In this document: piece by piece, positions 1-64,000 of the stretch
Layout of the letters: each line of letters begins with the position of its first letter
Numbering within the stretch: the stretch's first letter is position 1
Assembly: GCA_012295275.1 (NCBI GenBank)
Contig: CM022679.1
Coordinates: 18,178,342-18,242,341 of the forward strand
Reading direction: 5' to 3'
DNA: 64,000 nucleotides
Source: Chrysomallon squamiferum
Taxonomy: Eukaryota > Mollusca > Gastropoda > Neomphalida > Peltospiridae
Notes under the pieces: generated by a model
What the model was told of the DNA's origin: nothing
The model's database searches: none
The model's input: the letters and a program-made list of their open reading frames with translations, nothing else
Program-made: the position numbers and the translations under genes

Positions 1-106
1 AAGGTACCGTCTGAGCAAACAAATATCTTGGAAATATTTTAAAATAATTATTCAAGTAGTTAATAATCAATGAATAATGAGCCATATTTATTTTTAATGA
101 ATTAAA

Positions 107-112
107 TTTATT
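107..112 (-). promoter_or_regulatory. Candidate poly(A) signal of ZFAND4
   Basis: AATAAA on the minus strand about 70 nt after the ZFAND4 stop codon. A second AATAAA lies at 87-92. Either could be used. Confidence 0.5.
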
Positions 113-183
113 TTGATTTAACAAAAAAAAAAAAAAAAAAAAAAAATGAAAAGTTAAAGAAAAAAATTATTGTTTTATATATT

Positions 184-3100
184 TTATATTTTGGGCAATT
201 TTGGTGCACTGACTACAGGATTACTCTGCTCTAATAACTTGCGACCTTCAGTTTTATAGTCGAAAGTGCAACTGTGTGACTCTGCATAGCGATGAGTGGC
301 ACAAAAATTGTTTCCGCATCTGAAACAGATAAAAGTAAGTGGAAATAAATACTGATCAGTATTAAAAGAAATGTTAGAGCATTTCTTTTAGTGAAGACAA
401 TACAATTTATGTTCTATTATTCAATGAAAATATTACTTTATATATATATACATATAGATTTTTTAATAATTTCGTAAATATACTTTACATTAAATGTTTA
501 CTCTATTAACTTTTCAAGTTTAACATTTAATACTTGCATTTCTAGGTTGCATTTTACATTAAACAAATGACAAAAAATCTATTTTTGTAACTTTATTTTG
601 CTCTCTCTGAGACATAATCTACATTTTCTTTTAAAAAATGCACTATACACTTTAAATATACGGTTACATGTTGAATAGATAATGCAACAATCTAACAAGA
701 TTAAACTGATCTTAAATTTATTTGCCTTCTTCAAATAAGCCAAGTAAACTACTACTGTCCAACAAAACTTATTAAACAGATACTTTTGTCCAAGGATAAT
801 TTTGTTAAAAAACAACACAAAACGAATAATTTATTCTGACCTGCACTGGTAGCTGGTAGCCAAGCCTGTTCTTTTGGCACAAGCATAACATCTCTTTGAC
901 GCTTTCTTTTTGGCCTTCATTGGAGGAAGGCGATGTGTGGGAGATACTAGTCGAGCATCTTGATTCATAGATATATGATTCACATGAGCAGACTACAAAC
1001 AAAAATATCAACAGCTATGGGTCATAACACATTCAGATTGAATAGCCTGATATGCCAAGATTCATATTTAATAAACAATGGGCTTACCCATATCTCTGAT
1101 TCTGATATTAAAGAGCTAACAATACAAACTGCATTAATATCCACATAAAAATACATTTTTTTCAAAACAGTTCATTATAGATTTGGACATCATAATGATA
1201 ATACTGTCACGGAATTCAGATTGCATAAACAAATTTGTTACTTCAATCAGATCCACTCCATTTATTTTTAAGCGATGGAATTCAGATTGCGTAACTAATT
1301 GTTACTTCAAATCACATCTGCTCTTTTTGTTTCCACTAATTTTTTAACTCCATGACTTTGTTATAAAAAGGCTGGCATTTGGTAATTAAGCAGCGAGAGT
1401 GAAGGAAATGGTCAAGACAAGAGTTCAGTCTGGCAGGGAAACCAATGTTTTTGAATGACACTGTCTTTACAGACGAGTATGGTAAGCAATTGTCTATTCT
1501 AATTTTGATAGGCTGTAATGTGCAATTAACCTGTGTCAATAATATTTATTATACCAAAAATGTTAAGGTTTTAATCTGTCATCTGTGCAGATTCTTATTT
1601 TGTCTTGGTTCCCTGTATGACCTTTCTCATATCATTAATCAAAATTACTTAAAACGTGTGTTTTCTGATTGTATAATGTATTATCATGTCACCTGTATAT
1701 CATAATTAAATAATTAACGTGAACCTTAACTTGCGTTGTTTATTTCTCTAGTGGATAGATATACATTACTGATTTATATAGATTGCTGTCACTTTAGCGA
1801 TTATATTCCTTGTTAGATGGCCATTAAAGCACCTTGTTACCCTAGACTGAGCCTTAATAAAACATCCAAGGTGTTTAAAGGTGTGAGCCCCATGACAATA
1901 CTAAAATTAAATATAATTCTGCCAAACTTCAAAGTTCATAAAATCATTGATTTTCACAAGACCATTAACATGGTCAAAAACTATACCTTTGAAAATACAT
2001 AACTTCATCTCTAATGGTACTGCAAACATATTTCTTGTTATTCTACATTAATCAGTGAAGAAATTGAGATGATAAAATACATATTGAATAAATAAAGAAG
2101 AAGATGTGAAACATTACTATTTTGTTTTTTTTCAACTTTTTTCTTTTAACAAGTGGCAGTCTAATTGCCCTTTCCCCTTGAAAATGGACCTCAAAGCATA
2201 TTAAGAAATCATGGACTAAAACCAGATAGTGAATTATACTGTAAGAGTACTTTGAGAAGTTACAATGTATGGTAAATGGAGCAAAAGCTAAGTTCACTAA
2301 GGTATGAGTTAAGAAGTAACTTTTGAAAAAATGTCTGTTAACAGTGCCTTTGAACATGGGAATGAACTTAACAAAGCAAATGTCAAACCAAAGAAGAGAC
2401 TGTTCCAGACTCAGGTGGCCATTGATGAAGAAAAATCATCTTCAGGGTCCTCAGAGGTTTCGTCAGCTGAATGATAAAGATCTTATAATTAAGCTGTAAT
2501 AATTCCACCAATTTTAATTTACCATTTCCAGCTGAAGTTGCAGTAACTGCATAAGGAGTGTTGTATTATTTTTTTATGTATGCAGTATGTTTTGAACCAA
2601 GTTTCTAACGTAATAAGCTTAAATTTTCCACTGACACTAATTAACCTCCCTTATTCCAACATTAGTTCTATTATTTATTTCCAAGGCATTGCTATAACCA
2701 ACAAAAATCAAATTAGAAGGTAAATACTCCAGAATAAGTCACAACAATTCAGAAACTGGAGTCAGGTGACCATGGTGACTTTTGTTTTATTCAGGTGTCA
2801 GAAAAAACAAACTACTCAAATGCATCTTATGAAAAGAATTATCATTTTGCTCTCCCTCAAGATCCATCAAAGAGAATCATGAGGCCTTTTGACTTAACAG
2901 CGAATTGGCTTTGATGGCCATGACTTACTGCTTGATTCAGCAGAAAACAAGCTCTGGTGATGTCTCTTTCAGGCAGGGGATTTGGCTGGATAGTTGCATT
3001 GAAATTCAATTCAGCAAAATATTTTTGAAAGGGGCATGTTGCTTGAAAATAGTCAAGAGACTTTAAAGAACTTCTTCATCAGGAGTTTCTACTGTTTTCA

Positions 3101-6100
3101 GGAAGCACCAAATTTAAACTGGATATACAAATGAAGTTAAGAACTTTTGTTTAGTCACATTTGTTTATAGGAAGAAAGCTTGTAGAATTTACCCTATGAA
3201 ATCAAAAAGTAATGACTGAACAGTGTTCATGCTACATGCTCATAGTTCCATTACAAGATGAAGTAATATGAAGTTCAACAGTTTTTCACAAAATGAAGTA
3301 ACAATAATGCAAAAAACTGAATGATAAGACTTCAGATTTTGCCATTCATGTAGTTTTTAATTAAAATAAGGACTTTAAACAGAAAATACATCAAGCATTC
3401 AAGTCAGGAAAAGTAGTCTATAGAATATGGTGGACCACTATCACTGATAGTATTTAGAGCACCTACACAGCATCTGTATAAATTACTTCTTAAATTATGA
3501 AATTTTTTAAATGCACTATTTTTATGGTTCCAATGTGGCAAGGCAGTCTCTCAAATGTTAAAGAAACCTTAAAACTATCATATTAAAAAATAAATAAAAT
3601 TTCATAAAGGCAAAATATGTTACTAACCATAAGGCTATTTTCTGGTGTTGCAACATGGACATCCTGACAGCTGCCTCCCCCTACAGAATAGCCATTCAAA
3701 CAGGACTTGCTTGAACTAGATACAAAACTACCAATGTGTGATGAGCCAATCTTTTCAATAGCAGCTTGTTTCAATAAACCAGACATAGCACGTGCTTCAG
3801 TTGTACTGAGGCTCTCTAGTGCAAACTCCTTCCTTTTCTCCATTCCAGAGTATTTTGAAGTAGTTGTCGGTCTCAACACAGAATCACGAAGGCCTAGGGT
3901 AATCTCCTTTTTAGCTGATGATGTAGATCGTTTGAATGTCTCAGGCATTTTCGTTGGACTTTCAGAATGGGATTCAGATTTCTTTTTAATGTTATCTTTA
4001 GATGATAGTGAAGGTCTGAAAACCTCTTTAAAATTATCTACATTCAAGTCTCTTCTGCAAGAGGCAGAAGACTGAAGCATTCTGCATGAATCTGCCAAAC
4101 TGCTCAATCTGTACACATCCTTTTTCAGTGAAGATCCTGAAGCTATACTAGATGCATCTGTATTCTTGACATCAACACTAGGTTGTTCATCATTCATAGT
4201 ACTGTCTTCATTCAATACATGCAACATTTGCCCTATTTTGACTGATGAATCTGAACAGTTCCTTGCACCATCAACAACACTTTCTATAGGTATTAATGTT
4301 TCTGAGTCACTTTTGTCTGCCACTGACTGTGTGCTATATGTACAACCAACTGGTGGTAAGCATGTATTTTTGTTCAGTGTCTGACTGCAAGGTTGTCCTA
4401 CTGCATTCGGTATTTGGCGCAGTCTCATCCTACTACTAGCTCTTGAAGAAACATTTGCCTGACCAGGTGATGGTGGTTTTGGTACCTTCTGAAATATAAA
4501 AAATAATATACAAAACAATTTCCTTATAAAACTCATAATATTAATGCAACATCTTGCTAGATGAAATTACAAAATTGAAGTGCATAGAAAAATAACTTTT
4601 TCAACACTCAAGCTTAATTTTTGATATATGTTATTAATTTACTAACAAATTTATTAATATAACAAGATGATATTTTCTAAAGTAATATATTAAAAATAGG
4701 TACTATCATTTATAAATATATAAATTTTCTTTGTATAAATCAAAAATATAAAATCACTCAATATCTAACTTTATTTCATAAACAATTTTTTATTTTTTAT
4801 TCCGTATTTCAGATTTTAAAGCTAAAACAATTTCATTTCACTGAGAAAATAAATACTTTATTAAAATTATTTAAGTTTTGGGGGTTTTTTCTGATGTATC
4901 ATACAGTAAGAATTTAGCAAATGTAAAAATGGCATCTGTGTTTTTAACTACCACCAACCTTTCTGTGAATACTGAGTTTATCCATATTAACTCGAAGTTT
5001 AGTCATTTTCTCTTTCATCTTGTCATTTTCTTCAGTCTTCTCCTTAGGAGGAGAATCATCATCCTCATCTTCATCATTAAAGTTATAAACAGAGGCACTG
5101 AAAAAAAATTAATCAGTGGCAAACAAATACAGAAAGATTTGAGTCCGTAATCATTAAAATTTGTGCTGACTTCAAAATTAACATATGCTTAATTCTAAAC
5201 TAAGCAAAAAACATTAAGAAAATTAAGAAAGATATATGCCTAGATTTGTATTTAGTTATGTTATATTTACCTGTTCAGAAAATATATGGACAATCACAGA
5301 ATATATGGACATTTTTTTTTTTTAGCTTATCTCCATCTCAACTATCTTTTTATAGTATTAATCTGCCCCTTCTTCCATGATTGACTGTCTGTTAAGATTG
5401 CAATTGATTAAGAAAATACATTTCAATAGATCTTTTAAAATTCATTAACATACTGGATACATATAAAGCATCTCCCTTCCATTTAACAATGCAAGTCTGT
5501 ATTATTTAGTATGTTTCTCCCATCAAAATATATATTTAACAGATCCAGTCTGGAACTTCCTGGACAATATTTATTTTCCTGAATGTTCAATTTTTTTTTT
5601 CTTATTCCTTTGATTCTGATACAAGCTAATACAAATGAGATAATTCAAATATGACCTTTCATATTTGAATTATCTCATTTGTATTAGCTTGTATCAGAAT
5701 TTAAGGAAAAGGTCTGTCATCAAAATATGCAAACCCTAGAAATCTGGAGTTTGTATTTGTTATGAACTAATAAAAAGAAAACTTACCTCAGAGTCTCAGA
5801 CAGTGGTGTTAATGTGCCATCACCTCGGTCCACCACACGAAAAAAATTGAGCTGGTCACCTTCACGAAACACAAGAAGAGTGACGTGCCTGTTATTAGGC
5901 AATTTATCCAAAATCTCATCTCTATTTGCCTCCATATATTCAGCCATCTCCCTGAGTGTAGAGTCTTCAACAGGAACTGCAGTTAATAAAACATTAGTAT
6001 TGAATTAACCCACTGGTATATATGATTGATGCCACAAACAACAGCTGTTTTTTTTGGTCATAAAGCTACAATTAATTCTAGCATAGAAAAAAATCAATCC

Positions 6101-9100
6101 ATTTTCCCTTCCTCATAACATTTCATATTAGGAATTCACCGACTTAATTCTACAACTTTGTCCACTTTACCAATAGTTAATTGACTAGATCGAACTATAT
6201 TAATTTTACAGTCAATTCTAGCAGAAAAATCAAGTGGTTTTCTATTTTCAGTTATAATCTTTAGCACCTTATAGAAATATATTTAGTTTTAAAGGATATT
6301 TAAATATCAAATCCTTTATTAATGTAACTAAAACATTAAACATAATATGTTTATTTTCTAATTCATTAAAGGATAAATAATTTACACTGGAGTAATAATG
6401 TATGAATAAAACAAGTCAAATATTGGATACATCAATGTGTAAATTTTATTAAACAGGATTTATTTATTTAGCTTTCAGGTTATCGAATAAGTTTTCCACT
6501 GATGTTTAAATTATTGTCTACTGACTTAAAACTTTAGTAAAAAAAACACTAATTAGAATAAAAGTTGTCCACTTTATTTTCTCAGCAGTGGCCATTTCTA
6601 TAAGGATAATGAAAATAAAATGTTGAGTATATATTCATTATTAATCAATATTTATTTATACAGATTTCATTAAAGTACCAAGTAAACAAACAAAACCAAC
6701 CAATTTTTATAAATTCAAATATTTCCAGATTAATGTACAATTTTTTATACAATTATATATTTGGGGTTCACATGTCCATGTCTAATGTACAATGTCCAAA
6801 CACCATAGATACAAGAGATATTATTATACGAGTCTAGCATGGCTGCAGATATGATCCCTTTGACCGTGATGATATCCTTATAAAACATACAACCATGCCT
6901 TGCCTACAGCCACAATTTTCACTTCCTTCATCATTTTAATCTGCAGGGGCTATCACTTCTTATCTTGGGCAAACAATGTCTTTGTAAGGATAGTCAACAA
7001 ATTCACTGTAGGATTTATTGAGATACTGAACTGGGACAGTCCTAGAGGATCAGCTGATGTAGCCTCTATCAGAGGGAAAATTGTATCTGATAACAGAACT
7101 GGAAAGGCAATTTCTTTACTATTGCAGTTCTTCTATTTAAAACCAATCCTTGGATGGTCAACATCAAACCTGAAAAATATGTAAAAATAGTTGTCAGGAC
7201 CATGACACTATGATATAAAAGGTAATTATTCTACAAAAAACGCAATACTGGAAATAAATAAAACAAAAATAACTGAACCAATCAGCTATCAACTGTATAG
7301 GTTTACAAGAGGAACAGATTTGTAATAGTCTCTGGAAAAGGCTTACTGGTCACAAACAGGGACCTGGGCCATGTTAACTGTGACATTCCCATTTTCCACT
7401 TCTTCCAATACACTAAGTGCAGGATGACTTTGTGCTTGAATGCTTTCACATGAAACCCAAAACACCAACCAGGGACAAATTTAGTATGAGGAACGTGAGA
7501 ATGATATTTATGAAGATTCATTGCCATTCTCCATACATACAGTACTAAAAAAATACATGCTAGTAGGACACAACTGCATTTGATCCTTTACTGATGAGAT
7601 GGGCTGCATCAGTAAGGAAGTTTACTTTTCAAGTAAGGCCTCAAAACAGACAATAGAACTATCTATAATGATAGCTTTTGAGCATCAGCAGTGAATACAA
7701 GGCAAAAGGTCAGTTATGGCATTTTCCAGACCCTCTCTCTATTGTTTACATCAATGTGACTGGTACTCTGAAGATCATTTATTGTTATTCTGTCACATCC
7801 AACATAAATCCGTCTTTGGTCTGGCTGCAATGATGAAAGGGCAGAATTTGTTGCAAAATTCCCAAAATCTGTTGGACCCTATGACCCTTTCTCCTGAGAA
7901 TAAGAAATAATTTTGAGTAAAGAGAAGACTAGGAAATATTCACATCAGAATTATATGGTATTAATTTTAAAGCTTCAATGCATTTACAGTAATTCATGCC
8001 TTCTTATTTACAGTCAACAGGTGAACTTCCATGCTAAATAAAATAATATTGCACAGAAACATTTTTCTTCTATTAGTTTTGCTTTTCCATTGAAGATCAT
8101 GGAAAATATATTTCTTTCCGTAAGCTCTATGCTCACTCTCTGAAATGATAAGAAAACCTCATGACAACAGTCAATAGTTATCAAAATCTGTACAGTTAAA
8201 ATGCATTTTTTTTGTGTCTTAAAATACCCAGTAGGACTAGCTACTAGGCAAAGTTAAAGTGGGACTAGAACAAAGGAAAATAACAGTATGTAAAAAATAA
8301 AATTCCAATATGCATGTATCTGATTAGCCTAACCTCTCAATAATTCCTTTTAACAAGAATCTTGATGTGTGAAGATGGTCTGTTTTATATCACCTCTCTT
8401 AAACCTGTCTGTATAGCTTGTGAGGGATTAAACTTCTTTGTGTTAGTATATGACTAACTCAGGGCCCATAACTCATTGTTGCATCAATCAAAGGAATTGC
8501 TCTCGTATGTTCCTCTTTTGCCTATTAATTTCAGTGTATTTAAGTGCTGTTTCTTTTGCTTTTTTTTAATTTTATAGTGATTTATCAGTGTAAATAATAC
8601 ACAAAGCAGAAAGAATAGCATTCTTTGTTTGGCCACAGATGCAGTGCCACATTGCCAACAACTTTATAGTCCTGAAAAAAAATATAGAGATGGCAATTTC
8701 TATAAAGTAACCTCCAGTCATGACAGAACATTAAAGAACAGATGAATAGATGGATCAAAGGAACATTATTATATCCATCCAATAAACAGTCCCCTGGTAC
8801 TGGTGAACTTTCTACTCTCTCTCTCTCTCTCTGCCTTGTTGATGCTATAATCTCTAACATCCTGACATTTAAACTTAGGAAAAAAGAAAAAGAAAAATGT
8901 ATGCAAATACATGTATCAGGATAAGAGCTGCTGGCTTTTATGTTATATATTTTACATTTTCTAGCCATATTCTAGCAGCTATCCTACATAATTTCAGCAA
9001 TCCTACAGAATTAGGCCATTTGACAAATTCGTTTCAGATGTTAACCAGTTCCATGTGGAAGGGCAATAGAATCATTTTCATTATCAAAGCTTTATCATTA

Positions 9101-9509
9101 AAAGATTTATGTTTATATGGATTTTCAGTGAGAAGATATTTTGATACAGTAGCTAGGATCACTGAAATACTTCGTTTATAAGATCCCAAGTATGTCAGCA
9201 CAAGGCTAGCACCGTCAGTAATCTGTCCTGTGACTAATAGCTAAATAAATACCATTAACCTGCATACAGAACACTCATCAATCCAGGTCTATTCCAACTT
9301 GCTCATTGCCATTCACATCTTCTTCTTTTTTTAACAAACTGTCAATAACACTGTTAACCATCATCATACTAAGATACTTGCTTTAGAATTTTTAAAATTT
9401 GATGTGATTTCAACAGTAGCATGCATAGCCCTTTTTAGTTTCAACAGAAAGTTATTCATTTTAAATCAGCTAAGAAACTTGCAGTAATGTTTTGAACACA
9501 TAAAAATTA

Positions 9510-9544
<35 letters not shown>

Positions 9545-10010
9545 ATGAATGAATGAATGAATGAATGAATGAATGAATGAATGAATGAATTAACAATAAT
9601 AATAATAATAAAAATACATTTCTTAATAAATAAAAAATTATAAAAGATATCAAGCATCAAAGGCATTCATACTAATGCAGATGCCTAATAATAACTTGCT
9701 CACCTGAATTTGGAACCTTTTCCCCTTCAACTTCAGCAAATTTCTAGGCTGTGCAACTGGCATAATCTTTAATGTCATTATCTGGCATGATCATGCTGGT
9801 CATTTATCCTCAGAAAAACAATCTTCCATCACCATCTGAAGTATGTTTCATAATGCTTTCCCAAGGTTTTGGAAGATATTCACTTAATAAATTACCCATA
9901 TCTGAGAGTTCATTTACATTAACATTTAATACTTTTGCAATTTTTTGGCTAAAAATGTGTGCTCTGGAATATGTTCCAGATTTTGGTCAAGCATGTGCAG
10001 AATTCATATC

Positions 10011-10062
<52 letters not shown>

Positions 10063-12850
10063 CTCTACATAAATATTTTCATCTGTAAAGTTTTGTTCCA
10101 GTGTCCTGGTTTTAATCATAACAAAATTCAGTTAAAGTAAATTCTTCATGAAGGTGATAAATGCAAAAAACTAATGATATTTTTGCAGGCTAGTGATGTG
10201 AGCTGATACATTACATGATACAGTATCCATTTTATTTAAGCAGCAAACGTAATTTGGTTAATTTTTAATACTACTATAAGCAGTGGTTATCAAATGAATA
10301 ATAAATGATACATACACTGCATGCTATATTTAATTTGAGGAGGAATTTTTGTAATATACTCTCTCTTCAGCTGTCTTCAGGATCAGACAGATAACAGATT
10401 GTTTTTACTAAAATACATAATGAATATCTTGCAAGATATTTGATTTGTTTCCATACACATAACACACACTTTTTCAGGAAATTATATTACAAAATATGTA
10501 CTTTGTATTTTACACTGCACTTTTTCTAATTGCGGATGTATGAATGAATATATAACTTGTATTAATAAGAAGAAATATTTTATTTTTTATAGATTTTTAA
10601 TTTAATTAGATACCAAAAAGTTATAAATAATGAAGATCTGGCTATTTCTGATTGCTAGGTTACATTACCTTGGGTGACATAATAAGCTGGTAATTCAAAA
10701 CCGATGAAGACTTACTTAATATTTATTTAAATAAAAAACTAAAAAAGATATAGAACTGAATTACGTGATAAATATAATTTATAATGTGAAAAATATCTAA
10801 GAATTATTCTGTTCATAGAAATTATAACATAAAACATTTAAAACCATCTATATTTACAGAATTGTTAATAGCATAGTTAGTGAATCAATGGGACTTATAG
10901 GCACCTGTTTTTGGTGTTGTGGTACAATTCGAAATCTGCATAAACACACATACACACCTCCACACTGCTCTCTATTATGACTTTATATTTAATGCATTGG
11001 CATCAGTTTATCATAAAAAGTTCTAAGTAGATATCTTGCTAAATAAATGAATCTAACCAAAACAAAAAAGAAAAATAATGGCCAAATAATAATATGCAGA
11101 GAACTTTGAGGTATAAGTTATATCTGAAATGTTACAGGACAGCCACAACACATAAATTATTAAGCAATAGCAGCCAGGAATCTTGACACTGTAAACATCT
11201 GTACATAGTTTATTTACCTCTGCGAGTATTAATAGGGCCCCCTCGCATAGCCAGAACTAATCTCAGTGTTGCTCCACTGTGGATACTGTAGTCATGGAGA
11301 CAATAATCATCTTCAAGTTCTACTGACTGCCATATTAGATGTTGGTGAGAAATTGGTATACCTAAAATAATATTTTATTTAAATATTTTTAAAATAAAAA
11401 ATAAATAATAAATTTTAAAAACTTTTATGACTTTTTTTAGCAAAATGCCCTGTTAACTAATATTAACATAAACTGATCAAAAACACTATGACATTCCTTT
11501 TTTACAGTTAACAATTTAAACAATGACATCAAACTATTTTCCTTATTATACAAAAATAAGCAAAGACATGGAAACATTTTTCTTATAATTTTAAATATTA
11601 TCAGCAAACTTGCAAATGACAAATAAACTTGCAGTTTGTATCTACTCCAAATTAAAAGTGCTTATACTCGAACTTTTATTACTATTTGTTTGGATTTACT
11701 GCTAGAGCAGATAAAAAAGATTACATAAAATATCATCATCAATGGTGTCATAACCAGTATGTACGCAAGAAAGTTTACTGTACCCAAAACAAGTATAGTG
11801 GGTCTTTTCTTGCAAAAGTATATGATGGAAAAAAAAGAGGAAAAATTAGTTGATTTGACAACTTTTGATAAATGAAAGTAGATTTATATAGTTTTACATG
11901 AGCTTTTTATATCAGTATCTGCTGCTGTAAAACAAACAAAAGATGAAGCAAAATATTGAATAAACTGTCCTCTAACAATGGGAAGGCATAAACTGCAAGG
12001 TTACTGAACTTTCTTTGGAGATTCCTGAAATATTTCACTAAATGCATTCATCTTAGATATTATAATGTGGGAAATATTGATCAAATTAACAACATGAAGG
12101 AATAAACTGCAAGGTTACTGAACTTCCTTTGGAGATTCCTGAAACATTTCACTAAATGCATTCATCTTAGATATTATAGTGTGGGAAATACTGATCAAAT
12201 TAACAACACAGTCAAACAAATATTTCAAGATGTGGATTTCAAATCAGATTACATTATCACCAACATTCATTTAAATACTGTTTAAGAAAACATTTTCACA
12301 AGTGCCAGTAAATTAATATAAATTATTTTCTTCTAACTAAACTCAACTAGGTAAGTGCCACACATTAGTAACCAGGGTTAATTTATTAATAAAATGTAAT
12401 AATTATCAGTGTTTAGTATCATTCTAAATTTCTAAGATCGGTTTCACAAAATATCATTCTCTTTGTTCATTATGATAAATGCACGTATTGCTGCCAAAAA
12501 AATAATTAACTTTTACTTTGATGTACAACAAATACACACAAAGTCAACATTTTCTGCAAGAAAAGGATTTAAAATGCTATTTGATAAGCAGTCGTTAACC
12601 AATCAACATTTTCTCCAAAATAAAATTTCTATTTGTTACCACTTGCTCATGAAATCATTTATTTACAAATTGAATAAAATATTATTTATTAATGAGAAAG
12701 CTATAAAATAAAAATTCGTCTGTGTTTTATATCTACTGTTTCAGTACCTTCCAGCCTTTGTATCTTCGCTTTGACTGACATTATCGTTTCGAAAGGCGAA
12801 ACACGAAGTTCAAAGGCTGTTCCTGTCAGTGTTTCCACAAACAACTCCAT
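184..12850 (-). CDS. ZFAND4: ZFAND4 (AN1-type zinc finger protein 4), 7 coding exons, complete
   Basis: Coding exons in transcript order: 12748-12850, 11218-11361, 5787-5976, 4959-5097, 3628-4488, 841-992, 184-319. All have GT/AG borders and phases join without a break, giving 1725 nt (574 aa). Residues 1 to about 75 form a ubiquitin-like domain beginning MELFVETLTG and containing LVLAMRGGPINTRR, as in vertebrate ZFAND4. Next comes the conserved block MAEYMEANRDEILDKL and FREGDQLNFFRVVDRGDGTL, then an acidic stretch (NDEDEDDD). A 287-codon, Ser-rich, low-complexity exon follows. The C-terminal AN1 finger fits the family consensus exactly: Cys514, Cys517, Cys529, Cys531, Cys536, His539, His545, Cys547. 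The protein ends VVSAPKLPKI. The ATG at 12850 matches the family start of the Ubl domain; the same frame upstream reaches a stop with no other ATG. Compared with the human protein (from memory), the segment around KIDFHLHVLRRK between exons 3 and 4 is missing or lies in an exon I did not find. The cellular role in animals is poorly defined; a ubiquitin-linked function is inferred from the domains. Confidence 0.95.
993..3627 (-). other. ZFAND4 intron between coding exons 5 and 6
   Basis: No exon-like sequence found on either strand. A partial direct repeat built on 'ggaattcagattgc' occurs near 1211 and 1276. The stretch 2340-3420 has a less AT-rich texture that may be an old interspersed repeat, but I could not classify it. 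Confidence 0.4.
5613..5700. repeat. Perfect 42-bp inverted repeat with 4-nt loop in a ZFAND4 intron
   Basis: Arms 5613-5654 and 5659-5700 are exact reverse complements around the loop CCTT. It lies between ZFAND4 exons 3 and 4. No protein or known family was recognised. It could be a foldback duplication, a young hairpin source or an assembly artefact. Confidence 0.9.
9509..9590. repeat. Compound (AAAT)n-(GAAT)n microsatellite
   Basis: About 38 nt of AAAT units followed by about 44 nt of GAAT units, then a short run of AAT. The 66-aa reading frame on the opposite strand is only this repeat. Confidence 0.95.
10013..10060. repeat. (TG)n microsatellite
   Basis: Uninterrupted TG dinucleotide run of 48 nt inside a ZFAND4 intron. 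Confidence 0.97.
11988..12209. repeat. Tandem duplication, period about 114 bp
   Basis: Two adjacent copies beginning 'ataaactgcaagg' at 11988 and 12102, with a few substitutions (for example actttc versus acttcc). It lies within the first ZFAND4 coding intron. Confidence 0.85.
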
Positions 12851-13581
12851 CAGTGGAAGGTCCTCGATAATCCGAGGCCTGCCCTTAACACTAGGAATTT
12901 CCGTGATTACAGTATCCTTTAATGTGCAGGGTCAAACATTTTCAGATTAACAAACCTGACTCTGCTTTGTCCTAAAACCAAAACAACATTGAACGACCGT
13001 TAACAAACAGTTTAAGTAATGGCCATGATGGGTTAAACTAGGAAACAAATATATTCCGAGTGAAAACCTTTCTTTGTCAGTTTAAATGAATTTAACAGAT
13101 CAGTCTAAAGTTTGCCAATTACACACACAGTAAGTTACTCAAAAACAAAAACATGGAGGAGTATTGGTATTCGAGGACATCATGAGTACCCGTATGTTGT
13201 AGTCACTGACAACAACTTTCCGTCACGTGCGGATAAAACAGTATTACACGTAAACGAAATCAGATTCAGTATTAAATTAGATTATAAAGTTAATTTTTTG
13301 GATTAAAATACGCTTATGAATTTCGGGAAAAAGACAAAATGTAAACAACTATAGTACTATTTTTCAATAAAAAGTCTTTACAAAGATAAAGATAAGAAGT
13401 AATTATTATTCATATTATTCATATTATTGTTGTTGTTGTTGTTATATTGCAATAAATCGATTTTTTTCTCCCATATAAATATTATTTTTTAATCCATATA
13501 AAATATTTTATTTCTTTTTTTATTTATCATATATGATATTTATAGGTTATTGTAGCTACTGGCATCCAAAATTTAATCTTG
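12851..13581. other. 5' flank of ZFAND4
   Basis: Expected to hold the 5' UTR and promoter of ZFAND4. A possible splice acceptor (TTCCTAG) lies just upstream of the ATG, so a non-coding first exon is plausible. No TATA box or other core element could be assigned with confidence. Confidence 0.35.
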
Positions 13582-13704
13582 GAACAATTATTTTTATTTT
13601 TTAATACCATTTATTTTATTTTACTTTATTTATTTATTTATTTATGGTACGTTACAGATCATTTTACAAAAAGAGAGCCACAAAACATAAATAAATAAAA
13701 CAAA

Positions 13705-13746
<42 letters not shown>

Positions 13747-13755
13747 CAAACCTAA

Positions 13756-13808
<53 letters not shown>

Positions 13809-13935
13809 TTTGTTTTATTTATTTATGTTTTGTGGCTCTCTTTTTGTAAAATGATCTGTAACGTACCATAAATAAATAAATAAATAATTAAAGTAAAATA
13901 AAATAAATGGTATTAAAAAATAAAAATAATTGTTC
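13582..13935. repeat. 354-bp near-perfect palindrome with a trinucleotide microsatellite core
   Basis: Outer arms starting 'gaacaattattttta' at 13582 mirror the sequence ending at 13935. They include the matching block 'tggctctctttttgtaaaat'. The inner parts are (ATA)n on one side and (TTA)n on the other, separated by a short 'aacaacaaacct' spacer. The arms differ by a small indel near an ATTT run. It resembles a foldback MITE whose loop expanded by microsatellite growth. Confidence 0.9.
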
Positions 13936-15084
13936 TTTGACTTTTTTCTCTTAATACTTTAAAATATAAAACTGATAAATATAATGCGATTTTCATAATT
14001 CAAACTGCAAGACAATTATCAAGTTCTTGAGAATTATCCAGTTTCCGCATGCAACCATTTGATGTATACATCTGATAACAGTGCCAATTATCAGATCATC
14101 ACCAAAAAGCCTTTTCTGTTCATTTCCTTCAGTTTGATATTCTTTTTTCACTTTTTTTTGTTTTTGTTTTTTTAATCAGAAGATAAGATTTTATGAAAAC
14201 CTATGCAATTATTCACCATGCACTTTCAAATAAGAATAATTTTAAGCCTTCTTGTGCTAATGGGAAAACCGCGACAGGGCAGAAAAACGACGCGTAGGAA
14301 AGCACGCCAAGTTGTGCGAGTGCATGAAATAGCATGATTCTTAAAAAATAAAAACAAAAATCTAAAAGAAAAAAAGTCGCACACTTTCACAAACATAAAT
14401 ACAAGCAACGCACTGGAAAGATGAAATGCTCTTTATTATGATATACACTGAATGACATTCTGAGTCGGGAAAAGAAAAATTTTCAACAGATTTTGGCTTT
14501 GCGAGCAGCTGCGCAGTTCGGTCGCCAGTAGCCTACTTAGTTACTGAGTTAATTACAAAACTTCATACGAAACTTTTCAAAATATTAATATATATATTTT
14601 TTTTCTAATATATATGAGTTACAGAAAGACTGTGAAACCACAGGTTTCGCGAAATCAGTAAAACCTTTAGAAAATTTGTGAAATCATTTCACCTAAGGAT
14701 TTCGTGTAATTACTGAAAAATCAAAAAGTTGTTTTTACAGCTATGTTGGAGACCTTTTAAGAAATTTGTGAAATAAAAGAATGGTTAGTTTTGCAATGAT
14801 TCTTTTGATACTAAACTTGTTAATTATATAATTTATATAATGATGAATGATTTGTTATTTTTTATAACTGGTACCCAAGAATCCGTTTTCATACCTTTAT
14901 TCAATATAAATAAGAACTTTAAGATCTCTCATGTCTACTTTAATCAGATAGTTAAGAACTCCGCGAGCGCAATTACAGTGCAGATATGGCTTTTTAATAG
15001 GTGTGTAAGTGTCACGGAATTCTACGTTGTTAGTAACTGATAATGTATAATGTTCATTTTTTGTATTCAGATTTTATTACCAAT

Positions 15085-17230
15085 TTATGTTAGCTTTTTA
15101 TCACGTCCGCGTTTTATTTTCACCGCCAGTTTTGTAACGACGTCGCTTTTATAGACAGACAAAAAGCAAATTTTCTCAGCACAACTTAACGGCGGTACAT
15201 TCATCTTTACCAGAAACCTCAGTGGTGCCCAGTCCGCCATTGATTTTACACTAACCAACAAAGACATTGCAGCACTGAGTCAAATGGAAGTCCTAAATGA
15301 GTTGAATAGCGACCAACACCCCATACTTACCTATTTAAATAGCAAGAACTCCTTTTCCGACAATTCTATTTTTACACCCAAATGGAATTTCACCAAAGCA
15401 AACATATTAAAATAAAAACTCTAACAACTTTGACACATATTATACTTAACTTACCAACATGATAGACTCAGTTGTCGCTATGTATTAAACCTAAAACCAA
15501 AGAATGTTTTAGCAAAATATCCACTCCATGGTGGACTGAGCATATCAGAAAGAAATGCAGAAGGCAATATATATATATATATATATATACGATTCCATAC
15601 AGGAAATACAAAAAGCCAAATATTAGTACCAAACCTAATTCTTATTGCAAAACAAGAACATTGGGACATTTTTTGAAATAGCATCAACTACAAAACGTCA
15701 CTCAAAAACATCTGGACCAAAGCTCAAAAAGCCCCACACTATTAAAACTCTTGGCAACAACAACGGCGCTTTTATAGATAAACAAAAAGTTACACAATAA
15801 TGCAAAACCTACCAGATGAAACATTATTAATTACACTTGACCTCTTTTATATAATATGGTCAGCAGGCAAGATAACAACACATTGGAAACACGGAAAAGG
15901 TTTTAGTTTATCTGAACCTTACAAAGACCATTCACTACCCATCAATTACAGACCTGTTACATCTCTAACGAAAAAACAAAGACACAACTACAGACCAGTT
16001 ACACCTCTTTAATGAAAAAACAAAGACAGTAGCAAAATAACACTATAAATGGATGATAATTTGTTAACTGAAATCAAAATATTGAAATTTTTAGGTGTAA
16101 CATAAAACAGTCAGCTTAACTTCGGATGTCACATACAGAACATAACTGATTTTCAGGTATTAGCTGAGATGCAAAGGAGAAAATACTAATTCTAATATAT
16201 AAAACATGCATCCTCTCCAAACATGATTATTCCAGTGCAGGCAAACACATGATATAATACAACCCTGCGCCATTAGAATAATTGGTCATTTACCAAGCAT
16301 CACACCGCCTGACAGCCTCTACAATATACAACCATTAAAGTATAGACGAAACCTACAAATACTAAAATAATACGTTAAAATCCATGCTCTCTGTAATGGT
16401 TTAATCCGTTATGAACCAACAATAAGACAACCCTTCAAAACACACATTTCACTACATTATAATTTTTTTACAAGAGCTAGCCGTATTGAAATGGAGACTG
16501 CAGTCGTGATATGCCGCTACGAGCAAATAGTATAAAAATAAAGTCCACTTTAATTACGCCTTTTATCATTAAAAAATTAAACAGACAAAACAGAATTCTC
16601 ACTTTTAAAAAAAAAAACTATATTCTTAGCAACCGCAAATGACCATTACAGCCAGCATGAACACATTTACACTGACAGGTTCAAAACCCAGACAATACCT
16701 GAACATTCTACCAATAAACCCACCTGACTGTCTTAGAAATCATCTCTCAGTATATACAGCAAAACTGGTGTCATCAGTGAGCTATGTTTTGGATAAAACG
16801 CAACAATAACAAATGTACGGTCATATTCTCCGACAGCCTCAGTTGTATATCATCAATTTGGGCATTCAACGAGACCAAACTTATTCAGTAACATATACGA
16901 TCTACACGTACAAATATTATACAAACACAAACAGTTAATAACAATCGCAGTTTTTTCCATTGCAGCCAAACATTATGACAAACATGGCAGAACGAATGGA
17001 ATAGCAATAAAACATATGGCACTTTAATATCAAACCACTTGTCAAAACCCCCCAAATCATTCTCAGAAACAAACTACATAACAACAATCTTACCAAACTC
17101 AGAATCAGCTACTCGACCATTCTAAACGCAGTCAAATTCAAATACAAAATAAGCACAAAATTAACTTGCAACTGTGGATTTTCTGAAACCGTGAAACACG
17201 TTTCATTGATAACTTACATCACCAGCACAA
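15085..17230 (+). pseudogene. Decayed non-LTR (LINE) retrotransposon ORF2
   Basis: Short plus-strand fragments in shifting frames match LINE polyprotein landmarks. An endonuclease-end motif SDQHPILTYL starts near 15308. A reverse-transcriptase motif INYRPVTSL lies near 15940, with a second partial copy just after it. A terminal Cys-rich motif CNCGFSETVKHV lies near 17167, as found at the end of many LINE ORF2 proteins. Many stops, frameshifts and an internal (TA)n run near 15570 show that it is dead. The clade (Jockey/CR1-like) is not resolved. Confidence 0.78.
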
Positions 17231-17948
17231 AATAAATATTTTGATTCCAAGACATAGACACACAAAAACATAACATAAAATGAAACAATCACATAATAAT
17301 TTTCTTCTTTTTAAAGAAGCAAAATAAAAATAAAAAAAGTAATAAAAAAATAAATAAATAACAAAATAAAAATAAGAGAGTGTACAAAAAGAAATAAAAC
17401 AAGAAAATACACCAGAACAAAACACTTAAATAAATTAATTGTCTTACCAGTTGATTGATCGAGTGATATAGACAAATAATATAATATAAATTTATAAAAT
17501 AAATAAATAAAACTTAGTTAAAAAAAAAGATATATATCGACTTACATTAAGACAATAGGACCTAATACTAACATGGCTTAGTGTACGACAGAACTGTATA
17601 CAACAGTGATGACAGGTGTCAGCAGTGACACGCGCGACACTGAGTACCTTGGACATTGATTTAATATATTCTTGAATATTTTTGGTCACGTAATGTAAAA
17701 GTTAACAAAAGATAATTAAAAGTAGTGGGTGAGAGCAGAACTCCTTGCTGTATTATATTTATTGTACAACATAGAATATATAGTCATATATTTGTGGGTT
17801 AAAATCATAATGTCATATACCATTTAACAACATAAATTTAGAAGTGACACACGACGATGTAAAAATGACTAAGATATAAAAGTATTGACACGCCTAGCAT
17901 CAAAGGTTTGCCACATGTAAATGTGTTCATTACTTTCTTATTTTTCAG

Positions 17949-18143
17949 GTACAAAACAAAGCTTGTCCTAGAAAAACGCGAATTTGTAATGAAAACAGCA
18001 AAATTGGAATAACTGTTGCTGTTCCTGTTCCCATGACTGATGGAGGTAGAGATGACCCAGGAAATATACTTGGTATTATTGTCGATCGAGATGAAAATGG
18101 CAATAAAGAAGTAGTCTCGCAGATAAAAGTTCTTCTGCAGTGA
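17949..18143 (+). pseudogene. Integrase/KRBA2-like transposon fragment (tentative)
   Basis: A 64-codon open frame follows an acceptor-like TTTTTCAG and ends at TGA. It contains VAVPVPMTDGGRDDPGNILG. This resembles the C-terminal region of Ginger/KRBA2-type integrases, which have a 'VPVPDVDRGR..NILAV' motif (from memory). It is short and isolated. Confidence 0.4.
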
Positions 18144-18939
18144 CTGCAGATGCTACAGCTCTCTCACTTGTCAAAATGAGAACTAGTCAAGCTGTTATTT
18201 GACCAAGGCTGGTTCGTTGTGGTGATACAGTAATGTGATATAACTGTAAAAGAACTATGTATAGTTGTCAAATCTACTCATAATGCGTTCCAAAAGAACA
18301 TGATCTTCTCTCTGTGTCGAAATTAAATGATAACATATGATTATAAGCTTACAGATGTAGTGTTATGGTATCATGTGCGGAATTTGGACAATAATGTTTC
18401 CAGTGTGATGTGTATCTAACATATATGATAAGTTATAAATCTCACTTGAAATCACTAGGGATTTTTAGTGATTTCATGAAATCGCTGTAAAACAGTAATT
18501 TCACGAATTCTTTAAAGGTTTAGGAATTTCGCGAAAACTCTAGTTCTACAGTCTTAACCTGTAGTTCTTATGCTACAGCATAAACGTACCCACATACTAA
18601 ACATTTAAAAAAAAAAAAAAAATATATATAAATAAAATAAACATGTGATAAAAAAAATAATAAAAAAAAAAAAAAAAAAAAAAAAAAATAATAATAATAA
18701 TAATAAAAAATAAAAAAAAATTGGACATAATATTTAATAGAGACAAAAATTTTTACAGATTTCAAATATATTGCTATCTAATCTGAATTAGGAAAAGATT
18801 ATGCATTTCTTTTTTCGATAAGAGCTACATTATAATTTATCTTCTGCTATTTATTTATTTATTAAAGTCCCTTCAGTTTAGATCTTTACCTTCAGAACAC
18901 ATCTGAAAACCAATTATCAGCATTTCTAGAAGTCAACTG

Positions 18940-18988
18940 AATTTATTTAAGTCGTTTCAAAGATCCATTGAAACGACTTAAATAAATT
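18940..18988. repeat. 21-bp inverted repeat, 7-nt spacer
   Basis: The arm 18940-18960 and the arm 18968-18988 are exact reverse complements (core 'ttaagtcgtttcaa'). Confidence 0.85.
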
Positions 18989-19079
18989 TTTAATGATGGT
19001 ATCGCACATTGATGTTTGGGTTTTAAGATTGGTGCTTTGTAAACTTTTCTGAAGCATGATTATTATTTATTTATTTATC

Positions 19080-19080
<1 letters not shown>

Positions 19081-19127
<47 letters not shown>
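19081..19127. repeat. (ATT)n microsatellite
   Basis: Pure ATT run of about 46 nt just upstream of a Tigger-like MITE. Confidence 0.95.
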
Positions 19128-19150
19128 CGTTTCCTTAGGGAATCATAATA

Positions 19151-19460
19151 CAGGTTGAGAATCCCTTGTCCGATAATTCCGAAAAAAAACAACCTACCTC
19201 TGTAAATAGAGATATCTTACAGTATTCTGATTGTTTTGCATATACAAACTTTATTTTATCTATTAAATTAGTTTAAAAAAAAAAAAAAAAAAAAAATTAA
19301 AAATTAATCAATTACAAAAAAAATCTTGAAAGCTATATGTATACGATGTATATGAAATATAAATGGAATTTGTATTTAGACTTAGAGCCCATTCTCAGGC
19401 TATCTTTTTTTATTTCAAAATCCGTAACATTTTCGGTCCTAAGCATTTTGGATCAACCTG
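19151..19460. mobile_element. Tigger/pogo-like MITE
   Basis: The left end CAGGTTGAGAATCCCTTGTC and the right end ending TCAACCTG have the CAGGTTGA terminus and 'cggaattat/cggacaag'-type ends of Tigger elements. Both ends are flanked by TA, the target duplication of this superfamily. No transposase remains in the 310 bp. Confidence 0.7.
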
Positions 19461-19462
19461 TA

Positions 19463-21339
19463 ATGAGTCATTATTAATGATTAATTTAAATAGTTAAGTT
19501 CTAATAGGCCATCTGCTTACTGTTGGCATACGTATTCTTAAACTATTTTCGATTTATTCACTAATTTAACAGGGGGGGGGGGAATCCTCTTTTTTTTTTT
19601 TATTATTATTATTATTTTTTATTTTTTTAGGAAGTTTGATACACAATAAATACATTTTATATTAAAATAATGTGTTTCGTCACTATTTTATTGAGCGATG
19701 ACGTCATTGATACAGTATATTTGGATAATGTGATTACATTAATAATTGCGATTCTGGATTTATTATTATTATTTTTATTATGTTTTTTATGCTTATAAAG
19801 TTGTTGATATTTATCTGTATGAAAAATGAACGTTGACCAAAATCGAGGTCATAATTTTTTTTTTTTTATTATTTTTTTTTTCCACTATGAATAATTTGCA
19901 ACAAGTTATAAGTTAACCATAATGGCATAAATAACCAAGTGGTTTTTTTTTTTTTTTATTGTTTTTTGGTGTGTGTTATTTTCATATTGGTTACTCATTT
20001 TCATTCTTAAAATTTCAAGGTAGTCATAATATAATGTCTTTTAAGAAAGGAACTGGTAATATTAATTTTAATGTCAGTTTTGCATATTATTTTTATTTAT
20101 TTATTTATTTATTTATTTATTATTTTTTAAAAGTGTTTTCCTTTTTGTCAGATTATGTTTACTTTGAACATTTATTGCCGCTTATTTTTATGTTTATGAC
20201 TCTGTTTTAGTACGTTTTTAGATAGTTTAATTCAGTAGAAAATTCACAAAATTATTCTGGTTAATTGTACCTAAAACTTTTTTCATTTAGCATAATTTTT
20301 AATATTTAAACAACAAATGAATTGTGAAAAAATCCAAGAAATTCAGCTTCTTCTACCCAGTATGCATATTAGTTTATGTCAAAGTGTTTGATTTATTTTT
20401 ATTTTAGAAAAATATTAAATGGTGCAAGATTTGTTTTTGGCCTATCGAGCCCCACTTAACAAAGTAGAATATAGGACCATCATGAAAAAAAAAAAAAAAA
20501 AAAAAAAAAGATAAATAAAATATTTGGATATTCCAGTGACAACCTTTCCCATAGTTGTCATCCAGAAAAAAGAAAGAGGTTCTGGAAGATAAAAGACCCT
20601 TATTCAAACACATGAGAAACTTGCTAGAATAGCATCCATTTACAGGAGGCAGACTTCTTTGTTTAAGAATTTTACTTCCAACTGAACAAAGAAAATGTTC
20701 CCTGACACACTATCTGAAGGGTTCTCAGATAATTTGGCATTTGGTTCAGAGTTTTAATTCAAGAAGGCATAAGAAGAAGGCTGCTCATAGAAAGAAATTT
20801 ATTGTTGTCTGTAAGGTCCTGCACTATTTCAATATTTCATTATTTCCAGGATGTTACCTTTTCTGATTTTTTTCCGCTGCTTCCAAAGGATGTTTTGAAG
20901 AATACCTACAACCAACAGCAAACTGTGTGTGTGCTGTTGCTGGACCACCAATTCTCAGTGAATGTGTCACTGTTCGTTACTCTAAGGATGACATTCTATT
21001 GAAGTGTCTCCCTTTATTCAAATGCTTCCTCATTCTAGTTTGGTAGTGGACCAAAATGATAATGCTTTTCTGCTCATTTTTCTAAATCAATCAAAAATGT
21101 TTTCCAAGATTATGAAATTCAAACTTGTTTGGAGTGGACAGATCTTACCTCTATAGAAAATGTGAGACCAAACCAAGTTCTAGAACTTTCACAAACAAAT
21201 TCACGCTGATACAATCATATATTTATTTTTATCTTTATTTAAATATACCCTTTCCATTACTGATGAATTTAAAATGATCTTGTCATATTCTAGTAAATAA
21301 GTCAGTAGATAAACTTTTAATTACTTATTTGTTTCTATA

Positions 21340-21341
<2 letters not shown>
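19463..21341. other. Intergenic DNA upstream of SLC9B copy A
   Basis: Contains homopolymer and (TTTA)n runs. Near 20830-21010 there is a stretch of balanced composition with short open frames containing a possible Cys-rich piece; it is too decayed to classify. A non-coding first exon of SLC9B copy A probably lies here but could not be placed. Confidence 0.35.
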
Positions 21342-21370
<29 letters not shown>

Positions 21371-21429
21371 CATGTCTGAGAAAAAGAGAGAGAGAAAGCG
21401 TAAAGATATCAAAAATGAGATATATACAG

Positions 21430-21474
<45 letters not shown>

Positions 21475-21480
21475 TATATT
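21342..21480. repeat. Compound GT / GA / TA / CA microsatellite
   Basis: (GT)n, then an AG-rich run, then (TA)n and (CA)n. It ends about 48 nt before the acceptor of the first coding exon of SLC9B copy A, so it sits near the branch-point region. Confidence 0.95.
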
Positions 21481-21559
21481 TGTATATTATTGAATTATGG
21501 GAACATACTCTAATTTGCATTCCATTAGGAAGACTCTAAGTGTAAAGGAATATCACAGT

Positions 21560-24500
21560 ATGGATAATGCACTAAATAAAAATGTCCTATCGCAGTCCAA
21601 GTCAAGTGACAGCCGACATAATTCTAGTGAGTCTGAAAGTGATGAATCAGCCAGTGAAGCACAAATTAGTTTTGAAATTCAACAGACACTGCCAAGCAAG
21701 GAAACATTCAATGATTGGCTTGGCTGCCATTCATGCACTTATGCATGTATAACACCATTTCTGACCAAACTCAAACCATTGCCCAACAATGCATCAAACT
21801 GTGATAAACTGAAATATGCTTTTTTGTGTCCTCCTCATGGCAAAGTCGGAGGATTTTTGTTTCTTCTGATTCTTTTCTTCACTTGGTGGGGAGTGCTTAT
21901 AGCTATCACAGACAAAGAAGCTCTTCCAGGAGGAAATTTGTTTTCATTGTTGGTGTTGTTCATTGTGTGCTGGCTTGGTGGATACCTCATTTCATTCATC
22001 AAACTGCCACCACTGCTAGGTAATAATGCACTTTAATCTGTATTCTTAACAAAAATAAGTTTTCATATACTAAACAAACTATGTGGTCATGATGTGAAAA
22101 CCTATCTTTTTTATATATTCATATTAATAACTTTAAAGTATTTTCAAATCATTGCTGTTTAATTCTGTACAGATATATTTCTGCTATTGTAAATTTTTAA
22201 ATAATTAGAGCTTTGTTTTCCATTAGTTATTCTTAATTATAATAATGGAGAATTAGCGATAAGTTATTTTTTATCAAAAGACATACTTACCTATTTTATT
22301 TATTTAAAGAAAAAAAAATTAATTGCACTTGTGTTATTGATTATGTACTTGGAGAAATTAATTAAATTTTTTTTCATTATAAATGTACACATTTCATGTT
22401 GATAATATATAATGACTAAAGACAAGATTTTTAAGTATTTTATTTTTAAATATTTAATGCTTAATTTATTTTTAAGGCATGCTTATAACTGGAGTATTGC
22501 TGAGCAATGTTCCATACATAGCAGTTGGAAGAGATACTGAACACCAATGGTCTGCCAATTTGAGGTAACTCTTAAAGAACAAAAATATTTCATAAACATC
22601 CTGTGATAGCTTTGGTCTTTGGCATTAGTCACAGCATATTAATTTTCATTCCCTCATATAAACATACTATATGATGTAATAATTTTTATTTTATGTTCAT
22701 TATTGTTTACATATCAATGAAAATAACTGCATCAATTACATCAATATATACCAACAAGTACATGCATATGTATAAATATATGTACATTAATAATGATTTA
22801 TTAACTAAATGAGTCTTGGTGAATGTTCCTTGCATGATTAGAGCTATTTTATAATAAATTACCAAGATATTCAGTTTATTTAAGAAGGGCATACACTTAC
22901 TGAGATTAACACACATTTTAACAAGTGATGGTTTCTGCAAGACATGGTGATATTATAAATGTGTAGTATACAATAAATAACCTCTTGCAAATTAAAAAAC
23001 AAAGTCATAAATCCTAGCAGATAATACTGTTTATTATTTTTATTATTTATTTATTTAGTTTTCAGTGAAATATTAATCTCAGACATAATTCTGTGGTCTG
23101 TTTAGGCAGATGGCTCTTACTGTGATACTGATACGAGCTGGATTGGGTTTGGACCCAAAAACTTTACGTCGTCTTGCTATGGTTGTTTTGCGACTTGCCT
23201 TCTCACCCTGTCTTGCAGAAACTATCACTTGTGGAATTGCTGCTCATGTGCTGCTTGGATTTCCATGGGAATGGGGATTTATGCTTGGGTGACCATGAAA
23301 TTTGTGATTTGTTATTTGATGTACAAAATTTTAAAAAAACAAGCTTAAAAGTTTTAATATTAATTTAATATACATTAAAGATATAAATTTCACTCCAGTC
23401 TATTTAATTACAGGATTTTAATTTTAAATTAATGTAAATTCAGTTCTCATTGTGATAACAGTAAAAGCAGCAATTTTCTTTATTTCATAGAAGAAAACCT
23501 ATTCAGTTTAACTGTTTATATTGTAGATGGATGCATCATTATATAGTTTATTTCTTTGTTAAATAAAACGCAACATTACTTTTCTCATTTTAATCTGCAT
23601 TATTTTTTTAACAAAGACAACCTAGTAAAAATCATGATAACTTGAGACTAATAGAGAGAGAGAAAAATATTTATAAAAACAAAGTGAGAAAACAAAAATC
23701 TTCAAAATAATATTTTACTACACAAAATAAAAAATGTTCCATAGAGAGGAAAGGCACTTTAGCAAACAAACTGAAGTATGACAATTCCCTAAATTAGATG
23801 CAGATTCAATGAAAATATTTTTTAAAATGTTGTTCTTTATATATTTTCATTCATGTTCTTTGTAAATTATCCTGAATTAATATAATCTGTAAAATTTGTT
23901 TCAGATTTGTTTTAGCTGCTGTTTCTCCTGGTGTTGTTGTTCCATCTCTGCTGAATCTTCAAGAAAGGGGTTATGGTATAGATAGTGGTGTGCCAACTCT
24001 AATCATTGCAGCAGCCAGTATAGATGATGTGTTAGCCATTACTGGATTTGGTCTTCTTATGGGAATAACTTTTGCCCATGGTGATGATTTCAATATTTAA
24101 ATATTCTTTTCAAGCTATAATGTCTTTAAATTATTTGTATGCATGAAAAAAGTATGTTTGTTATAAAATTTGACGTTTGTTACCTATTCTTGTTTTCAGA
24201 AAATATAGCTTGGAGTTTGTTCAAAGGACCAGTAGAAGCTATTATTGGTGTGGTGTATGGTATAGTGATGGGTGTAACACTCTGGTACATACCTGAAAGA
24301 AAAAGTGTAAGTTGTAATTAAAACAATATGTCTTCTTAATCCAAATTTATAGTTAAGTAAAAACAAAAAGAGTCATTGATTGACATATTTTATAAAGAAT
24401 TAGTTGGAAAGATTATAACAATGAATGCCATAAAACTTTGGTATGAGGTGTAATAAAGCTGTAATCATACAGGTATTATCATTTTCAGGACTGATGTCCC

Positions 24501-24844
24501 AAGTCTTTTTAAACACATCTCCAAAACCTATGATAATTATTTTTAATGGATACTTCATGTTATTTTAAAGTGGATGCATTATGTTTTGCTCGTCTTTTTT
24601 TTCCTTTTACATTCAATGTCTTGTTTTTATATTACATAATCTTTTTTTTACAAAAAAGTATTACACACTTGCAAGCACATGCCTCCCTAGGCACAAATCA
24701 GATCAATAGGACTGACTGTAAACCTTCCACAGACACCACATATGTATGAATATACATGGCATTTGTAAGAGACCATGAAAAATATCCCGATTTGAAGGAA
24801 TTCTAGTTTACTGTTTGTCTGATTGTGAGGGGTTTTTTACATAC

Positions 24845-24875
<31 letters not shown>

Positions 24876-26951
24876 CACACACACATGACTCATATGTTCT
24901 GCTTTAGAGGCACCTGTTACTGTTTAGAAGCACTCTTCTGGTGGGCCTGGGACTTATGTCAATTTTCCTCTCTATCTATCTTAAATGGTCAGGAGTGGGG
25001 CCTCTTGGCTGCCTCTCACTGGCATTTGTTGCTGGGTTAAAATGGAGGAAAGAAGTGCATTCTGATAACAAGGTAATTCTAATTGTAACTATTAAAAATA
25101 ATTCTCATAATGTAAAAAAAAAAAAAAAAAAAAAAAAGAGAATCTGTTCATTATATATGTTTATTATTATACCCAAAATGTTTAGTGTAATTATAAATGA
25201 TTTATTTATATTACAGAATTCCATAGATGATGTTGTTGACGTACTGTGGATAATTTATCAGCCAATGCTGTTTGGTTTGGTTGGAGCTGCTGTCAATATC
25301 AGTGACCTTGATGTTCATACAGTGGGTATGTTTTAACGAATACCAACGTAACTGACATACACAAACATTTCAAATGAAAATCCAAAATGTGCAAATACAT
25401 ATTCAACAATAGCAGCTACAGAATAATATATTTTCAAACATAAAATTAAAGATTAATTTCAATGTGCTTTTCTTCTCATTTTCATTTTTTGGTTTTCACT
25501 TAAATATTAGTATTTGTGGAATTAAAACTGGTATTTGACAAACTATCATAGGCATAAGCATAAGGACATGAACAAATTAATGAAAAATACAATATTTGTT
25601 TTTGTTATTTTTTAAACTGATTATACAATTGTTCATTGCTATATATCAAAACAACCCTTAGACTATTACTTGTATTATACCAATCTCATTTGAAATATGA
25701 TTTTATTGATAATAAATTACACTAGAATGTTCAGACTATCTGTTCACAATTTCTTTAATGTTAAGCTTTGGGACTTGCTACTCTAGTTATTGGTTTGGCT
25801 GTACGAATGTTGGTATCCTTTTGTGCTGTTCTTCATACAAAACTTAACAGAAATGAAAAGATATTTGTTGCCATTGCATGGCTGCCCAAGGCTACTGTTC
25901 AGGTTAATTTGCAATTTTTTATCTTTTCTGATTATGTATTTTTTAATGATTAAACAATTATAAATAAGACAATAATTCAACTAATATTTCTAGTGGAAAG
26001 AGTGAAAAAAATGGAAAGAAAATGCAAGACAGACAGACAAAGAACAGTAGTAATAATTAAAATTAATATTGTTACTTTCAATATTTATTACAATAACATT
26101 TTTAAACTAATACCTGCTATATATTATTCTTCAATTCTTTTCATAATCATCACTATAATCATATAAAAATTTGTTTTTAATAAGGCAATGAGAACTTGAA
26201 ATTGGGAATATTTCACTTTTAATACATTCTAGGGGAAGCTGAGATCACTATATGTTATTTTCATGTAATTGAAAGAGAATTTTTTTTTTTTTTTTTCATT
26301 CAATAAAATATGGAATTATAAAATTATCTTCAACACATGACTAATTACCATATACTGATTTCTCTCACAACAGGCTGCTATAGGAGGACTAGCATTAGAT
26401 CAAGCCATGGTGAGAAAAAATTATGGATTTCAAAATGATGATGAAATAAAATTTGGCAAACAGGTCAGATCTTTAATTTATACTTTTAAAAGTTATTCTT
26501 TGTATTGAACATTATTCTCAGTGCATTATTTAATAAAAAAAAAAGAGAAAAAAAAAAGAATCTAAATTACAGAGTGTAAACAAAGGCTTTTCACATCATG
26601 AAAGTGTATTTATTTTCATTTTTTTATAAATATATTTAAATTTTATCTCCTCTGTTTTGTAAATATTCTTCAACAATAATCCACTTAGTAAGTATATATA
26701 TATTTTTTTTTTTGCAGATTTTGACAATTGCTGTGTTATCAATACTTGTAACAGCACCTCTTGGATCAAGTCTAGTGGCTTTGTTGGGTCCAAAATTGTT
26801 ACGCATGTCCAAAATGTTTATAGCAATACATAAAATAGACGATTTGAACAGCATCAGTGACAGTTCTAAAGATATGCAAAAAGCTAAGCTGCAAAATGAT
26901 AATTTTCAGGATAATTCTGACACAAATTCATTACCAAAGCTAGCCCATTGA
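21560..26951 (+). CDS. SLC9B2: SLC9B (NHA-type Na+/H+ antiporter), copy A, 10 coding exons
   Basis: Exons: 21560-22019, 22477-22564, 23106-23288, 23905-24080, 24200-24306, 24908-25072, 25217-25325, 25766-25902, 26374-26463, 26718-26951; 582 aa. All junctions are GT/AG and in phase. The protein is a multi-pass CPA2-family antiporter that would exchange Na+ or Li+ for H+ across a membrane. Landmarks are FLCPPHGKVGG before the first membrane helix, ITDKEALPGGN, RAGLGLDPK, SPGVVVPSLL and the ion-binding pair SIDD (Asp284-Asp285). Later come LFGLVGAAVN, AWLPKATVQ (conserved Lys) and the last helix LTIAVLSILVTAPLGSSLVA. The start at 21560 follows an acceptor at 21527-21528; an earlier in-frame ATG at 21497 lies inside the intron by this reading. 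Vertebrate NHA2 has GAEV where this copy has GAAV (from memory). The family is certain; one-to-one orthology to SLC9B1 or SLC9B2 is not. Confidence 0.95.
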
Positions 26952-29292
26952 TAAAGCCAAATAATAGGTTTAATAAATGATACTTTTAAAACAGTAATAA
27001 AAAATATACATAATATTTTCTCCTGGAAAGCAGCAAAGTAAATAATAATATGAGAAACTCATTACTGATGTTTGAAGCATAAAGTAAAATATTTCTGAGT
27101 GATCAACATTTTTAATTGTTATTATGAGAACATGAAAAGTCATTGTTGATAATTACTAATTTTTGTTTTGTTATAATATCAGACTGTATATAACAGACTA
27201 AATGGTAGGTTTTTTTTTGCATGTTCAGTTGTTATTTTTTAATGTATAACATAATTATTATATTCAAAATGATAAAACTGAAGACCATCTGTTACATGGA
27301 ATAGAAAAAAAACTTATGGTGACATTTTAGATATTTGTTACTCCCTATTTCATTAATTTTCTTCATTGAATAAATGCTCTGACACTATGAAATATATGTT
27401 ATTACGTTTCACATAAAAATAAATATATTAATAAATTCATTTGCAGTGTATGTGATAGTCCAAAAAATATATTTCACAATATGATAGTAATAAAATACAA
27501 TGCATAAAACTGCTATAAATACAACTACAAAAAATCTATTTCTTAAAAAATTAATTGTGAATGGAATCTGAATATTTTCTCTTTGTTTTAGAAGGATAGT
27601 TGATTTTCAATAAAATGTTAATCAGTATTTTTTATTACAGATTAGTGTGAGTTCACAAAGTCATTACTTTATAATGATAGGTAGCTTTGTGTCCATCTTT
27701 AAAGAAGGCTGTCTAAGTTGTGTCTAGTAAAACGGCTATAATTTTCAACCAAAATTTACCTATGATCATGGTTAAAAATTAACTTTATTTTCTTTCAAAA
27801 CTACTACTATTATACAATGGCCAGTTTGGTATCTATATAATTTTCTATATAATGCCCATAAAACCTACTCAGCTATGAATAAAAATTATCTAAATAATTA
27901 CATAATAGTATGAACAGATTCTGAATCAAATTCTGAATATAGAGCTCATCTGCAAAACTGAAAACTGTTTATTTTCTGTCTAGCAGCAGCTTTTGCTATA
28001 TTTTTTTGAAAACTGGCCTGAAGACGTTTTAAAATGATAGAAAACAAAATATGAAAAAAAAAGTCCAAATGTTTTGTTTTTTATCTTAATCTGATTAAAT
28101 CCAAATACAAATTAAGTATCAATAAATATACATAAGCCTTTGTGGAATTTTAGATTAGAATCCATATTCTATTGTGTGTTACTAGATATATCTGGCCAAA
28201 AATTATACAGCTGTACTGATATCTACTGCTTTGGACAAAATTCAGATAGCACAGCTGACCACAAAACTACGAATTCGAAATGTCCATCAACTGATTTCCA
28301 ATACTTCAAACACTGGACTAACTAAAAATTCAAACTGAATCTATTTGCCAATCAGGGACCCAAATTTGATCTTGTTCATGGCCAACATTCTATTTAAATG
28401 CATTCAGTAGCAATGCTAACATTTTTTTTTTTTTTTTCTTTAATCACAAGATCTTCCACAGCAGAAAAAAATTAAAATTAAAAAATTAAAAATTAAAATA
28501 AATAATAATAATAAAAAATAAAACCAATTAAAAATTAAATAATAATAATAATAATGAAGATACCTAAAAAACTGACAACGTTATTGGATTTCAAAGATGT
28601 CAAATACAAAGTCCGAATATATTATATAATCATTACGGGAAAACATTTTTTGAAAAAGCCTAAAGGTAAGACATAAGTTTAAAAAAAAAAAAAAGAAAGA
28701 AAAAAAAAGGATATTTTTAAAAATAAAATTTGGAGGGTTTATTCGATAGTTTTCTGTTCAAAGACAGACGTAACGAATTAACAATTGTTTTGATATGTGT
28801 GATTGTTCCGAGTAAGCGTTGCTGTTCTTGAATAAGTAATTATTTATTTATTATTTACTTATTATATATATCATTATATGTGTGTGTAATTTTGATGTCC
28901 ATCTGCAGAGTGGTTGTTTTTCATGGATTGAACACTACCCGCTTTCACTTAGGTATACTTATAGTTATAATATTATTATATAAAAGTTAAAATGCTAAAA
29001 TGACTTTATTATAAACTTTATATCAATGTTTTATCATGTAATTATATGTTCTTTCAGGACCAGATAACAATCAGGCCAATTCTATACAACCATCGTACTT
29101 TCTGACAGCGAAATGCAGCAGCACCAAACCACTCCCTGACCGTGAAACACTATTTTTATTTCACTTGATTTCTTACATTGCGCGTGCGCATTCAGATAAC
29201 GGATATTTTGATTCCTGATTTTATATTTTCTAGCACCGGAAACCATACCTAGAAAACGAAGATGTTTTATGCTTGTGGAGTCACATATTTTA
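26952..29292. other. 3' flank of SLC9B copy A
   Basis: Very AT-rich, with T and A homopolymers and (AAT)n-type runs near 28490-28560. No coding exon or classifiable transposon was recognised. Confidence 0.4.
26972..26977 (+). promoter_or_regulatory. Candidate poly(A) signal of SLC9B copy A
   Basis: AATAAA 21 nt after the stop codon. Further AATAAA motifs occur downstream, so the true 3' end may be later. Confidence 0.5.
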
Positions 29293-29477
29293 TTTTGTGA
29301 CCTTTGCAGAATATGTTTATTTTTATTTTTAGACGTTTCATTAAAAAAAAAAAATAATAATAATAATAATAAAATAAATTAAAATAAATAAAAAAATTCC
29401 AAAAACATAAAGACATAGTTTGGTAAGTCAAAATTTTGTAACATTTTATTTATTTGTTTATTTTAATGTTTGTTTAT

Positions 29478-29480
<3 letters not shown>
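29293..29480 (+). repeat. Direct repeat flanking the palindrome, left copy
   Basis: Shares 'gtgacctttgcagaatatg', 'tagacgtttcat', 'ggtaagt' and 'aattttgtaacattttattt' in the same order with 40566-40720. The copies differ in the A-rich middle. The family is unknown. Confidence 0.8.

Positions 29481-29530
<50 letters not shown>
29480..29530. repeat. (AAT)n microsatellite
   Basis: Pure AAT/ATA trinucleotide run of about 50 nt. Confidence 0.95.
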
Positions 29531-29976
29531 CAACTTATTGTGTAAATTAACCATACCCTGTAACTTCTTTGCTGACATTGGTGATGAATGGTCTCGGATC
29601 AGTAGAATACATGTATCATATCAGTAGGTATGTGGATAAATTTTTCAAACCCCACTAATCTGAAAATAAATAAGACAGTTGGGTAGAGCTTGTAAACCAC
29701 TTTAAAATGATACCAAGATCAAGTGAATATGTAAAAAATTAAGGAAGTAGCAGCAATTTTAAACCCCCGAAAAAGCAATTTTTTTCGTCCGATTAAACGC
29801 TATATATAGGTATGTGCAGATACTCGCGATTAGCGGCTGCGGTTTCTTACCAATTAGCTGTTCCACAGAAATCGTGTTTTGCATGAGGGGGGGCACCGTT
29901 TGTTCGCTTTTCATTGGATCGTGTTATATTCTTTCCTTGGGATTTCTGCACACAAACTCAGACGGGATATTGATAA

Positions 29977-30099
29977 ATGCTCACGATTTCTAATATTTTG
30001 ATTCCGTGGAGTTTTTCTGTGCCTACGCTGCCTTTTAGAAAATTACGAATTTTCAACACGCTTGAACCACTAAAACCAGCTACTGGACACGAACGAAAG
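29977..30099 (+). other. Possible first exon in left arm (ATG to strong splice donor)
   Basis: A 41-codon open frame begins at ATG 29977 and runs to a consensus donor (AAAG|GTAAGT). A mirror copy lies near 38575-38695 on the minus strand. Its phase does not join directly to the downstream ORF exon, so splicing to it is unproven. Confidence 0.3.
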
Positions 30100-31400
30100 G
30101 TAAGTAGACATTAACTTTGGTTTTTTATCTTATTGTCTTTAAAATTTTATCAAAAGTTATGGTTTTTTTAAATTGTTATGATTGCCTCGTGAAATATGGT
30201 ATTTTGGTCATTTCGGTGTTCGATCGCCATCGTGACACTTTTACAGAATTTTCAACATGCTACAATAACTAAAACCGGTTACGTGACACGAATGAAAAGT
30301 AGCTGGACATAATAATTAGTTTTTTATATTATTGTCTTTAAAATTTTATCAAAATGGTTGGACGCATTCAACTGTTATGATCGCCTCGTCAAAAATGGTC
30401 TGTTGGTCATTTTGGTGTTCGGTCGCCATCTTGAAACTTTTACGGAATTTTCAACATGCTACAATAACCGGTTACTGGACACGAACGAAAAGTAGCTGGA
30501 CATAATAATTAGTTTTTTATCTTACTGTCTTTAAAATTTTATCAAAAGTTATGGTTTTTTTAAATTGTTATGATCGCCTCGTGAAATATGGTCTGTGTAA
30601 TTTCGGTTTTCGATCGCCATCTTGAAACTTTTACGGAATTTTCAACATGCTACAATAACTAAAACCGGTTATGTGACACGAATGAAAAGTAGCTGGACAT
30701 AATAATTAGTTTTTTATATTATTGTCTTTAAAATTTTATCAAAATGCTTGGACGCATTCAACTGTTATGATCGCCTCGTCAAAAATGGTCTGTTGGTCAT
30801 TTTGGTGTTCGGTCGCCATCTTGAAACTTTTACGGAATTTTCAACATGCTACAATAACCGGTTACTGGACACAAACGAAAAGTAGCTGGACATAATAATT
30901 AGTTTTTTATCTTACTGTCTTTAAAATTTTATCAAAAGTTATGGTTGCATTCAATTGTTATGATCGCCTCGTGAAATATGGTCTGTGTAATTTCGGTTTT
31001 CGATCGCCATCTTGAAACTTTTACTTACGGAATTTTCAACATGCTACAATAACTAAAACCGGTTATGTGACACGAATGAAAAGAAGCTGGACATAATAAT
31101 TAGTTTTATTATCTTTGAAATTTTATGAAGCAGCTTCGAGGCTCTTAATTGTAATTTTTACCTCGTGAAATATGGTTTGTTGGCGTTATATCGCCAGTTT
31201 GAGTTTCTGTTTTTTTCTTCAAAATTACGAATGTTCAACATGCTACAGTCACTAAAACCGGTTACATGAGACGAATGAAAAGTAGTTTTTTTTATCTAAT
31301 TGTCTTTGAAATTTTGTCAAGCAGCTGAAAGCATGCTAACTAGTAAATCTAATCTTTATCTCGTCAAGCATGGTTATTTCGACGTTAGATCGCCGAAGTG
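30060..31400. repeat. Higher-order tandem repeat in left arm
   Basis: Units of about 195 bp, marked by 'ttttcaacatgctacaata' and 'agctggacataataattag', recur near 30250, 30451, 30641, 30840 and 31037. Odd and even units differ ('aaaaccggttatgtgacac' versus 'accggttactggacac'), so the true period is a dimer of about 390 bp. Outer units are more diverged. Confidence 0.9.
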
Positions 31401-31724
31401 AAAGTGTCATGGCAGACCAAACTTCCTGTATAAGGACTTACGTTTGAGAATGGATTATGCTGACTTAATACTTATTCTTCTTAAATTATCTTACATAAGA
31501 ATGATGGACAAATATGTTCCTAACAATATATTGGTATTTTCATCCATAATTGTCTCAAATCTCAAGATGTTTTAGGATTTTAAAATCATAAAGTTGACCA
31601 AACAATTATAATTTCTAAACACCAAATCAAATAAGCACTTGCTATTGTATTCTGTGTGGATTTAATTTGTATTGGTCATTCAAATTTTGCATTTCTTTTC
31701 ATATAATGTTGTTTTTTTTTTCCA

Positions 31725-32294
31725 CAGTTCCTGCAACAGATGAGTTTTTGAAAGGACACGTGCTTTATATTTACACTAGCTGTGGTAACAGTCGAGCAAC
31801 AACAGTTAGTGAATTATGTAGTCATTTTTTCACTAACTCCTACCCCTGTGTTGAGACTTTCTGATGAAGTGAAGAAAGTTGTGTACCAGTTCGATAAGTT
31901 TCGAAATCTGGCTTATGCTGTACAATTTACCAAATTTATGTGTTTATGTTCAGAAATTTTTTTATTGATTGAAAGCTGTAATCTTGAGGATGTACCCGGA
32001 AAACAAGATGAGCCCCAGCCTGGACCGAGTTGCAACCCACAATACGTTACTGCTTCCCCAGAACCACACAATCTATTGGATAGCAGTTCACTCTGTGGAG
32101 AAGATTCAGAGGAACCTGCTATTCCAATATTGACAAAACCACCCATGAAAACCAGACAAACAAAAAAATGCCTTTCATGCAAGTTATTAAATAACTCCTT
32201 AACAAATATGAGACTAAAACAGCTACAGCTTCAAAGGTCTACACACTTTGCAATCCGAGATGTGAGAGCACAGCAAAAGAAAAATAATATTTAA
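31725..32294 (+). pseudogene. Unrecognised ORF, left-arm copy, frameshifted
   Basis: Same ORF as on the minus strand at 36388-36954. Here a run of six T (31825-31830) replaces five in the right arm, which breaks the frame after VSELCSHF. The rest of the frame continues in another phase to TAA at 32294. The exon begins after a strong acceptor (tttttttttccacag). AATAAA follows at 32365-32370. Confidence 0.75.
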
Positions 32295-32364
32295 TTTTGA
32301 ATTCTAGTAGATTTTATGTACAGTTAGAAAGGTCAATTTGTCGAATATTTCAAATATCATTTTT

Positions 32365-32370
32365 AATAAA
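32365..32370 (+). promoter_or_regulatory. Poly(A) signal after left-arm ORF
   Basis: AATAAA 71 nt after the stop codon; the right arm has the mirror copy at 36312-36317. Confidence 0.6.
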
Positions 32371-32429
32371 ATATTGTGTATACATGCGTGCTTGCGTTTT
32401 AATTTTAAAATGTGCTAGAAAGATCTGGC

Positions 32430-33561
32430 GCTGTTGAAAATGATTATATTTCTATAATCTATGTTGATTATATTTTTAATAGCTTGTAGGATGCATGTTT
32501 TATTGGATGTTGTGACTTTTACTAAATATAATATGTATTCGTTCTGAAATAAACGAATTAATATTGTTTTGCCGATTACTAGCATTTGATGTTAACTATA
32601 ATCCTCTGCAATACATAAACTCGTATAATCCTTGGAGTCGACTCCAGAAAGGTGTTGCCGGTCTTTATTAGGAGCAATACAATGTGTATGTAATCATGAC
32701 AATTAAAGACACAGGTATTGTAACTGTCATTTGAAGCAGACAAAAGAATTTTCTTGGCTTTGTGTTCGTACTTCCTGTGCTTTGACAGCAAACAAAAGAT
32801 ACCTATCAATGTATCATGTGACCATCGCTGATGTTTTCTCTGATGGAGCAAATCAGCACTTGATGCAAAAAATAGCCTAAGTTTTGATCAATTTATGGTT
32901 TTATGATTAAAAAAAAATAGTGATAACATTCTATCACTACCTCTGGTACATAAATTCATGTTGTTTATATTTTAATAACCTACTGGCTGTATCATTGTAT
33001 GTTTTTCTTCAATGTTCCTATTTTTAGCTTATTCATTGTAGCACGTGCGTTGCGAGATCGCCGTGCATTGTTTCCTACCTAGTCAAGTCACCGAAGACTT
33101 TATGTGCAACTACAAATAACTGGTGCTATTTTAAATGATTATATTTCTATAATCTGTGTTGATTATATTTTTAATAACTTGTATAATGCATGTTTTATTA
33201 TATGTTATGACTTTTACTGAATATAATTATAATATGAATACGTTCTGAAATAAACAAATTAATGTTTATCTATAATCCTCTGCAATACATAAACTCGTAT
33301 AATAAATTGGAGTCTACTCCAGAAAGGTATTGCCGGTCTTAATTAGGAGCAGTACATTGTGTATGTAATCATGACACTAAAGACAGGTATGATAAGTGTC
33401 ATTTGAAGCAGACAATAGAATTTTCATGGCTTTGTGTTTGTACTTCCTGTGATTTGACAGCAAACAAAAGGTACCTATCAATGTATCATGTGACCATTGT
33501 TAATGTTTTTTCTCTGATGGAGCAAATCAAAATTTGAAGCAAAAATAGCCTAAGTTTTAAA
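32430..33561. repeat. Internal diverged duplication inside left arm
   Basis: The block 32430-32880 and the block 33120-33561 are diverged direct copies. Shared strings include 'atgattatatttctataatc', 'ttctgaaataaac' and 'gtatcatgtgaccat'. The right arm holds both in mirror order. The 90-aa reading frame at 32579-32851 (mirror 35831-36103) falls in this block and is probably not a gene. Confidence 0.85.
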
Positions 33562-34188
33562 ACTGAACACTTTATGATTTATCAGTTTATGGTTTTACGA
33601 TTAAAAAGAAAAAGTTGTACGTTTCGTATTTAATATTCTATGAATACCTCTGGTAGTTAGATTCACAGAATACATTCATTGTACTGTTTTGTAGTACAGT
33701 TTGTTATGTTTATGATTTTTAATTCGCTATTTATCGCAAGAATTTTTAAAGCAAAACACGAAGTTAGTTTATTTCTGATCGTATTCATATTATAATGTAT
33801 ATACTTTAGAAATCCGAACACTGGAGAAAACTATGCATCCCAAAAGTTACTAAAAATTAAAACATAGCTTCTATCATTTTAAATAGCAGAGGTTCTTTTA
33901 TATGTTTGTTACTCTTTTTTTCTTACTTTCTTCTTTTTTTTTTTTTTTTTTAATTTTAGGCAAGCAATATACATTTGTGGACATAACTTTTGTTATAAAT
34001 TTACACGCCATTGGTATTAATAGCGACGACATGTACGATGTTAGAAATATCGAACTTTGACCTTCCTGGGTGCTAAAAATAGCCTTGCTAAAAATAGTCG
34101 GTGTTGAGCAAAGGCGACACCGCCTTCAGATGAGCGCTTCGTAGAGCGACACCGCTTTAGCTTTAGGGATGTTCACAAAGTTCGCTTA

Positions 34189-34524
34189 CCCCCACCACGT
34201 TTAACACTCTCATACAAACTACTGATTTAACACATAACAAAAACAACATCACCATTTAAAAGAGCGCATATTAATCTGTATTTGAGTGTAATTGTTTTTC
34301 ATGTTAAATTTTACAGAAGGGATTTGGGAGGGGCGGGAAATGGACAAAATTGGCACTTTTTCCACTTACGTTTGTTAGGCTGCTGGTATCTTAATTAATA
34401 ACTTCTTTTTAATTTTTACGAATATAATCGATAGCAGAGATTGGCATTGGTCTTCTCTGAAAATTTCATCAAGAAAGCTTGATTATTAACAAAGATAGAT
34501 GGGAAAATGTTAAAATATTACTAC
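34189..34524. other. Unique spacer at the centre of the palindrome
   Basis: 336 bp with no open frame of note. A short G-rich patch 'gggaggggcgggaaa' lies near 34328. It resembles nothing I recognise. Confidence 0.8.
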
Positions 34525-36387
34525 TAAGCGAACTTTGTGAACATCCCTAAAGCTAAAGCCTTTGCTCAACACCGACTATTTTTAGCAAGGCTATTTTTAG
34601 CACCCAGGAAGGTCAAAGTTCGATATTTCTAACATCGTACATGTCGTCGCTATTAATACCAATGGCGTGTAAATTTATAACAAAAGTTATGTCCACAAAT
34701 GTATATTGCTTGCCTAAAATTAAAAAAAAAAAAAAAAAGTAAGAAAGTAAGAAAAAAAGAGTAACAAACATATAAAAGAACCTCTGCTATTTAAAATGAT
34801 AGAAGCTATGTTTTAATTTTTAGTAACTTTTGGGATGCATAGTTTTCTCCAGTGTTCGGATTTCTAAAGTATATACATTATAATATGAATACGATCAGAA
34901 ATAAACTAACTTCGTGTTTTGCTTTAAAAATTCTTGCGATAAATAGCGAATTAAAAATCATAAACATAACAAACTGTACTACAAAACAGTACAATGAATG
35001 TATTCTGTGAATCTAACTACCAGATTCACAGAACAGAGGTATTCATAGAATATTAAATACGAAACGTACAACTTTTTCTTTTTAATCGTAAAACCATAAA
35101 CTGATAAATCATAAAGTGTTCAGTTTTAAAACTTAGGCTATTTTTGCTTCAAATTTTGATTTGCTCCATCAGAGAAAACATTAACAATGGTCACATGATA
35201 CATTGATAGGTACCTTTTGTTTGCTGTCAAATCACAGGAAGTACAAACACAAAGCCATGAAAATTCTATTGTCTGCTTCAAATGACACTTATCATACCTG
35301 TCTTTAGTGTCATGATTACATACACAATGTACTGCTCCTAATTAAGACCGGCAATACCTTTCTGGAGTAGACTCCAATATATTATACGAGTTTATGTATT
35401 GCAGAGGATTATAGATAAACATTAATTTGTTTATTTCAGAACGTATTCATATTATAATTATATTCAGTAAAAGTCATAACATATAATAAAACATGCATTA
35501 TACAAGTTATTAAAAATATAATCAACACAGATTATAGAAATATAATCATTTAAAATAGCACCAGTTATTTGTAGTTGCACATAAAGTCTTCGGTGACTTG
35601 ACTAGGTAGGAAACAATGCACGGCGATCTCGCAACGCACGTGCTACAATGAATAAGCTAAAAATAGGAACATTGAAGAAAAACATACAATGATACAGCCA
35701 GTAGGTTATTAAAATATAAACAACATGAATTTATGTACCAGAGGTAGTGATAGAATGTTATCACTATTTTTTTTTAATCATAAAACCATAAATTGATAAA
35801 ACTTAGGCTATTTTTGCATCAAGTGCTGATTTGCTCCATCAGAGAAAACATCAGCGATGGTCACATGATACATTGATAGGTATATTTTGTTTGCTGTCAA
35901 AGCACAGGAAGTACGAACACAAAGCCAAGAAAATTCTTTTGTCTGCTTCAAATGACAGTTACAATACCTGTGTCTTTAATTGTCATGATTACATACACAT
36001 TGTATTGCTCCTAATAAAGACCGGCAACACCTTTCTGGAGTCGACTCCAAGGATTATACGAGTTTATGTATTGCAGAGGATTATAGTTAACATCAAATGC
36101 TAGTAATCGGCAAAACAATATTAATTCGTTTATTTCAGAACGAATACATATTATATTTAGTAAAAGTCACAACATCCAATAAAACATGCATCCTACAAGC
36201 TATTAAAAATATAATCAACATAGATTATAGAAATATAATCATTTTCAACAGCGCCAGATCTTTCTAGCACATTTTAAAATTAAAACGCAAGCACACATGT
36301 ATACACAATATTTTATTAAAAATGATATTTGAAATATTCGACAAATTGACGTTTCTAACTGTACATAAAATCTACTAGAATTCAAAA

Positions 36388-36954
36388 TTAAATATTATTT
36401 TTCTTTTGCTGTGCTCTCACATCTCGGATTGCAATGTGTGTAGACCTTTGAAGCTGTAGCTGTTTTAGTCTCATATTTGTTAAGGAGTTATTTAATAACT
36501 TGCATGAAAGGCATTTTTTTGTTTGTCTGGTTTTCATGGGTGGTTTTGTCAATATTGGAATAGCAGGTTCCTCTGAATCTTCTCCACAGAGTGAACTGCT
36601 ATCCAATAGATTGTGTGGTTCTGGGGAAGCAGTAACGTATTGTGGGTTGCAACTCGGTCCAGGCTGGGGCTCATCTTGTTTTCCGGGTACATCCTCAAGA
36701 TTACAGCTTTCCATCAATAAAAAAATTTCTGAACATAAACACATAAATTTGGTAAATTGTACAGCATAAGCCAGATTTCGAAACTTATCGAACTGGTACA
36801 CAACTTTCTTCACTTCATCAGAAAGTCTCAACACAGGGGTAGGAGTTAGTGAAAAATGACTACATAATTCACTAACTGTTGTTGCTCGACTGTTACCACA
36901 GCTAGTGTAAATATAAAGCACGTGTCCTTTCAAAAACTCATCTGTTGCAGGAAC
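36388..36954 (-). CDS. Unrecognised ORF (probable last exon), right-arm copy, intact
   Basis: The open frame extends from 37014 to the stop at 36388 (208 codons if read from the first ATG). The first part (FCFST) lies in a pyrimidine-rich acceptor tract, so the exon more likely begins at TTCCTGCAACAG near 36954. About 188 residues then follow. They start VPATDEFLKGHVLYIY and have a Lys/Asp-rich middle (DEVKKVVYQFDKFRNLAYAV). A Pro/Ser/Glu-rich linker follows, and a basic tail with a CLSC motif ends QQKKNNI. No domain was recognised. The poly(A) signal at 36312-36317 and the acceptor suggest a captured or resident cellular-type last exon. Confidence 0.5.
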   Translation of the reverse strand, partial: VPATDEFLKGHVLYIYTSCGNSRATTVSELCSHFSLTPTPVLRLSDEVKKVVYQFDKFRNLAYAVQFTKFMCLCSEIFLLMESCNLEDVPGKQDEPQPGPSCNPQYVTASPEPHNLLDSSSLCGEDSEEPAIPILTKPPMKTRQTKKCLSCKLLNNSLTNMRLKQLQLQRSTHIAIRDVRAQQKKNNI

Positions 36955-37259
36955 TGTGGAAAAACAAAACAACATTATATGAAAAGAAATGCAAAATTTG
37001 AATGACCAATACAAATTAAATCCACACAGAATACAATAGCAAGTGCTTATTTGATTTGGTGTTTAGAAATTATAATTGTTTGGTCAACTTTATGATTTTA
37101 AAATCCTAAAACATCTTGAGATTTGAGACAATTATGGATGAAAATACCAATATATTGTTAGGAACATATTTGTCCATCATTCTTATGTAAGATAATTTAA
37201 GAAGAATAAGTATTAAGTCAGCATAATCCATTCTCAAACGTAAGTCCTTATACAGGAAG

Positions 37260-38640
37260 TTTGGTCTGCCATGACACTTTCACTTCGGCGATCTAACGTC
37301 GAAATAACCATGCTTGACGAGATAAAGATTAGATTTACTAGTTAGCATGCTTGCAGCTGCTTGACAAAATTTCAAAGACAATTAGATAAAAAACTACTTT
37401 TCATTCGTCTCATGTAACCGGTTTTAGTGACTGTAGCATGTTGAACATTCGTAATTTTGAAGAAAAAAACAGAAACTCAAACTGGCGATATAACGCCAAC
37501 AAACCATATTTCACGAGGTAAAAATTACAATTAAGAGCCTCGAAGCTGCTTCATAAAATTTCAAAGATAATAAAACTAATTATTATGTCCAGCTTCTTTT
37601 CATTCGTGTCACATAACCGGTTTTAGTTATTGTAGCATGTTGAAAATTCCGTAAGTAAAAGTTTCAAGATGGCGATCGAAAACCGAAATTACACAGACCA
37701 TATTTCACGAGGCGATCATAACAATTGAATGCAACCATAACTTTTGATAAAATTTTAAAGACAGTAAGATAAAAAACTAATTATTATGTCCAGCTACTTT
37801 TCGTTTGTGTCCAGTAACCGGTTATTGTAGCATGTTGAAAATTCCGTAAAAGTTTCAAGATGGCGACCGAACACCAAAATGACCAACAGACCATTTTTGA
37901 CGAGGCGATCATAACAGTTGAATGCGTCCAAGCATTTTGATAAAATTTTAAAGACAATAATATAAAAAACTAATTATTATGTCCAGCTACTTTTCATTCG
38001 TGTCACATAACCGGTTTTAGTTATTGTAGCATGTTGAAAATTCCGTAAAAGTTTCAAGATGGCGATCGAAAACCGAAATTACACAGACCATATTTCACGA
38101 GGCGATCATAACAATTTAAAAAAACCATAACTTTTGATAAAATTTTAAAGACAGTAAGATAAAAAACTAATTATTATGTCCAGCTACTTTTCGTTCGTGT
38201 CCAGTAACCGGTTATTGTAGCATGTTGAAAATTCCGTAAAAGTTTCAAGATGGCGACCGAACACCAAAATGACCAACAGACCATTTTTGACGAGGCGATC
38301 ATAACAGTTGAATGCGTCCAAGCATTTTGATAAAATTTTAAAGACAATAATATAAAAAACTAATTATTATGTCCAGCTACTTTTCATTCGTGTCACGTAA
38401 CCGGTTTTAGTTATTGTAGCATGTTGAAAATTCTGTAAAAGTGTCACGATGGCGATCGAACACCGAAATGACCAAAATACCATATTTCACGAGGCAATCA
38501 TAACAATTTAAAAAACCATAACTTTTGATAAAATTTTAAAGACAATAAGATAAAAAACCAAAGTTAATGTCTACTTACCTTTCGTTCGTGTCCAGTAGCT
38601 GGTTTTAGTGGTTCAAGCGTGTTGAAAATTCGTAATTTTC
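37260..38640. repeat. Higher-order tandem repeat in right arm
   Basis: Mirror copy of the tandem array in the left arm, with the same alternating about-195-bp units and the same order read from the outer end inward. Confidence 0.9.
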
Positions 38641-38870
38641 TAAAAGGCAGCGTAGGCACAGAAAAACTCCACGGAATCAAAATATTAGATATCGTGAGCA
38701 TTTATCAATATCCCGTCTGAGTTTGTGTGCAGAAATCCCAAGGAAAGAATATAACACGATCCAATGAAAAGCGAACAAACGGTGCCCCCCCTCATGCAAA
38801 ACACGATTTCTGTGGAACAGCTAATTGGTAAGAAACCGCAGCCGCTAATCGCGATATCTGCACATACCTA

Positions 38871-40380
38871 ATATCAGTCACTTTTTTATGCATTTCCACA
38901 TTAATATTGGTGTGCTACTTATTACTATTTAGTTGTTTTGTTGTTGTTGTTAAATTGTGAGATATGTTTATTACATTTTAATTTTAATTAGGTATCAACT
39001 TCTGCTGAACAAGCGCAGGAATTTGTTACCTGTGTTTAACAATGCTGGTATTATATACTATATCATGATAAAAAAAAAAATATATAATCATTACAGCTAT
39101 GACAAATTAAACATAATTATTCTAATGAAACAAACTGTAAAATTCACATTTAAAATTTTCTATTCAGATTACAATATTCTAAATCCTTAAGAAAATGCAT
39201 GGAACAACTTTTGGCCTTTTAATTCTTTCTGAAAGCAGTTTAACTGAGATTTTGTGCTCTTTTTCCCTACTATGATTTTTTTAAATTTTTTTATCAGAAA
39301 ATGATTGTATGCAGTAACTTAGTTTCTAGTTAAAGAAACTGATTTAAGTTAACCACCTTCAGAAGCCTAAAAGTAAACTTCTTGTAAATTCGATGTAGCA
39401 TTATTTATTTTTGGTGTATTAAAATAAATGAAATGATTTAAAAAAAAAAAAAAAAAAAAAATGAAAAAGTGTTCATTTACTAGCAGAAGTACCTGATACT
39501 GTTTTATAGAAACAATAGCTTTTGGCCTGTTTTAGAGTTCATTATTTATGTGTCAAGCATTTTTATTTCATGACATCTGTTATTGGTTTATTTAGACTAT
39601 GAGTTGTAAATAATTGTTTCATAAAATGTTTACTTATTCAGAATTATAAATTCCTCAAACCAGTTTATTTATGTACTATGATATTCACATAATGCTTCTA
39701 TCTTTATATGGTAATATTATAAGTATGATGTTTGGAGTAACACTAGAAAATTGTCTTTTTATTTTGTTTGTCATCTGAGTTGGAAAGTGATGAACATGGC
39801 TATAATTATTTGCAGTTTATGTTGTTGCTTTTTATTATTATTATTACTTTTTACATTTTTTTTAGTTTGTATATCATTTATATATACATGTCACTGTATG
39901 TGTCAAATAAACTATTTATAAATAATATTTACCTTTATGTTACAAAGCTGTAACTTATATGACTACATGCATACATACATATAATTGCAGCATTGTTACA
40001 TTATTTTATTAACACTGTAGTTAGGAATTTTTAATCTTACTATTGTAATTTTGTTATTTTTGTAGTAAAATTTTAGTAATATACTTTCAAGTAAACTCTA
40101 AGAAGGCATATTGTAAACATAAACATTAATTTTATGAATAACTCATGTGAATTATGCAACAGCTAGGTTTGTTATAAGTTCTTTTGACAGCCTGACGATA
40201 ATAAATGTCTTTATTTCAATTTACCTGAGGACAGCTGACAGTTGTACCTGTTTGAGATTACTAACAGTGACAGCAATATATGAAGACATAAATTATTTAA
40301 GATAGCCAAGAGCAAAATAACTGTTAGAGCATTACTTGGAAATAATCTTACTGTAAAAGTAGGTAATGCTTTTCTTTTAT
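38871..40380. other. Gene-free DNA between palindrome and SLC9B copy B
   Basis: AT-rich sequence with an A homopolymer near 39441 and no exon, transposon end or RNA gene that I can support. Confidence 0.4.
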
Positions 40381-40411
40381 GAAAAATAACCCTTGGTTTT
40401 TTCCAAGTTAT

Positions 40412-40553
40412 CTCTGTCTCTCTCTTGCTTGCTTGCTCTCTGTGTGTGTGTGATATATATATATATATATATATATCTCGCACACACACAGAGAGACAGA
40501 GAAAACTCGAAAAAAAAAATGTATATATATATAGAGAGAGAGAGATTGTTGTA
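40412..40553. repeat. Compound GT / TA / CA / GA microsatellite
   Basis: (TG)n, (AT)n, (CA)n, (GA)n, A-run, (TA)n and (GA)n in succession. Overlapping short reading frames here encode only repeat residues. Confidence 0.93.
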
Positions 40554-40565
40554 TTTTGTGTGTGT

Positions 40566-40720
40566 TTTTGTGACCTTTGCAGAATATGTTTATTTTCATT
40601 TTTAGACGTTTCATAAAAAAAAAATAATAAAAATAAAAAAAAGAACATAAAGACATATTTTGGTAAGTTAAAATTTTGTAACATTTTATTTATTTATTTA
40701 TTTTAATGTTTGATTATTTA
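40566..40720 (+). repeat. Direct repeat flanking the palindrome, right copy
   Basis: Same-orientation copy of 29293-29480; together the two copies bracket the palindrome. Confidence 0.8.
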
Positions 40721-41649
40721 TTAAATATATTTGTGTATTAAATAAATATTAACTTTAATAAATAGTTTCTAAGATACAACCTACAAGTTTGGAATCCCTA
40801 TCTCTATATATTTATGTTTTATTTGATGTAGTATCTATGTATAAATGTTGTATTTTCATTAATAGCTTCATTAATTTAATACTACTTATTAAAATATTTA
40901 AAAAACTAAAAGAATCCCTCCCCCCCAAAAAAAAAATTAATAAAAAAAAAGAACCAGCATTCACTTATTGTTGATATTAATTTTTAACTGAACAAAACCC
41001 ATTTATTATTATTATTATTATTATTATTTAAAAAAAAATAATAATAAAAAAAATCAAAGAGGAAGTCATTGTTTATTAAATGAAATAAAATGTTATAATA
41101 TAATATAAAATAAAATAAAAAAGAACAAGAAAGGAAAAAGATCCTTTTTATGGTGTTATTTAGTTTTAAAAGGTTGCTTACATATACTTTAGCAATAGCA
41201 ACTATAACATTTTTGACAGCACTTTATTTTGGTAATTTAACTAAATATGATACAGGTTGAAGTATAATTTTCATTTTTAGCTATTTAAAGTTGTGAACTT
41301 AAGTAAATATTTTTAAATGTTGAAAAAATTATTTACTAACATATTTGAAAAAGTAGTATTAAAATAATATGATCAGCAAGTTTCTGTATTTGGAATGCAG
41401 TGTATTTATATCAGGAGAGGCAAAAACCCCACAAAAAAACCATACTAGTTTAGCATCAATTAATTTTTAGAAAATATTGGAGGAAAACATTGGAATAAAT
41501 TGATGAAGTTAATTGCCCAGGATTAAAAAAGAATAAAACAAATCAGTACTAATCATTTATTTAATATTGTAATAAACCATAATGTTTTAATAGGTAATGC
41601 CTTTTCTTTTTTTCATACTTTATTTATAGGTGCACCATTCAAAAAAATT

Positions 41650-44600
41650 ATGGATTGTTCAGAAAACAATGACATTCATCTTCAACAAATAAAAAATACA
41701 GCTGATCCAAAGAGATGTAATGACAAAAAACACAGTGACATCTCTGTGTCTTATGAAATTGCAGAGGAGTTGGCAGAAAAAAATAAATCACAAAAATGTA
41801 TTAAGTGTCGTTTGTACTATTACAAGTGTACATCTCCAATTCTTACAGAATCCAACCCATTGCCTGACAATCCAACTTGGTTGGACAGATTCAAGCATGG
41901 ATTCTTGTGTCCTCCTCATGGCATACTTGGAGGACTTTTGTTACTTTTAATTCTTTTCTTCACTTGGTGGGGAGTACTCATTGCTATTACAGATAAAGAA
42001 GCTCTTCCTGGAGGGAATTTGTTTGCACTGTTAGTGTTGTTTGTCACATGTTGGCTTGGAGGATATCTCATTTCATTTCTCAGATTGCCTCCATTGCTTG
42101 GTAAATTACTTATTGTTGTTAGATTAGATTTATATGTCAACTTGAAAATTCATTAAATATGTTACTGCTGATAGATTGATTTATTGGAATAATTGAAGAT
42201 TGATTATGCTAACATAAACATTTGAACTACAAGTAATTAAATAAAATTTCTATAAAGAAATGTACACAGGCCTTGTTTTATCTCCTTTGATGAAGTAATC
42301 TTAATAATGTGTACTTAACAGTAAATGCAAATTTCAGTCATGTATTATATTTAAGAAACATTATGGCTAAATATAAAAAATATATAATATCTTTATTTTT
42401 AACTTTATCTTTAAGGCATGCTAATTGTTGGTGGAATACTAAGCAATGTTCCATACATTTCAATAGCTAAAGACATCCACCATAACTGGAGTACAGGTGC
42501 AAGGTGTGTCAAATTTTGAATCATTTCATTTCAGTTTGTTTATCTGATAATTTTCTTTCTGTTTATCTTTTAATTATTTAATTAATGATTTTTTAATTGG
42601 TTTTTTATTTTATTTTATTTTTTTTGAGTAAGAATAATTATTTTTAATACAAGTTAATGAGTTTTTGTACTTTTTATACTGTTACTTAATCCACCTCTTA
42701 ATGTTTAAAACAGTTTTAAATTAACATCACTTGATTCTTTAATAGTGTATATAAGGTCATATTACTAAATTTATTAGACAGATTGCTTTGACTGTGATCC
42801 TGATACGAGCTGGGTTAGGTTTGGATCCAAGAGCTTTACGTCGTCTCTCCTTTGTAGTTGTTCGACTTGCTTTCTCACCTTGTCTCATGGAAACCGTCAC
42901 TGATGGAATTGCAGCTCACCTCCTGTTAGGGCTTCCATGGGAATGGGCCTTTATGCTTGGGTAATATGTTAGAAAAAAATATTCATTATTTCACAACTGT
43001 TTATCTTTATGGTATCTCAGGATATATAGATATTCATAAACATAATTACAAATGCCTGCAATTTATCTTCAGAATGTTAAAATATAAATACAGAAAAACG
43101 TCTTCAATCTTCAGTGTTTTACTACATGTGTGACACTGAAACTTTTTTCTAAATTTGTTATTATAATATACTTTAATAACATATTTTCTTATTATTTTAT
43201 TTAAACATATTTTTGTTTCAGTTTTGTTATTGCAGCAGTGTCACCTGCTGTTGTAGTTCCCTCATTACTTGGTCTGCAGGAGAGAGGTTATGGAATTGAG
43301 AAAGGTGTACCTACGCTTATCATTGCTGCTGCCAGTATTGATGATGTACTGGCCATTACTGGATTTGGAGTCTTAATGGGAATTACCTTCTCAAAAGGTG
43401 AGATGCATTTCATTAACATGTAAAGAATGCAGTGCTATCAAGACAAAATAACTAACAGCTTATTTATTTAGTTTTAGTTTTTTCTGTTGAAAACAAAGTT
43501 TATCATATTTCAACTAATTTAAATCTATTTATAACGTAATCTCTCTAGACAACTGGACTATGTATTCATTTTCTGTTTTTAGATTTATACTTTCAATTAA
43601 GAAGAAGAACAACAAATTATTTTTCGATGTCATTTGAATGTCATATATATTTTTTAATATTATAATTATTTATTAGTTATATATTTTACAACTGTATTGT
43701 GTTATAGTGTTTATAATATCTGATCTTGTTTGTTCCTGTTTCAGTAAATTTTGTTATTATTTTTCAAAGAAATTAATATTTAAAAGCTTTATTCCTTCTT
43801 TTTCATTAACCTACCATTTGATATAAGTATTTGTTATTACAATCCCTTTGTGTACATTTATTTTGGCAATGGTTACAGTGTTTCACACATAATCAATTCA
43901 TTGACAAATCTAAAGACAATTATATTGCTGCTGTAACTAAGAGCAGTGAATCCTTTTCTGTATCAAACATTTAATATGGTCTTTGCTACAAAAAAGTAAA
44001 TGAAAAGTAGATTTAGCAATATGTACCATTTAATATTTCATTCTGTTAGAATGTTACTCATATTAATTCTTTTGTCATAGGAAACCTTGTATGGACCTTA
44101 TTTAAAGGACCCATAGAAGCTATTGTAGGTGTGATTTATGGAATTACAGTTGGCATAATACTTTGGTATATTCCTCAAAAATCAACTGTGAGTAGAGAAA
44201 TCTTGATTTTTTTGTAGTTCTTTCAACATAAACATTTGTTTTTTGTTTTAAGTATATAAATGTATATCTTGTAAACCATGACTTTACATAATATGTTCAT
44301 TAATAAATTGATACCAACTAACGCCTTTCACAAAAGCCTTTCAAATAACACATTTTCATTAAAATACTGCAATTAGATGTTGTAGATCTAGTGATTATTA
44401 CATCTTGTTTGTACATTCTTGATTAAAAACAGCACAAAACATCATGGATTTAGAATTTTATTCTATTATTATTTCCTGATAATTTTTTGTTTGTTTTAAT
44501 TTTGCACTTAATTCAGAAAAATCTCATATTGTTCCGAAGTACACTTCTAATGGCCTTTGGTCTTCTGGCTGTTTTCCTATCCATTTATTTTGAATGGTCA

Positions 44601-44794
44601 GGAGCAGGCCCTCTTGGATGCCTTTCGTTGGCTTTTGTTGCTGCACTGAAATGGAGAAATGAGGTGCATCCAGACAATAAGGTACTTGTTACTTTATTTA
44701 GAATGCCATTAGAAGTTGGAGATGATAGTTAATTGTTATTTGACTTTATAAAACTATTTATTATTTTTGCAAAATAATATATGTGAGTATTAAA

Positions 44795-44831
<37 letters not shown>

Positions 44832-47800
44832 AAAGAAAAGAAAATGACACCATCAGTAAATAGGGATGGACTGGAGGATTCTTCTGTTAAAAACAGAATG
44901 CTAAAAACTTAAAAACTGTAATAGTTCAAGACCTTTCCACTAAATTATCATTCTTACTGGAGCACAAAAAATAATGGTAGAAAAAGTGTTACTGTTATTT
45001 GTTTCTTTGTTAATTTTATAATATTTATGCACAGAATTCTATTGAGGATGTTGTTGGAGTGTTGTGGATGATATTTCAACCTTTGCTCTTTGGTCTGATT
45101 GGAGCTGCTATTACTGTCAGTGACATCGATTCAAACACAATTGGTACACTTAAACAATATAGATAATACATAATTAGGAAAATATATGAAATGTAATTAT
45201 CTTAATCCAGATAACATAATCCTTATTCTTTTTTTTATATTAACATTCATTATTTGGATTTCTTTTTTTCTCCTACAATTAATTTCTTTCATTATTTTTG
45301 TTTGTATAAATTATGTAAAAATGCAGATAAATATTTATTTTATGTAATATTACTGAGAGAATATTATACACATTTATCTATTTTTTAAAAGAAAATGTAG
45401 TTTATTATTATGCAGGGTAAGTGCTAAAAGGTCATATCTATATAAATTTTAAAAATGACATTTAATTTTGGCCTTATAATGAATGATCCTTGAATCTTTT
45501 GGAGATAAAAAATGTTTGTACATAAAAACTTTGCTGGTGTCATTTTGAGGTCTGTATCACTTTCCAAATGACCAATAAAAAGCATGTACAATGTGTCCTT
45601 TTAAGCAAAATTTGGTTAATGCTATTGACTGTTTTGTTGTTTTTTTCTCTTTATTTTGATAATAAGCTCTTGGAGTTGCCACACTGGGTATTGGTCTGGC
45701 AGTACGAATGACAGTATCATTCTTTGCAGTTTTCTGTACAAATCTCAATTTTAGGGAACGTTGTTTCATTGCTATTGCCTGGCTTCCAAAAGCCACAGTT
45801 CAGGTAAGTAATAATTGTAGACTGTGAATAATAGAGATATGGCAACTGCCAGATTTTGGACAGTCAGAACTTGTTGAAAAAAAAAATTAAAATTAAAATG
45901 ACAATTCTGAAGTGGTAGAAACATCTTTCTGTGCCATGCTGCTGTAGCTTAAGTTTTAATACAGGTATGCTTTGTTCATTTGGGTCAAAAGTAAATTCAG
46001 GCATTTCTCTGAAATAACACAATCATCTGTAACTAATGGTGTTTTCTTCAGATGTTTGAAATTAAAACAGATTAGCTCTGTTATAAACCTGTCTACATCT
46101 TCATTTGGTAAAAGAGAAACATCCAAATATCTATTAAAATATTTCTAAACAGTTTATTTTATTGGTTTCTTTTCACAATTAAATTTTTTGTATTCAAGGC
46201 TGCTGTAGGAGCTCTTGCTCTGGACCAGGCAGTTCAACGTAAAAAAAGTGGAATGCAGAATGAAGATGAAATCAGATATGGCAAACAGGTCAGTCATGTT
46301 AAACATGACACATATATGATATTCTCAGTCAGTTTTAAACAACTACTTAAAATATATTTTTATTTCATTCTCAACATAAAATTCTGACCATTTAAAATTT
46401 GCTACATATTGTACAAAGTAATAATAATAACAATAATAATAATAATAAATAAATAAATAAATAATTAATTAATTAATGCACATAACATAACTAGCATTTT
46501 GATATAAGAGAAAACTGAATACTTTATCTACTGCCTTAAAATTGATATAATTATGTTTGAAATAAATGTATACTTGGATGTTAAGGTTGTACAGGGTTTC
46601 TGCCTGAAGAATAGCTGTGTAGAAAAACCTATCCTAAAATTTTCCAAGGGTTGAAAAGCCTACCATGACATTTGATGAACAAAACAAACAAAAAATGTTT
46701 AACCTATATATTTACTCTAATAAAACTAAGGAAGGCCTTGTGATGGCAAAAAGTACCATTTTGTCATGTATGTAATTGACGGGACGCTAAGATGCTTGTT
46801 GAGATTACATAGTTTTTGTTACAACCTGCCCAGTACTGTAGATCTACAAAACAAATAATGTAATAATCATAACTCCAGATTGACAGATGAAATATTTGAG
46901 AGTTGATTAAACTACCTGTCTGCACTTGTCAGCAGATAAACTGTCAAATATTTCATCTGTCTCTCTTTCAAAGACATTGATATTTATCTCTGTTTTATTT
47001 ACAAGCAATCAAAATGAATATTAACATTATGTATTAATCATTTTAAATGTCTTGTCAGCTCTGGTCGGTCATTAATGGGTGCCAAATGGCATTACACAGA
47101 AAATACTGTAGACTGCTGAACATTTTGGCTTTTATGTATATATAGCCAAGCACATCTTTCAAGAAATCCTTGATTGTTTTGTTGAGCACATGAATGATAA
47201 TTTTTTTTTTTTTTTTTTTTTAATCTGAAGTTACGATTATACAATATATTTTCTTTTGTAGACCTACAATAATGGGCAGGTTGTCATAAAAATGCTGTAA
47301 GCAACAAACATGAAATTGTACTGTCAAAACTCTCATGGGTCACCCATTACCAAATTCCTTAATTTTTTGTGGCAGAAACCCTGGGTGGTGGTGGTATTAC
47401 TAAATGTTGGTTTGTTATTGGCAGTTGTTGAATGGATTTTTTATTTATTTAATTTTTTTTTTATTAAACTAGATTTTATTTAATGTTACTGGCATGGTTC
47501 ATATGAATATTTTAGTTAAGTATTTTTGAAGATCCAATTCTCTAAAACACAAATCACTTATTGTTAATATTGTAGGTAATTTCTGTTGATAATTAGAGAT
47601 ATTTTAATATTACTGAGTAAATAAAATGATTATATATACCAATTCATTTTTGGTAACACAAGTCTGTATTATTTAACACATTACTGTTTATTATGAATGC
47701 AGCATTTAAAAATTTAACTTAATAGTGTGTTAAGAAAGAAAACAAAATTTCTCCAAATATTGTAATATTAAAGTTAAAAAACCATTTTTACTGTAATTTT

Positions 47801-50800
47801 TTAATCCTTCACATTAAATTATATATTGTTATTTAATGTCATCAATTTCTATTTCATAAGATAATTATTTTTGTCTTTATAATGTAGTTTTTTCATTACT
47901 TATTTTTTGTTGTTATGCTAATTTTATGCATACAGTAATTGATACTTAGCCATGCTTTGGTTTAAGGTGAATACTTCTGCATGTAGCTGATTTGGTGATT
48001 GTTTCTAGTGTTTAAAAGGTGCTATACTTGCAAAACAATAACAAAACTACAACAGTTGTAACCAATTCATTTATTTCCTATTTTATGTAAATCATAATGA
48101 AAAAAAATGTCAGTTAATTGTTCATTATACAGATGGGATTTAGTTGTGCATTCTTATAAGGCATACTGATAATGTAATTGGTAGGCCTATATTTTAATTT
48201 ATTTTTCAATATTGTAAGAGATCCAGCAGCAAATAATACTGAATGCTTTTCAGTGTTTGAATGGAACTACTCTGTAAACAAAGAAGAACATTTCAGCATT
48301 TTGCTTTTTATAAAACTATTAAGAAAATAAATAAATAAATACGAATAAATTTAGAAATTACAAAAACCCGTGATATTTGTTTTATTGTAGCCTAATAAAT
48401 TATTAACTGCATCATTTGAATTGCATTGGATAACACTGTTTTAAATGTATTCCATTTAAAATAATTAATTATTATTCATGGGTGCATGTCTAATTACTTG
48501 GCAAACTAAATGGACTATTTGCATGAAAATACATTAAAAATAAAAATAATAATAATAATAAAAAAATATATAATTATAAAAGTGACATTCAAGCATATGA
48601 TATTTTAAAAACTTTTTAAATTTCATCTTATCAAAGAGTGAAAGAAAAACAATTTATTTACTTTTATATAATAATTAAAAAAAAAAAAAAAAACGTTTAC
48701 ATATATTAAGCCTTTTAAAAATAACTGTTTAAAAATTTTGTTTTTCACAACATAACAGCTCCTAACAATTGCAGTGTTAAGCATTCTGATCACAGCTCCT
48801 CTGGGTTCTACTGCCATCAACATACTGGGTCCACGCCTGCTGAAATACAGAGTTAAAACCATACAGATAGATGTTGAAGAGATGGAAAATAAACAGTGTT
48901 TCATCAATGACAATCACAGTGGAGAACAGAATATACTTGTTAATGCCAAAGATGAAACATGATTAAGATTAAAATATGTTAAATTGATCTAGATGCTTCA
49001 ATACATTTCCGATTGTGTCAGTATTTTCATACTCCTAATCAACTACTTTGGAAAGTAGTTTTAGATAATCTGAATAAACTGAACAAATATTTTTCCTTAA
49101 AAGTTAATTAGGTACTTCAGTTAACATATTTTTATTGTAAAATAATTAAGTTTTATTCAGTCATATAAACTGATACTAGAATGTGATAAATTGTTAATTA
49201 TTTCTATTTTGAAATATCATTAGGGGTAACTGGATGTTTCTTGAAATCTTAACAGACCTCTTGGATCATCACCAGATTTGTAAATTTATATTTATTTTCC
49301 AGTTCTTTGTTGATATTGCAGTTTGAAATTAATATGAAGTAATACTACAACTCCTGCAACTGGCAGTGTTATGGAGGTTGACACTTACTTATTAATTAAA
49401 TGCAGAAATGTTTTTAGATTTATTACGTGTTTTTTTTCTCCTGTTTTTCTAGTTGTAAAATTGTCTTTGTTCACAGCAGGTATTTAGGTTTTTTGATGGT
49501 TGTTGTTTTTAATATAGCAAAGGTTGTTGTATAAATTCATTTGATCATTTTAGTTACCATTTTCTTGCTTGTTTCTTTAAATTTTATTTGTAGTGTTGAC
49601 CTAGTCATTTTGTTTTGGTTTTTGTTTAGGTGTTTTTTTTGTTTTTTTTTATTCCAGTTGATTCAGTGTTTTCATCCTTTTTATTTTTTGGCAATATTTT
49701 TATTCTATCTCTGACTGAAATTCTATAGTTAAAGATTTTGCTAAGTTTCATGAATTATTTTTGTCATCAGGTGCTTTAAATTTGCTCAGAGCCTAATTTG
49801 CCATTTTTATTTTTATTCAGTGTTACATACTAATATGTTGTTATTTATGTATTTATAAAAAGCATGGGTGATATTTGTTATGTGCCGTTAAAATAAATAT
49901 CTTTGCAAACTGAAGATACCAATTTTATATCTCTACAGGTTCATTTGGTGAAAAATGCTTGGTTAATAATCACCTTACTTTTATATTTTGTTTTTCTATC
50001 CCTCTTTTTTATCTGTTTCCATGAAAATACTAGTTACATAATAATTTTTTTCAGAACAAAAAAATAATATATTACTACTGATTCATAGCTTTAAATTCTT
50101 AACATGCATTTAAAAACATTTTGTTTTTATAATAATAAACATTTACAGTATAATGTTTTTCTTGGTTATTTATTGATTATCTATTTTTTAAACTTTTTTT
50201 TAATGTTTTTGTTTGAAATTTTCTTATATTATAATTTATATACATACCGTATATACTTGTGTACAAGGCGACCTTATGTATAAGTCGATGTGTATTTTAA
50301 GACCAAAAATTGTGTCATTTTAGGTATTACTTGTGTATAAGTCGACTGTAGATTCCAGGCACCGTCACTATTTTTAGACCAGTGTGACAGTGCCATGAAG
50401 GCCTACATTGTACGCCTACTGTAACATAACTTGAATGAGCTGTAACTTGCACGAACATACCATAATAATGTAAATGCATGTATTACACGAGCTATAGCCT
50501 AAATGTATCATATATAGTATCTCTTTAATGTAATAGGTCTAACATGGAAACCTAACTTAGCGTTATATTTAGCCGTTCTATGATTTACAAAATTTGTTGG
50601 TAGTGGATATTAATGACGATTGCAATATTATTTCACCAAATTCTTTACAATTAAACAAGTGAATTTTGTTTATGAAATTAGGACCGATATTTAGTGCAAT
50701 TTGGCAGAGAAGTCTGCATTCCTAGATCATTGCAAGACGCCGTAAGGCATAACGCCGTACTGACGGTTTTCTCGCTTTAAGATGCATTTTTATGTCATTA

Positions 50801-52962
50801 AATGGAAGAATATCATGTTTTACATTCATATTTGGTTTTGTTATATAATCTTTCAAAAAAAAATTTTTATACGATAAAATTATATTTTTGAAAAGCTGAA
50901 AGACCGCGATTATTTTAGATGCATCCCATAGCAAAAAATAGTCAAAATGGTGACTCTTCAGCAACAGCTACAAAAGCATTACCTATGTATAAGTCGACCC
51001 CAAAATATTACCTTAATATAGTCTCCCAAAAATTCGACTATACACAAGTATATACAGTAATTGTGGCAGAATATTAATATTATTTATAATAAACATTGTA
51101 TATTAACATTTTAATTTTAATGTCTTCATGTTGATGTTTTCTTTTTTGTGGATTATTTCATTTTCATCTGATTGATTATATACATACATTGTGTATTTTT
51201 ACCATCTGACAGGTAGATTCATAATATATAAATTCTTCATAACTAAAGATAATACCAATTAAAATTAAACAAAGTCTGAAAAGAAATATTTTTAAATGAC
51301 TGACACCCAGCATTCTTGTGTGTTGCCATGTAATTGGATATATGTTCATTTAAAACAAGTACATTTAAAGGGTTCTTAATAACATAGATTTATTAAGATA
51401 ATTTCTTTTTCTTCTTATCTTGCTTATTTCATTTCTTGCATGGCCCTCAGCGTTTTTATTTTTGTTTGATAATACATTAAAATTCAGGTCTGTCAGATGG
51501 TGATTTAATGTTGGATAATGCAGCCTTGGGGTCATCTTGTTTAACTGGACCAAACAATATATTACCAGACAGTTATTAATGTCAGTATCACATGCTGTCA
51601 GAAAATCAGTTACAAAATATTTGAAATCAATTAAATGAAAAGAAATCTATAAAAACAATTACACGTACTAAAAACAGAAAATTGTTTATTATATTTAACA
51701 ATATCTGCTTGATGACATTTTATAATTTAGAGCTTTGGTTCTCAAACTTTTTGAAGTCGGGGCACACTTGAAGCCTTATAAAAAATTGTGGGCACACTAC
51801 ACACAAAATGCTAAGAATATTTTAATGCTGAAGTCTGGATATAATATACTATAAATCAATTTTTTATCATCACAAATATCTACCTTGATCCTAAAATTTC
51901 GTGGGGCACACCTAAGCATGTCTTCGGGTACACCCTTTGAGAATCACTGATCTACAGCCACAATGCAGAATCATCACAAACTGTCTTAAGTGACAAACTG
52001 ACTATCGTATTTTCATATAACAAATTAACTCTTTTGTTTTATTTTGTTTTCCTTGCCTAACACTAATTCAGTACTACCTTTGCAATTTGTGTCAGTGTTT
52101 ATATTTTATAATATAAATACTTACATAAATTACAAAGCTAGTATTGAATCAGTGTTAAGACAATGGAACAGAAATGTGCAGTTTCTACATTTTATATATT
52201 ATACTGTGAATTAAAATTTCATTTATTGGACATTTAAGAAAGAGTAGCCCACCTCTGATCTAATCAATTCTAAGAAATCTACTTTCATTTTATGTAATAT
52301 TATTTCTCACAGAGCAGGCTACACTCATTCTTATGCAGTATCATGAGTATGAATAATAGAAATGATTACAGTAGGAAATAAATGAACCCAAAATAGCTGA
52401 TTCATCAATGAGCATTGGTTATCATACTGTAATTACAGTAAGATGATGTATTAATAAACAAAAATGGTACAGATATAATGAAATATTTTAAATATTGTCA
52501 ATACATTTCATTTTACTTTTGTATGGTTGTTTCATGTTCTGAACAACAATTAGTAATAATAAAGTAATAAAAGCATTACATAAGTTTTTACATTGCAATA
52601 ATATATTTTGTGTTCAATTTCAGATTTTAACTATTGCAGTATTGTCCATCCTTATTACAGCTCCAGTTGGTTCAGCACTTGTGGCTTTGTTTGGTCCCAA
52701 ATTGCTTGCTAAATTAGATGATCTTGATGGCAAATCACAACAAGTGAAAATTAATTCTCATGAAAATCCATCCATAACGATAGAAGATGAATTTCCAAAC
52801 GATAATTTTCAAAATGCTGATTCTCCAAGTGACAAAAAGAAGAAAGAAAATGATTGCTCAGAAATACCTATTGAAAATATCCCAGTAGAAAACACAAATG
52901 GCTGTGAAAATTTGAAAAGTGGAAAGAAAAATTCAGAGGATGACCTTATTATACGACTATGA
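41650..52962 (+). CDS. SLC9B2: SLC9B (NHA-type Na+/H+ antiporter), copy B, with two alternative last exons
   Basis: Common exons: 41650-42100, 42416-42503, 42778-42960, 43222-43397, 44081-44187, 44517-44681, 45035-45143, 45667-45803, 46199-46288. These join in phase 0 to 48759-48962 (569 aa) or to 52624-52962 (614 aa). Exons 2-9 have exactly the lengths of copy A (88, 183, 176, 107, 165, 109, 137, 90 nt). Family landmarks are all present: FLCPPHGILGG, ITDKEALPGGN, RAGLGLDPR, SPAVVVPSLL, the ion-binding pair SIDD (Asp281-Asp282), LFGLIGAAIT and AWLPKATVQ. The start is the first ATG after an acceptor at 41628-41629, so an upstream non-coding exon is expected. Copy B differs from A mainly in the cytosolic N-terminus and C-terminal tail. 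It arose by tandem duplication; both copies appear functional. Confidence 0.95.
44799..44826. repeat. (TA)n microsatellite
   Basis: TA run in the intron after exon 6 of SLC9B copy B, followed by (AAAAG)n. Confidence 0.9.
46592..47383. mobile_element. Non-autonomous DNA transposon with 13-bp TIRs
   Basis: The left end CAGGGTTTCTGCC and right end GGCAGAAACCCTG are exact inverted copies. A second, inner inverted repeat is built on 'acaacctgcccagtactgta' near 46825 and 'acaataatgggcaggttgt' near 47267. No coding capacity is visible. The CAG terminus suggests hAT, but the flanking 8-mers do not match. It lies in the intron before exon 10a of copy B. Confidence 0.65.
48759..48962 (+). CDS. SLC9B copy B alternative last exon 10a
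   Basis: Begins after acceptor 'cataacag' in phase 0 with LLTIAVLSILITAPLGSTAI, the last membrane helix of the antiporter. It then encodes a short tail ending NAKDET and a stop. AATAAA follows at 49073-49078. The tail is unlike that of copy A. Confidence 0.9.
   Translation, partial: LLTIAVLSILITAPLGSTAINILGPRLLKYRVKTIQIDVEEMENKQCFINDNHSGEQNILVNAKDET
49073..49078 (+). promoter_or_regulatory. Poly(A) signal for exon 10a isoform
   Basis: AATAAA 110 nt after the exon 10a stop codon. Confidence 0.6.
50248..51060. mobile_element. Non-autonomous DNA transposon, TA-flanked
   Basis: The ends are inverted copies of TACYGTATATACTTGTGTA (one mismatch), each followed inward by a 'gtcgac/aagtcga' motif. 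TA could be the target duplication. The 813 bp have no transposase frame; the internal 80-aa minus-strand frame has no recognisable features. Confidence 0.7.
51733..51949. mobile_element. hAT-type MITE
   Basis: The left end CTTTGGTTCTCAAACTTTTT and the right end ending CCCTTTGAGAATCACTG form imperfect TIRs typical of hAT MITEs. The flanks ATTTAGAG and ATCTACAG match at 6 of 8 positions, which fits a decayed 8-bp target duplication. The interior carries 'ggggcaca' motifs near both ends. Confidence 0.8.
52624..52962 (+). CDS. SLC9B copy B alternative last exon 10b
   Basis: Begins after acceptor 'caatttcag' in phase 0 with ILTIAVLSILITAPVGSALV, again the last membrane helix. The tail is longer, acidic and Lys-rich, and ends DDLIIRL. 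It is closer to the last exon of copy A (LVALxGPKLL and NDNFQ are shared) than is exon 10a. AATAAA follows at 53077-53082. Confidence 0.88.
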   Translation: MLTIAVLSILITAPVGSALVALFGPKLLAKLDDLDGKSQQVKINSHENPSITIEDEFPNDNFQNADSPSDKKKKENDCSEIPIENIPVENTNGCENLKSGKKNSEDDLIIRL

Positions 52963-55900
52963 CAGGAAGATGTTGAGTCTAGAAGCATAATGTTGTAATC
53001 TTTTAGAAATTGAAACAAATTTTTTTTATTATTATTGTTTTTGCTTGTTTGTTTTTGTTTTTTTTATACATCCAAGAATAAAGAAATTTACATTTAATAT
53101 AGAAATCCATTATATATACATCAGTGACAAACAAGAAAAATAGTCATTATCAGTTTCTAATGTGGTATTTTATACAGTAATTATTAGTTGTATGATTGTA
53201 TTTACAAGAAATTAGGTATGTGTGAAATGCTTTTTATATATATATATCAATTTTATTAATAACAGTATGATGCAGTAACATAATTTTTTTTTCTTTTTAG
53301 AAAGTTACTTATTTATTTATTTCAATTCTGTTGATATTTGTAACAATATAAAGGTTAGGATGGCTAAATTCACAATTCTGTATATACACATAACTATAAT
53401 AAATAAAATACATTTATATACAATAAAACCCATTTATATTATTCTAATGATCAGTTAGTGGTGATTTTTATACAGTATTTCAGAAATCCATTATTATATT
53501 CTTTATATCTCTTTTAATAATAAGATCTATACTTGGTGTAAATTATATCTTCAATTAATATTCTTAATGAAAATTTACAGCATAATAATTGATTTAATAA
53601 ATCAAAAATGCATTATTTGTTGAGAGTATTTATCATTTTACATTACAATATTTTACAGTTAAAAAAAAAAAAAAACCTTTCCATCCAGATTGATATGGTA
53701 TTTGATCATACTGAATTAACATACTCATAAATACTTTTTAATATTGTAATATTTCCATATATATATATGTATAGATTAATGCTATTTTTTTGTGAATAAC
53801 TTAGATATTTGAAATTAATGTGGCTTTTAAAATTCATTTGGATATTATATCTGCCAGTATAAACAGAAATAACAAAATCTATCTAAACATCACTAATTAC
53901 TCATTAATAATATTATTTCATGCTTTTAAATTATTTCTGGTTTAATTTATGCATGTAAAGCAGTTGAATTTTTTACCATTTATTTTCCTTGCATTTTTAA
54001 CTTATTTTACTATAACTTTAGTCAAATAGATTAATGTTATTTACTTTTTGATCAGAATCATTTGAATGTTGTTTTGTTTTTAATTTTTACAAGCTTGAAA
54101 AAACAGAACTGTCTTATATACTGATACATTGAATAATAGTTTACTGCAATACTGGTGTCAAAGCAATGACAATATTCTTTTCCTTTTTTATATTTTATAT
54201 TATTGTTTAAAGATCTGTTGTTCCATAATTCAGGAGTTTACTAATGCTATTGTACTGTGAACAGTTCTAATTGTAATTTGAATGTAGCTCAGCTGTTGTT
54301 GGATCAGCTGGTCTTTATTGCACTCAGTGAACTATTATAATGATTCATATGTGTAAAGGGCACATTTTTTGAGATAAGTTGATTTCATTTTTTTATTAAT
54401 TTTATTTGTAGATAAATACTGGAAGGTTTAAAATCATCACTCTTAATGTGAATTGTTATTGGTGGTGTTTTACAGTAGCCCACAATCACCAAGGGATTTA
54501 AAAAAAATAATAAATGTTTAGATTTTTTATAATGTCTCAAAACAATTAATCATTACATGGCATTTGATTTTTAAAGACCTAGGTGACTTTGGGACACTTG
54601 GTTTCTTTTAAAATAACTCTTGCCAGTGACAAGTATCCCGATGCTGCTCTAATAAATTTTATTTATTATGTAAATATAATAAATAGTACAGTAGCAGTTC
54701 TTGGAATTGTGTTTATTAGTTAAGCTTTACATAATTAAATTGTTCAAAATAAATAAATAAATAATGTTAATATTCAATTTGTATTACATTTGAGCAATAC
54801 AGAATCAGAAATGATATCACTATCAACTGATAGTTCGTCTTTTAACAACGTATAATATTTTAATTTTTGCATTGTGCAACAGCTGTGTTTAGCAGTGCTA
54901 ATGCATATATATATATTTCTTTTTTCAATTTATCATTAACATTATTACTATTATTATTTCATATTTTTATTTATTATTTTTTTTTGTCAAATAAAGATGT
55001 ATTCTATACCAGTTAAAAAAAAAATTATTCCCAAATGTAAAGCAAACTTTTTGAAGACAGTGTAAAAGATATCACATTTCAGTTTTTAATAATCCATTTT
55101 CCATGTATCAGTATTTCGGTGTTTTTTTGTCACCCAAAACTTATTTTAAGACATATCTTTATCAAATCTGCATTATCTATTCAATAAAGTGTTCTTTTTT
55201 ATGAAGGCCTTAATAGAGGTAGACTTACTAAGTTAAATATTATGTTTTAGATCTGTTTCAACTGATAGACGAAAATGAATAGGTAATTTTTCTATTATTT
55301 TGATATTGACAACTGCAGACGACCATATAGGGCACTTCACGTCAAATGGCTAATAAACAATAAATACAGGGCTAATTTGTAAAATACAAGACAGTATGTG
55401 AAAGAAGATAGGCCTAAATGTTCTATTTAAATAATTTAATCTATTCAGCATAATTGACTGTTTTTGTTTTTAATGATTTTTTCTAATATTGAGTCTTGTT
55501 TCGCTTTATTTTCAGATTTTCAATTCCCCTTACAAAATAAACTGATATTTGATCTGATTTTAATTTAAAAGGACAGTAAATTAGCGCAAGAGGTTGGGAA
55601 TTCACTGTTGCTGGTGGTGGTGGAGAGGGGACAATTTTTTTTTTAAAAATTAACAAAGGCCCCTAGCAACCTTTAGCTTGAGTGTAATCAGCAGTATATA
55701 TTTATATATATTTCTACATTATATAGGTTATAATAAAAGTATGACAAATATTTAGCTTTGTGTTCAGAGAAACAATTTAGATTTATGCAGAAGAGTTAAT
55801 GCATTCAGAATTATGATACCAACATTAAATTTAATAAAATGTTTTTTCAAATCTTGGTTGGACTTGTGTATACTTTATAGTTGCCCTGTTGCCCGAGGCG

Positions 55901-56092
55901 AGACAAACTAGTGTCAGGCAAATCAAAACCGTATCATGTGTCATATACTTGGTGACTGAAAAATTCAGCAAGAAACTGGGAACTCATTTTTTAATTCATT
56001 GGTTTTTACTCATTCCTATTAGGACATAGGACATAACAGCGACCACTTCTCTAATCTAACAGTTTGAAAATATTCAGAACATCTTGGCAAAC
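52963..56092. other. 3' flank of SLC9B copy B
   Basis: AT-rich DNA with homopolymer runs. No exon, RNA gene or classified transposon recognised. A G-rich patch 'ggtggtggtggagaggggac' lies near 55613. Confidence 0.4.
53077..53082 (+). promoter_or_regulatory. Poly(A) signal for exon 10b isoform
   Basis: AATAAA 114 nt after the exon 10b stop codon. Confidence 0.6.
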
Positions 56093-57770
56093 GGACAATT
56101 CCCCACTCAGACAATTCCACACTTAGACCAGAATTAGTATTTTTAATTCAGTTTTAAATCTTACACAATGGCCAATGCTGTTAAGTACGTCTGGGACAGT
56201 CTTGCTGTTGTCATGCCTGTCAATGCAAAGTTTGTACAGCTTTTGACTGGATTTTGTGGGTATATTGTCTTGCACGCTTTGCTGGTGGCTCACCACGCAG
56301 GTCATGTAGTAGGGCAGTGGCAACCTGGGCCTGATCTTTTTGGATGCTATCAATGGCTCTCCAAATGGTAGGGTATGCATGTCCAACTAGCTTTGCAAAG
56401 GCACTGTTCCATTCTTCCATATGTCACTGGTTCTTGATCCACTTCAAGAGTAAGGGAATTGACAGTCTATATCAGTGGTGGGTACATAGGAGACATACAA
56501 TGCATCCTAAGTGGAGGGATAGATGCATCTGGAACTTGTGGGGGCTGAATATGAATGGAAGGCTCCAGATATATAGGTGTTGTCAAAGTAGTCCAGGAGA
56601 GGTTTGAGTCCTTCCGGTGTGTGCACCTGTAGATAAGTCATACTCCTCAGCAACATCATCCACTGGTATGCCACAGAAGAGTTTCTTCTCTACATCACTG
56701 TACAATACCAAGAGTCTGGATCTTTCTCCATGTGACCTGTGTTAGGTGATAGAAGCAGCCATGTATGTTGACTTGGGGTGATGTCACACCATTAATCACA
56801 GCTTGCTCAACGTCAAGGATGATGGTTGTGGGTTCAGCCTGGAAACCAAGCTCTGTACATCTGTCTTGTATGGTAGTGAACAGTTCTTTGTAGATGGATT
56901 GATGCTTATTCAACAGGAACTCATACACACAGGTCCAGCCAACTCTCCTAATGGTATGCGGATCATATACAGCTGAGTGAACAATAGTGGTGCAACATTT
57001 AATGTTCTGTCCATGTACCAGGAGTCAGAACTAGCGAAGTGATGCAGGACATTGTTAGTAGCAAACACTAACATCCTATGAGAAGAATCAACCACACTGT
57101 CATGGATGAAGAACTGTTCCTTGTCACTAGTAACTGTCCACTCCTCATCAAGTGTGAGATCATGAATACATAGTTAAATAAATATGTTAGAAAGCCACAT
57201 GCCTGTCCTGTAGTGTAAAACTGATCTCTCTCAACCAAAATGTGATCTCTGCTTTTATTGCCTAGGAAAGACCACACAGGGGGTCTCTTAACATATCTTC
57301 CCTGGGAGTGGTGCCGAGACTGTATGGAACTTTAGTAGACATGCAGGCACCAGTGGGTCCCCCAAAACAATAACTCACCATAGCTTATATAATTTTTAAG
57401 GAAATCTAACATCGATCATGTATTAAACAGGAGACTACTGTCTCTGTCACACATAGCTTATATAATTCTTAAGGGTTACATATTAAAGAGAAGACTTTTG
57501 TCTCTGTCACAGTGTAATGAGAACTATCTATCTGAGAATAAGTGATGAACCACATGTGCTGGCCCCCTTGTAAAGATTTCATCTTGTGTGCAATTGGAAA
57601 ATAGAAGCCACCTTCGTGTAGCCTCTGTGCACAAAGATCAACCAGTGTAATGAAGGATCATCCTCCTAAGTGCAATCAAAGAATAATTTGATAAACATGT
57701 AAAAGATACTTTTGAAAAATTAAGAGTGGTGAATTGTTCAAAATTGTCATTATGTTATGGGGAATTGTCC
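56093..57770 (-). mobile_element. MULE element relic with 13-bp TIRs
   Basis: GGACAATTCCCCA at 56093-56105 and its exact complement at 57758-57770 bracket a decayed MULE transposase. A further 'ggacaata' copy just outside the right end suggests the original terminus was longer or repeated. No 9-bp target duplication was seen. Confidence 0.7.
56150..57290 (-). pseudogene. MULE/FLYWCH-type transposase, frameshifted
   Basis: Minus-strand pieces in different frames match one DDE transposase of the MULE superfamily. In order they are RMLVFATNNVLHHF, SDSWYMDRTLNVAPLLFTQL (first Asp), ELFTTIQDRCTELGF, TTIILDVEQAVING (second Asp), HGCFYHLTQVTWRKIQ (CxxH region), and EEWNSAFAKLVGH (Glu region) with TIWRAIDSIQKDQ. 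Frame changes near 57100 and 56925, and others further on, show that it is inactive. No FLYWCH zinc finger was seen in the window. Confidence 0.87.
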
Positions 57771-59447
57771 AAGAGGGTTATTGTCCTGGCACCTGTAATT
57801 ACATTTCAGCCATAAAAGCACGTTATTCATTATTAGACCAAACCCTGGTAAAACATTCCAGATGGTTGATTGGGTGGGTGCCTTGACAACATAATAATAA
57901 TTTAATTTTAATAAAACTAAAACAATTTCCAGTTCCTTCATTTGTGTTGTTAAAACAATTTTTATAACATGCTTTTAAAGTGTGATTTAAGTTTAAAAAA
58001 AAGAAAGGAAATTTTTTAAAAAGAATGACATTTGGCCATATCATGATACAATTTAGTACAAGTAATAATAAATGTATTAAACAAAACACAAATGCTTAAA
58101 ATATATTACTTTCACTGCAGCAAAAATACACTTATCTTTATATTACAGTTAACTCTATCATGCATACAATTAATATTTATTTTCTTTGAAAACTATTGCT
58201 ATTATAAATGGTCTGTTTTGAATCTTTGCACTTTCCTTTATATCCATAAAACAAGCTCAATAAAAATAATCTAAATGGTTGCATAAGATCAGATTCTGTA
58301 TCGTATTCGTAATGAATAACTGTAAACTGTTTATACAGTTCCTAACAGCTTTTTTATTTGTTACTATGCATAGCAAAATGTCAGACATTTTAACCATTGT
58401 AATGGGGTGGGGGGTGAGCAAGACAAGCAGATCTTGTGAGACCAGTAGGTTGATATAATATATAAATGTTATAATATATCATTGTCTACGGAATAAACAA
58501 ACAAGACAGGGTAACTCTGGTAGGAGGACAAATGATCTGGTTCATAAAACAAATCACAAGCAATTAACTTCAGTAGGCATTCTGTCCTCTTTTGTAGTCA
58601 AACATCAACCTCTAGCTAACACCAGATTAATGGGTGTGATTTCATGTTTATCTGTTTCTGGTACTTGGACACCTGGCATTACTAATACTAATACCCTACT
58701 AATCTGTCTATAATCATTTCTACCACATATGTTAATTAACAATTAACATATGTGGTAGAATAAACATAAATATAAAACATATGCAATTTTGCAAGTAGTG
58801 ATATCAGTAACACCCCCAGGACCAGTGTTGCCACCTGAACTGAAATAATATGTATCAGCTGTTTAAATTATTATAAATTGAAACCAGTTACTTAAACTTA
58901 TGCCATAGATTTTAATTAACTGTGTGCTAGCATATTCAAAATAAATGAAAGTGCACAAATAAAATATATTTATTGTCTCATCTTTAATATCTATATCTTA
59001 ATTATCCCTTTTTAATAGACATTAAAATGAAAGCAATAAACCTAAATTAATTACAGATCAGTAGCACATATGTGAAACCAAATATAAAAAAACTTACCTT
59101 CACTAGCAATTGTTTAAGGTCCTTCAACATCAAGTCCAGACATTTTAATATATCTTGGTAGCACTTACTCCCCACTAATTTCTTTAAAACATTGTATAAT
59201 CTGATCTTTATGGAATAGGAAGCAATGGCTATTATTTTTTTATTCTACAGTTCCCAACTTAAAATGTTGCCAGCCTGGGCAACACAAAAACATTTAATAA
59301 TAATTTTAATTTACATAATAAAATCTGTGATATGTCTCTGTCTCACACACATTTTTATGGATGCCTCATAAACCACTCCAGATGATTCAACCAGGAAAAA
59401 ACAAACACACAAACATTAAAAACCTGGCCTGACGAAGTTTTAATTAA
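57771..59447. other. Gene-free intergenic stretch
   Basis: AT-rich DNA with no supported gene. Contains a short perfect hairpin at 58718-58760. Confidence 0.4.
58718..58760. repeat. 20-bp perfect inverted repeat, 3-nt loop
   Basis: The arm 58718-58737 is the exact reverse complement of 58741-58760 around AAC. The core is 'ccacatatgttaatt'. Confidence 0.9.
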
Positions 59448-59653
59448 AATATGGAAAACTTCTGGAGTTACATTATGAAAAAACATTGAAAAATTGTGCC
59501 TTATCCCACCAGTTTACTTGATTTTTCTAAATCCTTATAAAATAAATATCAATATGGAAAACTTCTGGAGTTACATTATGAAAAAACATTGAAAAATTGT
59601 GCCTTTTCCCACCAGTTTACTTGATTTTTCTAAATCCTTATAAAATAAATATC
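59448..59653. repeat. Tandem duplication, period 103 bp
   Basis: Two adjacent copies starting 'aatatggaaaacttctgg' at 59448 and 59551. One substitution was noticed ('ccttatccc' versus 'ccttttccc'), so the duplication is recent. Confidence 0.95.
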
Positions 59654-62140
59654 AATAGCTTATGTAACAGCAAATGCAGAATTGTATACTGAACAAAATA
59701 ATCCAGTCTGTATATTTCTAGGGAAAAGTGGTTGAAAATTATAATCATTTTACTGATATCTATAAAGATGGCTACAAAATAGCTCAAAACATACTAATTG
59801 GAAATGTTTGTCTGATTTTGGGAATTTCAGACAATGGACTAACTAAAAATCCACATTAAATGTTTTCACTAGTTTGGTACCCACATTCACCTAACTATTG
59901 GACTATGCAGTCTGTTGTTTAAAAAACTGTAGTAAAGTTTTAATAATGTTACCTTAACATTAGGAAGACCAGGACTGGTTCTCTACATTTTACATTTTTG
60001 GACTCTGGTTTAGATCTAACAATAAAGATATATACAATAGAATGAAAAAGATATAGTTTAACAGCATAGACAAACACTAAAGATATAGAACGAAAATGAC
60101 TAAGTCAATGTCAGCTAGGCCCATTAAATAAACAGTTAGCTCTTATAATCTGTATTGTAGTTCAAAGGAGTCTGTGCATAATGCCAGTAATTTAGAAACT
60201 TTTCTCTTCTACATGGCTGTTCAAGTGCAGCAAAATATTCAGTTTTCAATCATTTATTTATGTAATATTCAAAAAGTGCCATTTCTTTACATGGCTTATT
60301 TCTTTTAACAGTTTTCTAGAAGTCCAAATAGTTTTTATTACTTTACTCCTGAGAAAAATTCCTAAATTCAACACATTATTGCCAATTTCATAACTTTGTA
60401 GAGATTCAATTTAAATGTATTGGCTTTGGTTAATTTACCACATTTGTTACTGTCTGCTGAAATCCCCTAATTAAAAGTACATGAAACAAAATATACTGAC
60501 ATCACCTAACACGTGCATCCTTTAAATAATGATAATATTTAAACAAACAAAAAAATTAAATTAAATAAAAAATAAAAATAAACAACAACAAAATAACATC
60601 TATTAATGATATTTCACAATCTTAAAATTTAATAAACAAATAAAAAATAAATAATTTGAAACATAAAAAGTACGTTTATAAATTTTTGATTGCCCAGAAT
60701 AGTTCAGCTAAAAAATATTTGGCAAACATAAAACATACCTGAAATAAGTATTTATAGTTTTAACAGCAGTCTTATCATAAATAAGCTTCCAGGTCTGACT
60801 AGCAACATGTTTTTAACATTGTCCATAACAATAATCATTAGATATAATTAAAAATGTCAAGGATTAGAATATCAGCAATTATAATACCAATTTTATGAAT
60901 TTTTATTTATTTTAAACTTCTACAATCATATTTAATTATTATTATTTTAAAGTTATTAATATTTTCAATTATTCACATAAAGTATTTGCAGAGAATTCTT
61001 ATTGCAGATATTTCCTAACTATGGCATAGACAGTTTCTCATTCCTAATATAATAGAGTTTGATCTTCACTAATGAATCTATCTGTAATTTCAATTTCCAT
61101 TGCCACTGCACCTTACTACTGCACATTGTTTTGATTGCACTAGATGTTTTTACATGTTGGTGCACTCTATAAGACACAGGCAGGCAGTTCCTGTTTATTT
61201 TTCTGTATTTATTACTATCTTACTTAGCTGTGAAATTAAAGCACTGTACATTATCCATTCAACAAAAAGAAGAAAAAAAAACATACAAAAAAACAACATT
61301 AGTCTACTTAGTTTATTAAAATTTACTTGTTCTTCCTTTAATGTTTCTTTTCCTGCATATTTATTTTAATACTGTGATAAGTCAGTTATTACCTATAAGT
61401 GATCGTTTTGTGATCTGGTATTTTCACTGCCTCTTTACAGAAAGCTCCTGTATATATACGTCTTAATTGTGTTATGTAGGTACTAAAATAATTTAATATT
61501 ATTTCAATTTTTTTCTTCCACTATCTTTCAAAATAAGAAATATGAAAGTAAAAATTTACTAATATATCATGAAAAAAAGGTAGATATGTATTTCTAGTGA
61601 GATAGGGAAGAAGAGAAGTTTAATAGATTATTAACTGTTGATCATATTCCAAAATATAAAGACATTTTCTTAATTTAAAGCTGTTATGCATATTTCAAAA
61701 ATAATTTTATATGTATGTGTGACTACAAAAAAGTTGGATTGTAAAGCACAGAATTAATTACCATAAAAAGTGCTATTTTTGCATTGTATTTGATAAACTG
61801 AGATTTTTCTGTGTAAAGTTATTTTTAAAGTGTATAAACACACACCACACACACAGAGATGAACACATAATTTTTTTTTTTTTTTCACCTTTTGGATATT
61901 TATTTGTATTAGTATTTATTTTTTATTTGTTGCTTTTTACAGAGAGAAGATAATCCTAAACCAAAAGTTATCTATGAATATTATTATCACAGCCATTGTG
62001 ATACCTGTTCTGGAGCATTGGTTGCAATGAAAAAAACTGTGAGGTGGGACTGAACTTAATTATAACTATCACATACCTGTCACATTAACCATCAGGTTTT
62101 ATTATGTTCACCACTGTTATGCAATTTTTTAAAATAACAA
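59654..62140. other. 3' flank of the SLC35D3-like gene
   Basis: No exon recognised. A candidate minus-strand poly(A) signal lies at 61915-61920, about 220 nt after the SLC35D3-like stop. Short CA and T runs occur near 61840-61885. Confidence 0.4.
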
Positions 62141-63699
62141 TTATATATTTCTGAAATACACGTTACCTTTGTCCTTCATGTTTGCTTGATTCTCTTTGAA
62201 TCGTACAAACAGATACATCAAGCTTCCACTCAAGTTTAAACTCAGTCCAAGATATGTTGCTGCATTATGACTAATTCCTTCAAATGTAAATATACCAAGA
62301 AATGTCTGAGCCATTGCTTTCATACCTCCAACAATGCTTGTTGTAAGAGCTGATGTTAAACCAGTGCAGAGAAATAGTGAATAATTTAAAAGGCTTCCCA
62401 TGGAAATGGTTAAAATAAATGCAAAAATAAAGTATGGATCTCTGTACTGACTGTACTGCCAAACAGTGATGACCTCTCTGTTGATGAAAGCAGCAATAGC
62501 CAGTAATGGTAAATTATTGAAACTGTTCAACTGCAAAGTTTCAACAGTTGACTGGTTTTCCATTGAGTACTTCTGAACAAGCAGCAGATACAGTGTCTGT
62601 GTGACATTGCTTACTGCACCAGAAAGATAGGCCGACCAAACAAAAGAGAGATCACCATAAACTGAAACAAATTAAATTAAATTCAAATAGACCCAAATAT
62701 ATGTAATATTTATGTGCATAAATTTGCATAAATTACACTTTGTTCAGCCTTCTCATAAAGGCCAAAACACAAGGACATTTGAAAAAAAAAAAAAAAAATC
62801 TATTACATTTGTATTGATATAATTTATCAATTGACTTATTCATTCTTAAAACAACAACATGATGGAAACATATATAGTGTAGTACATTGTCAGGGGTACA
62901 GTTAATATTACTTCAGAAGGAGAGAAAACAAATTTAGAAATCAAAACAGTCTCCTTACTCCTGTTACTACAGTTATATTAAATCTGATAAAATTATATAA
63001 CATAACAAGACTGTAATCTTTTTAACTGAACATAGATAATTTTTCACAATAAAATACTGAAATCTAAAATAGGCTTTTGCTCATGTTCATTATCTTAAAA
63101 ATATTTTCCATTTAACAGTTACTAGGACATGTCTGAAAAAGAAAAAAAAAAAAAAAAAACCTTACAAAAATCTCCACAACAAGAATGAATGATGTACCTG
63201 CAATAATACAACCAGCTGTAAGAAGGATAACAGAAAATATTATTCTTTTACTGGGATGATCTTTGTTCAGAATACATGTGGAAAAGATGAGAGTTGTTAA
63301 TGGAACACAGCGCTTCAAGACCCCATACATTGCAATATTCATGTGTGACAAAGCAGTTAGTGCAAAAACAGCATTAGCTCCGTAAAAAACAGCTGGCCAG
63401 AAAAAATGCCTGCCCCTTGAAAGTGTATATCTAGGCAATGTGATTAGTCCAAAAATACGCAAACTCTGTAAGATACAGATTGTAAAAATCATTTGCACAG
63501 TCATAATTAATACTGGATAATCAAATTTGAATGATGCAAGGAGAGTTTTGTTTATGAAGGCAACAGAAACAGAGCAAACTCCATAAAATAAGGCTGCAAC
63601 CAATCCTTTAATTCTTGTTTCAAAACTTGAAATAGGTTCTTTTTGAAAATCCAAAATAATTTCATTGTTATTTTGATGTAGATTTTCATTTTCAGACAT
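62141..63699 (-). CDS. SLC35D3: SLC35D3-like nucleotide-sugar transporter, 2 coding exons
   Basis: Coding exons 63198-63699 and 62141-62661 join in phase (G|TT) to give 340 aa, the usual length of SLC35D-type drug/metabolite transporters. These are ten-helix antiporters of nucleotide sugars in ER or Golgi membranes. Landmarks are INKTLLASFKFDYPV, AMYGVLKRCVPLTTLIFS, YLLLVQK, SLLNYSLFLCTGLTSALTTS, IVGGMKAMAQTFLG and LSGSLMYLFVRFKE. LKRCVPL and the split into two coding exons fit SLC35D3 better than SLC35D1/D2 (from memory), so the symbol is provisional. The start is placed at ATG 63699 (MSENENLH). The frame stays open through an acceptor at 63723-63724, so a 5' exon outside or near the window edge is expected. 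The segment linking the exons (IIAVYGDLSFVW) matches the family. Confidence 0.85.
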
Positions 63700-64000
63700 A
63701 GCTTGGCTGATTGGTGATAGTTCTGAAAAATACATAACAGAATAAAATGAATCAATCTGACCTTTGAGAATTTATTTTAAATAGAAAAAAATACATTAAA
63801 ATGTATTATTAGTGTTTCTGACTTCTGTATTTAGAGTAGATATAAGATTTCTAGAAGTGAAGGAAAACTGCACAGATAAAATATAATTTATTTTAATGAT
63901 AAAGGAAGAACAAATCTAAATGTTACAAGAAAGTAAAAATACATATTTCCATTCCTTTCTAGAAGTTGAAATATTATTTACAAAAATGTATTGCACAATA

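What the first reader, a model, noticed from the sequence alone, without database searches (positions are those of the whole stretch)
29807..38870. 9-kb near-perfect palindrome between two antiporter paralogues
Arms of about 4.35 kb are reverse complements over nearly their whole length, with a 336-bp unique centre. Outer ends match precisely (TAGGTATGTGCAGATA). Each arm is built of tandem subrepeats plus an ORF. This is the architecture of Foldback-type elements, but with unusually long arms and with cargo. No transposase is visible, so the mobilising enzyme is unknown. It could be a new Foldback-like family or a locus-specific inverted duplication.
Basis: partly seen in the sequence, partly recalled or inferred. 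Interest (0 to 1): 0.88.

Follow-up and report, generated by a model that had tools for sequence, protein, structure and literature searches.

The report
Transposon nested inside its own twin
A 9-kb mirror-image stretch of an animal chromosome turns out to be one copy of a cut-and-paste transposon that jumped, in reverse, into another copy of the same transposon and then lost the middle, a simple route to structures that look like 'Foldback' elements.

Summary
It is best explained neither as a Foldback element with 4.35-kb terminal repeats nor as a local inverted duplication.

The mobile unit starts earlier, at 29625. A 182-bp opposite end (29625-29806) belongs to it, and 29625-38870 is flanked by a perfect 7-bp target duplication, ATATCAG. 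The genome gave 25 further arm-end hits (a lower bound). Solo copies have only about 10-bp terminal repeats (TAGGTATGTG); 12 of 20 fetched loci show perfect 7-bp duplications.

The window holds two copies. Copy X inserted in reverse into copy Y at a CTATATA site 182 bp from Y's end. About 576 bp at the axis was then lost, leaving X's first 4.7 kb facing Y. That site reads uninterrupted in 12 of 13 other loci checked. Another locus keeps an undeleted nest at the same site. X shares 5 derived bases with a third copy, against 1 shared with Y.

The 'cargo ORF' is a truncated piece of the family's own transposase, whose candidate D-D-CxxH-E core has no Pfam match above cut-off. The central junction is unique, so the palindrome itself has not spread.

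The parts
29618..29624 (.). 7-bp target-site duplication ATATCAG, left copy
   Evidence: identical to 38871-38877; two random 7-mers of the window agree with frequency 0.000275 in 200000 draws
29625..29806 (-). B-end of host copy Y, terminus TAGGTATGTGGATAAA; identical over 182 bp to the B-end of L009
29800..29806 (.). CTATATA site in Y's B-subterminal region into which X inserted; the second duplication copy is missing
   Evidence: uninterrupted CGCTATATAAGTC in 12 of 13 other loci checked, with one change (CTATGTA) in the 13th, L029; same site used in L010
29807..34188 (+). Left arm, copy X from its A terminus
34189..34524 (+). 336-bp centre: part of X (to about 34523); the same stretch occurs once in solo copies that keep it
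34523..34526 (.). Central deletion junction J2: X sequence ending ATTACTA, one unexplained C, then Y sequence TAAGCGAAC; about 576 bp missing against an intact nest
   Evidence: one genomic match with up to 2 mismatches
34525..38870 (-). Right arm, copy Y, ending at its A terminus
30043..31285 (+). Tandem array in X, units of about 199 bp
37394..38635 (-). Same array in Y
31728..32294 (+). Truncated transposase segment in X, frame broken by one extra T near 31825
36388..36954 (-). Truncated transposase segment in Y, 188 codons open; corresponds to residues 78-264 of the L029 frame, without the start, and ends ...RAQQKKNNI where a 2.2-kb internal deletion begins
34114..34153 (+). 40 bp kept in X, L009 and the ten other copies aligned, deleted in Y
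38871..38877 (.). 7-bp target-site duplication ATATCAG, right copy

Best explanation
A cut-and-paste DNA transposon family with about 10-bp terminal repeats (TAGGTATGTG) and 7-bp target duplications inserted copy Y between the two SLC9B genes. Y lies in minus orientation with its B-end at 29625. A second, closely related non-autonomous copy X then transposed in the opposite orientation into the CTATATA site 182 bp inside Y's B-end. That gave a nest with about 4.7-kb inverted arms around a loop of about 189 bp. A deletion of about 576 bp at the axis, sealed by end joining with one unexplained base, removed X's B-end, the internal target duplication and Y's inner end. The present 4.35-kb arms and 336-bp loop remain. 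Shown: outer duplication, multicopy family, undisturbed site in other copies, an undeleted nest elsewhere, unique central junction. Inferred: order of events, size of the intact nest, end joining, and mobilisation in trans by a transposase of the L029 or L032 type.
For: Perfect 7-bp duplication around 29625-38870. Solo copies read A-end, arm, spacer, 26 bp, B-end; 12 of 20 fetched loci have perfect 7-bp duplications. The X/Y junction falls exactly on the transposon terminus TAGG. The target reads uninterrupted in 12 of 13 other loci checked. L010 holds a complete 4506-bp copy inverted within a short family member at the same site, with a 6 of 7 duplication. Where two of X, Y and L009 share a derived base, the pair is X+L009 at 5 sites, Y+L009 at 1 and X+Y at 1; FastTree puts X with L009 (support 0.919). 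J2 occurs once in the genome.
Against: The internal duplication expected on X's far side is missing, so the deletion is inferred. One-ended joining of X's A-end would leave the same final sequence. One site groups Y with L009 and one groups X with Y, so gene conversion between arms is possible. Of the 5 X+L009 sites, one is in the tandem array with only 5 other copies comparable, and at one a further copy has the same base; the tree support is moderate. 8 of 20 loci show no perfect duplication. No raw reads were examined.
Confidence: 0.88

Rival explanations
1. In-situ inverted duplication: one resident copy was copied onto itself by template switching or gap repair from the other end, as proposed for TIR expansion in Galileo.
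For: Arms are 99.7% alike at comparable sites; Galileo 2RT copies recruit internal sequence into their repeats (passages of PMC3573991).
Against: X shares 5 derived sites with L009 against 1 shared with Y. The inner junction falls exactly on the terminus TAGG, at a site where another complete copy inserted in L010.
Confidence: 0.06
2. A true Foldback-like mobile unit in which the 9-kb palindrome moves as such.
For: Both outer ends carry family termini and the whole unit has a perfect 7-bp duplication.
Against: J2 is found once in 404.6 Mb with up to 2 mismatches; the copies with perfect duplications elsewhere are solo, with about 10-bp terminal repeats.
Confidence: 0.04
3. Assembly or library artefact.
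For: Long palindromes are prone to misassembly (general knowledge); reads were not available.
Against: The arms differ at 12 substituted sites plus indels of 13 and 40 bp, flanks are unrelated, the outer duplication is exact, and part of the differences are shared with real copies elsewhere.
Confidence: 0.02

Closest known systems
Nested or 'double' Ds elements of maize (Ac/Ds, hAT)
   Same: One non-autonomous copy nested in another of the same system. Passages of PMC3260210 say nesting is rarer for Ds, probably because nested Ds acquire chromosome-breaking properties. That the classical double Ds is an inverted nest is recalled, not read. Ac/Ds termini C/TAGGGATGAAA resemble TAGGTATGTG.
   Different: Ac/Ds makes 8-bp duplications, here 7 bp; here the axis is deleted; no shared transposase domain was found.
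Galileo (P superfamily), 2RT copies
   Same: 7-bp duplications, tandem repeat of about 210 bp (here about 199 bp), long inverted arms in non-autonomous copies (passages of PMC3573991).
   Different: Galileo repeats average 668 bp across copies; here solo copies have about 10-bp repeats and the arms are two nested copies.
Tetris, a Foldback element of Drosophila virilis
   Same: About 220-bp internal tandem repeats in long inverted arms, no transposase (passages of PMC4079207).
   Different: 8-10-bp duplications; arms up to 1,735 bp, in three complete copies; here one palindrome.
MULEs with multiple TIRs in tomato
   Different: They saw no internal duplication and mostly tandem repeats; here L010 preserves the undeleted state.

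Membership tests
Foldback-type element | long TIRs present in family copies | tested here: not met
   Solo copies with perfect duplications have about 10-bp terminal repeats
Foldback-type element | tandem subrepeats within both arms | tested here: met
   7 units per arm, but solo copies carry the array at the A-end only
Nested inverted transposon pair | outer target duplication intact | tested here: met
   ATATCAG twice
Nested inverted transposon pair | inner copy flanked by its own target duplication | tested here: not met
   only the left CTATATA remains in the window; the far side is missing. L010 has 6 of 7
Nested inverted transposon pair | undisturbed target site in other copies | tested here: met
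   CGCTATATAAGTC in 12 of 13 loci checked, one change in L029
hAT superfamily | hAT-type transposase domain | tested here: inconclusive
   no Pfam family above its curated cut-off; D77, D153, CxxH 178-181 and E302 invariant in 4 rows, three of which are 93% or more alike; the Dada paper gives DDE plus C/DxxH for hAT, Kolobok, P, MuDR and Dada
hAT superfamily | 8-bp duplications (5-7 bp in hAT5, hAT6, hAT7) | tested here: inconclusive
   7 bp; hAT7 described in fungi
P superfamily / Galileo | THAP domain in the transposase | tested here: not met
   no THAP or other Pfam match above cut-off in L029 or L032 frames; that Galileo's transposase has a THAP domain:
Dada | insertion into snRNA or tRNA genes, no TIRs | tested here: not met
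   short TIRs and varied 7-bp targets; no Rfam match in the window; feature
PIF/Harbinger-ISL2EU-Spy | 0-3-bp duplications | tested here: not met
   7 bp; feature

The most novel reading that the evidence does not exclude
The transposase (1014-aa open frame in L032: candidate D-D-CxxH-E core, a coiled-coil-like N-terminal region by eye, possible Agenet-like C-terminus) belongs to an undescribed superfamily with TAGGTATGTG ends, 7-bp CTNNNAG-like targets and a self-insertion hotspot in its B-end. Inverted self-nesting is then a recurrent way in which such elements turn into Foldback-like palindromes.
Probability: 0.18. Interest if true: 0.65.

Novelty: new variant of a known kind. Interest (0 to 1): 0.45.

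Why it matters
The literature seen here explains Foldback-like structures mainly by growth of terminal repeats within one element. This locus shows another route with its steps still visible: inverted self-nesting, then loss of the axis. An undeleted nest at the same site sits on another contig of the same genome. That makes the question of whether Foldback-like elements are collapsed nests testable in any genome with many copies. It also warns that a near-perfect 9-kb palindrome with intact outer target duplication need not be an in-situ duplication or a mobile palindrome.

Tried and rejected
First readings of the ends (TA or ATA duplications; ISL2EU- or Tc1-like) were dropped once the true left end at 29625 and the 7-bp duplications were seen. 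A first reading of the ORF as a spliced last exon was dropped: the supposed acceptor lies inside the longer L029 frame.

The arm ORF found no significant relative in Pfam, PDB, viral contigs or the 5.8-billion-protein set. Its identity came from L029.

The inner inverted-repeat sequence, the subrepeat and the terminus had no exact match in viral contigs, nor the subrepeat in GTDB contigs. No transposase relative was confirmed in viral or GTDB contigs.

Two AlphaFold jobs failed to give usable models (mean pLDDT 40.3 and 39.2). Foldseek on the second gave no match at E 0.001 or better and is not used. A profile search of PDB gave one irrelevant hit at E 0.49.

The B|A junction pattern with up to 2 mismatches gave 5 matches (3 in the reversed control): the window, the two C14 loci, a C10 hit that is a (TATG)n microsatellite, and a C11 hit in L025, where the A-end is not preceded by a B-end. 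L011 and L010 are 98.1% identical over 3.85 kb spanning flank, junction and the first kilobase of the inserted copy, so they count as one nesting event. In the duplication scan, L010 also gave one perfect 7-bp pair between degenerate non-family ends, taken as chance.

A genome-wide census of termini and of the CTATATA site was not obtained (tool busy).
Full report
OBSERVATION. Self-comparison confirms a palindrome with arms 29807-34188 and 34525-38870 and a 336-bp centre. Substitutions are 0.28% of 4333 comparable sites. Tandem units of about 199 bp (7 per arm), a 470-bp direct duplication and an open stretch of 188 codons (intact in the right arm only) are mirrored in register. The flanking genes are SLC9B2-like. 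Among 49 matches of an SLC35D-like exon elsewhere in the window, the named ones include Mytilus, Batillaria and Dreissena, and, lower down, a hemichordate and a starfish, so a mollusc or other lophotrochozoan is likely. The window is on contig C15 of a 404.6-Mb, 22-contig assembly.

COPIES ELSEWHERE. A 301-bp query over the left boundary gave 43 matches; 40 of 108 candidates were scored, so this is a lower bound. 27 contain arm-end sequence (two are the window's own arms). 16 contain only the supposed flank 29700-29806. For several pairs that flank lies 2-5 kb from an arm end in opposite orientation, so it is the other end of the same element. Twenty 10-kb stretches were fetched and three more that extend or overlap them.

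THE FAMILY. Solo copies read A-end (from 29807), arm, spacer to 34523, 26 bp, then the reverse complement of 29806-29625, with internal deletions or additions in many. Both ends begin TAGGTATGTG, with one change in L022. 12 of the 20 loci show a perfect 7-bp duplication (L009, L012, L013, L014, L015/L029, L016, L017, L018, L022, L024, L026, L027); 8 do not (L010, L011, L019, L020, L021, L023, L025, L028). These elements are 1.2-7.7 kb; the short members L024, L026 and L027 share the B-end but have another A-end. Targets lean to C at position 1 (11 of 14) and T at position 2 (9 of 14) (the 14 are the 12, the window and L010X). The window unit is 29625-38870, 9246 bp, with ATATCAG on both sides.

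THE ORF. L029 (7717 bp) has a 770-aa open frame followed, in another frame, by 273 aa. The window's right-arm segment matches residues 78-264 of that frame at 93%. It lacks the start and is cut off by a 2.2-kb internal deletion ending ...RAQQKK|NNI. A whole-genome search gave 72 matches (58 of 223 candidates scored), among them an uninterrupted 1014-aa frame 50% identical to the query (L032). Four rows share invariant D77, D153, C178-x-x-H181 and E302, but three of them are 93% or more alike and many other columns are invariant too. The paper on Dada gives DDE plus C/DxxH for hAT, Kolobok, P, MuDR and Dada (passages). Naming these residues catalytic, and the protein a transposase, is inference from this pattern and from its place inside the mobile element. 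No Pfam model reached its cut-off, and PDB gave nothing useful.

HOW THE PALINDROME AROSE. In an intact minus-strand copy, the B-end (29625-29806) is followed by 26 bp, the spacer and the arm. In the window it is followed directly, after CTATATA, by the A terminus of a plus-strand copy. Of 13 other loci checked, 12 read CTATATAAGTC there without a break and L029 has one change. L010 shows a complete 4506-bp copy inserted in inverted orientation at this same position of a short family member, followed by the rest of that member; the duplication is CTATATA/ATATATA, 6 of 7. Its host copy is of a different type and its inserted copy differs from X by 1.14%, so I take it as an independent event. 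L011 is a segmental duplicate of it. L025 shows a short member inserted in an A-end, so nesting within the family is not confined to this site. At the axis, X stops 208 bp before its own end and Y resumes about 361 bp inside its CTATATA site, measured on L014. With the lost 7-bp copy this is about 576 bp.

TWO COPIES, NOT ONE DUPLICATED. Against ten other copies, X and L009 share 5 derived substitutions that Y lacks; Y and L009 share 1; X and Y share 1. One of the 5 lies in the tandem array with only 5 other copies comparable, and at another a further copy has the same base. X differs from L009 by 0.27% and from Y by 0.28%, and Y from L009 by 0.48%. The tree support for X+L009 is 0.919, moderate. 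The 40 bp missing in Y is present in X, L009 and the ten others; a 390-bp array expansion is seen in L009 alone. If X had been made from Y in place, L009 would have to descend from X while X was still complete, which also needs a complete X.

MOBILITY NOW. The central junction matches once in the genome with up to 2 mismatches, control 0, so this palindrome has not multiplied in this assembly. Whether it can be mobilised is unknown. Its outer ends are one A and one B terminus, as in solo copies, so it may in principle still be recognised.

LIMITS. No reads were seen. Genome searches score only the best candidates and often failed to answer. The catalytic core was not searched in the large protein set. 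Superfamily and novelty therefore stay open; no claim is made that the family is absent from print or from Repbase. Papers were seen only as search listings or passages, as stated with each.

Noticed in passing
window 13582-13935: A 354-bp near-perfect hairpin (about 95% self-complementary), MITE-like; no target duplication evident in the 30-bp flanks printed.
   Followed up: partly
window 5601-5711: A 111-bp hairpin, about 91% self-complementary.
   Followed up: no
window 29293-29484 and 40566-40724: Direct repeat of about 90% identity on either side of the palindrome, just outside the element; origin not worked out.
   Followed up: no
window 59448-59657 and 11973-12208: Two-copy tandem duplications with periods of 103 and 114 bp, 99% and 93% identical.
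   Followed up: no
G000 contig C13, about 0.5-8.2 Mb: Many of the 72 transposase matches cluster here, often with stop codons; may mark a region of low recombination.
   Followed up: no
L029 273-aa frame: Weak Agenet-like match (E 0.073, below cut-off) at the C-terminus of the transposase-like protein: a possible chromatin-reader tail.
   Followed up: no
L025 4764-6578: A short family member nested in the A-end of a longer one, with an imperfect (6 of 7) duplication.
   Followed up: partly
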